Source: Acidovorax sp. Leaf160
GTDB lineage: Bacteria > Pseudomonadota > Gammaproteobacteria > Burkholderiales > Burkholderiaceae_C
Length of the DNA stretch: 64,000 bases
Direction: 5' to 3'
NCBI RefSeq assembly: GCF_001424265.1
Contig: NZ_LMOV01000024.1
Coordinates: 62,001 to 126,000 of the forward strand
Shown here: positions 1 through 64,000 of the stretch, one piece after another
Numbering within the stretch: the stretch's first letter is position 1
Layout of the letters: each line of letters begins with the position of its first letter
Program-made: the position numbers and the translations under genes
The notes under the pieces: model-generated
Databases searched by the model: none
What the model saw: the letters and a program-made list of their open reading frames with translations, nothing else
What the model was told of the DNA's origin: nothing

Positions 1-179
1 TAGTCGATGCTGCGGCCCGATGACAGGGCGCAGCGGTGATCGTCTTCGGCGAACGCGAACAGATCGGCCACCTGCTCACCCATCGGGTCGTAGATACGCA
101 GCACTTCGCTGGCGCGCAGCTGGAAGGCGACGCCCGACTGGGGCGGGATTCGGCAGGTGGAGTGGCGGCATTCATGCAT
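1..179 (-). CDS. DUF1989 (urea carboxylase-associated) family protein, N-terminal part
   Basis: Only the first ~59 residues are inside the window; the gene runs off its left edge. The visible segment reads SGVAFQLRASEVLRIYDPMG followed by EQVADLFAF and ends LSSGRSID, which is the N-terminal pattern of the DUF1989 domain (the 'gq..Dl.af' and 'lS.grTid' blocks). The ATG at 179 is chosen because it is in frame with this homology and overlaps the stop of the upstream N-hydroxylase gene by 8 bases, implying translational coupling. An ATG at 175 lies in a different frame with no homology. DUF1989 proteins accompany urea/guanidine-type nitrogen metabolism; the substrate cannot be read from the sequence. 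Confidence 0.75.
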   Translation of the reverse strand, partial: MHECRHSTCRIPPQSGVAFQLRASEVLRIYDPMGEQVADLFAFAEDDHRCALSSGRSID

Positions 180-879
180 GTTCGGGGGCCTTGGAATGAA
201 ACGGACATTTCCAGCCGGCCTCTACGGCGCGGCCTGAATACTGGCGGGCTTCGGACGATTCGCCGAAGCGGGCGAGCACCGGGTTGATCGAGCCCTGCAA
301 GGCCACGTCGCGGGCGCGGATGGCGTCCTGCATCACCGTGTACTTGCCCGTGGCTTTCAGGTGCTCGAACTGTTGGTGGAAATTGAACACCAGGCTGGGG
401 ACGGGGGTGCGCCGCGCCAGGCGCGACGCGCCAGGGTGCAGTCCCACCACGAAGAATGCCCGGCCTCCGACGCTGAAGGAGAAATCCTCGCGCTCCGGGT
501 CGTCGCTCACGCCCTCGGCCCATGCCGCGCCTTGCTCCCGGTCGTGTTCGTGCAACTGCTGCAGCTGCTGCCAGAGTGCCTGCTCGAAAGCCCGTTCATC
601 GCCGGCGCCGTCGCCTTGCGGCTCGAAGAGGGCCACGAAGCTCACGGGCAGGTTGCCCGGGTCCGGGTACTCGGCCGAGAAATCCAGCAACTGCTGGTAA
701 AGCGCTGCGGTATGGGCCGGATCGGCAAGGCGGCCGAAAGACCGCGTGTGCAGCCGCCCCTTGTTCAGCGCCGACTTCGCGCCGACGCAGGGAAACATCT
801 TGTCTGCAACGAAGTCGTGAATGGCCGGATCGGGTGCTGCTGCCGGTGCGGCAGCAGGTTGGGAGGCGATGGAGTTCAT
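172..879 (-). CDS. YqcI/YcgG family protein (GntA-like heme-oxygenase-fold N-hydroxylase)
   Basis: This 235-residue protein has the family signature FPCVGAKSAL near residue 30 and a central FSVGGRAFFVVGLHPGASR block, with the closing GWKCPFH motif near the C-terminus. These are diagnostic of the YqcI/YcgG family, whose characterised member GntA N-hydroxylates an arginine-derived intermediate of guanitoxin. No other guanitoxin gene is visible here, so the substrate is unknown and probably a guanidino or amino compound. It is soluble with no signal peptide. The downstream DUF1989 gene overlaps it by 8 bases, so the two form an operon. Confidence 0.75.
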   Translation of the reverse strand: MNSIASQPAAAPAAAPDPAIHDFVADKMFPCVGAKSALNKGRLHTRSFGRLADPAHTAALYQQLLDFSAEYPDPGNLPVSFVALFEPQGDGAGDERAFEQALWQQLQQLHEHDREQGAAWAEGVSDDPEREDFSFSVGGRAFFVVGLHPGASRLARRTPVPSLVFNFHQQFEHLKATGKYTVMQDAIRARDVALQGSINPVLARFGESSEARQYSGRAVEAGWKCPFHSKAPEHA

Positions 880-1163
880 GCATTGAAGCTAAGGGTGCGG
901 CGCAGCCCCACCCGTTCCCGACAGGCCAGCTTGCTCGTGGGATCGGTCGCCCCACCGCTGTAGGCAACCACGCCACCGTTGGGTTCTCCGGCGAGGCCCA
1001 CCTGGTGGCACGGGTGCGCTGCGGCCCAGGGCTGGCCGCCTCCTACAGCCACACGCGGCCGCAGATGGCAGGAGAGCTGGGCCTGTGCCAGAGGATGGCG
1101 GCAAACGCGGCAGCCCGCGGACCGCCGCCCCCTTCTTCCATCCGCTTCACGGAGCGCCCTCGC

Positions 1164-2438
1164 ATGACAGCCCCCTCCCCTCTGCACCGTTCGGCCCTGC
1201 TCGCTGCCTGCCTGGCTGCCGCCCACTTCCATGCCATCGCGCAGCTTCCGCCCGGCGACGGCCCCGTGGCCGTGACTGGCGGCGTGGTGGAGCCGACCCC
1301 GGTGAAGTTCGATGACGGTCTGCTGCGCCAGCTCAAGGTGCCGGCCGGTTTCACGGTGTCCGTCTTTGCCCGCGATCTGCAGAACGTGCGCTGGCTGGTG
1401 GTGGCCCCGAATGGCGACGTGTATGCCAGCCGGCGCGAACAGGGCGACGTGCTGCTCTTGCGCGACACCGATGGCGATGGCCGAGCCGACCAGCAGAAGG
1501 TGGTGCTGCAAAACGCGAAATATGCCCACGGGCTCGCGCTGCGCGACAACCAGCTCTATCTGGTGACCGACAAGAAGGTGATGGTGGCGGAGGTGCAGAC
1601 GGACGGCAGCCTGTCCACGCCGCGCGTGTTGCTGGACGACCTGCCCGACGCCGGGCAGCACCCCAACCGCACGCTGGCCTTCGGCCCGGACGGATGGCTG
1701 TACGTGACCGTCGGCTCGACCTGCAACAACTGCCGCGAGACGAATGGCGAATCGGCCACCATGGTGCGGATGCGGCCCGACGGCACGGGGCGCGAAGTGG
1801 TCGCACGCGGTTTGCGCAACACCATCGGCTTCGGCTGGCACCCCACCACGGGCACGCTCTGGGGCTTTGACCACGGCTCCGACTTCCAGGGCGACGACGA
1901 GCCGCCGGAAGAGCTGAACGCCATCCAGATGAACAAGCACTACGGCTGGCCGTTCTGCTGGGGCAACAAGCAGGTGACCCGCTTCCAGGTGAACGAGCCG
2001 CCGCAGACCACCAAGGCCGACTTCTGCCCCACCACCGAGGCACCGGTGCTGCAGTACACCGCGCACGCCGCGCCCATCGGCTTCGCGTTCTACAGCGCCA
2101 CGCAATTTCCGCAGGAATACCGGGGCGACGCATTCGTGGCGTTCCGGGGCTCGTGGAACCGCTCGCAACCCAGTGGCTACAACGTGGTGCGTGTGCGCTT
2201 CGACGCCAACGGCCGGCCCACCGGCACGGAAGACTTCGTGAGTGGCTGGCTGATGCCGAACCCGCCCGCAGACCGGATGCAGCCCGGCCCCAAGCCGGCT
2301 GCGGCAGAAGCGCAAAAGGCCCAACGCCCGGCGCAGTTCGGCCGGCTGGCGGGGCTGGCAGTGGCGCGCGACGGATCGCTGCTGGTCGCCGAAGACCAGA
2401 ACGGCGTGATCTACCGCGTGAGCTATCCGCGCCGTTGA
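1164..2438 (+). CDS. PQQ-dependent sugar dehydrogenase (sorbosone dehydrogenase type), periplasmic
   Basis: The protein is 424 residues with an N-terminal signal peptide (hydrophobic stretch ALLAACLAAAHFHAIAQ). The rest is a six-bladed beta-propeller of the glucose/sorbosone dehydrogenase family: NPNG/ANGDVYASRR, HPNRTLAFGPDGWLYV, GLRNTIGFGWHP and FDHGSD blocks are seen. The ATG at 1164 is preferred over an upstream in-frame extension because it starts the signal peptide and follows GGAG by 9 bases. Such enzymes oxidise aldoses or sorbosone with PQQ; the substrate is not resolved. It lies 111 bp upstream of, and probably shares an operon with, the SOD-propeller lipoprotein. Confidence 0.85.
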   Translation: MTAPSPLHRSALLAACLAAAHFHAIAQLPPGDGPVAVTGGVVEPTPVKFDDGLLRQLKVPAGFTVSVFARDLQNVRWLVVAPNGDVYASRREQGDVLLLRDTDGDGRADQQKVVLQNAKYAHGLALRDNQLYLVTDKKVMVAEVQTDGSLSTPRVLLDDLPDAGQHPNRTLAFGPDGWLYVTVGSTCNNCRETNGESATMVRMRPDGTGREVVARGLRNTIGFGWHPTTGTLWGFDHGSDFQGDDEPPEELNAIQMNKHYGWPFCWGNKQVTRFQVNEPPQTTKADFCPTTEAPVLQYTAHAAPIGFAFYSATQFPQEYRGDAFVAFRGSWNRSQPSGYNVVRVRFDANGRPTGTEDFVSGWLMPNPPADRMQPGPKPAAAEAQKAQRPAQFGRLAGLAVARDGSLLVAEDQNGVIYRVSYPRR

Positions 2439-2549
2439 CCACCGCCGCCGCCCGCGGCACGACGGATCGCCACTGAACGCGAGTCCGGGCTGGACCGCCC
2501 AGCCCGCATCCCGGCCCCGGTTTTTCCACCTGTCACCACGAGGTTCTGC

Positions 2550-4097
2550 ATGACCCAATCCCTGCTCCCGACCGTGCCCTCGGCTGCGGCCACGGCGGCC
2601 CTGGCGCTCTTGCTGAGCGGCTGCGCTGCGACCGGCAACTTCGACATGCCGCGCGCCGGCACGCCGCCCACGGACCCCGCCAACGGCATGCCAGCCACCC
2701 ACGACGCGCGTGCCAATCCGGCTGCGGCTCCTGAAAGCGCCACGGCGCAAGTCGCCCTGTCGAACCCGGCGGGCGGCGCCGCGGGCCAGGCCACCCTGCG
2801 CGAACTGCCTGGCCGCTCGGGGGTGGAGATCGCCATCGAGGTACAGGGCATGGCGCCTGGACGGCACGGCTTTCACATCCATGCACACGGCGCCTGCGCG
2901 CCCGGGCCAGACGCGGCCACCGGGCAGATCGTTCCGTTCGGTGCCGCAGGCGGGCACTTCGACCCGTTCATGACGCGCAATCACGGCCGCCCAGGCCAGT
3001 CGGCGAACGACGCGCACGCCGGGGAACTGCCGAACATCGAGGTCGGCGCCGACGGCAGCGGCCGCCTGCGCTACACGAATCCGCATGTGACGTTGCAGCC
3101 TGGCGAGACGAGTGTGCTGGGCCGAACGCTGGTCGTGCATGAACGGGCAGACGACTACGCGAGCGACCCGGCGGGCGACTCGGGCGGACGCATCGCCTGC
3201 GGCCTGATCGAGCCGGCCGGCCCGAGCATGGTGACCGGCCGCGCCGTGTTCGAGGGCGCCAATGTGTTCCCCGAAGGCATCGCCATCGACCCCGCATCGG
3301 GCGTAGCCTATGTCGGATCCAGCACCGAAGGCCACATCTACCGCGTGGCTCCCGGGGCCGCGCAGGCGGAGCTGTTCCAGTCTGGCGGATCCCCTGGACG
3401 CCAGGCGGCCTACGGCATGGAGATCGACCGCCAAGGCCGGCTGTGGGTGGCGGGAGGCACGACCGACACGGTGGCGCTCGTCGACCTGAAGACGGCCGCC
3501 ACGGTGCAAGTGGTGGAAGGCCCGAAGGACGGCCACGCCTTCCTCAACGACCTGGCGATGGCCGGGCCCTTCCTCTACGTGACCGACTCCTTCCGCCCGG
3601 TGCTCTGGCGCATCGACACCCGCCAGGGCCCGTCCGCCCGGCTGGAGCGCTGGCTCGACCTGCGCACCACCCCCGTTCGCTACAAGCCCAACGAGATCAA
3701 CTGGAACGGCATCGTTGCCTCACCCGACGGGCGCTGGCTGCTGGCGGTGCAGCAGTCCACGGGCGAGCTCTGGCGCATCCACACCGAAACGCGCGCGGTG
3801 ACTCCCGTGCGGCTGGAGGGCGGCGATCTGCAGCATGGCGACGGCCTGTTGCTGGTGGGCGCCACCGACCTCTACGTGGTGCGCAATGCCGCCCATGAGC
3901 TGGTACGGGTCACGCTGGCCACTGGCTGGGACAGCGGCCGGGTGGTGCAGCGCCTGCACGACCCGCGCCTGAAATACCCGACCACCGCCGCCCTGGCCGG
4001 CTCGGCGATGTGGGTGGTCAACGGCCAGACCGACAAGCAGAAGGCGCCGCCGCCGCTGCTGCCTTTCGACGTGCTCCGGATCGGGCTGCCGCGCTGA
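2550..4097 (+). CDS. Lipoprotein: Cu/Zn superoxide dismutase domain fused to an SMP-30-like beta-propeller
   Basis: This is a 515-residue two-domain protein. A lipobox (LLLSGC, Cys25) anchors it to a membrane facing the periplasm. Residues ~65-225 are a SodC domain: His109 and His111 (GFHIHAHG), bridging His136 (GGHFDP), His145, His156 and His197 (VVHER) match the metal ligands, Cys116 and Cys217 the disulfide, and Arg214 the active-site arginine. The fourth zinc ligand, normally Asp, is Glu159 (HAGELPN). Residues ~230-515 resemble the SMP-30/gluconolactonase or NHL propeller (NVFPEGIAIDPASGVAYVG). A start with GAGG six bases upstream supports the ATG. SodC proteins are normally only ~170-200 residues, so the C-terminal half is an addition. 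Confidence 0.8.
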   Translation: MTQSLLPTVPSAAATAALALLLSGCAATGNFDMPRAGTPPTDPANGMPATHDARANPAAAPESATAQVALSNPAGGAAGQATLRELPGRSGVEIAIEVQGMAPGRHGFHIHAHGACAPGPDAATGQIVPFGAAGGHFDPFMTRNHGRPGQSANDAHAGELPNIEVGADGSGRLRYTNPHVTLQPGETSVLGRTLVVHERADDYASDPAGDSGGRIACGLIEPAGPSMVTGRAVFEGANVFPEGIAIDPASGVAYVGSSTEGHIYRVAPGAAQAELFQSGGSPGRQAAYGMEIDRQGRLWVAGGTTDTVALVDLKTAATVQVVEGPKDGHAFLNDLAMAGPFLYVTDSFRPVLWRIDTRQGPSARLERWLDLRTTPVRYKPNEINWNGIVASPDGRWLLAVQQSTGELWRIHTETRAVTPVRLEGGDLQHGDGLLLVGATDLYVVRNAAHELVRVTLATGWDSGRVVQRLHDPRLKYPTTAALAGSAMWVVNGQTDKQKAPPPLLPFDVLRIGLPR

Positions 4098-4143
4098 GCG
4101 GGCCGAGCGTCGCCAGGCCTGCGGGTGCCCGGCGCATCAGGCT

Positions 4144-4172
4144 GGCCAGCCCTTGCGGCGAGGGGGCTGGCC
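4144..4172. terminator. Hairpin between convergent genes, weak terminator
   Basis: A 9-bp inverted repeat GGCCAGCCC / GGGCTGGCC with an 11-base loop lies between the SOD-propeller gene (plus) and guaA (minus). There is no T-tract on either strand, so intrinsic termination is uncertain. Confidence 0.35.
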
Positions 4173-4178
4173 GCCTGA

Positions 4179-5798
4179 TCACTCCCACTCGATCGTCGCT
4201 GGCGGCTTGCTGCTGACGTCGTAGGTCACGCGGTTGATGCCGCGCACTTCATTGATGATGCGGCCCGACACCTTCTTGAGCAGCGCGTAGGGCAGCTCAG
4301 CCCAGTCGGCCGTCATGAAGTCGCTGGTCTGCACCGCGCGCAGGGCCACGACGTAGTCGTACGTGCGGCCATCGCCCATCACGCCCACACTCTTGACCGG
4401 CAGGAACACCGTGAAGGCCTGGCTGGTCAGGTCGTACCAGCTCTTGCCGGTGGCGGGGTCGATGAAGTTGCGCAGCTCTTCGATGAAGATGTGGTCGGCC
4501 TCGCGCAGCAGGTCGGCGTATTCCTTCTTCACCTCGCCCAGAATCCGCACGCCCAGGCCCGGGCCCGGGAACGGGTGGCGGTAGACCATGGCGGGGGGCA
4601 GGCCCAGCGCCACGCCCAGTTCGCGCACTTCATCCTTGAACAGCTCGCGCAGCGGCTCCAGCAGCTTCAGGCCCAGCTGCTCGGGCAGGCCGCCGACGTT
4701 GTGGTGACTCTTGATGGTGACGGCCTTCTTGCTTTTGGCGCCGCCCGACTCGATCACGTCGGGGTAAATGGTGCCTTGGGCCAGGAAGGTCGCGCCCTTG
4801 TGGCCCCCATCGCCCGCCTTGAGCTTGGCGGCTTCCTGCTTGAACACGGTGACGAACTCGCCGCCGATGATCTTGCGCTTGGCTTCGGGCTCGCTCACGC
4901 CGGCCAGCTTGCCGAGGAAGAGTTCGCTGGCATCGACGCGGATGACCTTCGCGTGCAGCTTGCCCTCGAACATTTCCATCACCAGGTCGCCCTCGTTCAA
5001 GCGCAGCAGGCCGTGGTCGACGAACACGCAGGTGAGCTGGTCGCCGATGGCGCGGTGGATCAGCGCGGCCGCCACCGACGAGTCCACGCCGCCGGACAGG
5101 CCCAGGATGACCTCTTCGTCGCCCACCTGCTCGCGGATCTTCTGGACGGCTTCCTCGATGTAGTCGCCCATGACCCAGTCCGGAGAGGCCTTGCAGATGC
5201 CCAGCACGAAGCGGTCGAGCAGTGCCTTGCCCTGCACCGTGTGCGTGACTTCGGGGTGGAACTGCACGGCGTAGAAGCGGCGCGTCTCGTCGGCCATGCC
5301 GGCGATGGGACAGCTGGGGGTGCTGGCCATGAGCTTGAAGCCCGGGGGCAGCTCGGTGACCTTGTCGCCGTGGCTCATCCACACGTTCAGCATGCCGTGG
5401 CCTTCGGCCGTGGTGTAGTCGGCGATGTCTTTCAGCAGTTCGGTATGGCCATGCGCACGCACGGCGGCAAAACCGAATTCGCGCTGGTGGTGGCCTTCGA
5501 CCTTGCCGCCCAGCTGGTGCGCCATGGTCTGCATGCCGTAGCAGATGCCCAGCACCGGCACGCCCAGCTCGAACACGGCCTGGGGCGCCTTGTCGGTGGT
5601 TTCCTCGTACACGCTTGCATGGCTGCCGGACAGGATCACGCCCTTGAGCGAGCCGTCCTTGGCGTATTCGCGGATCCACTCGTCGGTCACGTCGCACGGG
5701 TGGACCTCGCTGTAGACGTGGGCCTCGCGCACGCGGCGGGCGATGAGCTGGGTGACTTGCGAGCCGAAGTCGAGGATGAGGATTTTCTGGTGTTGCAT
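4179..5798 (-). CDS. guaA: GMP synthase (glutamine-hydrolysing)
   Basis: This 539-residue cytoplasmic enzyme converts XMP, ATP and glutamine to GMP, the last step of guanine nucleotide synthesis. The N-terminal class I glutamine amidotransferase domain starts [18 protein letters not shown] and carries the nucleophile in [10 protein letters not shown]. The ATP-pyrophosphatase domain has the P-loop [10 protein letters not shown], and the C-terminus shows the GMP synthase dimerisation domain ([15 protein letters not shown]). The start [14 protein letters not shown] at 5798 gives the usual length; a longer in-frame extension upstream is not homologous. guaB, the preceding pathway enzyme, lies about 6 kb away on the same strand, so the two are not an operon here. 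Confidence 0.97.
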
Positions 5799-5857
5799 GG
5801 TGGTCGGTCGGGTGCGAAACGGTGGTCGGGAAAAGGCGGAAAGAAAATGGCCGTCAC

Positions 5858-6298
5858 TCAGAACGTGGACAGATCGAGCAACGCCACGCCGGTGCGCTTT
5901 GCGGCCTCGGCCTGGGCGGCATCGAAAGTGGCGAGCGGCAGGCGCAGCGAGCGCGCGAGCCAGAGGTACGCGGCGTCGTAAACCGGCAGGCCGGTGTCCA
6001 GCGCGACGTCGAGCACGGCCTTGTGCTGTGCCGGCGCCAGTTCGTGCAGCTCCACGCGGTGGCGGATGGCCTCGAGCACGGCCCACAGGCCTTCGACGGC
6101 GCCTGCGGGAATGCGGCCGGCATGCACGCCGCTGGCGATCAGGTTGCCGCACTCCCACTGCCAGAGGTTCGGTGCCTGCGGCTCGACCTCGTCGCGGCGG
6201 ATGCGGGCATAGAGGCGCCGCGTGTGCTCGCTGGCCGCATCGGGCAGCAGCCAGGCGGCAGTCACGGAGGCATCGAGCACGAAGGCGGTGCTGGTCAT
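5858..6298 (-). CDS. vapC: PIN-domain ribonuclease toxin, VapC family
   Basis: A 146-residue PIN domain. The acidic metal-binding residues are visible: Asp9 (VLDAS), Glu49 (WQWECGN), Asp108 ([11 protein letters not shown]) and Asp126 (LATFDA). VapC toxins cleave RNA (often initiator tRNA or rRNA) when freed from their antitoxin; the target is not predictable. Its ATG overlaps the stop of the upstream antitoxin gene by 4 bases (ATGA), typical of toxin-antitoxin operons. It is on the same strand as guaA, 59 bp away. Confidence 0.88.
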
Positions 6299-6558
6299 GC
6301 GGCGGTGCTGCGCCCGTTGCGGCGCAGGGCCGGGGCTGCCGTATGCGCGGTCGCGGCACGGATGCTGGCATGCAGCACATCGATCTGCCCCAGCTCGCGC
6401 GCGATCTGCTCGTCGGTGATCACCGGCCGGCGCCGCACCGGCAGCATGCGCACCACCTCTTTTCCGTGCCGGGTGATGCGCACCTCCTCACCCTGCTCCA
6501 CCGCTTCGATGAGCGCGGAAAAGCGGGTCTTGGCTTCATAAATGCCGACGGTCTGCAT
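6295..6558 (-). CDS. Type II antitoxin, Phd/YefM-like
   Basis: An 87-residue antitoxin with the Phd/YefM N-terminal DNA-binding fold ([20 protein letters not shown], then RHGKEVVRM). The variable C-terminal half would wrap the VapC partner. The ATG at 6558 follows from the family N-terminus ([10 protein letters not shown]). The gene overlaps vapC by 4 bases. An imperfect inverted repeat 29 bases upstream is the likely autoregulatory operator. Confidence 0.85.
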
Positions 6559-6892
6559 GCGCAAAGGGTTCCGGAAAAGAGAAAAATCTGGCCTGAACAA
6601 GAATTCAGACCAGACTTTACCAAACCGACCAAACCCTGGCAATCGGACCACCATCGCCAAGAAGGGTGACGAGATCGCGCCCGCCCAGGAAACGGCGGAG
6701 GAACCGGGCGCCATGGCGTGCTCCCATGGCGCCGAGCACTCCCGCCATGGCCTGCGGTCGCCGAATGCAGGCCCCCGATGCCGACAGGAGACAAACGCAG
6801 GTCGGATTCTGAACATCCGCACATTACCAGCATGGAACAGTAGGGGCCTTGCTACCTCCGCCCGCCTCCTGCAGCACACCCAAGGTACTTCC
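6559..6892. other. Divergent intergenic region between the antitoxin gene and choX
   Basis: This 334-bp gap holds the antitoxin operator near its left end. It also has a perfect 9-bp inverted repeat GGCGCCATG / CATGGCGCC with a 9-base spacer at 6707-6733, about 160 bp upstream of choX, which could be a regulator site for the choline genes. No convincing gene or promoter hexamers were seen. Confidence 0.4.
6587..6614. promoter_or_regulatory. Inverted repeat, likely antitoxin operator
   Basis: The arms TCTGGCCTGAA and TTCAGACCAGA pair at 10 of 11 positions around a 6-base spacer, centred ~42 bases upstream of the antitoxin ATG. Phd/YefM-type antitoxins repress their own operon through such palindromes. 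The assignment is by position and symmetry only. Confidence 0.5.
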
Positions 6893-7843
6893 ATGCGCTT
6901 CGACCGATTCTGCCGGGCCGCCTCGACGGCCGCCTTCATCTTGGCTTGCATGGGCACCGCTCAGGCCACTGACGCACCCGCCTGCCAGCAGGTGCGCTTC
7001 GCCGACGTGGGCTGGAGCGACATCGCCGCGACCACCGGCCTGGCCTCGGTGGTGCTCGAAGGCCTGGGCTACAGGCCCACGGTGACCATCGCCTCGGTGC
7101 CCATCACCTTCTCGGGCCTCAAGACCCGGAAGATCGACGCGTTCCTGGGCTACTGGAACCCCAGCATGACGTCGATGATCGAACCTTTCGTCAAGGCAGG
7201 GCAGATCAAGGTGCTCGACCCAGCCAACCTCGTGGGCGCCAAGTACACCCTGGCGGTACCCGAGCCGCTCTACAACAAGGGCCTCAAGACCTTCGACGAC
7301 ATCGCCAAGTTCCGCAAGGAGCTGGATGGCCAGATCATCGGCATCGAGCCGGGCAACGACGGCAATGCGCTCATCAAGGGCATGATCGACAAGAACCAGT
7401 TCGGCCTCAAGGACTTCAAGCTGGTCGAATCCTCGGAAGCCGGCATGTTGGCCGAGGTGCAGCGCGCCATCCGCATGCACAAGGACGTGGTCTTCCTGGG
7501 CTGGGAGCCCCATCCGATGAATGTGCAGATGAAGGTCCGTTACCTCGAAGGAGGCGACGAGGTCTTCGGCCCCAACTTCGGCGAAGCCAAGGTCTACACC
7601 GCACTGCCTCCCGACTACGAGACCCGCTGCCCCAACGTCGGCCAGTTGCTGCGCAACCTGCGCTTCACGACCGAAATGGAGAACCAGGTCATGCTGGGCA
7701 TCGTCGGCAAGGGCCGGCCCACCGACGTGGCCCGCACCTGGCTCAGGAAGAACCCCGACGTGCTCGACTCCTGGCTCAAGGACGTCAAGACTTTTTCTGG
7801 CGGCGATGGCCTGAGCGCCGTCAGGAAGAGCCTGGGGCTGTGA
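6893..7843 (+). CDS. Choline/glycine betaine ABC transporter substrate-binding protein (ChoX-like)
   Basis: A 316-residue periplasmic binding protein with a signal peptide (AFILACMGTAQA) and an OpuAC/ChoX fold: VRFADVGWSDIAATTGLA, DAFLGYWNPSM, GIEPGNDGNALI and FLGWEPHPMNVQMK blocks contain the aromatic residues that cage the trimethylammonium group. Length matches ChoX. The following genes oxidise choline to glycine betaine, so choline is the likely ligand. No cognate permease or ATPase gene is adjacent. Confidence 0.88.
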   Translation: MRFDRFCRAASTAAFILACMGTAQATDAPACQQVRFADVGWSDIAATTGLASVVLEGLGYRPTVTIASVPITFSGLKTRKIDAFLGYWNPSMTSMIEPFVKAGQIKVLDPANLVGAKYTLAVPEPLYNKGLKTFDDIAKFRKELDGQIIGIEPGNDGNALIKGMIDKNQFGLKDFKLVESSEAGMLAEVQRAIRMHKDVVFLGWEPHPMNVQMKVRYLEGGDEVFGPNFGEAKVYTALPPDYETRCPNVGQLLRNLRFTTEMENQVMLGIVGKGRPTDVARTWLRKNPDVLDSWLKDVKTFSGGDGLSAVRKSLGL

Positions 7844-7966
7844 CGCCCCGGACCTGATCAAAGCCCGCATCACCGCTGCCCTTGCCCCCATGGAGCGATG
7901 CCGAATGGCGCCGCCCGGGCTGCGCCCCGCACCCCGTCCAACCGCTGCCTCATACGAGACCTTGCC

Positions 7967-8769
7967 GTGAAGCCCGCCCACCTCACCTTCCTGTCCATCA
8001 CCCTGAGCGCCAGCCTGGTGACGATGCTTTCGGCGCCCGCCCAGGCCCAGGCCCAGACCGCCGCCGCCGCGCCCGAGGCCTCGCGCATCGCCGGCAACTT
8101 CGCGATCACCAGCAACTACGTGTCGCGCGGCTTCACGCAAAGCTGGGGCAAGCCGGCCGTGCAGGGCGGCATCGACTACGCCCACGCATCCGGGTTGTTC
8201 CTGGGCACCTGGGCATCCAGCATCAGCGGCACCGAGTTCCGAGGCGGCAGCACCGAATGGGACATCTACGGCGGCTACAGCGGCACGCTGGCCGACGTCG
8301 GCTACACCGCCGGCCTCTACCAGTACCTCTACCTGGGCAGCAGCTCGCCCCTGGTCGACGGCCGCAAGTACAACTACACCGAAGTGAAGCTGGGCGTGAG
8401 CAAGGGCCCCTGTCCTTCAACACCTTCATCACGGTGAGCAAAGACTATTTCGGCACTTTCGACGACGGCCGCGGCTCGCTCTACCTCGACTTCAACTTCA
8501 ACCCCGAGCTGGGCGACGGCTACACCTTGCTGACCCACGTGGGCACAGGCATCCTGGCCCATCATTCCGGAGCCAACTGGGTGGACTACAAGCTGGGCCT
8601 GTCCAAGGCCCTGCCCGGCAGCTGGACGCTGAGCGGTGCCCTGACCTATGCCTCCGACAAGGACAGGTTCTGGATCGGCTCGAATTTTGCCGCGGATGCC
8701 AGCGGCAACACCCTGGGCAAACGCCTGGGCAAGCCCGCGCTCGCGCTGACCCTGAGCAAGACCTTCTGA
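7967..8769 (+). pseudogene. TIGR02001-type outer membrane protein, frameshifted
   Basis: The gene starts at GTG 7967 with a signal peptide (SASLVTMLSAPAQAQAQ), then FAITSNYVSRGFTQSW and beta-strand-like repeats typical of the TIGR02001 family. After ..VKLGVSKGP the frame ends at 8437, while the other frame continues LSFNTFITVSKDYFGTFDDG to LALTLSKTF at 8769. Adding one C to the run of four Cs at ~8407-8410 restores a 267-residue protein with the family's usual length. It is therefore either a recent single-base deletion or a sequencing error in a homopolymer. It sits between choX and betB, suggesting an outer-membrane role in choline utilisation. Confidence 0.75.
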
Positions 8770-8798
8770 TCGATTCCTGCTTCCTTCCCGATCCCTGC

Positions 8799-10292
<1,494 letters not shown>

Positions 10293-10305
10293 GAGGGCCC
10301 CGGAA

Positions 10306-11973
10306 GTGATCAACGAATTCGACTACATCATCGTCGGCGCCGGCTCGGCCGGGTCGGTGCTGGCCAACCGCCTGACCGAAGACGGAGAGGTGAGCGTGCT
10401 GGTGCTGGAAGCCGGTCCGGCAGACCACAGCCTTTTCATCCACATGCCCTCGGCCTTCGCCTATCCGCTGGCCAACGACAAATACAACTGGTACTACCAC
10501 ACGGAGCCCGACCCGTTCATGAACGGCCGGCGCATCTACTGCCCGCGCGGCCGGGTGCTGGGCGGCTCCTCGTCGATCAACGGCATGGTGTACATCCGCG
10601 GCCACGCGCTGGACTACGAAGGCTGGGCCAGCCACGACGGCCTGGCCCACTGGTCCTACGCCGACTGCCTGCCCTACTTCCGCAAGGCCGAGACCCGCGC
10701 CAAGGGCGGCGACGCCTACCGGGGCGACAGCGGCCCGCTGCACGTGTCCACGGGGGCATGCCGGAACCCTCTGTACGAGGCCTTCGTCGCCGCAGGCCAG
10801 CAGGCCGGCTACCCCTACACCGCCGACATGAACGGCCACCAGCAGGAAGGCCTGGGGCCGATGGACATGACGGTCCACAAGGGCCGCCGCTGGAGCACCG
10901 CCATGGCCTACCTGCGTCCGGCCATGAAGCGGCCCAACCTGAGTGTGCGCACGCGTGCGCTGGTCACCCGCATCCGCTTCGAAGCACACGACGGCACGCC
11001 CCGCGCCGCCGGCGTGGAGGTGCGCAACGGCCACCACACCGACTTCATCCGCGCGCGCCGCGAGGTGCTGCTGTGCGGCGGCGCCATCAACTCGCCCCAG
11101 TTGCTGATGCTCTCCGGCGTGGGCGACCCCGATGCGCTGCGCGCCCTGGACCTTCCCGTGTACAGCGCCCTGCGCGGCGTAGGCCAGAACCTGCAGGACC
11201 ACCTCGAAACCTACGTGCAGTACGCCTGCAAGGAGCCGATCACCCTGTACTCGGCCATGAATCCGCTGGCCAAGGCGCGCATCGGGGCCGAATGGCTGGT
11301 GCTTGGCACCGGCCTGGGGGCCACCAACCACTTCGAGGCCGGCGGCTTCATCCGCAGCGAAGCGGGCGTGCAGCACCCGGACCTGCAGTACCACTTCCTA
11401 CCCATGGCCATCAGCTACGACGGCACTGCGCCAGCCAGCTTTCACGGCTTCCAGGCACACGTGGGCCCCATGCGGCCCACCAGCCGTGGCCATGTGAAGC
11501 TGCGCTCGGCCGACCCCACGGCCGCGCCCGAGATCCTGTTCAACTACATGAGCACCGAACAGGACCGCAAGGAGATGCGCGCCGGCGTACGCCTTACGCG
11601 CGAGATCTTCGAGCAAGCCGCGTTCGACCGCTTCCGTGGCAAGGCCGTCTCGCCCGCGGAAACGGTGAGGACGGACGCGGAGATCGACGCCCACATCCGC
11701 GAGCATGCCGAGAGCGCGCTGCACCCTTCATGCACCTGCCGCATGGGCACCGACGAGAGGGCGGTAACCGATGGCGATGCCCGTGTGCATGGCGTGGACG
11801 GCCTGCGCGTGGTGGACGCCTCCATCATGCCGGACGTGGTCAGCGGCAACCTGAATGCGCCGGTGATCATGATGGCGGAAAAGCTGGCCGACGTCATCCG
11901 CGGCCGCCCCCCGCTGCCACGGTCCACCGCGCCTTACTGGGTCCACCCGCACTGGCAGACCCGGCAGCGCTGA
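10306..11973 (+). CDS. betA: Choline dehydrogenase (GMC oxidoreductase)
   Basis: This 555-residue FAD enzyme oxidises choline to betaine aldehyde, membrane-associated in most bacteria. The FAD-binding motif is at the N-terminus ([16 protein letters not shown]), the GMC signature 1 is at [19 protein letters not shown], signature 2 at [16 protein letters not shown], and the C-terminal catalytic region at HPSCTCRMG. It starts with GTG at 10306. The length equals that of the family. Together with betB and choX this is a choline catabolism or osmoprotection cluster. Confidence 0.95.
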
Positions 11974-12065
11974 GCTGCGGCAAGAAAGGCGCCCGGCACC
12001 GGCCTGGGGGACCTGGGACAAAGCTTCTCGCGGGCAGGCCAGGGGGCAGAGGCCGGAAACGACAA

Positions 12066-12100
12066 AGGCCCGAACACCGCTTTTGCGTGGGTTCGGGCCT
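12066..12100 (-). terminator. Rho-independent terminator of guaB
   Basis: A perfect 10-bp stem AGGCCCGAAC / GTTCGGGCCT with a 15-base loop lies just past the guaB stop. On the minus strand it is followed by TTTGTCGTTT. It may also stop transcription arriving from betA. Confidence 0.75.
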
Positions 12101-12115
12101 GTGGATGCCGATGGG

Positions 12116-14256
<2,141 letters not shown>

Positions 14257-14330
14257 CCTCCCGGCCACCGCCGGGTGCGTGGGCACTCGTCTGCCCTCGG
14301 CACCCCGGCTCTGCCCCCCGCGCGACCTCT

Positions 14331-14366
14331 GCGGCCACTGCGGCCACTGAGGCCACTGCGGCCCAG
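14331..14366. repeat. 9-bp tandem repeat between convergent genes
   Basis: Three to four copies of GCGGCCACT (third copy GAGGCCACT) lie between the DUF4124 gene and rnfH. No function is evident. Confidence 0.6.
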
Positions 14367-14394
14367 CCCTGCCGGCGCTTGTTGCTGACGCCGC

Positions 14395-14736
14395 TCAGTA
14401 ACCCGCCTTGGCCCCCGGCCGGCGATCCGCGAACAGGCCCGCCCCGCGTGCGCCCTGGCGCGCGAAGCGCTGGCGGCGCGCAACCTTCGGGTCCACCAGG
14501 AGGGCCCGGCACCACTCCACGCGGTCCTGGTCCCGCAGAGTCTGCGCCGGCAGCGCGGCACGCCCCCACACGCTGCTGGAGAACCGCTCATCTTCCGGGT
14601 CCAAGCCGCAGGCCCGCAGCGCTTCGGCCACAGAAGCGCCAGAGGCCAGCTCCAGCGCCCACTCCCGCACCTCGCCCCGGGCCGGGGACGTGACCACGGC
14701 CACCTGGATCGTGGGAGGGCCGGCCTGTTCAGCCAT
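14395..14736 (-). CDS. rnfH: RnfH family ubiquitin-like protein
   Basis: A 113-residue protein with the RnfH pattern: VAVVTSPARGEVREWALEL, GASVAEALRACGL, and VWGRAALPAQTLRDQDRVEW followed by the PKVARRQRF block. RnfH has a beta-grasp fold and almost always follows ratA. Here it overlaps the end of ratA by 8 bases. Its exact role is unknown in the family. Confidence 0.9.
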   Translation of the reverse strand: MAEQAGPPTIQVAVVTSPARGEVREWALELASGASVAEALRACGLDPEDERFSSSVWGRAALPAQTLRDQDRVEWCRALLVDPKVARRQRFARQGARGAGLFADRRPGAKAGY

Positions 14737-15169
14737 AGACCTGCTCGGCCCGCTTGATGAACGCATCCACCATGGTGCTGGCGATGCGGTCGAACACCGG
14801 CCCGACCAGGGCGGCCAGTGCTGCGCTGTCGAAACCGTATTGCAGCTGCAGTTCCACCCGGCAGGCGCGCTGCGTGCCGTCGCCCACGGCGTGGAACTGC
14901 CACAGCCCTTCCAGTTGGGAGAACGGGCCTTTCACCAACTGCATCTGCACGCTGCGGCCCGGCACGTGCGTATTGCGCGTGACGAACGACTTGCGGATGG
15001 CGCCCAGGGCGATGCCGACTTCGGCCGTCATGGTGTCGCCTTCTGTCTCCAGCACGGCGGCGCGGTCGCACCACGGCAGGAATTCGGGATACTTCGCCAC
15101 ATCCGTCACCAACGCGAACATTTCTTCGGGGCTGTACCAGATCAGGACGGACTTGTTGACGGTTTTCAT
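14729..15169 (-). CDS. ratA: RatA/Coq10-like START domain protein
   Basis: A 146-residue START/Coq10 domain: MKTVNKSVLIWYSPEEMF, then ALVTDVAKYPEFLPWC and VKGPFSQLEGLWQF. The E. coli homologue was described as an inhibitor of 70S ribosome assembly (RatA); mitochondrial relatives bind coenzyme Q. The ratA-rnfH pair divergent from smpB is a conserved proteobacterial arrangement, and it is intact here. Confidence 0.9.
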   Translation of the reverse strand: MKTVNKSVLIWYSPEEMFALVTDVAKYPEFLPWCDRAAVLETEGDTMTAEVGIALGAIRKSFVTRNTHVPGRSVQMQLVKGPFSQLEGLWQFHAVGDGTQRACRVELQLQYGFDSAALAALVGPVFDRIASTMVDAFIKRAEQVYG

Positions 15170-15308
15170 GGAGGGGAATGATAGGGACCCGCAGGGCCCC
15201 TTCGGGTGGGACGGCTTCCAGACGTGCCTGGCCTAAAATCCTGTGAGCGAGACGACAACAATTGTAGGGAGGCCTTTGAACTCCCGATTCGCGCCGCATC
15301 TGACAACC

Positions 15309-15782
15309 ATGGCCAAAAAACCCGAAACATCGTCCCGCATCGCCGACAACAAGAAGGCCGCCTACAACTACTTCTTCGAGGAGCGCCTGGAGGCGGGCCT
15401 GGTGCTGCAGGGCTGGGAAGTCAAGGCGCTGCGCGAAGGCAAGGTGCAACTCACCGATGGCTATGTGCTGGCGCGCGGCGGCGAGCTCTTTCTGATCGGC
15501 TGCCAGATCAATCCGCTCAAGACGGCATCGACCCACGTCAACCCCGAAGCTGCCCGCACCAAGAAGCTGCTGCTGCACAAGGAGCAGATCGAGAAGCTGG
15601 TGAACAAGGTGGACCAGCGGGGCTACACCCTGGTGCCGCTCAACCTGCACTGGAAGGACGGCCGCGTGAAATGCGAGATCGCGCTGGCCAAGGGCAAGGC
15701 CGAACACGACAAGCGCGACACCATCAAGGACCGCGAAGGCAAGCGCGAGGTGGAGCGCGCCATGAAGACCCACAACCGCTGA
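15309..15782 (+). CDS. smpB: SsrA-binding protein
   Basis: This 157-residue partner of tmRNA in trans-translation has the family N-terminus [20 protein letters not shown], then [20 protein letters not shown] and the C-terminal basic tail [17 protein letters not shown] that enters the ribosomal mRNA channel. Length is standard. It is divergent from ratA-rnfH with a 139-bp gap. No tmRNA gene is visible in this window. Confidence 0.97.
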
Positions 15783-15833
15783 ATCCGCGCGGCCCATGCA
15801 CGGGCCACGGACCCACAGGCTCCGGGTGAGTCG

Positions 15834-15855
15834 GGTCAGGTCAGGTCAGGTCAGG
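15834..15855. repeat. GGTCA pentamer tandem repeat
   Basis: Four consecutive GGTCA units lie just downstream of smpB. The final copies include the stop codon of the minus-strand small gene that starts at 16042. Confidence 0.7.
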
Positions 15856-16042
15856 CAGCCCCCAGCATCCCGCCCTCCTGGCTCACTAGCTTCAGCGCAT
15901 CGATCACGTCGGCGAGGTCGTCGGCGTAGCCCTCGCCCCGCCAATGGAAACTGAGCGAGCGGCCGGGCGCGGCGCGGATTTCTTCCGCAGCCGTGGAATA
16001 AACGGGCAAGCTCGGGTGTTCATGCAGGTGCAGGGTGGCCAT
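15851..16042 (-). CDS. Small hypothetical protein (63 residues)
   Basis: The frame starting MATLHLHEHPSLPVYS and ending ALKLVSQEGGMLGAA has third-position GC typical of real genes here and no overlap with a better candidate. An alternative ATG at 16066 adds eight residues. I do not recognise the family. It is divergent from the lipoprotein gene at 16081, with only 38 bp between starts, which leaves little promoter room and lowers confidence. Confidence 0.45.
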   Translation of the reverse strand: MATLHLHEHPSLPVYSTAAEEIRAAPGRSLSFHWRGEGYADDLADVIDALKLVSQEGGMLGAA

Positions 16043-16080
16043 CGCCGCGCCTGCCCAACCTTCCATTCCCTGGAGAATCC

Positions 16081-16461
16081 ATGAAGACCACCCTGACCCT
16101 CGCCACTTTCGCTGCCTTCACCGCCCTCGCCGGCTGCTCCACCATGGAGACCCAAGCTCCGGCGCAAACCGTGGACGGCGTGCTGGTCGGCGCCAACGGC
16201 ATGACGCTCTACACCTTCGACAAGGACACGGCCGGCAGCGGCAAGTCGACCTGCAACGGGCAGTGCGCCGTCAACTGGCCGCCGCTGATGGCAGGCACCT
16301 CGGCTCCCACGGCTCCGAACTACTCGGTCGTCCAGCGCGACGATGGCGGCCGCCAGATCGCCTACAAGGGCAAACCGCTCTACTACTGGGTCAAGGACGC
16401 CAAGCCCGGCGACAAGACCGGCGACGGCGTGAACAAGGTCTGGCGCACCGCGACGCCCTGA
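16081..16461 (+). CDS. Lipoprotein of the secreted YRWVD-repeat family (COG4315 / Lipoprotein_15)
   Basis: A 126-residue lipoprotein with lipobox LAGC (Cys19). The mature part holds the paired repeats of this family: GMTLYTFDKDTAGSGKSTCN with GQCAVNWPPL, and GRQIAYKGKPLYYWVKDAKP with GDGVNKVW. It probably faces the periplasm. The start has GGAGAA six bases upstream. It is 42 bp ahead of an ECF sigma factor; in several bacteria this lipoprotein family travels with such sigma/anti-sigma pairs. Confidence 0.88.
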   Translation: MKTTLTLATFAAFTALAGCSTMETQAPAQTVDGVLVGANGMTLYTFDKDTAGSGKSTCNGQCAVNWPPLMAGTSAPTAPNYSVVQRDDGGRQIAYKGKPLYYWVKDAKPGDKTGDGVNKVWRTATP

Positions 16462-16503
16462 TCGCTGGCCCCCCGGCCGCCCCCCCCCCCGCACTGGCCC
16501 GCC

Positions 16504-17043
16504 ATGGACCGCGCCCAGGTGTTGGACCAACTGCCCGGCCTGCGCCGCTATGCGCGCATGCTGACGGGCGACCGCTGGGCGGCCGACGACCTGGTGCAGG
16601 ACACGCTGGAGCGTGCCTGCCGCAAGTGGCTGCTGTGGCGCAGCGGCACCGATCTGCGGGCGTGGCTCTTCACGCTCATGCACAACCTCTATCTCAACCA
16701 GCGCCGCGGCATGGCCGCGCTGCAAGTGCTGGACTTGCACGATGCCGCGGCCGAGCTGCCTGCCGCCGTCCCCACTGGCCACGACACGGTGCTGGACCTG
16801 GAGCGCTGCCTGCAGCGCCTGCCCGCCGACCAGCGGGCCGTGCTGCTGCTGGTGACGGTGGAAGACATGGCGTATGCCGAGGTGGCGCGCGTGCTGCAGG
16901 TGCCCGTCGGCACCGTGATGTCGCGCCTGTCACGGGCCCGGGCGCGCATGCGCGACTGGATGGAGGAAGCCAGCAGCGCCCGCCCTGCCCCGCCGCCATC
17001 GCCGCAGGCGGGCACGCCGCCTGCGCTGCGGCGCCTGAAATGA
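16504..17043 (+). CDS. ECF-type RNA polymerase sigma factor
   Basis: A 179-residue sigma factor with region 2 (RRYARMLTGDRWAADDLVQD through ACRKWLLWRSGTDLRAWLF) and region 4 (LQRLPADQRAVLLLVTVEDM with the helix-turn-helix YAEVARVLQVPVGTVMSRLS). The C-terminal ~25 residues are a proline-rich tail. The downstream anti-sigma gene overlaps its stop by ATGA, so the pair is co-translated. The target promoters are unknown. Confidence 0.92.
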   Translation: MDRAQVLDQLPGLRRYARMLTGDRWAADDLVQDTLERACRKWLLWRSGTDLRAWLFTLMHNLYLNQRRGMAALQVLDLHDAAAELPAAVPTGHDTVLDLERCLQRLPADQRAVLLLVTVEDMAYAEVARVLQVPVGTVMSRLSRARARMRDWMEEASSARPAPPPSPQAGTPPALRRLK

Positions 17044-17903
17044 AGAGCGAGCGATCCGTCATGACACGCACCGCGCCCTCCGCCCCCCTGCCTGAGAAAG
17101 ACCTCGACGACGCACACCTGCACGCGCTGGTGGATGGCCAGTTGCCGCCCGCAGCAGCCGATGCCGCGCGCGCGCGGCTGGATGCCCACGCCCTTGGCCG
17201 CGTGGCCGACTGGCAGCGGCACCGCGACGGGCTGCGCGCCCTGCATGCGGCGCTGGACCCAGGCGAAGTGCCGCCCGCATTGCACCAGGCCGCCGAACGG
17301 CTGCAGGGCCAGCACGAACGCCAGGCCCGGCAGGCCCGGTGGGGCCGCTGGGGCGGCATCGCGGCCGGCTGGATGCTCGCCTTCGGGCTGGGCTGGGGAT
17401 TGCACGGCCACGGAAGCGGCGACGCTGGGGACCCGCCCATGGCCTTCGTGCGCCAGGCCGCCGTGGCGCATGCCGTGTTCCAGCCCGAACAACGCCACCC
17501 GGTCGAGGTCACCGCCGCTCAGCAGGACCATCTGGTGCAGTGGCTGTCCAAGCGGCTGGGCCGGCCGCTGGCTGTGCCGCTGCTGTCGGCGCAGGGCTTC
17601 GATCTGATGGGCGGGCGGCTGCTGCCGGGCGGCGACGGCGCGCGGGCGCAGTTCATGTACCAGAACGCGCAGGGCCAGCGCATCACGCTGTATGTGGGCA
17701 TGGTGGATGCCGACGCAGGTGCCGACCGAGGTGCCACCCCACAGCGCGCAGCCGAAACGGCCTTCCAGTTCCACGAGGAAGGCGCCGTCTCCAGCTTCTA
17801 CTGGGTGGATCAGGGCTTCGGCTACGCGCTGAGCGGCGAGCTGCCCCGCGCCGCGCTGCTGGCGGTGGCCACGGCGGTTCACCAGCAGCTGGTGAAGCAC
17901 TGA
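17040..17903 (+). CDS. Anti-sigma factor, single-pass membrane protein
   Basis: A 287-residue protein. The N-terminal ~90 residues (DDAHLHALVDGQLPPAAADA) match the anti-sigma ASD/zinc-finger-like cytoplasmic region, but no clear HxxxCxxC motif is seen. One transmembrane helix (GGIAAGWMLAFGLGWGL) precedes a periplasmic domain with LSKRLGRPLAVPLLSAQGFD and GGRLLPGGDGARAQFMYQN, common to this anti-sigma family. ATG 17040 overlaps the sigma factor stop; MTRTAPS at 17061 is an alternative start. Confidence 0.85.
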   Translation: MKSERSVMTRTAPSAPLPEKDLDDAHLHALVDGQLPPAAADAARARLDAHALGRVADWQRHRDGLRALHAALDPGEVPPALHQAAERLQGQHERQARQARWGRWGGIAAGWMLAFGLGWGLHGHGSGDAGDPPMAFVRQAAVAHAVFQPEQRHPVEVTAAQQDHLVQWLSKRLGRPLAVPLLSAQGFDLMGGRLLPGGDGARAQFMYQNAQGQRITLYVGMVDADAGADRGATPQRAAETAFQFHEEGAVSSFYWVDQGFGYALSGELPRAALLAVATAVHQQLVKH

Positions 17904-17984
17904 GGCAGGCTCAGCGCGTCCCCCGCGCGCAGCGCGCCGCATCGCGGAGAAGACCGGCTCAGCGTCGCCCCAGGCTGAGTCCAG

Positions 17985-19130
17985 TCAGCCCGAGAGGGCT
18001 GCCAGCGGATGGGCCTGCGCAGGCCAAGGGCTCTGGAAGAAAGCCTGCACCACCGCTGGCGACACGTCTTCGATCCGCGACGGGTTCCAACGCGGCGCAT
18101 GGTCCTTGTCCACCGCCAGCGCGCGGATGCCTTCCAGCGTCTCGCTCTGCCCCGGCCGCAGGTAGAAGCAATGGCGCACCATGTCCCGCTCCATCCGCAG
18201 GTCGTCGGCCAGGTTCATGGTGCGGGCGCGGCGGATCTGCTCCAGCACCACGAACAGCATCAGGGGCGAGCGGTGGCGCAGCGTGGCAGCCGTCGCCTGG
18301 CACCATTCGTCATCGCCAGCAGCCTCCAGCGCCGCGACGATGGCAGGCACGTCGCTCAAGCCAAAATATTGGTCAATCTTGGCTTGGGCGCTTATTCCGC
18401 CTGCATCCTCTGCTATCAATTTTGATTCAACCCACTGCTGCACGGCCGCCCCGTCGGCGAACGACTGCGTGCCCAGAGCCTCCCACACGGCCGGTTGGTC
18501 GGCGGATGCCATCGTGCCGTCGGCCAGCCGGGCAGCCACGGCATCGGCGGCGCCGATGGTGTTGCCCGTCAGCGCCAGCCATTCCCCCACCGCGCCGGGG
18601 CAGCGCGAGAGGAAGTAGCCGCCGCCCACATCGGGAAAGAGGCCGATGGCCGTCTCGGGCATGGCCATCTTCGTGCGTTCGGTGACGATGCGCAGGCTCG
18701 CGCCCTGGCTGATGCCCATCCCGCCGCCCATCACGATGCCGTCCATGAAGGCGATGTAGGGCTTGCGGTACTGGTGGATCAGGTGGTTGAGCGCGTATTC
18801 CTCGGTGAAGAAGTCTTCCAGCTGCGGGTTGCCTTCGCTGCCGGCCCGGTGCAGGAAGCGGATGTCGCCGCCCGCGCAGAAGGCGCCAAAGGCGCCTTCC
18901 TTGTTGCTGCCGCGGATCGCCACGGCCAGCACCTGCGGGTCCTGCTGCCACGCCAGCAGCGTGCGCGTGAGTTCGCGCACCATGCCCAGCGACAGCGCAT
19001 TGAGCGCCTTTGGGCGGTTCAGCGTGATGAAGCCCACGCCGCCCCGCACTTCAGTCACCACCTCGGGCGCCGTGGCGCCTACCCCAGCGGGCATGCCGGT
19101 GTTCGTTCCTGTATCCGTCTTGTCGTTCAT
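17985..19130 (-). CDS. Enoyl-CoA hydratase/isomerase family, 3-hydroxyisobutyryl-CoA hydrolase type
   Basis: A 381-residue crotonase-fold enzyme. CAGGDIRFLH, GIVMGGGMGISQGAS and METAIGLF-like PETAIGLFPDVGGGYFLSR match 3-hydroxyisobutyryl-CoA hydrolases of valine catabolism, including the catalytic Glu and Asp. The ATG at 19130 is preferred because it overlaps the stop of the EamA gene by ATGA. Residues around KLIAEDAGGISAQAKIDQYF are encoded by a copy of the ~58-bp family repeat, an in-frame insertion in a surface region. A role in valine or other branched acyl-CoA breakdown is inferred from family. Confidence 0.85.
   Translation of the reverse strand: MNDKTDTGTNTGMPAGVGATAPEVVTEVRGGVGFITLNRPKALNALSLGMVRELTRTLLAWQQDPQVLAVAIRGSNKEGAFGAFCAGGDIRFLHRAGSEGNPQLEDFFTEEYALNHLIHQYRKPYIAFMDGIVMGGGMGISQGASLRIVTERTKMAMPETAIGLFPDVGGGYFLSRCPGAVGEWLALTGNTIGAADAVAARLADGTMASADQPAVWEALGTQSFADGAAVQQWVESKLIAEDAGGISAQAKIDQYFGLSDVPAIVAALEAAGDDEWCQATAATLRHRSPLMLFVVLEQIRRARTMNLADDLRMERDMVRHCFYLRPGQSETLEGIRALAVDKDHAPRWNPSRIEDVSPAVVQAFFQSPWPAQAHPLAALSG
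18371..18430 (-). repeat. Dispersed ~58-bp GCTAT..ATAGC element, copy 1 (inside a CDS)
   Basis: Read on the minus strand it has the order shared by all four copies: AT-rich palindrome core (AATCAAAATTGATAGCA), then ATAAGCGCC-type segment, then a GATTGACC tail. It lies entirely in the acyl-CoA hydrolase gene and keeps its frame. Confidence 0.75.
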
Positions 19131-20026
19131 CGTGCTTCTTTCCAGCCCCACAGTTCATTGCACATCAGCGCGCCGATCACCAGCGCGCCACCCGTCAGCA
19201 CGGCGGCCGTGGGCCGCTCGCCCGCGCCCAACCATGCCAGCACGATACCGAAGATCACTTCCAGCAGACCCAGCAGCGCGATCTCCGGCGCCTTCAGCAC
19301 CTGCCCGCAGCGCACGACCAGCACGCAAGGCAGCGCCAGTTGCACCACGCCCAGCAGGGCCAGCAGCATCAGGTCATGGGCGGAGGCCTGGAACGGCAGC
19401 GCGACGGGCAGCGTCGCCAGCGTGGAGAGGACTGCCCCCACCAGCACGGCCGGCGCCAGATCGACCGCCTGGCCGTGCCGCTGCGAATGCTGCACCACCG
19501 TCCAGTTGACGGCAGCGGCCACGGGCACGCACAGCGCCACCACCGTGCCCAGCACCGGCAGCCCGGCGACCTGCGCGCCGTACATCCAGCCGATGCCCAG
19601 GCCCGCCACGCCGATCGCCACCCAGGTGCGGGGTGCGATGCGGTGCCCGATGAACGCCCAGGCGAAAACGGCCGTGAGCAGCGGGCCGACCGCCATCGTG
19701 ACCAGCACGTTGGCCACCGGCATCAAGAGAATGGCCACCATGAAGGCGGTGAACATCACGCTCCAGCACAGGCCCGACACCCACAGCGCCCGGCCGCCCC
19801 GACGCATGGACGCGAACACTGCGCGCCCCTGCAGGGCCGGCAGGATGGCGATGAGCGCCACCACGGTGAAGAAGCTGCGCCAGAAAGTCACCTCGAAGCT
19901 GCGCGCCGCTTCCAGATGGCGCGTCACCACGCCGGCGATCGACCACATCAGCGTGATCGCCACCATCAGCCACACCGCTCTGCCGTGGGTGAGCGCACCC
20001 CACGACCCTGCCGCCCTGCCTGCCAT
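19127..20026 (-). CDS. EamA/DMT family transporter
   Basis: A 299-residue integral membrane protein with about ten hydrophobic helices arranged as two EamA repeats; the first starts AVWLMVAITLMWSIAGVVTR and the second around VVALCVPVAAAVNWTVVQ. Drug/metabolite transporters of this kind export or import small metabolites; the substrate is not predictable. It is translationally coupled (4-base overlap) to the downstream acyl-CoA hydrolase. Confidence 0.88.
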   Translation of the reverse strand: MAGRAAGSWGALTHGRAVWLMVAITLMWSIAGVVTRHLEAARSFEVTFWRSFFTVVALIAILPALQGRAVFASMRRGGRALWVSGLCWSVMFTAFMVAILLMPVANVLVTMAVGPLLTAVFAWAFIGHRIAPRTWVAIGVAGLGIGWMYGAQVAGLPVLGTVVALCVPVAAAVNWTVVQHSQRHGQAVDLAPAVLVGAVLSTLATLPVALPFQASAHDLMLLALLGVVQLALPCVLVVRCGQVLKAPEIALLGLLEVIFGIVLAWLGAGERPTAAVLTGGALVIGALMCNELWGWKEAR

Positions 20027-20127
20027 GCCACGACTCCAGCGCCGGCCCTCATGACGAAGCCGGGCGCAGTTGGTTTGGAAAATTCACGATCCCGTTGCGA
20101 GGCCTGCATTCTCCGCCGGCCCCCGCA

Positions 20128-20166
20128 AAAAAGGGTGCGTCCCCTTGCAGTGGACGCACCCTTTTT
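20128..20166 (-). terminator. Strong intrinsic terminator after typA
   Basis: A perfect 15-bp stem (AAAAAGGGTGCGTCC and its complement) with a 9-base loop; on either strand the stem closes with a U-run, so it can act in both directions. It ends the rimP-to-typA operon. Confidence 0.92.
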
Positions 20167-20225
20167 CGATATTCCGGGCCTTCGTCAGGCCCACCGCAGC
20201 ACTGGCGTGCCGGCGGTGCCCCCGA

Positions 20226-22049
20226 TCAGGAACGGGCAGCGCGCTTGCGCTCGTTTTCCGTCAGGAAGCGCTTGCGCAGGCGCACGCTCTTGGGCGTGAT
20301 CTCGACCAGCTCGTCGTCCTCGATGAACTCGACGCCGTATTCCAGCGTGAGGTCGATCGGAGGCGTGATCTTGATCGCGTCTTCCTTGCCCGAGACACGG
20401 AAGTTGGTCAGCTGCTTGGTACGCGTGGCGTTCACGATCAGGTCGTTGTCGCGGCTGTGGATGCCGACGATCATGCCTTCGTACACCGGGTCGTTCGCCT
20501 TCACGAACATGCGGCCGCGGTCGTCCAGCTTGCCCAGGGCGTAGGTGAAGATTTCACCGTCGTCCATGGAGATCAGCACGCCGTTCTTGCGGCCGCCGAT
20601 GTCGCCCTTGTGCGGCTCGTAGCTGTCGAAGATGTTGCTGATGAGGCCGGAGCCGCGCGTCAGGTTCAGGAATTCGTTGGTGAAGCCGATCAGGCCCCGC
20701 GCCGGAATGCGGTATTCCAGGCGCACGCGGCCACGGCCGTCCGATTCCATGTTGACCAGCTCGCCCTTGCGCTCGCCCAGGGCCTGCATCACGCCGCCCT
20801 GGTGGCCTTCCTCGATGTCGGCCGTGACCAGCTCGATGGGCTCGTGCCGCACGCCGTCGATGTCCTTGAACACCACGCGCGGCTTGGAGACGGCCAGCTC
20901 GTAGCCTTCGCGGCGCATGTTCTCCAGCAGGATGGTCAGGTGCAGTTCGCCCCGGCCCATCACTTCGAAGATGCCTTCCTCGTCGGTTTCCTTCACGCGC
21001 AGGGCCACGTTGTGCTGCAGTTCCTTCTGCAGGCGGTCCCAGATCTGGCGGCTGGTGACGAACTTGCCTTCACGGCCGGCCAGCGGCGACGTGTTCACGC
21101 AGAAGTTCATCGTCAGCGTGGGCTCGTCCACCTTCAGCATGGGCAGCGGTGCGGGGTTCGCCGGGTCGGTCACGGTCACGCCGATGCCGATGTCCTCGAT
21201 GCCGTTGATCAGCACGATGTCGCCAGGGCCGGCCAGCGGGGTCTGCATGCGGTCCAGGCCCTGGAAGGTCAGCACCTGGTTGACGCGGCCCTTGACGCTC
21301 TTGCCGTCGGGGCCTTCCATGACCAGCACGTCCTGGCCGGGCTTGATGGTGCCCTGGCTGATGCGGCCCACGCCGATGCGGCCCACGAAGGTGGAGAAGT
21401 CCAGCGCCGAGATCTGCAGCTGCAGGGGAGCCGAGGCGTCACCGGAGTTCGGTGGCACGTGCTTCAGGATGGTGTTGAACAGGGCCGACATGTCGGGGCC
21501 CCACTGCTCGCCCGGCGCGCCTTCTTCCAGCGAAGACCAGCCGTTGATGCCCGAGGCGTACACCACGGGGAAGTCGAGCTGCTCGTCGGTCGCGCCCAGC
21601 TTGTCGAACAGGTCGAACGCGGCGTTCACGACCTTGTCGGGGTTGGCGCCCGGCTTGTCGACCTTGTTCACCACCAGGATCGGGCGCAGGCCCAGGGCCA
21701 GGGCCTTCTTGGTCACGAAGCGCGTCTGGGGCATGGGGCCTTCCTGCGCGTCGATCAGCAGCACCACGCTGTCCACCATCGACAGGGCGCGTTCCACTTC
21801 GCCGCCGAAGTCCGCGTGGCCCGGGGTGTCGACGATGTTGATGTGCGTGCCTTCCCAGCTCACGGCGCAGTTCTTGGCCAGGATGGTGATGCCGCGTTCC
21901 TTTTCGATCGCGTTGTTGTCCATCACGGTATCGACGACCTTTTCGTGGTCGGCGAAGGTGCCGGACTGGCGCAGCAGCTGGTCGACCATGGTGGTTTTGC
22001 CGTGGTCAACGTGCGCGATGATGGCGATGTTGCGAATTTGTTTGCTCAT
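20226..22049 (-). CDS. typA: Ribosome-associated GTPase TypA/BipA
   Basis: A 607-residue translational GTPase with G1 AHVDHGKTTMVDQLL, G2 in KERGITIL, G3 DTPGHADFGGE and G4 NKVDKPGA, then domains II, III, V and the BipA-specific C-terminal domain (RGLIGFTNEFLNLTRGSGL). It acts in 50S subunit assembly and stress adaptation. Its ATG overlaps the truB stop by ATGA, and it is the last gene of the operon, followed by a strong terminator. Confidence 0.97.
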   Translation of the reverse strand: MSKQIRNIAIIAHVDHGKTTMVDQLLRQSGTFADHEKVVDTVMDNNAIEKERGITILAKNCAVSWEGTHINIVDTPGHADFGGEVERALSMVDSVVLLIDAQEGPMPQTRFVTKKALALGLRPILVVNKVDKPGANPDKVVNAAFDLFDKLGATDEQLDFPVVYASGINGWSSLEEGAPGEQWGPDMSALFNTILKHVPPNSGDASAPLQLQISALDFSTFVGRIGVGRISQGTIKPGQDVLVMEGPDGKSVKGRVNQVLTFQGLDRMQTPLAGPGDIVLINGIEDIGIGVTVTDPANPAPLPMLKVDEPTLTMNFCVNTSPLAGREGKFVTSRQIWDRLQKELQHNVALRVKETDEEGIFEVMGRGELHLTILLENMRREGYELAVSKPRVVFKDIDGVRHEPIELVTADIEEGHQGGVMQALGERKGELVNMESDGRGRVRLEYRIPARGLIGFTNEFLNLTRGSGLISNIFDSYEPHKGDIGGRKNGVLISMDDGEIFTYALGKLDDRGRMFVKANDPVYEGMIVGIHSRDNDLIVNATRTKQLTNFRVSGKEDAIKITPPIDLTLEYGVEFIEDDELVEITPKSVRLRKRFLTENERKRAARS

Positions 22050-23050
22050 AGTGCTTCCAATGTGCCGCGCTCCGTAGTCCGCGGTGGGTTTCCGATATCG
22101 ATGATCTGTTGAATTTCGAGCGGGCTCAGGAGCCGGTCCGGCACCAGCTCGCCTGCGGTGATGTGCCCCACGCCCAGCAGGGCGTGCGGCTGGTGGCCGA
22201 ACACGGCCACGGCGGGGGCGTCGGGCCAGGTTCCCCGGCGACGCACGCCCGACAGGAATCGGCCCGCATTCTCGCTGTCCAGCGTGACACGGGCGTGCTG
22301 CGGCAGCAGCGTCTCGACCGGGTGCACGCACGCCAGCCGGTCGTCCTCTGCCATCGCCTCCAGCGCGGCGAGGGTGATGCAGCGATCCAGCCCCAGGCCG
22401 CCGGTGTCGGTGCGCCGCAGGAACGTCAGGTGCGCACCGCAGCCCAGCGCCCGCCCGATGTCCTCGCCCAGCGTGCGAATGTAGGTGCCCTTGCTGCAGT
22501 TTACTATCATTTTTATAGCAAACTGTCCTTGATCCACGGGCGCGAGAGCCAGTTTCAATGCATGAATGGTGACATCCCGCGCGGGACGCTCCACCTCGAT
22601 GCCTTCGCGGGCATATTCATACAGTGCCCGGCCGTCCTTCTTGAGCGCGCTGTGCATCGGCGGCACCTGCTGGATCGGCCCGGTGAACTGCCGCTCCACC
22701 TCGGCCAGCCGCGCGTCGCCGAGCTGCGCCGGATCGACCTCGCGGCGCTCCAGCACCTCGCCCTCGGCATCGCCGGTGGACGTGGTCACGCCCAGCAGCG
22801 CGATGGCTTCATAGGTCTTCGGCGCGTCCAGCTGCAGCTGGCTGAACTTGGTCGCCGCGCCGAAGCACAGCGGCAGCACGCCGCTGGCAAGCGGATCGAG
22901 CGTGCCGGTATGGCCGGCCTTTTCGGCGCGCAGCAGCCACTTCGCCTTCTGCAAGGCGTCGTTGCTGGAAAAGCCCAGCGGCTTGTCGAGCAGCAGCACT
23001 CCGTGCACCGGGCGCCGCTGCACCCGGATGCGGGGAGCACGTGCGTTCAT
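22046..23050 (-). CDS. truB: tRNA pseudouridine-55 synthase
   Basis: A 334-residue enzyme that makes pseudouridine 55 in the T-loop of tRNAs. Motifs seen: [20 protein letters not shown], the catalytic Asp in [22 protein letters not shown], and [16 protein letters not shown] family repeat (22501-22560) encodes the residues around [14 protein letters not shown] just before the CSKGTY motif, without breaking the frame. It overlaps rbfA and typA by 4 bases each. Confidence 0.96.
22501..22560 (+). repeat. Dispersed ~58-bp element, copy 2 (inside truB)
   Basis: The palindrome TACTATCATTTTTATAGCA is followed by CCTTGATCCACGGGCGC and AGAGCC..TTTCAA, the same order as the other copies. It is translated in frame as part of truB (minus strand), where it encodes a short hydrophobic strand. 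Confidence 0.75.
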
Positions 23051-23424
23051 GCTGGCTCGTCGTCTTTGGAGCGGGAAGCCACGGCGCGCGCGATCAATGC
23101 GTTCATGTCGGCCGCGCGCTCGGTGGTGCGGTCGAACATGAAATGCAGCGTGGGCACGGTATGGATGTGCAGGCGCTTGAACAGGCCGTTGCGCAGGAAG
23201 CCGGCGGCCTGGTTCAACGCGTCCTGGGTGGCCTGCTGGTCGCCCACGAGCACGCTGAAGAACACCTTCGCGTGTGCGTAGTCGGGCGTGACTTCCACGG
23301 CCTGCAGGGTCACCATGCCGATGCGCGGGTCCTTCAACTCGCGGATCAGCTCGGTCAGGTCGCGCTGGATCTGATCCGCGACCTTGAAGCCCCGGTTGGG
23401 GGTGGAGGATTTCTTGGCTGCCAT
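23047..23424 (-). CDS. rbfA: Ribosome-binding factor A
   Basis: A 125-residue KH-like protein needed for maturation of the 5' end of 16S rRNA and for cold adaptation. The family patterns [20 protein letters not shown] and [17 protein letters not shown] are present. It overlaps truB by 4 bases and lies 167 bp after infB, a gap filled by a GC-rich repeat. Confidence 0.96.
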
Positions 23425-23591
23425 AGGTTCTCAGAACTCCGCAGAATCATCGCGCCCCGCCGGCACCCTGCGCCCGACCCCAAAGGGGCCGCGGCGCAGG
23501 CCATGCCGGCGGACGCCGTGGGACTGGCTTGGCCAGGCCCCGGGCGTCGCCCCCCCGGCGGGGGAAGGCGCGAAGCGATTCAGGGGGTGCA
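23425..23591 (-). repeat. GC-rich REP-like intergenic element between infB and rbfA
   Basis: Read on the minus strand from the infB stop: CCCCCTGA, a GCTTCGCG segment, CTTCCCCC, then GGGGGGGCGACGCC and GGGGCCTGG. The same sequence order occurs at 50290-50357. Both copies abut the stop codon of a minus-strand gene. No ORF is convincing here. The paired C- and G-runs can fold into a hairpin between infB and rbfA. Confidence 0.6.
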
Positions 23592-26444
23592 TCACAACGT
23601 CCGCGCGATTTCCTTGATGTCGAAGAACTCCAGCTGATCACCTTCCTTGATGTCGTTGTAGTTCTTGAGCTTGATACCGCACTCGAAGCCTTCCTTGACT
23701 TCCTTGACGTCGTCCTTCAGGCGCTTGACCGAGTCGACTTCGCCCGTGTAGACCACGACGTTGTCGCGCAGCAGGCGGAAGCGTGCGTTGCGGTGGACCA
23801 TGCCCGAGGTGATGTACGAACCGGCGATCGTGCCGATCTTCGTCGCCACGAACACGGTGCGGATCTCGGCCGTGCCGATGACCTCTTCGCGCTGCTCCGG
23901 AGCCAGCATGCCCGACATCGCCACCTTCAGCTCGTCCACGGCGTCGTAGATGATGCTGTAGTAGTGCAGATCGACGCCGTTGTTCTCGGCCAGCTTGCGC
24001 GCGCCGGCATCGGCCCGCACGTTGAAACCGATCACGATGGCCTTGGAGGCGATCGCCAGGTTGATGTCGGACTCGCTGATGCCGCCCACGCCGGCATAGA
24101 CCAGCTGGACCTTGATCTCGTCGGTCGAGAGCTTGAGCAACGACTGCGACAGCGCTTCCTGCGAACCCTGCACGTCGGCCTTGACGATGATGGGCAGGTA
24201 CTTGACCTCGCCCGCCGTCATGTCGGCGAACATGTTTTCCAGCTTGGCGGCTTGCTGCTTGGCCAGCTTGGTGTTGCGGAACTTGCCGGCGCGGTAGGTC
24301 GCCACTTCGCGGGCACGGCGCTCGTCGCCCAGCACCTGGAAGTCGTCGCCTGCCTGAGGCACTTCGGTCAGACCCTGGATTTCCACCGGGATCGACGGGC
24401 CCGCCGTCTTCGCGACACGGCCGTTCTCGTCCAGCATGGCGCGCACGCGGCCATAGGTCTGGCCTGCCAGCACGATGTCACCGACCTTCAGCGTGCCGGA
24501 CTGCACCAGCACCGTGGCCACGGGGCCGCGGCCCTTGTCCAGCTGCGCTTCGATCACCAGGCCCTTGGCCAGGGATTCGACCGGCGCCTTCAACTCCAGC
24601 ACCTCGGCCTGCAGCAGCACCTGCTCCAGCAGTTCGTCGATACCCGCGCCGGTCTTCGACGACACGGGCACGAACGGCGACTCGCCGCCGTACTCTTCGG
24701 GCACGACCTGCTCGACCACCAGTTCCTGCTTCACCCGCTCGAAATTCGCATCGGGCTTGTCGGACTTGGTGATGGCCACCACGATCGGAACACCCGCCGC
24801 CTTGGCGTGCTTGATGGCTTCCTTCGTCTGGGGCATGACGCCGTCGTCCGCCGCCACCACCAGGATGACGATGTCGGTCGCCTGCGCACCGCGGGCACGC
24901 ATGGCCGTGAAGGCCTCGTGACCGGGGGTGTCGAGGAACGACACCATGCCGCGCGGCGTTTCCACGTGGTAGGCGCCGATGTGCTGCGTGATGCCGCCGG
25001 CTTCGCCCGCGGCCACCTTGGCACGGCGGATGTAGTCCAGCAGCGAGGTCTTGCCGTGGTCCACGTGGCCCATGACGGTGACCACCGGAGCGCGCGGCAA
25101 CAGCTCGGCCTGTTGGCCGGCCACGTCCTCGTCGGTGAACGCTTCCGGATCGTCCAGCGCGGCCACGACGGCCTTGTGGCCCATTTCCTCGACCACGATC
25201 ATGGCCGTGTCCTGGTCCAGCGGCTGGTTGATGGTGACCATCTGGCCCATCTTCATCAGCGACTTAATGACCTCGGACGCCTTGATCGACATCTTGTGCG
25301 CCAGTTCGGCCACCGTGATGGTTTCCGGCACGTGCACCTCGATGATGCGCGCCTCCACCTGCGCCTGCGGCTGGTGGTGGTGATCGTCGCCCCGGTCGTT
25401 GCCGCGGCGGCCACGCGGGCCGGTGCGCCAGTTGTTGCGCCCCACGCCGCCACTGCTGTCGCCGCGGGTCTTGATTTCCTTCTTCTTGGCCGGATCGCCA
25501 GCCCAGCTCGACGAGAGCTTGGCGGACTTGACTTCCTTGCCGGCACCGCCCGGTGCGGCAGGCGCACCCGGACGGGCCGCGCCCGGCGTCGCGGCCGGCT
25601 TGTGCAGCGTGCCCTTCTTGGCATCGGCGGCACCAGGCGCCTTGGGGGCGGGCTTCGGCTCTTCGGGCTTCTTGGCGACCAGCACCTTCTTGGGGGCGGC
25701 CATCATGGCGCGAATGGCTTCGGCTTCCGCCAGGGCCTTGCGGCGGCGCTCGTCGAGGTCGTTGGCGCGGGCGTTTTCCTCGGCAACGCGGGCGGCGGAC
25801 TCCGCCTCCGCCTTGGCGCGGGCTTCAGCCTGGGCGGCGGCACGTGCAGCGGCTTCGGCCGCCTGCTCACGCACGGCTTCCTCGCGCTGGGCCGAGGCCT
25901 GGGCACGCTTCTCGGCGGTCTGCATGGCATAGGCCGCAGCGCGCTCTTCGGCTTCGCGGTCGCGCTGCTCGCGCGCTTCGCGCTCGCGGCGCTTCTCGCT
26001 CAGCTCTTCTTCCTGGCGGCGGATCAACTCGGCCTGGCCGCGCGCTTCTTCTTCGCGGCGCACCAGTTCCAGCTCTTCCGCGCTCGGACCTGCGGCCGCT
26101 TCGGGCGCAGCGTCTTCGCCTTCGGGCAGGCTGTCGGAGCCGTCCTCGCGCTTGATGAAGGTGCGCTTCTTGCGCACTTCCACCTGGATGGTGCGGGCCT
26201 TGCCCGTCGCATCCGCCTGCTTGATCTCGCTGGTGGACTTCTTGGTCAGCGTGATCTTGCGGCGATCGGTAGCCACCGTTCCGTGGCTGGCCTGCAGGAA
26301 TGCGAGCAATTTCTGCTTGTCTGCCTCGGTCAGCGCGTCGGCAGGGGTGGACTTGGCCACGCCGGCAGACTTGAGCTGATCGAGCAGCGTCTCGGGAGAT
26401 TTCTTGAGTTCGTTCGCGAACTCGGCAACGGTATTACTGGACAT
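23592..26444 (-). CDS. infB: Translation initiation factor IF-2
   Basis: A 950-residue GTPase that delivers initiator tRNA to the 30S subunit. The N-terminus has the IF2_N domain ([20 protein letters not shown]), then a long Ala/Glu/Arg-rich coiled coil at residues ~130-290 and a basic linker. The G domain has [29 protein letters not shown] and TKSDKP, followed by the tRNA-binding domain ending FEFF-like [13 protein letters not shown]. The ATG at 26444 starts the conserved N-terminal domain; an upstream extension is not homologous. Confidence 0.97.
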
Positions 26445-26467
26445 ATTGGATTCGTACCTCCCTACCC

Positions 26468-27955
26468 TTACTCTGGCTGCCCTGCGAACCAATGTTCACG
26501 AGCCTTCAGGATCAAGGCTTTGGCATCTTCCGGTGACTGTCCGGTCAAATCAGTCAGTTCATCTACGCCCAAGTCAGCCAGGTCGTCGCGGCTGTGCACG
26601 CCACCTTCCGCCAGCTTGGCAATCAGTTCGGGCGTCAGGCCCTCCAGGTCACGCAGGTTCTGCGAGACGCCTTCGACGCTTTCCTCGCGGGCGATTTCCA
26701 TCGTCAGCAGGGCGTCCTTGGCGCGAGCGCGCAGTTCGTTGACCGTGTCTTCGTCGAAGCTCTCGATCTCCAGCATTTCCTGGATCGGCACATAGGCCAC
26801 TTCTTCCAGACTGGCGAAACCTTCGGCGATCAGGATGTCGGCGATCTCCTCGTCCACATCGAGCTTCTCCATGAACAGGCGGCGCGAGGTGTCGGTTTCG
26901 GTCGCCTGCTTCTGGGCGGATTCGGCCGCGTCCATGATGTTGATCTTCCAGCCCGTCAGGTCGGAAGCCAGCCGCACGTTCTGGCCGCCACGGCCAATGG
27001 CGATGGCGAGGTTTTCCTCGTCCACCACCACGTCCATGGCGTGCTTTTCCTCGTCCACCACGATGGACGACACGTTGGCGGGTGCCAACGCGCCGATGAC
27101 GAACTGGGCTGGGTCTTCCGACCACAGCACGATGTCCACCCGCTCGCCAGCCAGCTCGTTCGTCACCGCATTGACGCGCGTTCCCCGCACGCCCACGCAG
27201 GTGCCGATGGGGTCCACGCGGCGGTCGTGCGACAGCACGGCGATCTTGGCGCGGCTGCCGGCATCGCGGGCGCAGCTCTTGATCTCGAGCAGGCCCTGCT
27301 CGATCTCGGGCACTTCGTTGCGGAACAGCTCGATCATGAACTCCGGCGCCGAACGCGACAGGATGATCGGGGCGCCACGCAGCGTCAGGTCCACCTCCAT
27401 GATCATGGCGCGCACGCGGTCGCCATTGCGCAGGTTTTCCTTCGGGATCATTTCGGAGCGGCGCAGCCGGCCTTCCACACGGCCGGACTCGACGATGATG
27501 TCGCCCTTGTCCATGCGCTTGACCGTGCCGGTGAAGATCTTTTCGCCACGCGACATGAAGTCGTTGAGCAGCATCTCACGCTCGGCGTCGCGGATCTTCT
27601 GCAGGATCACCTGCTTGGCGGCCATGGCACCGATACGGCCGATGGGCACCGATTCCACGCCTTCTTCGATGTGCTCGCCGACTTCGATGTCCGCAATCCG
27701 GTCGCGCGCATCCATCAGCAGCTCTTCGGCTTCCGGATTCTGCAGACCGGCATCGTCGGGCACGACCAGCCAGCGACGGAAAGTCTCGTAATTGCCGCTG
27801 TCACGATCGATCGACACGCGGATGTCCACCTCGCCGGGGTACAGCTTCTTCGTAGCCTGGGCCAGCGCCAACTCCACGGCACCAAACACCACATCGCGCT
27901 CCACGTTCTTTTCGCGCGAAATGGCTTCGACCAACATCAACAGTTCGCGATTCAT
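26468..27955 (-). CDS. nusA: Transcription termination/antitermination factor NusA
   Basis: A 495-residue RNA polymerase factor. The N-terminal domain starts [20 protein letters not shown], followed by an S1 domain ([20 protein letters not shown]), two KH domains ([34 protein letters not shown]) and two C-terminal acidic helix-hairpin-helix repeats. It lies 23 bp before infB and ~70 bp after rimP in the classical order. Confidence 0.97.
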
Positions 27956-28026
27956 GCGACGACTCTCCTATTTCAATCACTCGAGGACCGGTGCGCTGGC
28001 AACGGCCCGATATTGTTCTTGCTGGT

Positions 28027-28650
28027 TCAGGCGTCGGCCTGGCCCGCCTTGGCACCCCGGCCCTTGAAGTCCACCAGCGGTGCGAGCCGGGCGTCCTTCA
28101 GTTCATCCAGCGTGAAGCCCAGGGCCTGCAGCGGCGCGGGCACACGCTTCTTGCTCACGCGCTGGCCCGGCTTGGGCGCGGGCTCGTCACTCCAGACGAT
28201 CTGCCAGCCACCCGACTCGGCCCGCTCCAGCGTGCCGCGAAACTTCTTGCGATTGGCGTTCACCTGGCCCTCGGCGGCGGCGCCCAGCGGGGCCTTGAGC
28301 GTGAGGTCGATCACCTCGCCGGTGAATCGCACGAAATCCTGCTCGTGACGCAGAGGGCGATCGATACCGGGCGACGAGACTTCCAGGCGCTTGTATTCCA
28401 CGCCGTCCACTTCCAGCGCGAACTGCAGCTGGCGGGTCACCTTCTCGCAATCTTCCACCGTCACGAACTGCTCGGGCAGCGCATCGGCAGCCCCGCCCGC
28501 ACCTGGCTCGTCTGGCTCGCCTGGCGAAACCGGGGGCACCCAGGGGTGATCGATGGTGATGCGCAGCAGCCCCCCAGCGGAGCGCTCGATTTCCACCAGG
28601 TCATAGCCCAGCCCGCTGACGGTTTGTTCGACGATCTCTTGCAGTGCCAC
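28027..28650 (-). CDS. rimP: Ribosome maturation factor RimP
   Basis: A 207-residue protein for 30S subunit maturation, first gene of the operon. It shows VSGLGYDLVEIERSAGGLL and VSSPGIDRPLRHEQDFVRFTG typical of RimP. It starts with GTG at 28650. The insert between the two domains (residues ~40-60, PPVSPGEPDEPGAGGAADAL) is longer than in E. coli. Confidence 0.95.
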   Translation of the reverse strand: MALQEIVEQTVSGLGYDLVEIERSAGGLLRITIDHPWVPPVSPGEPDEPGAGGAADALPEQFVTVEDCEKVTRQLQFALEVDGVEYKRLEVSSPGIDRPLRHEQDFVRFTGEVIDLTLKAPLGAAAEGQVNANRKKFRGTLERAESGGWQIVWSDEPAPKPGQRVSKKRVPAPLQALGFTLDELKDARLAPLVDFKGRGAKAGQADA

Positions 28651-28740
28651 GTGTGGTTCAGTTCTGTGTCCGGAAATACAAAAAACCCGACAACCGCCCG
28701 AATCATTCCCGGCAGCTTCGAGCTGGAAAAATAAACGCCC

Positions 28741-28769
28741 AAAAAAAACGGGCGGTGAGTACCCGCCCG
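28741..28769 (-). terminator. Intrinsic terminator in front of rimP
   Basis: On the minus strand a 7-bp GC stem (CGGGCGG / CCGCCCG, 7-base loop) is followed by eight Ts. It lies 91 bp upstream of the rimP start and 82 bp after the thioredoxin-like gene. It may simply end that gene, or act as a leader attenuator of the nusA operon. Confidence 0.8.
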
Positions 28770-28787
28770 GTTGGTCGTGAGAGTCCT

Positions 28788-28817
28788 ATTGTAGCCGGTA
28801 ACGCATTGATTTGCCAG
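28788..28817 (-). promoter_or_regulatory. Possible sigma-70 promoter upstream of rimP
   Basis: Minus-strand -10 TACAAT (28793-28788) and -35-like CTGGCA (28817-28812) with an 18-bp spacer. It would start transcription only about 12 bases before the terminator hairpin at 28769. No better promoter was found between the hairpin and rimP. Confidence 0.4.
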
Positions 28818-28850
28818 CAACCTGGCACACTGTGCGCACCATGCCAGGTT

Positions 28851-29231
28851 TCAGCCGTGCTTCGCGGTGATGCGCGCAAACAACGCCTGGGCTTCATGTG
28901 CGGCCGGCAGCGGCGCTTGTTCGTGGATGTTGTCCAACAACCGCTTGAGCACGCCGGCTTGCGGCAGCAACGGGCCGAGAAAGCGCGCGGCGCCGTCCGC
29001 CGCCAGCAACAGCGTGGGGAACGTGTCCACGTCGACCTCGCCCGCCAGCTCCGCCTCGTCTTCCACATCCACCCAGACGAAACGGGCCTGCGGATGCGCT
29101 GCGGCCAGCCCATCGAACAGCGCGCGGTAATCCCTGCACACACCACACCACTCAGCGCAAAGGCAGACGACCCACAGGTTTTCGGCATCGGGTGCATCTT
29201 CCGAGGGGAGCATTGCAGCGGGAAGTGGCAT
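28851..29231 (-). CDS. Thioredoxin-fold protein with CGVC active site
   Basis: A 126-residue protein with a thioredoxin-like core: VVCLCAEWCGVCRDYRALFD has the CxxC redox pair, and DVDTFPTLLLAADG contains the cis-Pro. No signal peptide is seen with the start at 29231, so it is likely cytoplasmic; a longer frame upstream is not supported. It may reduce or chaperone disulfides; the partner is unknown. Confidence 0.8.
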   Translation of the reverse strand: MPLPAAMLPSEDAPDAENLWVVCLCAEWCGVCRDYRALFDGLAAAHPQARFVWVDVEDEAELAGEVDVDTFPTLLLAADGAARFLGPLLPQAGVLKRLLDNIHEQAPLPAAHEAQALFARITAKHG

Positions 29232-29433
29232 GGGACAAGGGTCTTTCTGGAATCGAGAGGGGTGCGGGCGTGTGGCTGAGCGCGCCCGCATCGGGGCGAA
29301 TGCGTTCGCCGCACGGCGGCAGCAGCAGCCGCCGCCGCCGGATGCGGCGTTGCGACCTGACCCAGCGCTGCCCCGAGGTCCGCTCGCCGGGCGGGCGCAG
29401 TCTTTCGCGCGACGCACCGCCATTCGGGCAAGC

Positions 29434-30762
29434 TTAACCCGGAGCGCGCCGCTCTCGCACGCGATAGACGTCGATGGCGCCCAACGCAGCGGCCCGGTTA
29501 CCCCAGGCATTGCGCACATAGCTCAGCACGGCGGCAATGTCCTCGTCGCCGAGCACCTGGTTGAAAGGCGGCATTCCAGCAGGCCACGGGTTTCCGGTCG
29601 TCGCTGGCGCGTAACCCCCTTCCAGCACCATGCGCACCAGATTGGCAGGGTTGTGCAGATTGACCGCCCGGTTGCCGGCCAGCGCCGGAAAATGGCCGTC
29701 CCGCCCCTGCCCCGCGTCGCCATGACACTGGGCACAGCGGGACGCGTAGACCGCCCGCCCCCGCTCCATCACGGCCGCGTGGGGCGCCGGAACCTCCTGC
29801 GGGTGGCGGCCAGCCTGCACCGGCAAAGACTGCAGATATACCGCCATGGCGCGTGCGTCTTCCGCCCGCAGATACTGCGTGCTGCCGAAGACGACCTCGG
29901 CCATCGGGCCCGATACCGTGGCGCGCGGGGTCTGGCCGGTTTGAAGCAGCGACACGATCTCGTCGACCGGCCAGTCCGACACGCCCGCCTCCTCCGGTGC
30001 TGCAAGGGAGGGGGCCAGCCAGTTCTGCACCGGCATCATGCCGCCGCGCAGGCCGGCGGCATCGACGGTGGCGCCCCAGCTGTTGCGGGGTGCGTGGCAG
30101 GCGGCGCAGTGCCCCAGCCCTTGCACCAGGTAGGCCCCGCGGTTCCACTCCGGCGGGCGCGCCGCGTCGGCGGCCCAGGCCTGCGGCCGGAAATACAGCG
30201 CCCGCCAGGCCGCCAGGGCCAGCGGGGTGCTGAAGGGAAACCGCAGCGTATGGGGCCGATTCGCCTGCTCGACCGCAGGCAGCGAACGCAGATAGCCGAA
30301 GAGGTCGTCGGCATCCTGGCGCGTGACGTAGGTGTAGCTGGGATAGGGAAACGCCGGATACAGCAACCTGCCGTCCCGCGACTTGCCATGATGCATGGCG
30401 CCCCAGAAGTCGTCCGCGGTCCAGCGTCCCAGGCCGGTGCCGATGTCCGGCGTGAGATTGGGAGCGTAGACCGTGCCGAAAGGCGTCTCGATCCCTCGCC
30501 CGCCGGCGAACGCCGCCCCGCCCGCCGCGGTGTGACAGCCCATGCAATTGCCCAGCCGCGCCAGATATTCGCCGCGCTGGACGGTGCCCGTGTCCTGCAC
30601 GTGCGACACCGGCTGGAGCGCTGCGGCCGTCCCTGTCGCAGCCACCCCCGGGCCCTGCAAGCCGCCGGCCGCATGCCAGAGGGTCACCACCGCCAGAAGC
30701 ACCAGCGCGGCGGCCGTCGCAAGGGCGACCGCCCACCAGCGCCCTGCCCGGCTGCGCCTCAC
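29434..30762 (-). CDS. Triheme c-type cytochrome (alcohol dehydrogenase cytochrome subunit type)
   Basis: A 442-residue protein with an N-terminal membrane anchor or signal (AVALATAAALVLLAVVTLW) and three heme c sites: CMGCH, CAACH and CAQCH. This three-cytochrome layout and the segment GIETPFGTVYAPNLTPDIGTG match the membrane-bound cytochrome subunits of periplasmic alcohol/aldose dehydrogenases that pass electrons to ubiquinone. A dehydrogenase subunit is not adjacent. Its start overlaps the upstream diheme cytochrome stop by 4 bases. Confidence 0.9.
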   Translation of the reverse strand: MRRSRAGRWWAVALATAAALVLLAVVTLWHAAGGLQGPGVAATGTAAALQPVSHVQDTGTVQRGEYLARLGNCMGCHTAAGGAAFAGGRGIETPFGTVYAPNLTPDIGTGLGRWTADDFWGAMHHGKSRDGRLLYPAFPYPSYTYVTRQDADDLFGYLRSLPAVEQANRPHTLRFPFSTPLALAAWRALYFRPQAWAADAARPPEWNRGAYLVQGLGHCAACHAPRNSWGATVDAAGLRGGMMPVQNWLAPSLAAPEEAGVSDWPVDEIVSLLQTGQTPRATVSGPMAEVVFGSTQYLRAEDARAMAVYLQSLPVQAGRHPQEVPAPHAAVMERGRAVYASRCAQCHGDAGQGRDGHFPALAGNRAVNLHNPANLVRMVLEGGYAPATTGNPWPAGMPPFNQVLGDEDIAAVLSYVRNAWGNRAAALGAIDVYRVRERRAPG

Positions 30763-31484
30763 GGCGCCTCCTTCATGGGAGCCGCGGCTCCGATGCCACC
30801 ACAGGGCCAGGGAAGGGGCAGGCTGACCGAGGAGGTGGAGGACGGCGGCGGCACCGCCTGGGCAGACAGCCAGGCCGATACGGCACCGATATCCTCCGGC
30901 GTGAGGGCGTTGGCCACGCGAGCCATGCAGTCAGGTGCATGGGCACGCCGCTGCCCCGCCTTCCATGCGCCGATCTGCCCGTTGATGTAGTCGCGCGGCA
31001 AGCCCAGCAGTCCGGGAACGTAGCTTCCGCCGCCCGCCAGGGCCGGGCCATGGCACTGGGCGCACGCCGGAATCCCGCGCGCAGCATCCCCGTGCAGCGC
31101 GAGCTGCGCACCCCGATCCAGCGTGGACGCCGGCACCTTCGCCGCTGCCGCCGGCGGATACGGGAGGTCCTGGGCGGCGAAGTAACTGGCGATCTCCCAC
31201 AGGTACGCGTCGGTCATGTGCCGCAGCAGATGCGCCATCGGGGCGTAGTTCCTGCGGCCGTCCCGGAAATTCTGCAGTTGGTTGTAGAGATAGCCCACAG
31301 GCTTGCCGGCAATGCGCGGAAAGTAACCTTCGGGCGTGGAGCGCCCCTCCTTGCCGTGACAGGCCGCGCAGGCCAGCATGCGCGGCGCCATGTCGGCCGC
31401 ACTCAACGTCTGGGCGCGGGTCCATCCAGGCAAAAGCGCAGCCAGGGCAAACACCCCGCAGAGCAGGCCGCGCCAGGGCCGCAC
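30759..31484 (-). CDS. Diheme cytochrome c (c4-like)
   Basis: The protein is about 241 residues from a GTG at 31484. That start gives a signal peptide (GLLCGVFALAALLPGWTRAQ) and avoids overlap with the SDR gene; the exact start is uncertain. Two heme motifs, CAACH and CAQCH, each followed by cytochrome c4-like sequence (GYFPRIAGKPVGYLYNQLQN; GLLGLPRDYINGQIGAWK) indicate a periplasmic electron carrier. It is coupled to the triheme cytochrome downstream. Confidence 0.85.
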   Translation of the reverse strand: MRPWRGLLCGVFALAALLPGWTRAQTLSAADMAPRMLACAACHGKEGRSTPEGYFPRIAGKPVGYLYNQLQNFRDGRRNYAPMAHLLRHMTDAYLWEIASYFAAQDLPYPPAAAAKVPASTLDRGAQLALHGDAARGIPACAQCHGPALAGGGSYVPGLLGLPRDYINGQIGAWKAGQRRAHAPDCMARVANALTPEDIGAVSAWLSAQAVPPPSSTSSVSLPLPWPCGGIGAAAPMKEAP

Positions 31485-31521
31485 CGCAGCCGCTGGCGCG
31501 CTACATGCCGGCTTTGCGCCG

Positions 31522-32277
31522 CTAGCCACGGCCGGCGAACGGCATCTTCGTCGCCATGACGGTGTGGAACATGACATTGGCTTCCAGCGGCAGGTTGGCC
31601 ATGTAGAGCACGGACTGACCAACGATGTCGACGTCCATGAGTGGCTCTGGCGCGACCTGCCCATGGGCCTGCATCACTCCCTGGGTCATGCGCTGGGCCA
31701 GTTCGGTGCCGGCATTGCCCACGTCGATCTGACCCACGGCGATGTCGTGGTGGCGCCCGTCCAGCGACGCGGTTTTCGTCAAGCCGAGCACCGCATGCTT
31801 GGTAGCCGTGTACGCGATGGAATGAGGCCGGGGCGTGTGCGCCGAGATCGAACCGTTGTTGATGATGCGCCCGCCTCTCGGCGACTGGGCCTTCATCACC
31901 CGAAAGGCGTTCTGGATGCCATAGAACATGCCGCTCAGGTTGATATCCACCACCTGCTTCCATTGTTCGATGGGCAACTCGTCGATGGGGACAGCCGGCG
32001 CACCCACGCCCGCGTTGTTGAAAAGCAGATCGACCCGGCCGAAGACCTCCACCGTGCGGTCGAAGAGCGCGCGGACCGACTGGGGGTCGGAGACATCGCA
32101 AGGAACAGCCAACACCCTCTGCCCCGCTGCAGATTCCTCGGCCACGTACTGCAGCGGCTGGGGTCGCCGGCCGCTCAGCACCACGGTCCATCCGTCGCGC
32201 AGCAGGGCGAGCGAGGCTGCCCTCCCGATGCCGGTGCCCGCGCCGGTCACGATGGCCACTTTGTTCTTCGTTGTCAC
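31522..32277 (-). CDS. Short-chain dehydrogenase/reductase
   Basis: A 251-residue Rossmann enzyme: [19 protein letters not shown] binds NAD(P), NNAGVGAP is present, and the catalytic Ser, Tyr and Lys are in NNGSISAH and [13 protein letters not shown]. The GTG at 32277 is chosen because GGAAGG lies seven to eight bases upstream. The substrate is unknown. It precedes the two cytochrome genes by 37 bp on the same strand, suggesting co-transcription. Confidence 0.87.
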
Positions 32278-32476
32278 GATATTCACCTTCCAAAATGCGG
32301 ATGGGGTGGCCTGGCTGCAAACGCCGCCCGCCCCCGATCTGCTCCGCCCGCAGACCCCAGGCAACCGGGGTTCACCGGGTTCGCCGGGTTCTCCGGGTGG
32401 GCCGTGGCAGCCCGGGCCTATGGCCTGCGGGCTGCGAGCCTGCGCCGGCAAGCCAGCCGGCCCAGCAGGCCGCCTG

Positions 32477-34807
32477 TCAACGCCGGGAGCGGCGGGACTT
32501 GGATGCGCTCTTGCCAGCAGGCTTCTTGGCCGGCGCTTTGGCAGGCGCGCTGGCACCACGCGCGGCACGGTCCTTGGCCGCCGCGCTCCGCAAGCGCGAG
32601 CCGCGGCCACTGCGCACGGACGGCCCAGCGTCTTCCTGCCCGGCATCACCGCGTGGGGCACGGGCTGCATCGCCGCCGCGTTCGCGTTCGCGTTCCCGCT
32701 CCCGTGGCGGCTTGGCGGGCGCGTAGGCCTCGCCGTCCTTGACCAGCCGGAAGTCGATCTTGCGGCCGTCGAGGTCCACCCGGCTGACCTGGACGTTCAC
32801 GCGGGTGCCGATGGCGTAACGGATGCCGGTCCGCTCGCCGCGCAATTCCTGGCGCGCCTCGTCGAACTTGAAGTACTCCCCACCCAGTTCGGTGATGTGC
32901 ACCAGCCCTTCTACATACATGGCGTCGAGGGTGACGAAGATCCCGAAGCTGGTCGCGGAGCTGACCACACCGGAATATTCCTCGCCCAGATGCTCGCGCA
33001 TGTACTTGCATTTCAGCCAGGCCTCCACATCGCGACTGGCTTCATCCGCCCGCCGTTCGTTGGCGCTGCAATGCAGGCCGGCGGCTTCCCAGGCCTGAAG
33101 TTCCTTGGAGGGCGGAGGAGCCTCCTTGCGGGGCTTGTTGGATGGCGCCGCCACGCGGGCGGCCAGCCGCTTGGCGAGCTTGGCATGCGCCTCCCCCGGC
33201 GTAGGCAGCGCCGGCAGCTTGTATTTCGTCTGACCCAGAATCGCCTTGATGACCCGGTGCACCAGCAGGTCCGGGTAGCGGCGGATGGGGCTGGTGAAAT
33301 GGGTATAGGCCTCGAACGCCAACCCGAAGTGGCCGCTGTTCACCGGCGTGTAGATCGCCTGCTGCATGGAGCGCAGCAACATGGTGTGGATCTGCTGGGC
33401 GTCAGGACGGTCCTTGGTCGCGGCGGCGATGGCCTGGAATTCCGACGGCTTCGGGTCGTCGCCGATGGTCATGCCCACGCCCATGGCTTTGAGGTAATTG
33501 CGCAGGATCTCCTGCTTCTCGGGCGTGGGGCCCTCATGCACGCGGAACAGGCCCGGCTGCTTGCCTTGCGCGATGAAGTCGGCGCTGCAGACGTTGGCCG
33601 CCAGCATGGCTTCCTCGATCAGGCGGTGCGCCTCGTTGCGCGTGCGCGGCACGATCTTTTCGATCCGGCCGTTGTCGTCACAGATGATCTGCGTTTCGGT
33701 GGTCTCGAAATCGACCGCACCCCGCACCTGCCGCGCCGCCAGCAACGCGCGGTACACGTCGTGCAGATGAAGCAGATCCTGCACGCGGGCCTTGCGTTTG
33801 GTGGCCTCCGGCCCGCGGGTGTTCGCCAAAATGGCCGCGACCTCGGTATAGGTAAAGCGCGCGTGGCTGTACATCACGGCCGGGTAGAACTGGTAGGCGT
33901 GCACCTCCCCCTTGGCCGTGACCAGCATGTCGCAGACCATGCACAGCCGCTCCACCTCAGGGTTCAAGGAGCACAGGCCGTTGGACAGCTTCTCCGGCAG
34001 CATCGGAATGACGCGCCGGGGAAAGTAAACGCTCGTCGCGCGGTCATAGGCATCGATGTCGATGTCGCTGCCGGTCTCCACGTAATGGCTCACGTCGGCA
34101 ATGGCGACCAGCAAGCGCCAGCCCTTGGCACGGCCCACCTTGGCGGGCTCGCAATAGACGGCGTCGTCGAAATCGCGGGCGTCCTCGCCGTCGATGGTGA
34201 CCAGCGGCACGTCGGTCAGGTCGACACGCTTGCGCTTGTCCTGCGCGCGCACCTTGTCGGGCAGCGCCTTGGCCTGCGCCAGGCAGGCCTCCGAGAACTC
34301 GTGCGGCACGCCATATTTGCGCACGGCGATCTCGATTTCCATGCCGGGGTCATCGACCTCGCCCAGCACTTCCTTGATGCGGCCCACGGGCTGACCGAAC
34401 AGCGCCGGCGGCTCCGTGAGTTCGACCACCACCACCTGGCCCGGCTTGGCCGAGCCCGTGGCACCCTTGGGTATCAACACATCCTGGCCATAGCGCTTGT
34501 CTTCGGGCGCCACCAGCCAAACGCCGCTTTCCTGCAGCAGCCGGCCGATCAGCGGCTGAGCCGGCCGCTCGACGATTTCTACCACGCGGCCCTCGGGCCG
34601 TCCCCGCCGGTCCTGGCGGACGATGCGCACCCGCACGCGGTCCTTGTGAAGCACGGCCCGCATCTCGTTGGGCGGCAGATAGATGTCTCCCTCGCCGTCG
34701 TCACGCAGTACGAACCCGTGGCCATCCCGGTGCCCCTGCACGCTGCCTTCAATTTCTTCGGTGCTCGACGTCTGATTGGCGCCGGTGTTCAATTTTTTGA
34801 TATACAA
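32477..34807 (-). CDS. rnr: Ribonuclease R
   Basis: A 776-residue 3'-5' exoribonuclease for structured RNA. After the cold-shock domains ([20 protein letters not shown]) come the RNB catalytic domain with [18 protein letters not shown], then [14 protein letters not shown], an S1 domain ([20 protein letters not shown]) and a Lys/Arg/Ser-rich tail with an RERERERER tract. The N-terminus is short compared with E. coli RNase R, lacking its helix-turn-helix region. The best start is TTG 34807 with GGAAAG eight bases upstream, exactly at the edge of the group II intron. TTG at 34792 is an alternative. Confidence 0.93.
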
Positions 34808-34808
34808 T
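34803..34808 (+). promoter_or_regulatory. -10 hexamer of the first tRNA-Leu transcription unit, separated by the intron
   Basis: TACAAT is followed by CTAAGTCTTTCC and then the intron. The unbroken second tRNA-Leu copy has TATAAT followed by TCGATCTTTCC and TGAAAT. Removing the intron restores the same 17-base spacing between hexamer and tRNA, so this is probably the original promoter of tRNA-Leu copy 1. A clear -35 is not seen. Confidence 0.55.
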
Positions 34809-35839
34809 CTAAGTCTTTCCGTGCGACACGTAACGCGTCGTTCTGAATGAGGTAGCTGCCTCGTTAAATATTAGCAATTTACTCACCCGCTTCGGCGGGC
34901 ATAAAACAGATGCTCGGCTCACCCTGATCATCCCACAGCTTGATCCGCAAGGACGGGCTTTAATAGAAGATAGACGGGCAACCGAGCTATCTCATCAAGG
35001 TCACTCTATCGAGTGACTTTATATTGAAAGCGGCAGAGATGCCGTTTGTGGCGCTCGCGCACATAGCCGACGAGCACGCCACAAGCGGAGCTTTGTCTGC
35101 CGCGTGCGCAGCTCGTTTCTGAGTAAACCATTCAGAGCGTCCTGCTCTGATCTGCCTTGTCATACATCCGGCAACGGACCGCTGTGACCTCGCGTGCGAC
35201 CGCGAGTAGCCTAGAGTGGCATGCAGGGACAGTAATGACCCTGTGTGAAGCCCACTCAACAATGAACCCCTACTTCGGTAGCAGCTACGCCCGCGAGGGT
35301 GTAGCTGGAAGCTGCCAGCAGAAAGGCGGCCGAGGGGGCTAGGCTAGTTCCATATGGGCAACATAAGTGAACCATCGTCAGAACCTGGGTGAAGATTGAA
35401 CGGCCAAATCTGCTGATAGGCCGTAACCAAAAGGTGCGCTGCTGGCTATTCCTGTGGAAAGTGGGAATACGTCGTCAATATGCAGCCCCAGGAAAGATGG
35501 GCCCTAATTGGAGAGATCGAAGCGGCGCAAACCGCCAAGATCGGTAGATCAGGGAACGTGGTAAGCCCCACCACCCGCCTGCGTGCTTCGGCACGCAGGC
35601 AGGGAAGCCGCAAGGCAACCTGTTGGATGAGGGGGTATGGGATGGTGGAAAAAGCGAACGGCTGCCTGTAACGGGTGGCATAGGGGTTCCAACTTTGCCC
35701 CAACGCGAAAGCGTGCAAACTTCCACTTGGTGCAACCGTCGCGAGACGGCTGTCTAAGTTCAATCGACCCCGAAGGGATGCTCCATTCCCCTTCGGGGGA
35801 GAAGTGCGTCCTCGATGGGTCTAACTCAAAGAGGAAAGC

Positions 35840-37564
35840 ATGAGAAAACTTGCTGGCAACAGCGAGCCTGCATCCTCACGCGAACCCGCCAACTGGCACG
35901 CCATTGACTGGCAGCGAGTTGAAAGGTTTGTGCGAACGATGCAGCAAAAGATCGCGAAGGCGACGCAAGGACAGGATTGGCGGCGGGTGAAAGCACTCCA
36001 ACGATCCTTGATCCACTCGCACTCCGCCAGAGCTCTGGCGGTAAGGCGGGTGACCGAAAACCAAGGCAAGCGAACGGCAGGGGTCGATCGCCAACTTTGG
36101 GACACTCCGCTCCTGAAATGGGCGGCAATCGGTTTGTTGAAACAGCAACGAGGGTATAGGCCCCTGCCCTTGCGGCGGGTCTACATCCCAAAATCGAACG
36201 GGAAGGAGCGCCCCCTGGGCATTCCAATCATGTTCGACCGGGCCATGCAGGCACTTCACCTGCTAGGACTAGAGCCCGTGGCGGAAAGCACGAGCGACCC
36301 GAACTCCTATGGGTTCAGGAGAAATCGCTCCACGGCCGATGCCATGGGCCAGATATTCGTCTGCACATCCAAAAAGGCTTCGGCCCCATGGGTGCTGGAG
36401 GCGGACATCCGAGGCTGTTTCGACCACATCAACCACGACTGGCTGGTGCGCCACGTCCCCACGGACAAGGCAATCCTGCGCAAGTGGCTGAAAGCCGGGG
36501 TGATCCACCAGGGTCACTTCTCGCCGACTGACGAAGGAACGCCGCAAGGCGGCATCATTTCGCCAACCTTGGCGAACATGTGTCTGAACGGGCTCGAATC
36601 CGGCTTGGCCGCGCACCTCAAAGCGCGGTTCAGGTCTCGCGCCTTGAAGCTGAAAGTCAATGTAATCCGGTACGCAGACGATTTCGTCATCACCGGCGAC
36701 TCCAAGGAGTTGCTGGAGACAGAAGTCAGGCCGTGGATCGAAGCATTCCTCGCACAAAGAGGGTTGCAACTGTCGCCGGATAAGACAAGGGTCGCCCACA
36801 TTGATGACGGCTTCAACTTTCTGGGGTGGAATTTCCGCAAGTACGCGGGAAAACTACTCATCAAGCCAAGCAAGAAGAACGCGCAAGCGCTCTACAGCAA
36901 GGTCAGGGAGATCGTAAAGACACATGCGATGGTGAAGCAGGAGGATCTCATCGCCAAACTGAACCCTATCCTTCGGGGCTGGGCGCAGTACCACCATCCG
37001 GTGGTGGTAAAAGAAACCTTCAACAAGATGGACAACTTGATCTACTGGCGGCTTGTCCGCTGGGCGAGACGGCGCCATCCAAACAAGTCCCCGAAGTGGT
37101 GTGCGAACCGTTACTGGCAGCGCATCAACGAGAGGAATGAGTTCGCTGCAACCGTCAAGACGGCAGAAGGTCCATTCACGAAAAAGCTGTTGAAGCTCGC
37201 GGATACAGAGATCGTGAGGCACGAAAAGATCAAGGCGGACTACAACCCCTTCGATCCATCGTGGGAAGCGTACGGCGAGAAATTGAGGACGAAGCGCATG
37301 CTGCGAAGCATCGCGTACAGGGCCGAAACAACCATGCTGTATGTGTCCCAGGCGGGGCAGTGTGCACTTTGCGCACAGCCCTTGGACTACGAGAAGGGAT
37401 GGCACGACCACCACATTGTTCGCAAAGTGGATGGCGGGTCGGATGCTCTCTACAACCGGGTGCTACTGCACCCGGTCTGCCACATCAGACTGCACGCCTT
37501 GGGTCTGACGGTAGCGAAACCGGCCCCACATGGGGCTTCGAGTCCGAAGAAGGCGAAAACTTAG
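35840..37564 (+). CDS. ltrA: Group II intron reverse transcriptase/maturase with HNH endonuclease domain
   Basis: A 574-residue multifunctional protein for splicing and retrohoming. Reverse transcriptase blocks are seen in order: VERFVRTMQQKIAKATQG, GYRPLPLRRVYIPKSNGKER, GFRRNRSTADAM, the catalytic YADD at residues 278-281 (NVIRYADDFVITG), and LGWNFRKYAGKLLIKPSKKN. The maturase domain X follows (ILRGWAQYHHPVVV). The C-terminal HNH nuclease has CALCAQPLDY, HDHHIVRKVDGGSDALYNR and LHPVCH. It appears full length and intact. GAGGAAAGC lies just upstream of the ATG. Confidence 0.95.
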   Translation: MRKLAGNSEPASSREPANWHAIDWQRVERFVRTMQQKIAKATQGQDWRRVKALQRSLIHSHSARALAVRRVTENQGKRTAGVDRQLWDTPLLKWAAIGLLKQQRGYRPLPLRRVYIPKSNGKERPLGIPIMFDRAMQALHLLGLEPVAESTSDPNSYGFRRNRSTADAMGQIFVCTSKKASAPWVLEADIRGCFDHINHDWLVRHVPTDKAILRKWLKAGVIHQGHFSPTDEGTPQGGIISPTLANMCLNGLESGLAAHLKARFRSRALKLKVNVIRYADDFVITGDSKELLETEVRPWIEAFLAQRGLQLSPDKTRVAHIDDGFNFLGWNFRKYAGKLLIKPSKKNAQALYSKVREIVKTHAMVKQEDLIAKLNPILRGWAQYHHPVVVKETFNKMDNLIYWRLVRWARRRHPNKSPKWCANRYWQRINERNEFAATVKTAEGPFTKKLLKLADTEIVRHEKIKADYNPFDPSWEAYGEKLRTKRMLRSIAYRAETTMLYVSQAGQCALCAQPLDYEKGWHDHHIVRKVDGGSDALYNRVLLHPVCHIRLHALGLTVAKPAPHGASSPKKAKT

Positions 37565-37607
37565 GGTACAATCTGAGTCTTCGCACAATACGGATAGTGT
37601 TGTGCTT

Positions 37608-37641
37608 GAGCCGGATGCGGTGAAAGTCGCAAGTCCGGTTC
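37608..37641 (+). ncRNA. Group II intron domain V (catalytic core)
   Basis: Exactly 34 nt, starting GAGCCGG, with the GAAA tetraloop region and closing CCGGTTC. The pairing GAGCCGGA/TCCGGTTC and GCG/CGC around GTGAAAGT matches the conserved bacterial domain V. Its integrity suggests the ribozyme is active. Confidence 0.9.
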
Positions 37642-37687
37642 TTAGGGGGGGATGGTTCAGTAATGAACTGTCCCTACCCTCCTGAAA

Positions 37688-37772
<85 letters not shown>

Positions 37773-37807
37773 AGTTTAACGAGAACCCGTCAGGGTTTCG
37801 AAAAGAA

Positions 37808-37835
37808 AAGCCGCTTTGCACAAAGCGGCTTTTTT
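37808..37835 (+). terminator. Terminator after tRNA-Leu copy 1
   Basis: A perfect 11-bp stem AAGCCGCTTTG / CAAAGCGGCTT with a 2-base loop is followed by a run of six Ts. Confidence 0.9.
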
Positions 37836-37962
37836 ATTTTCCGGAACGTTTCGCGCTGAGCTTCCCCGCCCGGCGCGCCCCTCACCCGGCGCCTAGGGTC
37901 ACCGACTCCTGCGGGCGAAGACACAAAAACAGGAATTTGCGTGAACGGGCAAAAATATGTTC

Positions 37963-37968
37963 TATAAT
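37963..37968 (+). promoter_or_regulatory. -10 hexamer of tRNA-Leu copy 2
   Basis: A consensus TATAAT is 17 bases upstream of the mature tRNA, within an AT-rich patch following AAAAATATGTTC. The -35 is unclear (TTGCGT is 20 bases away). Confidence 0.7.
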
Positions 37969-37985
37969 TCGATCTTTCCTGAAAT

Positions 37986-38070
<85 letters not shown>

Positions 38071-38080
38071 AATTTGATAA

Positions 38081-38110
38081 AAGCCGCTGTGAACACAGCG
38101 GCTTTTTTTT
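38081..38110 (+). terminator. Terminator after tRNA-Leu copy 2
   Basis: Stem AAGCCGCTGTG / CACAGCGGCTT with a 2-base loop is followed by eight Ts. It differs from the first tRNA terminator by compensatory changes in the stem. Confidence 0.92.
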
Positions 38111-38316
38111 CGTCTGCTCGCCGCAGCGACCGACCAGGGCGCTGGCGCAGTTGCCGCCCAGCCCTTCACCTCCAGCGGCTTTCGGCGGGGACGCCCATCA
38201 CGCAACTGGAGCAGCAGTTCGGGGAGAGGCCCCACCTCCCTCGCGCTCCACGCGCTCCTCACGCCCCTCGCGCCGGTAGGCGCTGAATCCGGCACCTCAG
38301 GGTGCCGGCGTGTCGC

Positions 38317-41067
38317 TTACTTGCGCAGCAGCGCCTTGAGCGCGTTCTGCAGACGGCGTGCCGTGGCGTCATCGCTGGCGCTGGCCAGCACGCGGGCTGC
38401 GTCCTGGCCCCAGGTCTGGATCGGCGCGGGGTCGTTGCGCCGGGTGAGCAATTGCAGCTGCAGTGCGCGGCGATCGGACAGCTGCTCCGCAGGCGTCGGC
38501 ACCTCCGCGGCCATCTCCAGACGCAGCAACGACTGCGACGCATCACCGGCTGGCGCGGAAGCGAGCGCCTGGGCCCACGCCGTGCGGGTCGCGGAATTGA
38601 CCTGCCCGCCGAGTTCCTGCGCACTCGGCAGCAAGGCCGGGTCACGCTGGCTCCATGCAGACAGCACCTGGGTCAGCGCCTCGCCGTGGGCCTGTGCAGC
38701 CAACTTGCGCAAAGCCGCCTGGGCGTGTTCGATGGCGTCACGCTGGGCGCGGAAAGCGGCGTCGCCCAGACGCGGTCCCCGCGCCTCCGGCGCATCGCCG
38801 CGACCGCCGAAGCGCCCGCCGCGGTCGGCGCCGAAACGGTCACCGCCCGGCCGACCGGCATCGCGCGGCCCCCGTGCACCATCCCTGCCACCCCGGCCGT
38901 CAGGACGGCCGCGGCCACTCGCAGGCGCGGGAGCATCTTTCCGCATGCCAGGGCGGTCATCGCCCCGCACGGCCACCACAGGGCGTGGTGCCGGCTTAGG
39001 CGCGGGTGCGGCTTCGGGAGCGGCAGTCGTCGGCTCCGCACCAGCGGCATCGGCGTCAGATGCTACATTTTCAGTAGCATCCGAACCAGACTCCACGGGC
39101 GCTGCAGGCGCATTGTCCTTGGCAGCCTTGTCTGCCGCCGCCTTGTCGCCCAGAGCCTGGCTGCGCAGCGCGCTTTCCAGATCGGCCATGGCGCCGCGAA
39201 TGCGCTGGGCATCGCCGCTGGCATTGGCCGCTTCCAGAGCCTTCGAGGCATCCAGCACAGCGCGGTCGCGGGCGCTCATCTCGGTGGTCGCCCGCTCGCG
39301 CTCCGTGGTCTTGCGGTTGAATGCTTCGTCGATGGGCTTGCGGAAGGCGTCCCACAGCTTCTGCTCGTGCTTGCGGTCCAGCGGAACCGACTGGGCTTCG
39401 GCCTGCCAGCGCTGCTGCAGCGACTTGACCGCATCCACCCGCAGGCTGGGCGCAGCGCCCAGCTGGCCGGCCTCTTCGATCATGGCGTGGCGGCGGGCCA
39501 CGCTGTCCTTCTGGGCGTTCTCCAGCGGAGCGGCAGCTGCGGCGAATGCCTGTTTCCACTGCGGCTGCAGTTCGGCAAACACCTTCTCGCCGACATGGCC
39601 GCCATCGCGCCAGCGGTCGCTGAACTGGTGCAAGGCGCGGTTGACGGCCTTCAGGTCCGAAGTCATCGCAGGCAGCTGGTCCTGGGTCCAGGCCTTCAGC
39701 TCTTCGATGAGCGCCACGCGCTGGGCCTTGTGCTCGGCGGCATCGGCGCGCACTTTCTCCAGCCAGGCCTCCACGACCTTGTGCGCTGCATTGCAGGCTT
39801 CGTCGAATTTCTTCCAGAGCGCATGGTTGGCCGGCCCACCCTGGTCGGCCTGCTTCCACTGGTCACGCAGCTGGCGCAGGGTTTCCTGCATCTTGCGGCC
39901 GCCCAGCGCCTGGCCATCAGGCCGCTTGAGCAGGCCTTCCGCCCGCGCCACCAGGTCTTCCCGGACCTGGTCGGCACTCCAGCGCTGCCAGCCTTCCAGT
40001 TCACCGGCCGCCACCAGCGCGGTATGCACGCGCTGCTCCAGCGCGCCATCGATGTGCTTGCCCTGGGTCTTCAGCACTGCGCGCAGCGCGGCAGCGGCCC
40101 CGGCGCTGGCCTTGCCATGGCCCTCGGCGGTTTCCTGCTCCAGCTTGCCCAGCGCCTCGGTGACGGCCTGCACGGCCTTGTCGCGCACCTGCGGATCGAC
40201 CTTGGGCTTGGCGGGTTGGCGCGGCTCGCTCTTGGCAGCGGCGGCCGCCGCCTCGGACGGCAGACCACGGGCCACGCGCAACTCGTCCGCCCAGACCGGA
40301 ACGGGGGGCAAGGGGGCGTTCGCATCGTCGGCTGCGGCAGCCGCCTGGGCCACCGCCGGCTGGAAGGCGTCCCAGACCAGCAGCAGCTGCGAGCGCGAGG
40401 CGTCGAGCAGCGGCGGAAAACGCGCTTCCACGCTCGGCCAGGCCGCGTCGCTGGTCAGCGTCTCGGCCTGTTCCTGCCAGCGGCCCACGTCGGCGCGCAG
40501 CACTTCCAGCGCGGCCTGGGCGTCACGCCAAGGCTTGGTGGACAGCACTTCGATGCGCTGCGCGAGCAGCACGGCCGCTTCACGCTGCACCTGCACCCGG
40601 TGCTGCAGGTCTTCGATGATCTTGATGCGTTCGGCCAGGCGGGCCTTCAGGGCCGACAGCGGTTCGCGCGAGAGCGGAGCGCCTGCCTTGGCGGCGTCGC
40701 GCTGCCAGGCCATCGCGTCTGCGATGTTGAGCTTGGGCGCCGACAGCAGCGCCTGGGCCTTCTCGGCCCACTCCGCAGCGATGGCTTCCTGCCCCTTGGC
40801 GCGACGCAGTTCGTCGAGGCGCTCGCGCACGGCGCGTGCGGCACCCTTGTCGCGGGCGCTGAGGTCCTTGAACACCTCCTGCAACTGGTCTTGCTCGGGC
40901 TGCGTGGCCAGCCAGTCGCGGATGCGCGAAGCGCGTTCGCCAGAGGTAGAGGCAGAGAAGGCGCCGCCTGTCAGCGCATCGAGAGGATGCGGCTCGGAGG
41001 CCTTGGCCGGGGCCGGATTCACTTCAGGTGCGTCGGACATTTTGCTGCGGGAGGAGAAAGGGAACAT
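38317..41067 (-). CDS. DUF349 domain-containing protein
   Basis: A 916-residue, mostly helical protein. Repeated DUF349 units are visible: ETLRQLRDQWKQADQGGPAN, LHQFSDRWRDGGHVGEKVF and LQQRWQAEAQSVPLDRKHEQ. A low-complexity Gly/Arg/Asp-rich region (RGRPDGRGGRDGARGPRD) lies at residues ~690-750. DUF349 proteins may bind nucleic acid or ribosomes, but function is not established. The start MFPFSSRSK at 41067 is chosen; MSDAPEV at 41040 is an alternative. Confidence 0.85.
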   Translation of the reverse strand: MFPFSSRSKMSDAPEVNPAPAKASEPHPLDALTGGAFSASTSGERASRIRDWLATQPEQDQLQEVFKDLSARDKGAARAVRERLDELRRAKGQEAIAAEWAEKAQALLSAPKLNIADAMAWQRDAAKAGAPLSREPLSALKARLAERIKIIEDLQHRVQVQREAAVLLAQRIEVLSTKPWRDAQAALEVLRADVGRWQEQAETLTSDAAWPSVEARFPPLLDASRSQLLLVWDAFQPAVAQAAAAADDANAPLPPVPVWADELRVARGLPSEAAAAAAKSEPRQPAKPKVDPQVRDKAVQAVTEALGKLEQETAEGHGKASAGAAAALRAVLKTQGKHIDGALEQRVHTALVAAGELEGWQRWSADQVREDLVARAEGLLKRPDGQALGGRKMQETLRQLRDQWKQADQGGPANHALWKKFDEACNAAHKVVEAWLEKVRADAAEHKAQRVALIEELKAWTQDQLPAMTSDLKAVNRALHQFSDRWRDGGHVGEKVFAELQPQWKQAFAAAAAPLENAQKDSVARRHAMIEEAGQLGAAPSLRVDAVKSLQQRWQAEAQSVPLDRKHEQKLWDAFRKPIDEAFNRKTTERERATTEMSARDRAVLDASKALEAANASGDAQRIRGAMADLESALRSQALGDKAAADKAAKDNAPAAPVESGSDATENVASDADAAGAEPTTAAPEAAPAPKPAPRPVVAVRGDDRPGMRKDAPAPASGRGRPDGRGGRDGARGPRDAGRPGGDRFGADRGGRFGGRGDAPEARGPRLGDAAFRAQRDAIEHAQAALRKLAAQAHGEALTQVLSAWSQRDPALLPSAQELGGQVNSATRTAWAQALASAPAGDASQSLLRLEMAAEVPTPAEQLSDRRALQLQLLTRRNDPAPIQTWGQDAARVLASASDDATARRLQNALKALLRK
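39059..39081. repeat. Short AT-rich palindrome inside the DUF349 gene
   Basis: GATGCTAC / GTAGCATC with a 7-base AT-rich loop is a perfect 8-bp inverted repeat in an otherwise GC-rich gene. Its core resembles the palindrome of the ~58-bp element, but the downstream part of that element is not recognisable. Confidence 0.4.
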
Positions 41068-41239
41068 GGATCCAGTAAGGAGGAAGGATGGCCGGCCGGG
41101 TGCCAGCGCTGAAGGCCACGGGGCGCCTGGTGGGCGCCGGCCATCGAAAACGCTATTTTCGCCCGGTTTTGCTCTGCGCCGAAGGCAGCGTGATCGCCGC
41201 CAGCGGCGCAGGGTCATTGCGGCCACCGCCGTTCAGGGA

Positions 41240-41401
41240 ATGACAGGGCAGTTGGGGACGGAGCGGCGCAGTGCAAGCGCGATCTGGGCGGCGGCCATCG
41301 CACGGGCTGCGGGGCTCCACGGGGACTCCCGATCGCAGGCGCTGCAGCACCTCCCGCACGCCCGCGTGGCGCCTCTGCGGCTGGCGACGCTCGACGCGTG
41401 A
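41240..41401 (+). other. Possible small ORF, strand ambiguous
   Basis: The gap between the DUF349 and DUF748 genes (41068-41428) holds a 53-codon plus-strand frame from ATG 41240 with good third-position GC. A minus-strand frame ending at 41233 has equally good composition. Neither resembles a family I know, and neither has a clear ribosome binding site, so the region is left unassigned. Confidence 0.2.
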
Positions 41402-41428
41402 AGAGCAGCCGATTCGTGAAGAATCTCT

Positions 41429-44400
41429 CTAGCGCCGCCCCAGGCGCAGCTCCGCATGCGGCGTCCAGCCGTCGCCGGAGGCGGTCGGCCGCGGCGCACC
41501 CAGGAAAAGCCGGTCCGTGGCGATCGACTGCGCCGCCAGATAGTCGCGCACGGCCACCCCCCGGGCGATGGCCAGCTGCCGCATCGCATCCTGCGGCACG
41601 GCAATGTTGGCGAGCAGCAGGCTTTCCATCTCCTGCTGCGGCACGTCCTTGGCCATGCCGACCAGATTGCGCGGCTTGGTGATGTCGGCCCGGCGATAGG
41701 CCTCGCGCAGCAGCGGCAGGTACTCGGCCTCGGTGACCGGCCCGAGCTGGCCCGTGTCCTGCCCGGCCTGTGCGGCGGCGCGGCGCTTCTCGGACGCCAC
41801 CAGATCCTGCAGGCGCTCCCGTTTCCAGCCATTCCGCTCGGCTTCCAGCGCCGCTTCGCCCACCACCGTCAGGCTGAGCGCCGGACGGTCGGCGAGCGCC
41901 TTGGCGACCGTGTCGAGCCGCGCTTGCGCCGGGGACTGCAGCACGGCGCTGCCGGGCTGGAATTCGACTTTGTCCAGCTCCTCGCTGCCGCCGAAACCGC
42001 CGGTCAGCAGGGCGAACGGCGAGGTGACTGCCTTGACGATGAGGTTGCCGAGCACCTTCCAGATCACCGAGCCCAGGCTGAACTGGGGGTCGTTGAGCGA
42101 GCCGCTGATCGGCAGATCGACGTCGATCACGCCATTGCGGTCGGCCAGCAAAGCGACGGCCAGGCGCACCGGCAGACTGGCGGGCGCACCTTCCACCGCC
42201 TCGCCGAACACCAGCTGCCGCAGGACGAGCCGGTTGCTGGCCGTCAGCTCGCCGTTCGGCAGCACGCGGTAGTTGACATCCATCGTGAGCTTGCCGCGCT
42301 CGATACCGTGCCCCGCGTATTTCACGCTGTAGGGCGACAGCGCCGGCAGGTCCAGGTCCCGCATCCGCCCCCGGATGTCCAGAGCAAGCGGCTGGGCCAG
42401 CGGGTTGACCTTGCCGCTGATCTCCACGGTGGCCGTCCCCTCGGCCTTGCCCCGCAGTTCCAGATCGGCCATGGGCACCTCGCCCCCGGCACCCTGCGTC
42501 ACGGAGGAAAACGCACTCAGGCGGCCGGCCAGTTCAGTGAGGTCCGCAGAGTAGTTCGGCTTCACGAACCGGTCGGAGAACTGCACGCTGCCGCCGCTGA
42601 GCGTGATCGGCCCGAAGGCCAGCACCGGCCCCTGCGCGCTGCCCCCATCACCACCTGTGGCGGGGCCTGCGGCGGTGGTTTCCCGGGCCGCGGGTGCAGC
42701 GGGTGGCGCGTTGGGGGTCTGCGGCCTGAAAGCCTCTTGCAGGTTGACCCGGCCGTTTTCCTGCAGGACCACGCGGGCGAAGAAGTCGGTCAGCGCGGTT
42801 TCCTGCACCTGCAAGGCCAGGGGGCGGCCGGGACTGACCGCCAGATCGACACCGTGCAGCCCGAGGGACTTCCAGCGCAGAAGGTCATTGCGCCTCGCTC
42901 CGCCCACCGACGCCGTGGTGTCCGACGCGCTGGCGCCGTCGCTCGCCTCGGTACCGCGCACGCGCAACTCGTCGAGCGTGGCATCACCCCGCGCCGTGAC
43001 GGAAGTGCCGCGCTCGGTCTGCGACACCGACAGATCGCCGGAGAAGCCACCTTCCGCACGCGCAATCCGCACGTTCAACTGGTCCGCCACGTAGGGCTCC
43101 AGCGCCTGGAGCGGCAGGTGGCTGGCCTGCACCCTGCCCTGCAGTTGCAACGGAGCGGCACGCAGCGTGCCCTCGTAAGCCAGGCGGCCCGGCTCGAAGC
43201 GCCCGGCGCCCACCCGGGCCGACAGGCTGAGAGCCGATGGGGCTGGTGGGGCCGAAGGGGCTGCCATCGCGAGCGGCGTGAAGTCCCGCAGCCGGACCTG
43301 CAGCGAAGACAGATCGACCGCCACAGGCCGCACGGCTGCGGCATCGCGAAATGCCACGGCGCCGCCTTCGATGGTGGACTCGCTCAAGGTCACCGTCCAG
43401 GGACGATCGCCGGGGGCTGCCGGTGCCGGCGCCTCTTTCGCAGCAACCGGGGACGGTGCCAGCCAGTCCTGGAATGCCCAGCGACCCTCCGCATCGCGTG
43501 ACACATGGACGCGTGGCTCGGCCCAGGTCAGCCGCCCGATGCGCACCTCTCGCTCGCCCGGACGCACCCAGGCATCTTCCACGGTGAGGCTTCGCCAGTC
43601 CGCCAGCCGGCGCGGGGCTGCCCGGGACATGCCGGCTTCGGCCAGGGTGGCCGCGCAGGCCGCCGTCTGGGCGCCGCAGGAAACCGCTACGTCCCGCGCA
43701 GACAGCCTGGCCAGCTTGGCCAGCCAGGTGGAGCCGTTCCACGCCAGCCCCAGGTCGGCATCGACCGCCCCGCTGACGCGTGGCCGAAGATGGGCTTGCA
43801 GATAGGGCGATGCCAGTTCGAGCGGCAGACCCCGAAGAGACACTGCTGCGGAAGCGGACGAGGCGGTGGCCTGCCCTGCCAGCGTCAGGCGCGCGGCCTG
43901 CCCGGGTGCGGTATCGCCCGAAACCTCAGCCTCCGCTTGCAACTGCAAGGGCTTTTTCAGCGGCCAGGCAATGGCCGAGCTGCTGACGTTCACGCCGCGC
44001 GCCTGCCAGCGGGCACCTCCTGCGGCCTGATCCGTCCAGCCCACGCTGGCCTGCCTGAGTGAGGCGCTATCCACCTCGATGCGCCAGGGCTCCCCAACGC
44101 GGGTGGCGGTGGAGCCGTCTGCCTTCTCGGCGGACTGGGCCAGGACCCCTGCCGAGGGTTCGCCGGGCCGGTCTGCGGCCGGTGCCCTGGGGAGATCGAG
44201 CGCGCCGTCTGCGCCGCGGCGCAATTCCACATGCACGCCCAGACCCTCCACCGCGTCGAGATGGACATGCCTCTGCAAGGGTTGGAGGTCGCGCACCCGC
44301 ACGTGCACTGCGTCGAAGGCGGCCACTTCGCGCCCCTGCAGATCGAGCAGTTTCGCGTCCTTCACGCTGGCGACACCGGAGATCGCCACGGACGGCGTGG

Positions 44401-45268
44401 CGGCTTGTTCGAACGCGACCTTCAGATCGACATCCAGCCGGCCGGACTGGACCCGCAGCGGGAGGCTGGCAGGAAGATAGGGGGTGAAGGGCGCCAGGTC
44501 GAAATGCTGGACCTGCAGGCGCACATCGGCCCGGCGGTCCGCTGCGAAGGGCGTCGCTTCGGCGGTGGTCTCGAATGGACTTCCGTTCCATTCGAAGGCC
44601 AGCCTGGGATTGACCTTGACCTCGCGATGCACGGGCAAGGTGCTGAGGAACGGCACGGCCAGGCTCACGTCGCGCAACGACTGGCGCTGGCCGGCGACGC
44701 GGTCTTCGTAGTCCACCACACCGCCGGAGACCGTCAGGTTGTACAGAGCCAGCCGTGCGGGCGCCTGGGCGGACTCCGGCGCCGGGTTGCCGCGGCCCTC
44801 GGCCAGGCGCTCGATCACGTCGTCGATGTCGTAGCGGCCGGGGCTGGTTTGCGCCCAGCGAAAAACGGGCTCTTCGACCCGGAGGGCATCCAGTACCGGT
44901 GCAAGGCGCACCAGGGACTGGAGTGCTGCATCTATATAGATGCGCTTGATGTGCAGTTGGGCGCCCTCGCCTTCGGCGTTGGCGACTGCCAGGTCGTGCA
45001 GTTCCAACTCCAGCGACCAGGGTTTGAAGTCGACCTGCCGGATCGTCACGGCGCGTCCGAGCTGCTGGCTGCCCCGCTGTTCCAGCTGCGATTTGAGCAC
45101 CACGGGCACCAACCACCGGCCAGCGGCCAGGAGCAGAAGGAACACGAGCGCTGCGCAGCCGACGGCGCGCAGAGCCCATCGCGCACGGGCAGAAGAGAAG
45201 ATGGATGACAAGGTGCTTGGAGGACGGGCCGCAGGAACAGGCATTCGACCAGAAACGCCCTCATGCAT
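41429..45268 (-). CDS. DUF748 (AsmA-like) envelope protein
   Basis: A 1279-residue protein with one N-terminal transmembrane helix (AVGCAALVFLLLLAAGRWLV) followed by a very long, beta-rich periplasmic region with the DUF748 pattern (DVDLPISGSLNDPQFSLGSV). The C-terminus has an OmpA-like segment (KVEFQPGSAVLQSPAQARLD) typical of DUF748 proteins. AsmA-like proteins are thought to form lipid-transfer bridges between the two membranes. The start MHEGVSGRMP is at 45268, 13 bases from a terminator-type U-run. Confidence 0.85.
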   Translation of the reverse strand: MHEGVSGRMPVPAARPPSTLSSIFSSARARWALRAVGCAALVFLLLLAAGRWLVPVVLKSQLEQRGSQQLGRAVTIRQVDFKPWSLELELHDLAVANAEGEGAQLHIKRIYIDAALQSLVRLAPVLDALRVEEPVFRWAQTSPGRYDIDDVIERLAEGRGNPAPESAQAPARLALYNLTVSGGVVDYEDRVAGQRQSLRDVSLAVPFLSTLPVHREVKVNPRLAFEWNGSPFETTAEATPFAADRRADVRLQVQHFDLAPFTPYLPASLPLRVQSGRLDVDLKVAFEQAATPSVAISGVASVKDAKLLDLQGREVAAFDAVHVRVRDLQPLQRHVHLDAVEGLGVHVELRRGADGALDLPRAPAADRPGEPSAGVLAQSAEKADGSTATRVGEPWRIEVDSASLRQASVGWTDQAAGGARWQARGVNVSSSAIAWPLKKPLQLQAEAEVSGDTAPGQAARLTLAGQATASSASAAVSLRGLPLELASPYLQAHLRPRVSGAVDADLGLAWNGSTWLAKLARLSARDVAVSCGAQTAACAATLAEAGMSRAAPRRLADWRSLTVEDAWVRPGEREVRIGRLTWAEPRVHVSRDAEGRWAFQDWLAPSPVAAKEAPAPAAPGDRPWTVTLSESTIEGGAVAFRDAAAVRPVAVDLSSLQVRLRDFTPLAMAAPSAPPAPSALSLSARVGAGRFEPGRLAYEGTLRAAPLQLQGRVQASHLPLQALEPYVADQLNVRIARAEGGFSGDLSVSQTERGTSVTARGDATLDELRVRGTEASDGASASDTTASVGGARRNDLLRWKSLGLHGVDLAVSPGRPLALQVQETALTDFFARVVLQENGRVNLQEAFRPQTPNAPPAAPAARETTAAGPATGGDGGSAQGPVLAFGPITLSGGSVQFSDRFVKPNYSADLTELAGRLSAFSSVTQGAGGEVPMADLELRGKAEGTATVEISGKVNPLAQPLALDIRGRMRDLDLPALSPYSVKYAGHGIERGKLTMDVNYRVLPNGELTASNRLVLRQLVFGEAVEGAPASLPVRLAVALLADRNGVIDVDLPISGSLNDPQFSLGSVIWKVLGNLIVKAVTSPFALLTGGFGGSEELDKVEFQPGSAVLQSPAQARLDTVAKALADRPALSLTVVGEAALEAERNGWKRERLQDLVASEKRRAAAQAGQDTGQLGPVTEAEYLPLLREAYRRADITKPRNLVGMAKDVPQQEMESLLLANIAVPQDAMRQLAIARGVAVRDYLAAQSIATDRLFLGAPRPTASGDGWTPHAELRLGRR

Positions 45269-45280
45269 CTTGTAAACAAA

Positions 45281-45325
45281 CGAAAAAAAGAAAGCCCGGT
45301 GACGAACAGGTTCGTCACCGGGCTT
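45281..45325 (-). terminator. Strong minus-strand terminator just upstream of the DUF748 gene
   Basis: A perfect 16-bp stem (AAGCCCGGTGACGAAC and complement) with a 2-base loop, followed on the minus strand by TTCTTTTTTTCG. It sits in the 5' flank of the DUF748 start, so it either ends an unannotated minus-strand transcript or is an attenuator in that gene's leader. Confidence 0.88.
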
Positions 45326-45937
45326 GACGGCAGGCACAAAGGCCAGTTGCCATCGATTTGCGTCCCCGAGATGAGCGTCGGTTCGGCAGGAAGCAAGGTA
45401 TTGCCTCCAAGGGTGGCCATCCGGAACTCTCGCCGCTGGCACGTGGCGCTGAACGCCCTCGATACCCGCCGTGAAAGCCCTTTTGGCAATGCCTGTCGCA
45501 ACAGGCAAGGCCACCTTACTGCGCCCGCACAAGGTGTGCAAGTGGTTTCGTCAATGATCGCGAACGATCTCATTGAAGCGGTCTGGAACGGCCTTGAAAA
45601 ATGTGACACCGACGTGTCGCGCGGCCTCCGTATAAACCCTTGATTAAGGGCACCGGCTGTGATTTTTCACAGGGTTGTTATCATATATTGTTCTAAGAAA
45701 TCTATTTGTTAGTGTTGACCTAGCATTTAGACCACTCCTAGAATCCGCCAGCCCGAATTTGAGGGCTGGTTAAAAACCCAACTCCGCTGCCGACCCCCGG
45801 CTAAGTCAGTTCGCAACGATCGACACGCTGCTGCGTGCGACGCGAATTCGATGGCGTACCAATCCAGGCGAGAAGCCTGGCAGTGCCCCCTGATCCCAGG
45901 TGGTGCTTCACAGGTCTCGACTCAGAAAGGAAAAGCT
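45326..45937. other. Long intergenic region between DUF748 and the lytic transglycosylase
   Basis: About 610 bp without a convincing gene. The left part, read on the minus strand, leads into the terminator at 45325 and could encode a small RNA or leader; a frame through it is open but lacks homology. The middle (45655-45745) is AT-rich with a GTGA/TCAC palindrome and the plus-strand promoter at 45715. From 45748 the predicted transcript starts with hairpin CCAGCCC/GGGCTGG, and CCAGGC/GCCTGG recurs at ~45865, giving a structured leader of ~190 nt. Confidence 0.5.
45715..45744 (+). promoter_or_regulatory. Sigma-70 promoter for the lytic transglycosylase gene
   Basis: -35 TTGACC and -10 TAGAAT are separated by 18 bp in an AT-rich stretch. 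The predicted start near 45751 leaves a leader of ~190 nt before the ATG at 45938. Confidence 0.6.
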
Positions 45938-46834
45938 ATGACAGCGTCAGGAACTTGGTTGGCCGGTGTACGAACGTTCGTCTCCGATGTCACCGACGGC
46001 TTTCTGGAAATCACCCACAGCGGTTTTGCCCTCGTCGGGCTGGCCGTGGCCTTCATGGTCATCACCCTGACCGCCCGCCCCGACCTGCGCGATGCAGGCG
46101 AAGAGCAACTGCGCAGCTGGCTGCAGGCGCGCCAGGTCGCGATGCTCGGCGCGCCGGTGGAGCCCGGTGCCAGCGAACGGGCCACCGCCAGCAATCCCAA
46201 GGACTTGCCCAAGGAGCAGGCAGCCGTCGCTTACTGGCTGAGCAAGAAGTATCGGGTGGCACCCGAGCCTCTGGCCGTGCTGGTCTCCGAGGCGTACGAC
46301 ATCGGCTCGCGCACCAAGCTTGACCCGACCTTGATCCTGGCCATCATGGCGGTGGAGTCCAGCTTCAACCCCTTCGCGCAAAGCTCGGTCGGCGCCCAAG
46401 GCCTGATGCAGGTGATGACCCGCGTGCACACCGAAAAGTACGACAACTTCGGCGGCCACTTCGCGGCCTTCGACCCCGTCTCCAACTTGCGCGTGGGCGT
46501 GAAGGTGCTGCAGGAATGCATCACCCGGGCCGGTTCGCTCGAAGGCGGGCTGCGGCACTACGTGGGCGCGGCCAACCTGGCGGACGATGGCGGCTACGCT
46601 GCGAAGGTCCTGGCCGAACACTTCCGGCTGCGTCAGGTGGCTGCAGGCCGCACGGTGCCGCTGACCACGCCCCAGCCGATGGCTCCACCGCCTCCGGCCA
46701 TGCTGTCCACCAAGGCGCCCGCAACGCCAGCGCCTGCCGCGCCGGCCTCCTCGACCGGCACCACCGCCACGGCCGCGCCCGAGGCCGCACCCGCCAACGA
46801 GAAGGTCGCCCTGCTGGCGGGCGCCGAGGGCTGA
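45938..46834 (+). CDS. Membrane-anchored lytic transglycosylase (SLT domain)
   Basis: A 298-residue protein with an N-terminal transmembrane helix (GFALVGLAVAFMVITLT) and an SLT domain whose catalytic Glu lies in AIMAVESSFNPFAQSSVGAQ, followed by GLMQVM. It cleaves peptidoglycan to 1,6-anhydro-muropeptides in the periplasm. The C-terminal ~70 residues are Pro/Ala/Thr-rich and probably disordered. AAAGGA eight bases upstream supports ATG 45938 over an upstream frame extension. Confidence 0.88.
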   Translation: MTASGTWLAGVRTFVSDVTDGFLEITHSGFALVGLAVAFMVITLTARPDLRDAGEEQLRSWLQARQVAMLGAPVEPGASERATASNPKDLPKEQAAVAYWLSKKYRVAPEPLAVLVSEAYDIGSRTKLDPTLILAIMAVESSFNPFAQSSVGAQGLMQVMTRVHTEKYDNFGGHFAAFDPVSNLRVGVKVLQECITRAGSLEGGLRHYVGAANLADDGGYAAKVLAEHFRLRQVAAGRTVPLTTPQPMAPPPPAMLSTKAPATPAPAAPASSTGTTATAAPEAAPANEKVALLAGAEG

Positions 46835-46866
46835 CCCTCCACGCCATAGGCCACGGGCGGCTCGGC

Positions 46867-46872
46867 TACACT
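46867..46872 (+). promoter_or_regulatory. -10 hexamer of the glyA riboswitch transcript
   Basis: TACACT places the transcript start near 46878, at the first base of the ZTP aptamer P1 stem. No good -35 was found. Confidence 0.5.
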
Positions 46873-46877
46873 AGCGG

Positions 46878-47019
46878 GGCACGCGACTGGCGATAGGCGC
46901 GGCGACCTTTTCAGGGCGCCGCCGCTGACGTGGAATCCGGCAGGAGGCACCTCCTGTGACCACTGGGAAGCGTGCCGCACCGATCTCGTCGCCGTGCGTT
47001 CCGCCGTTCGCCTGGGCAG
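46878..47019 (+). promoter_or_regulatory. ZTP (pfl) riboswitch upstream of glyA
   Basis: The aptamer's conserved blocks occur in order: GCGACTGGCG, TGACGTGGAA, ACCACTGGGAAGC and the distal pseudoknot strand CGCCTGGGCA. P1 is a perfect 7-bp stem GGCACGC / GCGTGCC. A variable hairpin (GGCG.. / ..CGCC) enlarges the internal junction. The class senses ZMP/ZTP, which builds up when 10-formyl-tetrahydrofolate is short, and turns on one-carbon genes such as glyA. A small hairpin CCCTT/AAGGG follows at 47020-47034, before the glyA ribosome binding site AGGA. Confidence 0.9.
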
Positions 47020-47060
47020 CCCTTCTTGCAAGGGACACAAGTTCATAGGACTGCCACGCC

Positions 47061-48305
47061 ATGTACCAACGCCATATTCTTGTCGAACAAGCCGATCCCG
47101 AAGTGTGGGCGGCCATCCAGGCGGAAAACGTTCGCCAGGAAGAACACATCGAGCTGATCGCCAGCGAGAACTACGCCTCGCCCGCCGTCATGGCGGCGCA
47201 GGGCTCGCAGCTCACCAACAAGTACGCCGAAGGCTATCCGGGCAAGCGCTATTACGGCGGTTGCGAGAACGTCGACGTCATCGAGCAGCTGGCCATCGAC
47301 CGGGTGAAGCAGCTCTTCGGCGCCGATGCCGCCAACGTGCAGCCCAACTCCGGCTCGCAGGCCAACCAGGCCGTGCTGCTGGCCTTCCTGAAGCCGGGCG
47401 ACACCATCCTCGGCATGAGCCTCGCCGAAGGCGGTCACCTGACGCACGGCATGCCCCTCAACATGAGCGGCAAGTGGTTCAACATCGTCTCGTACGGCCT
47501 GAACGACAAGGAAGAGATCGACTACGACGCGCTGGAAGCCAAGGCCCGCGAGGCCAAGCCCAAGCTCATCATCGCCGGCGCCTCTGCCTACAGCCTGCGC
47601 ATCGATTTCGAGCGCTTCGCCCAGATCGCCAAGGAAGTCAGCGCCATCCTGTGGGTGGACATCGCCCACTACGCGGGCCTGGTGGTTGCCGGCGAGTACC
47701 CCAACCCGGTGCCGTTCGCCGATGTGGTCACCTCGACCACGCACAAGAGCCTGCGCGGCCCGCGCGGCGGCATCATCCTGATGAAGGCCGAGCATGAGAA
47801 GGCGATCAATTCCGCCATCTTCCCCGGCCTGCAGGGCGGTCCGCTGGAGCACGTCATCGCGGCCAAGGCCGTGGCCTTCAAGGAAGCGCTGACGCCTGAA
47901 TTCAAGGCCTATCAGCAGCAAGTGGTGAAGAACGCCAAGGTGTTCGCCGAGACGCTGATCGCGCGCGGCCTGCGCATCATCAGCGGCCGCACCGAAAGCC
48001 ACGTCATGCTGGTGGACCTGCGCGCCAAGGGCATCACCGGCAAGGTGGCGGAGGCCGCACTGGGCCAGGCCCACATCACGATCAACAAGAACTCGATTCC
48101 GAACGATCCGGAAAAGCCGATGGTGACCAGCGGCATCCGCGTGGGTACGCCCGCCATCACCACGCGCGGCTTCAAGGAAGAGGAAACGCGCATCACCGCG
48201 AACCTGGTGGCCGACGTGCTGGAGAATCCGCACGACGAAGCCAACCTGGCCGCCGTGCGCGCCAAGGTGCATGCGCTGACCAGCCGCTTCCCGGTCTACC
48301 GTTGA
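47061..48305 (+). CDS. glyA: Serine hydroxymethyltransferase
   Basis: A 414-residue PLP enzyme that converts serine and tetrahydrofolate to glycine and 5,10-methylene-tetrahydrofolate. Motifs: [34 protein letters not shown], and the PLP lysine in [16 protein letters not shown]. Length and start are standard. Its supply of one-carbon units fits control by the ZTP riboswitch. nrdR follows after 25 bp. Confidence 0.97.
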
Positions 48306-48330
48306 CCCGGCCGATTCGCCCCGCCGTTCG

Positions 48331-48780
48331 ATGAAGTGCCCCTTCTGCAGCCATGCCGAGACCCAGGTCGTCGAGACCCGTGTTTCGGAGGACGGGGACT
48401 TCATCCGGCGCCGCCGCCAGTGCGGCGCCTGCGAAAAGCGCTTCACCACCTACGAGCGGCCCGAGGTGAACTTTCCCGCCGTGGTGAAAAAGGACGGCCG
48501 GCGCATCGACTATGACCGCAGCAAGCTGCAGGGCTCGTTCAAGCTGGCACTGCGCAAGCGCCCGGTGAGCACGACACAGATCGACTCGGCGATGGAGCGC
48601 ATCGAGGAAAAGCTGCTCAACCTGGGTCAGCGCGAGGTGATGTCCAACCGCATCGGCGAACTGGTGATGCGCGAACTCAAGAAGCTCGACAAGGTGGCGT
48701 ACGTCCGCTTTGCCAGCGTCTACCGCAGCTTCGAGGACGTCGACGAGTTCCGGGCGCTGGTCGACGAGGTGCGCAAGTAG
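48331..48780 (+). CDS. nrdR: Transcriptional repressor NrdR
   Basis: A 149-residue repressor of ribonucleotide reductase genes. The zinc ribbon MKCPFC...CGACEKRF and the ATP-cone domain ([16 protein letters not shown]) are complete. The glyA-nrdR order is common in betaproteobacteria and links one-carbon supply to deoxynucleotide synthesis. Confidence 0.97.
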
Positions 48781-48874
48781 GAAGCTGGCTAGGCTCGCCG
48801 CTTTCTGGGCGGGCCTGCACCGGAGCGCTTGCCATCGCTATTGCCCGGGCATTGCCCAGCTATTGCCACCGCAT

Positions 48875-48934
48875 TTGCTATTAATTTTATAGCAACAAGT
48901 GCTTGATCCATAAGCGCCAGAGGCCTTTTCGACC
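48875..48934 (+). repeat. Dispersed ~58-bp element, copy 3 (intergenic)
   Basis: The clearest copy: TTGCTATTAATTTTATAGCA, then GTGCTTGATCCATAAGCGCC and AGGCCTTTTCGACC. It lies between nrdR and the aroC terminator. Confidence 0.8.
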
Positions 48935-48966
48935 GAAATCGGGGCCACAAACGCACCCCAAAATCA

Positions 48967-49000
48967 AAAGACCAGCCGGCACGCAGCCCGCTGGTCTTTT
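48967..49000 (-). terminator. Terminator of aroC
   Basis: Stem AAAGACCAGC / GCTGGTCTTT (10 bp, 13-base loop), followed on the minus strand by TTTGATTTT. A T-run on the plus strand suggests it may also stop nrdR transcripts. Confidence 0.85.
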
Positions 49001-49012
49001 CACTGAGGCGCT

Positions 49013-50110
49013 TCAGCCCAGCGATGCCTTGATCGGAGGCACGTCCAGCGCCACGTCTGCGCATTGCGCGCGGTGCCGCAGTGCATGGTCCATCAGCACC
49101 AGCGCCAGCAGCGCCTCCGCGATGGGCGCGGCGCGAATGCCGACGCAGGGGTCGTGCCGGCCCTTGGTGATCACCTCGGTGCTCTGGCCCAGCACGTCGA
49201 TCGACTCGCGCGGGCTGATGATGGAACTGGTCGGCTTGATGGCGATCGTCGCCTCGATGTCCTGCCCGCTGCTGATGCCGCCCAGGATGCCGCCGGCGTT
49301 GTTGCTGGCGAAGCCGCCGGGCGTGAGCGAGTCGCCGTGCGTGGTGCCGCGCTGCGCCACGCTGTCGAACCCCGCACCGATCTCCACGCCCTTGACCGCG
49401 TTCAGCCCCATGAGGGCATGCGCGATGTCGGCGTCGAGCTTGTCGTAGAGCGGCTCGCCCAGCCCCACCGGCACGCCGGTCGCCTGCACGCGCAGCCGGG
49501 CACCGCAAGAGTCGCCCGCCTTGCGCAGTGCATCCATGTAATTTTCCAGCGCCGAGACATCGGCGACCGGTGCGAAAAACGGGTTGTGGGGCACGTGCTC
49601 CCAGCTCTCGAAGGGAATCGGCAGCTCGCCGATCTGGGTCATGCAGGCGCGGAACGCCGTGCCGTACTTTTCGCGCAGCCACTTCTTGGCCACGGCGCCG
49701 GCCGCCACCGTGGGCGCCGTCAGCCGCGCCGAAGAACGTCCGCCACCGCGCGGATCGCGGATGCCGAACTTGTGCCAGTAGGTGTAGTCGGCATGGCCCG
49801 GGCGAAAACTCTGGGCGATGTTCGAGTAGTCCTTACTGCGCTGGTCGGTGTTGCGGATGAGCAGGGCGATGGGCGTGCCGGTGGTGCGGCCTTCGTACAC
49901 GCCGGACAGGATCTCGACCGCGTCGGGTTCCGCCCGCTGCGTGACGTGTCGGCTGGTGCCTGGCCGCCGGCGGTCCAGGTCGGCCTGGATGTCGGCCTCC
50001 GACAGTTCCATGCCTGGCGGGCAGCCGTCGATCACGCAGCCGATGGCCGGGCCGTGGGATTCACCGAAGTTGGTGACTGCGAAAAGGGTGCCGAGTGTAT
50101 TGCCGCTCAT
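49013..50110 (-). CDS. aroC: Chorismate synthase
   Basis: A 365-residue FMN-dependent enzyme of the last shikimate pathway step. All three signatures are present: [37 protein letters not shown] and [20 protein letters not shown]. The start [18 protein letters not shown] is standard. Confidence 0.97.
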
Positions 50111-50289
50111 GGCGCGGGATTATCCCAGAGCCCCATCGGGCGCCGGTGACGTGCAGCCCCACCGACGAAGAAAAGCGGCGTCAGAGCCAGTCAACGGGCA
50201 CGGGGTCTGCGCCGGCACGGCCTCGCCCGTCAGATGGCCGCGGAGCAGGCCAAGCCAGCAGACCCCGCGGCACCGGCTTCGCCGGGCCG

Positions 50290-50357
50290 CTGGGGTCGTC
50301 CCCCTTCCCGGCGTGCGCAGCGCGACGAAAGAAGGGGAAGCCGCGCAGCGGCTCAGG
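50290..50357 (-). repeat. GC-rich REP-like element, second copy
   Basis: Read on the minus strand: CCCCCTGAGCCGCTGCGCGG, CTTCCCCTTCTTTCGTCGC and CGGGAAGGGGGACGACCCC, matching the element at 23425-23591 in order. It contains the stop codon of the CBS-domain gene. The rest of the 242-bp gap to aroC shows no gene. Confidence 0.6.
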
Positions 50358-50805
50358 GGGTTGGTGCCTTTTCTTCAGGCCAGTCGCGGATGTAGGCTTT
50401 GAGCATCTGGTTCTCGAAGTTCTGGCTGTCCACCACCGCCTTGGCCACGTCGTAGAAGCTGATCACGCCCATCAGCATGCGCTGGTTCATGACCGGCATG
50501 TAGCGGGCATGGCGGCCCAGCATCATGCGGCGGACTTCGTCCATCTCGGTTTCCAGCGTGCAGGTGAGCGGCGCATCGTCCATGGCGGTGCGCACCAGCA
50601 TCGTGCCCACGCTGCCGCCGTTCTTGACCGTCGCCTGGATCACCTCGCGGAAGGTGAGCATGCCGACCAGATCGCCGTGGTCCATCACCACCAGGGAGCC
50701 GATGTCCTTCTCGGCCATCACCTGCACCGCCTGCGACAGCGGCTCGTCCGCCGTCACCGTATAGAGCGTGCTGCCTTTGACGCGAAGGATGTCACTGACT
50801 TTCAT
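50353..50805 (-). CDS. Tandem CBS-domain protein
   Basis: A 150-residue protein made almost entirely of two CBS repeats (ADEPLSQAVQVMAEKDIGSL with GMLTFREVI; LETEMDEVRRMMLGRHARYM with GVISFYDVA). CBS pairs bind adenosine nucleotides. Its function is unknown. The start MKVSDIL at 50805 is preferred to an upstream in-frame ATG with poor composition. Confidence 0.88.
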   Translation of the reverse strand: MKVSDILRVKGSTLYTVTADEPLSQAVQVMAEKDIGSLVVMDHGDLVGMLTFREVIQATVKNGGSVGTMLVRTAMDDAPLTCTLETEMDEVRRMMLGRHARYMPVMNQRMLMGVISFYDVAKAVVDSQNFENQMLKAYIRDWPEEKAPTP

Positions 50806-50906
50806 GGGTGTCTCCGGGGATTCAGGCCCGCGCGTGCGGCGGGAATACAGCGAAAGAATATAGCCCACAATGTCTCGCACATCCGTACACAGGAGACAAG
50901 AGACCC

Positions 50907-52217
50907 ATGCCCGGCTATTCCGATCCCGGCTTCGACACGCTGGCGCTGCACGCCGGCGCCGTGCCCGACCCTGCCACCGGCGCGCGCGCCGTGCCCATCC
51001 ACCTCACCACGTCGTTCGTGTTCGAGTCGAGCGACCACGCCGCATCGCTCTTCAACCTGGAGCGGCCGGGCCACGTCTACAGCCGCATCAGCAACCCGAC
51101 CAATGCCGTGCTGGAGCAGCGCGTGGCCGCCCTGGAAGGCGGGGTCGGCGCCATCGCGGTGGCCAGCGGCCAGGCCGCCCTGCACCTGGCGATCTGCACG
51201 CTGATGGGCGCCGGCAGCCACATCGTCGCCAGCACCGCGCTCTACGGCGGCTCGCAGAACCTGCTGCACTACACCCTCCGCCGCTTCGGCATCGAGACCA
51301 CCTTCGTGAAGCCCGGCGACATCGACGGCTGGCGCGCTGCGGTGCGCCCCAACACCAAGCTGTTCTTCGGCGAGACCGTAGGCAACCCCGGCCTGGACGT
51401 GCTGGACATCCCCACCGTGGCGCAAGTGGCGCACGACGCCGGGGTGCCGCTGCTGGTCGATTCCACCCTGACCTCGCCCTGGCTCGTCCGACCGTTCGAG
51501 CACGGCGCCGATCTGGTCTACCACTCGGCCACCAAGTTCCTGTCGGGTCACGGCACGGTCATTGGCGGCGTGGTGGTGGATGGCGGCAGCTTCGACTGGG
51601 AGGGACCCCGCTCGGCAGGCAAGTTCACCGAGCTGACCCAGCCCTACGAAGGTTTCCATCAGATGGTGTTCACCGAGGAATCCACCGTGGGCGCCTTCCT
51701 CCTGCGGGCGCGGCGCGAAGGGCTGCGTGACTTCGGCGCCTGCATGAGTCCGCACACCGCCTGGCTCATCCTGCAGGGCATCGAGACGCTGCCCCTGCGC
51801 ATGGAACGGCACATGCGCAACACGCAGCGCGTGGTCGAATTCCTGGCTGCCCAGCCCTTCGTGGCGCGGGTCGGCCATCCGCTGCTGGAGTCGCACCCGA
51901 GCCACGCGCTGGCGCAACGGCTGCTGCCGCGCGGCGCCGGCTCGGTCTTCAGCTTCGACCTGAAGGGCACCCGCGCGCAGGGCAAGGCCTTCATCGAGGC
52001 GCTGAAGGTGTTCAGCCACCTCGCTAACGTGGGCGACTGCCGCAGCCTGGTGATCCACCCGGCCAGCACCACGCATTTCCGCATGAGCGACGAGGCGCTG
52101 CAGCAGGCGGGCATCTCGCAGGGCACTATCCGCCTGTCCATCGGACTGGAGGATGCGGACGACCTCATCGACGACCTGAAGCGCGCGCTGAAGGCCGCCG
52201 AGAAAGCGGGAGGCTGA
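50907..52217 (+). CDS. O-acetylhomoserine sulfhydrylase-like PLP enzyme (Cys/Met metabolism family)
   Basis: A 436-residue type I PLP enzyme. FDTLALHAGAVPDPATGARA, VYSRISNPTNAVLEQRVAAL, ASGQAALHLA and the PLP lysine in HSATKFLSGHGT match O-acetylhomoserine aminocarboxypropyltransferases (MetY), which make homocysteine from O-acetylhomoserine and sulfide. Cystathionine gamma-synthase is a less likely alternative because of length. An AGGAGA site precedes the ATG. It is 2 bp from the downstream hydrolase gene. Confidence 0.88.
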   Translation: MPGYSDPGFDTLALHAGAVPDPATGARAVPIHLTTSFVFESSDHAASLFNLERPGHVYSRISNPTNAVLEQRVAALEGGVGAIAVASGQAALHLAICTLMGAGSHIVASTALYGGSQNLLHYTLRRFGIETTFVKPGDIDGWRAAVRPNTKLFFGETVGNPGLDVLDIPTVAQVAHDAGVPLLVDSTLTSPWLVRPFEHGADLVYHSATKFLSGHGTVIGGVVVDGGSFDWEGPRSAGKFTELTQPYEGFHQMVFTEESTVGAFLLRARREGLRDFGACMSPHTAWLILQGIETLPLRMERHMRNTQRVVEFLAAQPFVARVGHPLLESHPSHALAQRLLPRGAGSVFSFDLKGTRAQGKAFIEALKVFSHLANVGDCRSLVIHPASTTHFRMSDEALQQAGISQGTIRLSIGLEDADDLIDDLKRALKAAEKAGG

Positions 52218-52219
52218 GC

Positions 52220-53029
52220 ATGTACCTCGACGTCAACGGCGCCGCCGCCTATTGCTACACCGGCGGCAAACCCTTCGATGGGGCCAAGCCCACCGTGGTG
52301 CTGATCCACGGCGTGCTGAACGACCACAGCGTCTGGGCGCTGCAGAGCCGCTACCTGGCGCACCACGGCTGGAACGTGCTGGCGGTGGACCTGCCCGGGC
52401 ACTGCCGCAGCGCCGGCGATGCGCCCGAGAGCGTGGAGCGGGCGGCGGATTTCGTCATCGCCCTGCTCCAGGCTGCCGGTGTGGAGCGCGCAGCGCTCGC
52501 CGGCCACAGCTGGGGTTCATTGATCGCGCTGGAGGCGGCCGCCCGGCTGCAGGACCGTGCCACGCACCTGGCGCTGGTCGGCACGGCCTACCCCATGAAG
52601 GTGTCGCCCGCCCTGCTGGACGCAGCCCTGAACGAGCCCGAGAAAGCGCTGCGCATGGTCAACGTCTTTTCGCGCAGCACGCTGGCGCCGCCCTCGGGCG
52701 CGGGCGCCTGGGTGTTCGGCGCGGGCATGGCGCTGGGCCGGCGCGTGCTGCGCTCCAACACCGCCGTCAACGTGTTCCACCGCGGCTTCCAGGCCTGCGA
52801 CCGGTACACGGGCGGCGAGGCGGCCATGGCCCGCGTCACCGCGCCCGTGCTGTTCGCCCTGGGCGGGCAGGACCAGATGACGCAACCGAAGGCAGCACAG
52901 GGCCTGATCGCAGCGGCGCGGTCGGCGGGGCTGCCGGTCACGGTGATCGGTCTGCCCAGCGGGCATCACCAGATGTCGGAAGCGCCCGACGAGACGCTGT
53001 TCGCGCTGCGGGACTTCCTGGCGCGCTGA
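52220..53029 (+). CDS. Alpha/beta hydrolase
   Basis: A 269-residue alpha/beta hydrolase with oxyanion motif LIHGVLNDHSVW, nucleophile elbow AGHSWGSL (Ser), acid in LGGQDQMT and catalytic His in LPSGHHQMSEAP. The substrate is unknown. Only two bases separate it from the MetY-like gene, so the two are probably co-translated. Confidence 0.85.
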   Translation: MYLDVNGAAAYCYTGGKPFDGAKPTVVLIHGVLNDHSVWALQSRYLAHHGWNVLAVDLPGHCRSAGDAPESVERAADFVIALLQAAGVERAALAGHSWGSLIALEAAARLQDRATHLALVGTAYPMKVSPALLDAALNEPEKALRMVNVFSRSTLAPPSGAGAWVFGAGMALGRRVLRSNTAVNVFHRGFQACDRYTGGEAAMARVTAPVLFALGGQDQMTQPKAAQGLIAAARSAGLPVTVIGLPSGHHQMSEAPDETLFALRDFLAR

Positions 53030-53120
53030 TCGCGGGGCCGGCCCCCTGGCGCAGCGGCCGGCCGGCTTCTACACTGGTCTGGAGCGCCTCGCCCTTCCAG
53101 AAGGCGCCCGGAGACACGTC

Positions 53121-53492
53121 ATGCCCATTCCGACCCAGGCTGCGCCCTCGCCGCGAGCATCGCAAACCGCCGGCACCGCGCCAGTGGACCCGCGCAGCTT
53201 CCGGAGCTTCGCGGAGTTCTACCCGTTCTACCTGACCGAGCACAGCGACCGCACCTGCCGGCGCCTGCACTTCGCCGGCTCCACGCTGGCGCTGGCCTGC
53301 CTGGCGCTGATGGTCGCCACCGGGCATCCGGGGTGGTTGCTCGCAGGACTGCTGTGCGGCTACGGCTTCGCCTGGGTCGGGCACTTCGTGTTCGAGAAGA
53401 ACCGGCCCGCCAGCTTCAAGCGGCCGCTCTACAGCTTCATGGGCGACTGGGCCATGTACCGCGACATCTGGCGCGGCAAGGTTTCCATGTGA
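53121..53492 (+). CDS. DUF962/Mpo1-like membrane protein
   Basis: A 123-residue protein with two hydrophobic segments and the family motifs FYPFYLTEHSDRTCRRLHFA, WVGHFVFEKNRPASF and MGDWAMYRDI. Yeast Mpo1 is an Fe(II) dioxygenase for 2-hydroxy fatty acids; bacterial members are uncharacterised. A family repeat begins directly at its stop codon. Confidence 0.88.
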   Translation: MPIPTQAAPSPRASQTAGTAPVDPRSFRSFAEFYPFYLTEHSDRTCRRLHFAGSTLALACLALMVATGHPGWLLAGLLCGYGFAWVGHFVFEKNRPASFKRPLYSFMGDWAMYRDIWRGKVSM

Positions 53493-53548
53493 AATCAGGC
53501 CCTGGCGCTTGATACGCCTTGGTCTTCAGCTATTTAATTCATAGCACC
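53491..53548 (-). repeat. Dispersed ~58-bp element, copy 4 (between convergent genes)
   Basis: On the minus strand: GGTGCTATGAATTAAATAGC, then GTATCAAGCGCCAGGGCC and TGATTTC. It exactly fills the gap between the DUF962 and HAD genes. The HAD stop codon lies in its palindrome. Confidence 0.78.
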
Positions 53549-54276
53549 GTATTCCACAGCGCGCAGAGACCGCGCAGGTCGGTCACCGTGGCATGCGGCA
53601 GATGCGTGTCGTCCAGCGGCCAGGGCTTGCCGGTGCGGTTGATCCACACCGCCTGCATGCCGGCCGCGACCGCGCCCTGCGCGTCCATCGCCGCGTCGTC
53701 CCCCACATGCAGCACCTCGTGCGGCGCCACGCCGGCGGCCTCGGCGGCGGCCAGGAAGATGCGCGCATCGGGCTTGGCCACGCCGAACTCCCGCGCACTC
53801 ACGCTGGCGCGGAAGTACTGCCCGATGCCGATCAGCTGGATGTCGGCATTGCCGTTGGACAGCGCCACCAGCGGGTGCCGTACAGCCAGGCACTCCAGCG
53901 TCTCCAGCGCGTCTTCATACAGATCCACCCGCTGGCGCTCCGCGAAGAACACCTCGTAGCCCCGCTCGGCCAGCGCCGTGTCCTCGCCGGCCGCATGCAG
54001 CGCGGCGCGAATGCTCTCGCGCCGCAGGGCGCTCAGGTCGTGCGACAGCTGCGGGTGCGCGGCTACCACCCCGGCCCGGATGGCGCGGGCCGTCTCCGGC
54101 ACCGCCAGCAGCGCAGCCGTGGCTGGCGCGGTGGTCAGCAGCCAGGCCCGCAGCGCCTGCTCCGCCCGCTCGATGGTGGGCCAGACCGGCCAGAGGGTGT
54201 CGTCCAGGTCGAGGGTGATGGCACGGACGCGGCTGAGGTCCAGCAGGGGGGTACAGGTGTTTGCGTGGGAAATCAT
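53539..54276 (-). CDS. HAD-superfamily hydrolase
   Basis: A 245-residue phosphatase-like protein. Motif I is ITLDLDDTLWPVWPTI, motif II PLVALSNGNAD, the motif III Lys in FGVAKPDARIF and motif IV HVGDDAAMDAQGA. The start MISHANTCTP is at 54276. The last codons (WNTVL) and stop come from the edge of a family repeat, so the original C-terminus may have been altered. The substrate is unknown. Confidence 0.87.
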   Translation of the reverse strand: MISHANTCTPLLDLSRVRAITLDLDDTLWPVWPTIERAEQALRAWLLTTAPATAALLAVPETARAIRAGVVAAHPQLSHDLSALRRESIRAALHAAGEDTALAERGYEVFFAERQRVDLYEDALETLECLAVRHPLVALSNGNADIQLIGIGQYFRASVSAREFGVAKPDARIFLAAAEAAGVAPHEVLHVGDDAAMDAQGAVAAGMQAVWINRTGKPWPLDDTHLPHATVTDLRGLCALWNTVL

Positions 54277-54395
54277 GGCCCGAGCATATTCGCCCGCCCC
54301 GCCCCGCCCCGCCTCCGGGCGAGGGGCCTGAAGGCCTCTGCCTAGCCGCCCCATCCGACATTCCACTCCATAGAATGCAGAGAAAGGAGAGGTTC

Positions 54396-55498
54396 ATGCA
54401 CGAGCGACACCGCTACATCGTAGGTCGGCTTTACGACGGTGTTCTGTCGCCCACCGACTGGTACGGAGGCATGGAAGCCTTCAGAGATGCTGTGGGAGGC
54501 ATGAACTTCCATCAGCTGACCGTGGACTTGCAAGCAAGAACGGTGCTGGAAAGCATTACCAGCGCCGGCGACGACGAAGGCGTCAGCAACTACGAGCAGC
54601 ATTACGCTTTGATCGACGAACGAGTTCCAGCCATGATGCGACTGGGTCAAGGCGAAATGCTGCTGGACCATGAGCACTTCAGCGAACGCCACATGTCGCG
54701 CAGTGCCCTTTATGCCGATTGCCTCGCTCCCATGGGCATGAAGTACACCATGGGCCTGATGCTTCGCGTCGAGGGCAGCGTGCAGCAGTATGTAGGCTTC
54801 ATGCGTGCCTCGGACAGACCCCGGTTCAGTGAGAAGAGCGTCGTTTCGCACTGCATCTCATTCCCGAAGTCATGCGCGCGGCACGCCTGCGAGCCCGCAC
54901 CATCCAACTGGCACAGCAGGCAGCCCTCGGCCTGGCCGCGCTCGACGCCCTGCCCCAGGCCATCGCCCTGGTGGACGCGCACTGCCGCATCCAGCACTGC
55001 AACGCCGCTGCCGACCGGCTGCTTTGCACGCCAGGCGCCATGCACGTGCGGCACGGCCGCCTGCAATGCGACGAGAGCGCCGCCCAGGCGCAGTGGCGGT
55101 GCATCGTGGCGGCCGCTTGCATGCGCCAGGGCACGGGCACGGCCGGCACGTTGATGGCCAAGTCGGGCACGCGCAGCCTGGTGGTGACCGTGCTGCCCAT
55201 CCATGCCCACCATCCGGCGGCGTTCATCGAAACGCCCCTGGCCCTGGTCGTGCTGCACGACCCGGACGCGCCCCAGGGCATGGACCCGCGCCTCATCGCC
55301 GACATGCTGGGCCTGTCGCCCACCGAAACCCGGCTGGCGCTCATGATCGCCTCGGGCAAGACCATCAAGGACTTCGCCGTGGCCGAGGGTATGAGCTGGC
55401 ACACCGCGCGAACGCATATCAAGAATCTGCTGCGCAAGACGGGTTGTCGGCGGCAGATGGAGATTGCCGCGTTGCTGCGGTCGCTCAGGATGGGGTGA
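54396..55498 (+). pseudogene. LuxR-type helix-turn-helix regulator, frameshifted
   Basis: The N-terminal part (ATG 54396 with AAAGGAGAGG upstream; MHERHRYIVGRLYDGVLSPT) stays open to about RPRFSEKS, after which the homologous sequence continues in another frame from HLIPEVMRAARLRARTIQLA. Inserting one G near 54833 joins both parts into a 367-residue protein. The C-terminus is a GerE/LuxR domain (LSPTETRLALMIASGKTIKD with SWHTARTHIKNLLRKTG). No autoinducer-binding motif is recognised; the middle has a PAS-like part. It is either a decayed gene or a base-call error. Confidence 0.78.
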
Positions 55499-55712
55499 TG
55501 CCGGTGCCGGGACGGGCGCCTGGCCGACCTGCGGGTCGAGCGTTGCGTCGGAGCGGGACACCGAATTTCCCGCCGCCCGGGGTGCTCAAAGGGAAGCAGA
55601 AGCTCTGAAGCCGGAACGCTGTCTGGGTCAACGCTTTTAGGCCTGCTCGGCAGATTGGCTTGGCGCAGGCGTCCTGTGTAGCGGCCGCGGCGCTGCCACA
55701 ATCGCAGCCCAT

Positions 55713-56705
55713 ATGTCTGCACGCACCGCCATCCTGCTCTGCAACCTCGGCACCCCCGACGAACCCACCGCCCCCGCCCTGCGGCGCTACCTCGCGCAGT
55801 TCCTGGGCGACCCGCGCGTGGTGGAGATTCCCCGCGTGGCCTGGCTGCCCATCCTGCACGGCATCATTCTCCGCATCCGGCCGGCCAAGTCGGCGGCCAA
55901 GTACGCCAGCATCTGGATGGCCGAGGGCTCGCCCCTGGCCGTGTGGACGGCCCGGCAGGCGGTGATGCTGCGCGGCTGGCTGGGGGAGGCCGGGCTGGGC
56001 GTCGTGGTGCGCCCCGCCATGCGCTACGGCAACCCCTCCATCGCATCCCAGCTCAAGGCCTTGCAGGACGAAGGCGTGGACCGCGTGCTGGTGCTGCCGC
56101 TCTACCCGCAGTATTCCGCCACCACCACCGCCAGCGTGGTGGACGACGTGACGGCCTGGGCCCGGCGCCAGCGGCGGTTCCCGGAGCTGCGCTTCGTCAA
56201 CAGCTACCACGACCACCCGGCCTACATCGATGCGCTCGCCCAGAGCGTGCGCGCGCACTGGGCGCGCGAAGGGGGCCCGGCGGAGCAGCTGGTGATGAGC
56301 TTTCACGGCATTCCCGAACGCAACGTGCGCCTGGGCGACCCCTACCAGGCCGAGTGCCTGACCACCGCCCGGCTGCTGACCGAAGCGCTGGGCCTGGCGC
56401 CCCACCAGTTCCGCGTGACCTTCCAGTCGCGTTTCGGCAAGGCCAAGTGGCTGGAGCCCTATACCGAGCCCACGCTGATTGCCATGGCGCAGGGCGGCAC
56501 CCGCAGGGTGGACGTGATGTGCCCGGGCTTCACGGGCGACTGCCTGGAGACGCTGGAGGAAATCAACATGGAAGCCCGCGAAGCGTTTCTGCACGCGGGC
56601 GGGCAGGAATTCCGCTACATCCCGTGCCTGAATGACAGCAACGCCTGGATCACCGGCCTGAGCCAGATCGCACAGCAACATCTGGGCGGCTGGCCGGTGC
56701 GCTGA
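55713..56705 (+). CDS. hemH: Ferrochelatase
   Basis: A 330-residue enzyme that inserts ferrous iron into protoporphyrin IX. LLCNLGTPDEPTAPALRRYL, the RVLVLPLYPQYSATTTASV block, the catalytic His in VMSFHGIPERNV and the C-terminal MCPGFTGDCLETLEEIN identify it. The length is at the short end for the family, which usually has ~340-370 residues in this group. A promoter is not obvious. Confidence 0.95.
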   Translation: MSARTAILLCNLGTPDEPTAPALRRYLAQFLGDPRVVEIPRVAWLPILHGIILRIRPAKSAAKYASIWMAEGSPLAVWTARQAVMLRGWLGEAGLGVVVRPAMRYGNPSIASQLKALQDEGVDRVLVLPLYPQYSATTTASVVDDVTAWARRQRRFPELRFVNSYHDHPAYIDALAQSVRAHWAREGGPAEQLVMSFHGIPERNVRLGDPYQAECLTTARLLTEALGLAPHQFRVTFQSRFGKAKWLEPYTEPTLIAMAQGGTRRVDVMCPGFTGDCLETLEEINMEAREAFLHAGGQEFRYIPCLNDSNAWITGLSQIAQQHLGGWPVR

Positions 56706-56782
56706 CCGGCGCCACCCACCCGCCGCCGACCGCAGCCAACCCACCGCCATCCACCGCCATCCACCCCCTGCTGGAGACCCGC

Positions 56783-57499
56783 ATGACGAACCCGCTCGAT
56801 GCCTTTCCCATCACCCGCAAATGGCCGGCGAAGCATCCGGAGCGGCTGCAGCTGTATTCGCTGCCCACGCCCAACGGAGTGAAGGCGTCGATCATGCTGG
56901 AGGAGACAGGCCTCGCTTACGAGCCGCACCGCGTGGCGTTCGACGCGGGCGACCAGCTGTCTCCAGAATTCCTGTCGCTGAACCCGAACAACAAGATTCC
57001 GGCCATCATCGATCCGGACGGCCCGGGCGGAAAACCCCTGGCGTTGTTCGAGTCCGGCGCCATCTTGGTCTATCTGGCCGAAAAGACCGGCCGCTTCCTG
57101 CCGCCGGACGCCGCAGGCCGCTACCACGTGCTGCAGTGGCTGATGTTCCAGATGGGCGGCGTAGGGCCGATGTTCGGCCAGCTCGGCTTCTTCCACAAGT
57201 TCGCCGGCAAGGAATACGAAGACAAGCGGCCACGCGACCGGTACGCCGCCGAATCGAAGCGATTGCTGGGGGTGCTGGACGGCCAGCTGGCAAAGACGGA
57301 GTGGGTTGCGGGCGACGCGTACAGCATCGCGGACATCGCCATCTTCCCCTGGATTCGCAACCTGGGCGGCTTCTACGAGGCGGGCGAGCTGGTGGGCCTG
57401 GACGATTTCCGGCATGTGCAGCGGGCGCTGGCTGCCTTCGTGCAACGCCCCGCCGTCCTGCGCGGTCTCGAAATTCCTGCAACGCCTGCCGCCGGCTGA
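56783..57499 (+). CDS. Glutathione S-transferase family protein (YghU/YfcG-like)
   Basis: A 238-residue GST-fold protein. The N-terminal thioredoxin-like domain has LYSLPTPNGVKASIMLEETG and NNKIPAIIDPDG with ALFESGAILVYLAEKTG; the C-terminal helical domain has FMGQLGFF-like MFGQLGFFHKFAGKEYED and YSIADIAIFPWIRN. This pattern is nearest to the Nu-class/YghU disulfide-bond oxidoreductases. It follows hemH by 77 bp. Confidence 0.9.
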   Translation: MTNPLDAFPITRKWPAKHPERLQLYSLPTPNGVKASIMLEETGLAYEPHRVAFDAGDQLSPEFLSLNPNNKIPAIIDPDGPGGKPLALFESGAILVYLAEKTGRFLPPDAAGRYHVLQWLMFQMGGVGPMFGQLGFFHKFAGKEYEDKRPRDRYAAESKRLLGVLDGQLAKTEWVAGDAYSIADIAIFPWIRNLGGFYEAGELVGLDDFRHVQRALAAFVQRPAVLRGLEIPATPAAG

Positions 57500-57578
57500 C
57501 CGGCGCGCCTTTCAGCCGGGCCGGCTGCCGCCGGCCGCCGGCCGCCGGCGGGGTCGGGTCACGCCAGTGGCCCGCCTT

Positions 57579-57983
57579 TCATAGGCGGTTCAGCCGCTTG
57601 GCATTGGCGACCGCCGCAGCGCGCACCGGCGCCAGCCCCTTGCCCATGACGCCCATGGCCGCCGCCTGCCACTGCGCCGCCAGGGCTTGCTGACCTGCCC
57701 AGGCGGTCGCGCCCCAGGGTGTGAACCAGCTGCGCGCCATGCCCATCGCCAGGGCGGGCGCGGCCACCATCGACTGCGTGGCCATGGCCATCCACGCCTG
57801 GGCAAACGCGGTCTGCTTCTCGGCCACCATGCGGGTGAACTCGCGCTGGTCGCGGGCCGATGGCTGGGCGCCGGCCGCCGCCATGCGGGCCAGGCGATGC
57901 GCGATAACCTGCGGAGCAGCGATGGACAGCTCGGTGCCCTGGCGCCACAAGGCAGCCGCTTGGCGTTGATTGTTGCGTGTCAT
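57579..57983 (-). CDS. Phasin-like polyhydroxyalkanoate granule protein
   Basis: A 134-residue helical, alanine-rich protein. TELSIAAPQVIAHRLARMAA and RDQREFTRMVAEKQTAFAQA resemble small granule-associated phasins of Comamonadaceae. The assignment is by pattern only. A Fur-box-like sequence lies 125 bp upstream of its start. GC-rich CCGGCCG repeats follow its stop. Confidence 0.6.
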   Translation of the reverse strand: MTRNNQRQAAALWRQGTELSIAAPQVIAHRLARMAAAGAQPSARDQREFTRMVAEKQTAFAQAWMAMATQSMVAAPALAMGMARSWFTPWGATAWAGQQALAAQWQAAAMGVMGKGLAPVRAAAVANAKRLNRL

Positions 57984-58107
57984 CTTTCAGCGCTCCTGGG
58001 CTGTCGCCCGTCCGTGGTGGTTCGGCAGACGCTGGAATCAGCGCCGTCAGCGCCATGCTGCACCGGCTGCGGCCACCGCCGCGTAGGCAGAAAGCGCAGC
58101 CCTGGTT

Positions 58108-58126
58108 GATAACGGTTCTCATTCTT
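58108..58126. promoter_or_regulatory. Fur box 1
   Basis: GATAACGGTTCTCATTCTT matches 13 of 19 positions of the GATAATGATAATCATTATC consensus and includes the TTCTCATT half common in betaproteobacterial Fur sites. Confidence 0.6.
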
Positions 58127-58168
58127 TATAGAATGCCGCCTTTGCAAGCACGCTTCTCTGGTGGGGGG

Positions 58169-58198
58169 CCCCCGAAGGACAACGCGGTCCTTCGGGGG
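58169..58198. repeat. Perfect 12-bp hairpin in the receptor control region
   Basis: CCCCCGAAGGAC / GTCCTTCGGGGG with a 6-base loop, flanked by further G and C runs. It has no T-tract, so it is not a standard terminator. Confidence 0.6.
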
Positions 58199-58399
58199 GG
58201 GGCCTGCGAAGACCGGCCCGGTCGTCCGCAGACCTACCCGCCGCCCCTGCCGGCGGCTGCCACGCAGCCATTCCCCGCATCGCCCGCCCTGCTCCGGACT
58301 CTGTCGCCCCGCTGCCTTCGGCGGAAGGAGGCGAGGTTCCTGCCCCCTTCCAGATTTTTAATGCCCAGCCGTTGCCCGTACGCCACACGGGAATGTAAA

Positions 58400-58424
58400 C
58401 AATTCTCATCTACTGCGAGAATTG
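58400..58424. promoter_or_regulatory. Fur-like site with inverted repeat upstream of the TonB receptor
   Basis: The sequence AACAATTCTCATC fits the betaproteobacterial ATTCTCAT Fur core, and CAATTCTC / GAGAATTG form a perfect 8-bp inverted repeat with a 9-base spacer. It is ~220 bp before the receptor ATG. Confidence 0.55.
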
Positions 58425-58503
58425 CGACGGCTCTCCGGTGTGGACCGGTGGATCGTCGCAGCCGCTACCGCGTGCGGGCGGTCCACGAGGCCAGCGTCAG
58501 CAC

Positions 58504-58578
58504 CTGACCCGGGCTGACCCCGGCTGACCCCGGGTGACCCCGGGTGACCCCGGGTGACCCCGGGTGACATCGACTGAC
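58504..58578. repeat. 10-bp tandem array with eight phased TGAC motifs
   Basis: TGAC starts at 58505 and recurs every 10 bases to 58575, in units of CTGACCCCGG or GTGACCCCGG. The last two units diverge (GTGACATCGA, CTGACATAAC). It ends 64 bp before the receptor ATG. Confidence 0.92.
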
Positions 58579-58641
58579 ATAACCCGCCACCTGCTGAGCC
58601 CGCATCCCTTTGCTTCCAGCCCCTTTTCGCCCAGGCACGCC

Positions 58642-60879
58642 ATGACCCGACTTCACCCCATCGCAGCTGCAGCCGCGCTGCTTGCCCTGCACACGCTGAG
58701 CGCGCACGCCCAGACGACCGCGCCCGCCGTCCCCGTCCCCAATGCCGCCACTGCAGCAGAACTGCCCACCGTGGACGTCAGCGCCAGCGCCGACGCCTCC
58801 GCCCAGGGCCTGTCCCCCGCCTACCCCGGTGGGCAGGTGGCGCGCGGCGGCCGGGCCGGCATTCTGGGCACGCGGGACAACATGGAGACCCCCTTCTCCA
58901 TCACCAGCTATACCAACGAGCTGATCCAGGACCGCCACGCCCGCAGCGTGGGCGACGTGCTGCAGAACGACCCTTCCGTGCGCATGGCGCGCGGCTTCGG
59001 CAACTTCCAGGAGTCGTATTTCATCCGCGGCTTCATCCTCAATTCCGATGACGTCGCCTACAACGGCCTGTTCGGCCTGCTGCCGCGCCAGTACATCGCC
59101 ACCGAGCTGTTCGAGCGGGTCGAAGTGCTGCGCGGCGCATCGGCCTTCCTGGTGGGGGCCAGCCCGAACGGCGGCGGCATCGGCGGCAGCATCAACCTGC
59201 TGCCCAAGCGCGCTCCCAACGAGCCGCTCACCCGCATCACCACCAGCGTGGACGACAGTGGCAATGCCACCGTGGCGACCGACATCGCGCGCCGGGTGGG
59301 GCCGCAGGGCGACACCGGCATTCGCCTGAACGCGGCCTACCGCGGCGACGGCACGGCGGTGGACGACGAGAAGAGCCGCCTGGGCCTGGTCTCCCTGGGT
59401 GCCGACTGGCGCAGCCGCGACGTGCGGCTCTCCGGCGACATCGGCTGGCAGGACAACCGCCTGAAGCGCACGCGGACCAACGTCACCCCTTCGGCCAGCA
59501 TGACGGCCATTCCGGCGGCGCCGGATGCGGGCTCCAACTGGGCGCAACCCTGGACGTATTCCAACGAAAAGGACATCTTCGGCACGCTGCGCGGCGAATG
59601 GGACATCGCCAGCGACGTCACCGCCTGGGCCGCCTACGGCCTGCGCCGCAGCAAGGAGGCCAATTCGCTGGCCAACGTGACGCTGACGGGCGCGGGCAAT
59701 GGCGACATGACGACCAGCCGCTTCGACAACGCCCGCAAGGACCAGGTGGACACGGGTGAACTGGGGCTGCGCGGCAAGCTGCGCACCGGCGCCGTGGGCC
59801 ACGAATGGGTGGCGTCGCTGTCCGCCTTCCATTTGAAGAAGGACAACGCCTATGGGCTCAGCTCCGGCTTCACCCTGGCCAGCAATCTCTACAACCCGGT
59901 GCGCTACCCGGTCACCCCGCTGACCTTCCTGGGCAACGACCTGGCCGATCCGGCCTACAACGGCGGCACCAAGCTGCGCAGCTTCGCGCTGGGCGACACG
60001 CTCTCGTTCCTGGACAACCGCGCGCTGCTCACCATCGGCGCGCGCCACCAGAAGATCGAGGTCGAGTCGGTCGCCTACCGCACGGTCTTCAACGGCGCGG
60101 TGAGCAACCCCGGCGGCGCCAGCACCGTGTATGAAGGCAGCCGCACCAGCCCCGTGCTGGGTGCGGTGTTCAAGCTCACGCCGCAGGTGTCCGTCTACGG
60201 CAACTACATCGAAGGACTGGTGCAGGGCGACACCGCCCCGGCGACCTCCGGCGGCGTCCGCGTGATCAACGCCGGCGAGAACCTGGCGCCGTACGTCTCC
60301 AAGCAGAAGGAAGTGGGCGTCAAGTACGACGGTGGCCGCGTGGGCGGCGGCATCGCGCTCTTCTCCACCGAGAAGCCGCGTTCCGTGCTGGTGGACAACC
60401 GCTTCACGTCCGAGGGCGAAGACCGCCACCGCGGCGTGGAACTGACCGTGCACGGCGAGGCCATGCGCGGGCTGCGCCTGCTGGGCGGCGCCACCTGGCT
60501 CGACGCCCAGCAGCGCAGCACCGGCAGCAGCACCACCGACGGCCAGCGCGTGATCGGCGTGCCCCGCCTGCAGGCCACGCTGGGCGCGGAATGGGATGTT
60601 CCCGGCGCGAACGGCTGGGCGCTGGACGCCCGCAGCGTCTACACCGGCAGCAGCTATGCCAATGCCACCAACACCCTGCGGGTGAAGGGATGGACGCGGC
60701 TGGACCTGGGGGTGCGCTACCTGACCGGGTGGAACGGTCGCGCCCTCACCTTGCGCGCGCGGGTCGACAACGTGGCCGACAAGAACTACTGGGCGTCCGT
60801 GGGCGGCTACCCCGGATCGGGTTACCTGGTGCTCGGCGCACCGCGCACCTTCACGGTCAGCGCCAGCGTGGATTTCTGA
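58642..60879 (+). CDS. TonB-dependent siderophore receptor
   Basis: A 745-residue outer-membrane receptor. A signal peptide (AAAALLALHTLSAHAQ) is followed by a TonB-box-like LPTVDVSAS, a plug domain (DNMETPFSITSYTNELIQDR, VGDVLQNDPSVRMARGFGNF, RVEVLRGASAFLVGASPNGG) and a 22-strand-type barrel ending in the terminal Phe of TFTVSASVDF. The plug sequence RGFILNSDDVAYNGLFGLLP is closest to ferrichrome/hydroxamate receptors of the FcuA/FhuA type; the siderophore itself is not certain. Fur boxes lie upstream. Confidence 0.92.
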   Translation: MTRLHPIAAAAALLALHTLSAHAQTTAPAVPVPNAATAAELPTVDVSASADASAQGLSPAYPGGQVARGGRAGILGTRDNMETPFSITSYTNELIQDRHARSVGDVLQNDPSVRMARGFGNFQESYFIRGFILNSDDVAYNGLFGLLPRQYIATELFERVEVLRGASAFLVGASPNGGGIGGSINLLPKRAPNEPLTRITTSVDDSGNATVATDIARRVGPQGDTGIRLNAAYRGDGTAVDDEKSRLGLVSLGADWRSRDVRLSGDIGWQDNRLKRTRTNVTPSASMTAIPAAPDAGSNWAQPWTYSNEKDIFGTLRGEWDIASDVTAWAAYGLRRSKEANSLANVTLTGAGNGDMTTSRFDNARKDQVDTGELGLRGKLRTGAVGHEWVASLSAFHLKKDNAYGLSSGFTLASNLYNPVRYPVTPLTFLGNDLADPAYNGGTKLRSFALGDTLSFLDNRALLTIGARHQKIEVESVAYRTVFNGAVSNPGGASTVYEGSRTSPVLGAVFKLTPQVSVYGNYIEGLVQGDTAPATSGGVRVINAGENLAPYVSKQKEVGVKYDGGRVGGGIALFSTEKPRSVLVDNRFTSEGEDRHRGVELTVHGEAMRGLRLLGGATWLDAQQRSTGSSTTDGQRVIGVPRLQATLGAEWDVPGANGWALDARSVYTGSSYANATNTLRVKGWTRLDLGVRYLTGWNGRALTLRARVDNVADKNYWASVGGYPGSGYLVLGAPRTFTVSASVDF

Positions 60880-60960
60880 GCCCCGCGGGCCCCGTGGGCC
60901 CCGCGAGCTCCAGGCCTGCGACGGACCGCCACGGCCCGTCGCGGTTATCCCAAAAAGCAC

Positions 60961-60985
60961 AACGCCCGGTTCGAGACCGGGCGTT
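60961..60985. terminator. Hairpin terminator between the TonB receptor and tctA
   Basis: A perfect 10-bp stem AACGCCCGGT / ACCGGGCGTT with a 5-base loop. On the minus strand it is followed by GTGCTTTTTGG, fitting termination of the tct operon. Confidence 0.75.
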
Positions 60986-61036
60986 CTTGCGCATGGCTGC
61001 CGCATCCACCGGCCGCCCCAGTGGCGGCCGCGCGAC

Positions 61037-62557
61037 TCACGCGTCCAGTGGCTGCAGCCGCTGCAGCTTGCGCCGCGCCATCGTCTTCATCACCCGCGGC
61101 ACGATCAGCACCGCGAGCACGATCGCCAGCAGCGTTACCGACATGGGGCGTTGCAGGAAGACCATCCAGCTGCCCTCGCCGATGGAGATGGCGTTGCGCA
61201 TCTGCGCTTCGGCCAGCGGCCCGAGGATCATGCCCACCACCACCGGAGCGGTCGGGAAGTCGAAGCGCCGCATCAGCACGCCCAGCAGGCCGATGCCGTA
61301 GAGCAGGAACAGATCGAAGGTGCTCTGGCGCATGCCGTAGGCCCCCACGGTAGCGAAGATCAGGATGCCGGCGTACAGCTGCGGCTTGGGCACCTTCAGC
61401 AGCTTCACCCACAGGCTGACCATGGGCAGGTTCAGCACCAGCAGCATGATGTTGCCGATGTAGAGCGAGGCGATCAGCGCCCACACCAGCGTGGCCGAGG
61501 TGGTGAACAGTTGCGGGCCGGGGTTGATGCCGTAGTTCTGGAAGGCGCCCAGCAGCACTGCCGTGGTGTTCGACGTGGGAATGCCCAGCGTCAGCAGCGG
61601 AATCAGCGCGGCCGTCACCGTCGCGTTGTTGGCAGCCTCGGGGCCGGCCACGCCCTCGATGGCGCCCTTGGTGCCGAACTCGGCGTGGTCTTCTCCCTTG
61701 GCCAGCTTCTTCTCGGTGGCGTAGCTCAGGAAGGTCGGGATCTCGGTGCCGCCGGCGGGGATGCAGCCGAACGGCGTGCCGATCAGCGTGCCGCGGATCC
61801 ATGCCGGCACGGAGCGCTTCCAGTCGCGCTTCGTCATGTGCACGCGGCCCAGGCGGTTCTGCGTGTCGATCACCTTGCCCTCGTACATGGCAGCGTGCAG
61901 CACCTCGGCCACGGCGAACAGGCCCACCGCCACGAGCACGATGTCGATGCCGTCGAGCAGTTCGGGCTGGCCCAGCGTGTAGCGGGCGGCGCCGGAGATC
62001 TGGTCCATGCCGATGCAGCCCAGCGCCAGGCCCACGAAGAGCGCGGTCATGCCGCGCACGGTGCTCTTGCCCAGCACCGCGCTCACGGTGGTGAATGCCA
62101 GCACCATCAGCATGAAGTACTCGGGCGGGCCCAGCTTGACGGCGAAGTCGGCCACGTAGGGGGCGAACAGCGTCACCACCACGGTGGCGATGGTGCCGGC
62201 GATGAACGAGCCGATGGCGGCGGTGGCCAGCGCGGCACCCGCGCGCCCGCTCTTGGCCATCTTGTTGCCTTCCATGGCCGTGACCATGCTGGCCGTCTCC
62301 CCGGGAGTGTTCAGCAGGATCGACGTGGTGGACCCACCGTACATGGCGCCGTAGTAGATGCCGGCGAAGAAGATCATCGAGGCCGTGACCTCCACCTTGG
62401 CGGTGATGGGCAGCAGCATGGCCACCGCCACGGCGGGGCCGATGCCGGGCAGCACGCCCACGGCGGTGCCCAGCGCGCAGCCCACCAGGGCCCAGAGCAG
62501 GTTGGCGGGCGTGGCCGCGGTGGCAAACCCTGCCAGCAGTGCGTCGAAGATTTCCAT
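61037..62557 (-). CDS. tctA: Tripartite tricarboxylate transporter, large permease subunit
   Basis: A 506-residue membrane protein with ~12 helices. [40 protein letters not shown] and the second repeat [20 protein letters not shown] are TctA hallmarks. It uses the cation gradient to import (tri)carboxylates delivered by a TctC-type binding protein. It overlaps tctB by one base. Confidence 0.95.
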
Positions 62558-63132
62558 CACAGCCACCCCGTGTTCGTCAGGCCCGGCAGATTGATCGCCA
62601 GGAATTGGGTGAACGCCCAGAAGACGGGCGCCGAGATCAGCAGGCCGGTGACCAGATCGGTGATCCAGGTGCGCACCTGCCCCGCCGCAGGCTGGCCCGC
62701 CGCGCGGCGCAGGCCCTGCACCGCGAGCATGTAGCACAGCGTGCAGCTCAGGATGAAGCCCAGGGTGGTGATCAGGGCGGCGTTCAGCAGCAGGCCGGCC
62801 GACACCCACACGAACGCGCCCTTGTCGGCACGCTCCGCGCCGGTGGCGGCGTCCAGTTCACGGTAGCCGCCGGAAAGCGCTTCCCACAACAGGAAGATGC
62901 CGCAGACGGCCAGCACCGCCGACACCAGCCAGGGCAGGAAGTTGGGGCCAACGCCGCCATAGCCCGAATTGGACGGGATGTCGAGCGCGCCCCAGGCCAG
63001 GCAGGCCGCGGTCACCAGCACGCCGGCGCCCACGGCGACCTGCATGCGGGTTGCGGGCACGCCTGCGGCGCCGGGCGGCGGCGGCGGTGACGCATCGCCT
63101 GCGGTAAGGGGGGAATTCAGTGGTTCAGTCAT
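62557..63132 (-). CDS. tctB: Tripartite tricarboxylate transporter, small subunit
   Basis: A 191-residue membrane protein with four predicted helices, of the TctB family (GYGGVGPNFLPWLVSAVLAV; ALITTLGFILSCTLCYMLAV). The start MTEPLNSPLTAG is at 63132, which avoids an upstream extension. It is between tctC and tctA in the usual order. Confidence 0.88.
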   Translation of the reverse strand: MTEPLNSPLTAGDASPPPPPGAAGVPATRMQVAVGAGVLVTAACLAWGALDIPSNSGYGGVGPNFLPWLVSAVLAVCGIFLLWEALSGGYRELDAATGAERADKGAFVWVSAGLLLNAALITTLGFILSCTLCYMLAVQGLRRAAGQPAAGQVRTWITDLVTGLLISAPVFWAFTQFLAINLPGLTNTGWL

Positions 63133-63282
63133 GGGGTAGCTCCTGATGGCGGGCGCGGCGACGGACACCGGACCCGACAAGGCGGCAATGCGGCATGCAG
63201 CGCTGCACCCGCCCGCCAGGGCCGGATGCGCCGCACACCGGCTCCGCCGTGCCGGGCGGAGCAGGGGCGCATGTGCGCCAGG

Positions 63283-64000
63283 TCAGACCATGCCGGCCTT
63301 GACCATGGTGGCGCGCAGGCTGGCGAATTCCGCATCGACGAAGTTGCCGAATTCGTCGCCCGCCAGCCAGGCGGGCGTCCAGTCGTTCTTCTCCAGCGAC
63401 TCGGCCCAGCTCTTGCTCTTGAGCGCAGCGGCCACCATGTCGATCAGCGCCTTGCGCTGGGCCGGCGTGATGCCGGGCGCCGCGTACACGCCGCGCCAGT
63501 TGCCGATCTCCACGTTGATGCCCTGCTCCTTGAGCGTGGGCACCGACGAGCCCTTGAGCCGCTGCGCCGACGTGACCGCCACCGGCACCATCTTCTTGGT
63601 GTTGATGTATTCGGCCATCTCGCTGTAGCCGCCGCCGCCGATGGTCACGTTGCCGCCCAGAATGGCAGCGATGGCTTCGCCGCCCCCACGGAACGCCACG
63701 TAATTGATCTTGGCCGGGTCCACGCCGACTTCGCGGGCGATCATGGCCGCCGCGATGTGCTCGGTGGAGCCGCGCGAGCCGCCGCCCCACTTCACGCTGC
63801 CGGGGTCCTTCTTCAGCTGCGCGATCACCTCGGCCATCGACTTGTAGGGCGAGTTGGCGGGCAGCACGAAGACGTTGTATTCGCTGGTCAGGCGCGCGAT
63901 GGGCGTGGCCTGCGACAGGTTGACCGGCGGCTTGCCGGTGATGATGCCGCCCAGCATCACGGCGCCCATCACCATCAGTGCGTTCGGGTCGCCCTTGGAG
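63283..64000 (-). CDS. tctC: BUG-family tricarboxylate-binding protein TctC, C-terminal part
   Basis: The gene runs off the right edge; the ~238 visible C-terminal residues continue without a stop to base 64000 (KGDPNALMVMGAVMLGG at the edge). LPANSPYKSMAEVIAQLKKD, VKWGGGSRGSTEHIAAAMIA and GVYAAPGITPAQRKALIDMV are typical of Bordetella uptake gene (BUG) periplasmic receptors. The ligand is probably a carboxylate. About 150 bp separate it from tctB. Confidence 0.93.
   Translation of the reverse strand, partial: SKGDPNALMVMGAVMLGGIITGKPPVNLSQATPIARLTSEYNVFVLPANSPYKSMAEVIAQLKKDPGSVKWGGGSRGSTEHIAAAMIAREVGVDPAKINYVAFRGGGEAIAAILGGNVTIGGGGYSEMAEYINTKKMVPVAVTSAQRLKGSSVPTLKEQGINVEIGNWRGVYAAPGITPAQRKALIDMVAAALKSKSWAESLEKNDWTPAWLAGDEFGNFVDAEFASLRATMVKAGMV

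Follow-up and report, generated by a model that had tools for sequence, protein, structure and literature searches.

The window (the whole stretch of DNA analysed, 64,000 nucleotides from Acidovorax sp. Leaf160) carries a group II intron whose position just 3' of a -10 box is the rule for its lineage and not a one-off at a single tRNA gene. From its insertion sites and exon pairings, we consider it very probable that this is a mobile IIB-type intron of a lineage that targets the core of bacterial sigma-70-type promoters. Three pairings would recognise the promoter, namely EBS2 with the hexamer's final four bases plus the adjoining two, EBS1 with the six bases leading to the insertion point, and EBS3 with the base that follows. 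The intron would reverse-splice into the sense strand 9 to 12 nt, usually 10 nt, 3' of the hexamer. Table 1 lists the features of the locus.

Table 1. The intron, its parts and its surroundings at the tRNA-Leu locus (positions are those of the window)
Feature	Position	Strand	Basis
Divergent RNase R gene, start region adjoining the promoter (start codon approximate)	32477..34807	-	NCBIfam TIGR02063, 783.7 bits
-10 hexamer TACAAT of the tRNA-Leu promoter	34803..34808	+	kept in 16/16 congeners
IBS2 (CAATCT), the hexamer's final four bases and the two after it	34805..34810	+	6/6 pairs with EBS2
IBS1 (CTTTCC), final six bases of the 5' exon	34815..34820	+	6/6 pairs with EBS1
Whole group II intron, IIB-type exon pairings	34821..37682	+	empty site in 16/16 congeners; Rfam matches
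Start of domain I, with the terminal GTGCGAC hairpin and a long variable stretch	34821..35187	+	alignment
Domain I core	35188..35337	+	Rfam RF02012, 110 bits, gathering-level, full model
EBS2 (AGATTG)	35393..35398	+	blind covariation scan; hexamer-anchored pairing
EBS1 (GGAAAG), hairpin loop	35456..35461	+	covariation scan; hairpin fold
EBS3 (A), partner of the first 3' exon base	35494..35494	+	Watson-Crick in 30/30 sites with a 3' end
RT/maturase encoded by the intron, with an HNH endonuclease domain	35840..37564	+	Pfam, NCBIfam
-10-like box within the intron (TACAAT plus CTGAGTCTT), closely resembling the -10 region of the host tRNA-Leu promoter	37567..37581	+	sequence match
Domains V and VI, intron 3' end	37606..37682	+	RF00029, 64.8 bits, gathering-level, full model; fold z -6.9
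3' exon leader TGAAA (37683 = IBS3)	37683..37687	+	sequence comparison; EBS3 pairing
tRNA-Leu(CAG), first copy	37688..37772	+	ARAGORN
Second tRNA-Leu copy: -10 hexamer TATAAT, TTTCC|TGAAA junction intact	37963..37968	+	sequence
tRNA-Leu(CAG), second copy	37986..38070	+	ARAGORN

Borders and class of the intron

The 2,862-nt intron (34821-37682) begins 12 nt 3' of the -10 hexamer and ends 5 nt 5' of tRNA-Leu(CAG), and the sequence on its two sides forms the junction TCTTTCC|TGAAA, matching the second tRNA-Leu copy. All 16 congeneric genomes (17 searched, minus the window's own) have the uninterrupted site GATATACAATCT(A/G)AGTCTTTCC|TGAAA(G/T) before the same tRNA, and the tandem second tRNA-Leu is present in all 16 as well. 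The original prediction had drawn these borders and the 12-nt spacing from TACAAT and had proposed a comparison with intron-free relatives. The borders are borne out by the empty sites and the EBS1 pairing, the spacing and junction hold as well, and in the relatives TCTTTCC-TGAAA is indeed uninterrupted (16/16). The 5' exon and the intron both end in TCC, and DNA comparison alone permits both ends to slide 3 nt upstream; the register is fixed by the GTGCGAC start together with EBS3.

It is barely conceivable that the true intron start is 35193 and that the preceding 370 nt are foreign DNA. RF02012 begins at 35188 and GTGCGAC also occurs at 35193, yet the empty sites put the border at 34820/34821 in 16/16 congeners, EBS1 pairs 6/6 with the bases just before 34821, and in L002 and L025 (= L003) the outer motif is GTGCGAC while the inner one is not. 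The inner GTGCGAC of the window (about 35193-35194) falls within a hairpin loop, and all 10 aligned sequences, the window included, share GTGCGACACG at 34821. A 5' end of the DNA insertion at 35193 was thus rejected on the basis of empty sites, EBS1 pairing and alignment, and the same hairpin and alignment dispose of 35194, the alternative named in the original prediction.

Membership in group II follows from domains V and VI at the 3' end, the domain I core, and an intron-encoded protein (IEP) with RT, maturase and En domains; its ORF matches RVT_N, RVT_1, GIIM and HNH, and TIGR04416 at 368 bits (cut-off 300). The intron is placed in group IIB by EBS1 and EBS2 together with a distinct EBS3 whose partner is the first base of the 3' exon. 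The group II splice-site consensus is GUGYG at the 5' end and AY at the 3' end. The window intron has the 5' GTGCG of this consensus, and its 3' end is CC, as in several relatives (AC in many others); the 3' border is backed by EBS3-IBS3 pairing in 30/30 sites. The IIB1/IIB2 subgrouping and the EBS2a-IBS2a pair are described in PMC9294222. Single-column covariation signals exist in our alignment, for example between -14 and 35391 (z 5.2), and none is established as EBS2a. Identity as a class C intron was rejected, given the presence of HNH and of a -10 hexamer instead of a terminator upstream.

IIB introns of E. coli and other plasmids, which we take to be EcI5-like, form the outgroup; their IEP is annotated as a group II RT/maturase and is about 52% identical over nearly its full length. 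EcI5 uses the EBS1/EBS2/EBS3 logic of IIB introns, as does the window intron. The outgroup copies L121, L123, L124 and L094 differ from the lineage in that TAnnnT at 9-12 nt is found in 0/4 and in that only 602-638 nt separate their 5' end from the RT match. In these four and in L005/L157, the first five outgroup introns examined, the variable part of domain I near the 5' end is far shorter, the 5' end lying 602-638 nt from the ORF or RT match. The closest solved IEP is the maturase RT of PDB 6me0 (E 1e-167 over residues 13-553), part of an intron RNP from Thermosynechococcus; we know of no promoter targeting by that intron.

Insertion sites across the intron family

In 29 of 31 distinct family sites the insertion is preceded by a TAnnnT hexamer at 9-12 nt, and in 21 the spacing is exactly 10 nt, compared to 2.2% of 1,860 background windows (spacing 8-13). 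The set comprises 82 loci, 69 of them with a readable 5' end, grouped by hand into the 31 sites with one representative each, and the 9-12 nt range was picked after the first set had been seen. An earlier grouping by flank alone gave 25 clusters, 23 with TAnnnT at 9-12 nt, and merged some distinct sites. With TACAAT at 12 nt, the window fits the proposed promoter-inserted lineage, defined by TAnnnT 9-12 nt before the intron's 5' end. Out of sample, 5/5 fresh loci with an IEP identity of at least 62% and a readable 5' end carry TAnnnT at 10 or 11 nt; the 5' end of a sixth fresh close locus, L159, is unreadable. TAnnnT also occurs, at 9 nt, in two (L154 and L177) of the 20 fresh loci that are more distant, so the border of the clade is unsure; group support in a quick tree is 92. 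The pattern is absent at two of the 31 sites: L055, directly 3' of a stop codon, lacks the first T, and L082 has no pattern. The -35 signal is weak, with at least 4 matches to TTGACA in 32% of sites versus 14% of the background, and a consensus scan found no full promoter anywhere in 34700-38100 of the window.

The lineage occurs in Burkholderiales, Pseudomonas and other hosts. Downstream of its sites lie tRNA-Leu, tRNA-Tyr and tRNA-Ser (identified by ARAGORN), pyrG, rpsO, lptD, tig, guaB, purL, uvrC and others, and the dapA and coaBC promoters are also occupied by relatives. Among the 25 downstream ORFs scanned, 20 have an NCBIfam match at 1e-10 (15 above the curated cut-off) and five have none; L002 has no recognisable downstream gene. 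Every one of 17 genomes from the window's genus, counting the window's own, has an empty pyrG site. Since pyrG, rpsO, lptD, guaB, dapA and coaBC, which are usually single-copy and essential, have promoters that relatives occupy, tolerance of the intron can be explained without the second tRNA copy. The original prediction had suggested that this copy may make tolerable what it called an odd niche; the position is unusual, as it said, but with 29/31 sites alike it is no accident at one tRNA gene, and the appeal to the second copy is superfluous.

One interpretation of these sites is that promoters are not targeted at all, and that introns landing widely survive just downstream of promoters because they are transcribed there and do little harm. 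Many sites do lie upstream of housekeeping genes, and the weak -35 signal would agree with this view. However, survival alone does not account for a constant 10 nt between hexamer and insertion in 21/31 sites, or for EBS2 tracking the hexamer when the spacing shifts, and outgroup introns without the promoter motif exist. We regard this interpretation as improbable.

Pairings with the target

A blind covariation scan recovered EBS1, EBS2 and EBS3. EBS1 pairs 6/6 in 23 of 30 sites and 5/6 in the other seven (shuffled mean 2.85); the EBS1 of the guaB site (L083) was taken from a doubtful alignment. Anchored on the hexamer, EBS2 pairs 6/6 in 21 of 29 sites, 5/6 in seven and 4/6 in one, compared to a shuffled mean of 3.64 and a maximum of 4.28. 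At the eight sites with a spacing other than 10 nt, EBS2 forms 5-6 pairs when anchored on the hexamer versus 1-2 when anchored on the insertion. Because EBS2 pairs with hexamer bases and tracks the hexamer when the spacing shifts, the ribozyme appears to read the -10 element through base pairing.

We see an even chance that the hexamer is a mere part of the homing site read by EBS2 and the protein, with promoters struck because they conserve the motif and RNA polymerase uninvolved. EBS2, EBS1 and EBS3 co-vary with the site like those of ordinary IIB introns, and the two non-promoter sites pair alike (both have EBS1 at 6/6 and the EBS3 pair, and EBS2 reaches 5/6 in L055 and 4/6 in L082). A weak argument against this is that EBS2 follows the variable bases, yet 29/31 sites retain the three -10 box bases T, A and T.

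Returning to targeting of the promoter core as such, the insertion point, judged from its spacing to the hexamer, would lie a few nucleotides inside the transcribed region, with the transcript starting in or just before IBS1 (34815-34820). The 5' exon would then measure a few nt, and IBS2, which would fall 5' of the start site, could be used in DNA targeting but would be unavailable for splicing. A bolder proposal, which we put forward tentatively and consider possible rather than likely, is that the lineage represents a fourth target class, in which the -10 element is read by pairing, the ribozyme enters the transcription bubble, EBS2 is used for homing alone and a spare promoter is brought along. 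The single-stranded non-template strand, spanning about -12 to a few nt beyond the start, would offer the very strand and stretch that EBS2 and EBS1 need, and with entry into the open promoter, mobility would follow promoter opening. EBS2 would be complementary to DNA never transcribed from that promoter and would therefore serve homing alone, with splicing relying on IBS1 alone. The intron would supply the spare promoter to the displaced gene, much as sister lineages that split tRNA genes bring a spare tRNA.

Expression of the host gene and relation to known introns

The promoter is left intact upstream of the intron, so that the intron would now be transcribed from it. The host gene would be expressed through splicing in which the 5' exon, at a few nt, is unusually short and consists of little more than IBS1. 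In the window's clade it is probably expressed also from the intron's -10-like box, which lies just 3' of the RT stop codon and 5' of domain V (D5); RNase P would trim either tRNA-Leu(CAG) precursor into an identical tRNA. The original prediction, that the tRNA could be made only via 2.9 kb of transcription, splicing or RNase P cleavage, overlooks this candidate at 37567-37572. Over the 18 nt that start at 37567, 15/18 positions agree with the host flank, against a cross-site maximum of 12 for that region. In 4/30 sites the intron holds a copy of that site's own promoter at 13/18 or better, versus 2/870 cross-site controls; by the same test, none was found in the other 26. A TAnAAT box lies 36-49 nt before D5 in 9/9 members of the window's subclade with D5, and also in L083. 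It is missing from five neighbouring introns: L069, L070 and L067 have TAGACT at 52 nt in its place, and L077 and L086 have nothing similar there.

Alternatively, with a probability that we put somewhat below even, the internal box is an exon mimic or a structural element of domain IV and no promoter. It includes IBS1 letters in L025, L026 and L069, it sits between the ORF and D5, and the scan of 34700-38100 found no -35 partner for it. Against this, the stretch it copies is the host promoter (in L026 the copy apparently continues into the 3' exon, as judged by eye), and a decayed remnant before rpsO (L007) retains a TATAAT box and D5-D6.

Group IIC introns resemble the lineage in that their target is set by a transcription signal rather than by a single gene, but this signal is a terminator and not a promoter. 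Class C introns are without an En domain and use only EBS1 and EBS3 (PMC4424553, PMC3522654). Class C-attC introns likewise recognise a class of functional DNA motif, although theirs are the attC sites of integrons (PMC4424553). The target specificities of bacterial group II introns given in a 2015 review are homing sites, terminators and attC sites (PMC4424553). Our full-text literature search found no description of promoter-targeting group II introns, and a prior description elsewhere is possible.

If true, a lineage homing to the promoters of housekeeping genes would add a fourth target specificity, and two normally entangled roles of EBS2, DNA targeting and splicing, would be separated. 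Whether group II introns take advantage of DNA opened by RNA polymerase could be tested directly in this system, and a possible use is the placement of cargo at transcription start regions. Housekeeping genes are described as seldom interrupted by bacterial group II introns (PMC6003770); promoter homing, if true, would account for introns that are tolerated before essential genes.

Insertion site and genes downstream

We establish here the insertion position, the EBS pairings and the conserved junctions of group II introns related to the intron in the window, which is the only one of its kind there and the sole match of a whole-intron DNA search in the window's own genome. Relatives were sought by a pattern scan of one genome per species across 84,980 species, and the best 80 of 94 were kept. 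Together with the window's intron and locus L002, these form a first set of 82 loci, of which 69 have a readable 5' end and 13 have none. Grouping by hand according to flank and downstream gene gave 31 distinct sites, with the first locus of each as its representative. At 29 of the 31, the intron is preceded by a TAnnnT hexamer at a distance of 9-12 nt (10 nt at 21, 11 nt at four, 9 nt at three and 12 nt at one), compared to 2.2% of 1,860 background windows with spacing 8-13. The -35 element is weakly enriched (32% of sites versus 14% background). The two exceptions to the hexamer pattern are L082 and L055, the latter directly 3' of a TAA stop codon. By eye, this codon ends an OmpA-like reading frame, and EBS1 pairing at L055 is perfect.

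An out-of-sample set, with genomes drawn evenly from the order and class, yielded 28 loci in addition to that of the window. Six of these encode an RT/maturase (IEP) of at least 62% identity, and all five with a readable 5' end have TAnnnT at 10 or 11 nt, in flanks that by eye are absent from the first set. Of the distant fresh loci, 20 have a candidate 5' end, and TAnnnT stands at 9-12 nt in two of these, at 9 nt in L154 as well as in L177; a further two distant loci show no candidate 5' end, and L157 repeats L005. A plasmid copy within the promoter-inserted group, L120, has the hexamer at 10 nt as well.

ARAGORN placed a tRNA 3' of the intron at four loci: tRNA-Leu in the window and at L019, tRNA-Tyr at L024 (2 nt past the intron) and tRNA-Ser at L064. 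NCBIfam was searched at 1e-10 with 26 ORFs, including the window's RNase R; excluding RNase R, 20 of 25 downstream ORFs had a match, and those at L032, L044, L058, L066 and L064 had none at this threshold. Matches above the curated cut-off were CTP synthase, an FmdB-type protein, ribosomal protein S15, CoaBC, trigger factor, ornithine carbamoyltransferase, PtsN, AhcY, UvrC, phosphatidylserine decarboxylase, DapA, IMP dehydrogenase, a KefC-type antiporter, PurL and SecA, the last from L087, whose 5' end is not readable. LptD, a cytochrome c protein, an aminotransferase, a TPR protein and a CcsB-type protein fell below it. The pyrG site is empty, with the exact junction, in 17/17 genomes of the window's genus, the window's own included.

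Features in the window, with flank positions counted from the insertion point
Feature	Position	Remark	Source
-10 hexamer TACAAT	34803-34808		
Group II intron, IIB type	34821-37682 (+)		
Domain I core	35188-35337		Rfam
EBS2	35393-35397	pairs with flank -13 to -9; taken as 35393-35398 for pairing counts	blind scan
EBS1	35456-35461	pairs with flank -6 to -1	blind scan
EBS3	35494	pairs with flank +1	blind scan
ORF	35840-37564	group II RT/maturase with HNH endonuclease domain	
Domains V-VI	37606-37682		Rfam
ZMP/ZTP riboswitch	46873-47024 (+)	43.3 bits; gathering score 39	

Pairing with the -10 element

When every flank position was scanned blind against every column of domain I over the 31 sites, EBS1, EBS2 and EBS3 were the three leading signals. 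EBS1 pairs at 6/6 positions at 23 of 30 sites and at 5/6 at the other seven (shuffle mean 2.85), and EBS3 pairs at 30/30. EBS2 has six partner bases, the final four of the hexamer and the two that follow; all six pair at 21 of 29 sites, five at seven and four at one (shuffled mean 3.64, maximum 4.28). At the eight sites with a spacing of 9, 11 or 12, EBS2 forms 5-6 pairs if anchored on the hexamer versus 1-2 if anchored on the insertion point. Because EBS2 follows the hexamer at altered spacing, the intron RNA takes its register from the -10 element, and the distance between the two pairings is flexible.

Transcription from sigma-70 promoters starts about 7 nt 3' of the hexamer. On this basis, the 5' exon should be some 4-8 nt, near IBS1 alone, and IBS2 should be absent from that transcript. 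Retrohoming, rather than splicing, would then keep EBS2 matched to the -10 box. EBS2-IBS2 pairing aids opening of the DNA duplex (PMC9294222, section 4), and in these introns that duplex would be the one that RNA polymerase opens, an opening from which the intron may profit.

Borders and relatives of the intron

The intron is flanked by a divergent RNase R gene on one side and two tandem tRNA-Leu(CAG) genes on the other. The original prediction of an intact junction before tRNA-Leu in intron-free relatives held: GATATACAATCT(A/G)AGTCTTTCC|TGAAA runs into the tRNA without interruption in 16/16 congeners searched. A 5' end at the inner GTGCGAC (35193) was rejected, as this motif is a hairpin loop not kept in L002 or L025. 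The 5' end lies 882-1290 nt upstream of the RT match in promoter-lineage introns of the first set, about 780 nt ahead of the open frame in the fresh member L153, and 602-638 nt upstream in five outgroup introns (L005/L157, L121, L123, L124 and L094). Since the remaining distant out-of-sample loci span 477 to 918 nt, the length of the stretch near the 5' terminus of domain I differs by degree; its long form explains the late start of the Rfam model and is also present in the non-promoter members L055 and L082.

A quick tree was built by maximum likelihood from 79 IEPs, none of them from the out-of-sample draws; it unites the included promoter-inserted introns and L055 in one group (70 rows, SH-aLRT 92). 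Outside it fall Serratia L121, L074/L082, the plasmid introns L123/L124, L005, L006, L085 and L094. Close neighbors within the group occupy different promoters, indicating many target shifts. Among the best 80 of 94 relatives, the closest named copy is that of Acidovorax delafieldii (L019, 98% IEP identity). The closest solved protein is 6me0. PMC4424553 names three target specificities for bacterial group II introns; PMC8919778 analyses distance to terminators, and the word "promoter" is absent from its main text. We file these introns as a group IIB lineage with a target specificity, promoters, for which no description was found in the literature searched, the coverage of which is incomplete.

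Several other introns were encountered. Sister introns at L006, L162, L166, L167 and L175 (genomes G069, G243, G718 and G792) split tRNA-Gly genes a few bases downstream of the anticodon; the joined halves are tRNA-Gly by ARAGORN in 5/5, and all five carry an intact tRNA-Gly of the same anticodon just 5' of the RT match (CCC in four, TCC in L166). Another group II intron (L145, 4678-4767, in congener G003) by eye interrupts a tRNA-Ser(UGA) gene in its anticodon loop, with an intact tRNA-Ser(UGA) on board just 5' of domain V (D5). CP075775.1 (hit H1), a 2,837-bp Pseudomonas aeruginosa "plasmid" record of about intron size, encodes the intron's RT; it is an artefact of assembly or, alternatively, intron DNA in circular form. 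The deposited genome of Pseudomonas phage phi3 (L122) opens with an intron of the same family (about 2-2848); a tRNA, by eye with anticodon CAT, is next downstream, and the intron probably belongs to a host tRNA promoter. At L007 (about 335-450), a decayed remnant ahead of rpsO in another genome keeps D5-D6 and a TATAAT box upstream, and is perhaps a domesticated promoter.

A -10-like box inside the intron

The window's subclade has ten members in the tree; D5 is available for nine, L020 being truncated. A TAnAAT box lies 36-49 nt 5' of D5 in all nine, and also in L083; it was not found in five neighboring introns, three of which have TAGACT at 52 nt and two nothing similar. The stretch containing the box is a near copy of the intron's own host promoter at 4 of 30 sites tested (15/18 matches in the window, 15 in L025, 14 in L069 and 13 in L026), and 2 of 870 cross-site controls reached at least 13 matches. 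In L026, the likeness seems to extend into the 3' exon. This sequence resemblance suggests that, in part of the family, the intron bears a candidate replacement promoter for its host gene.
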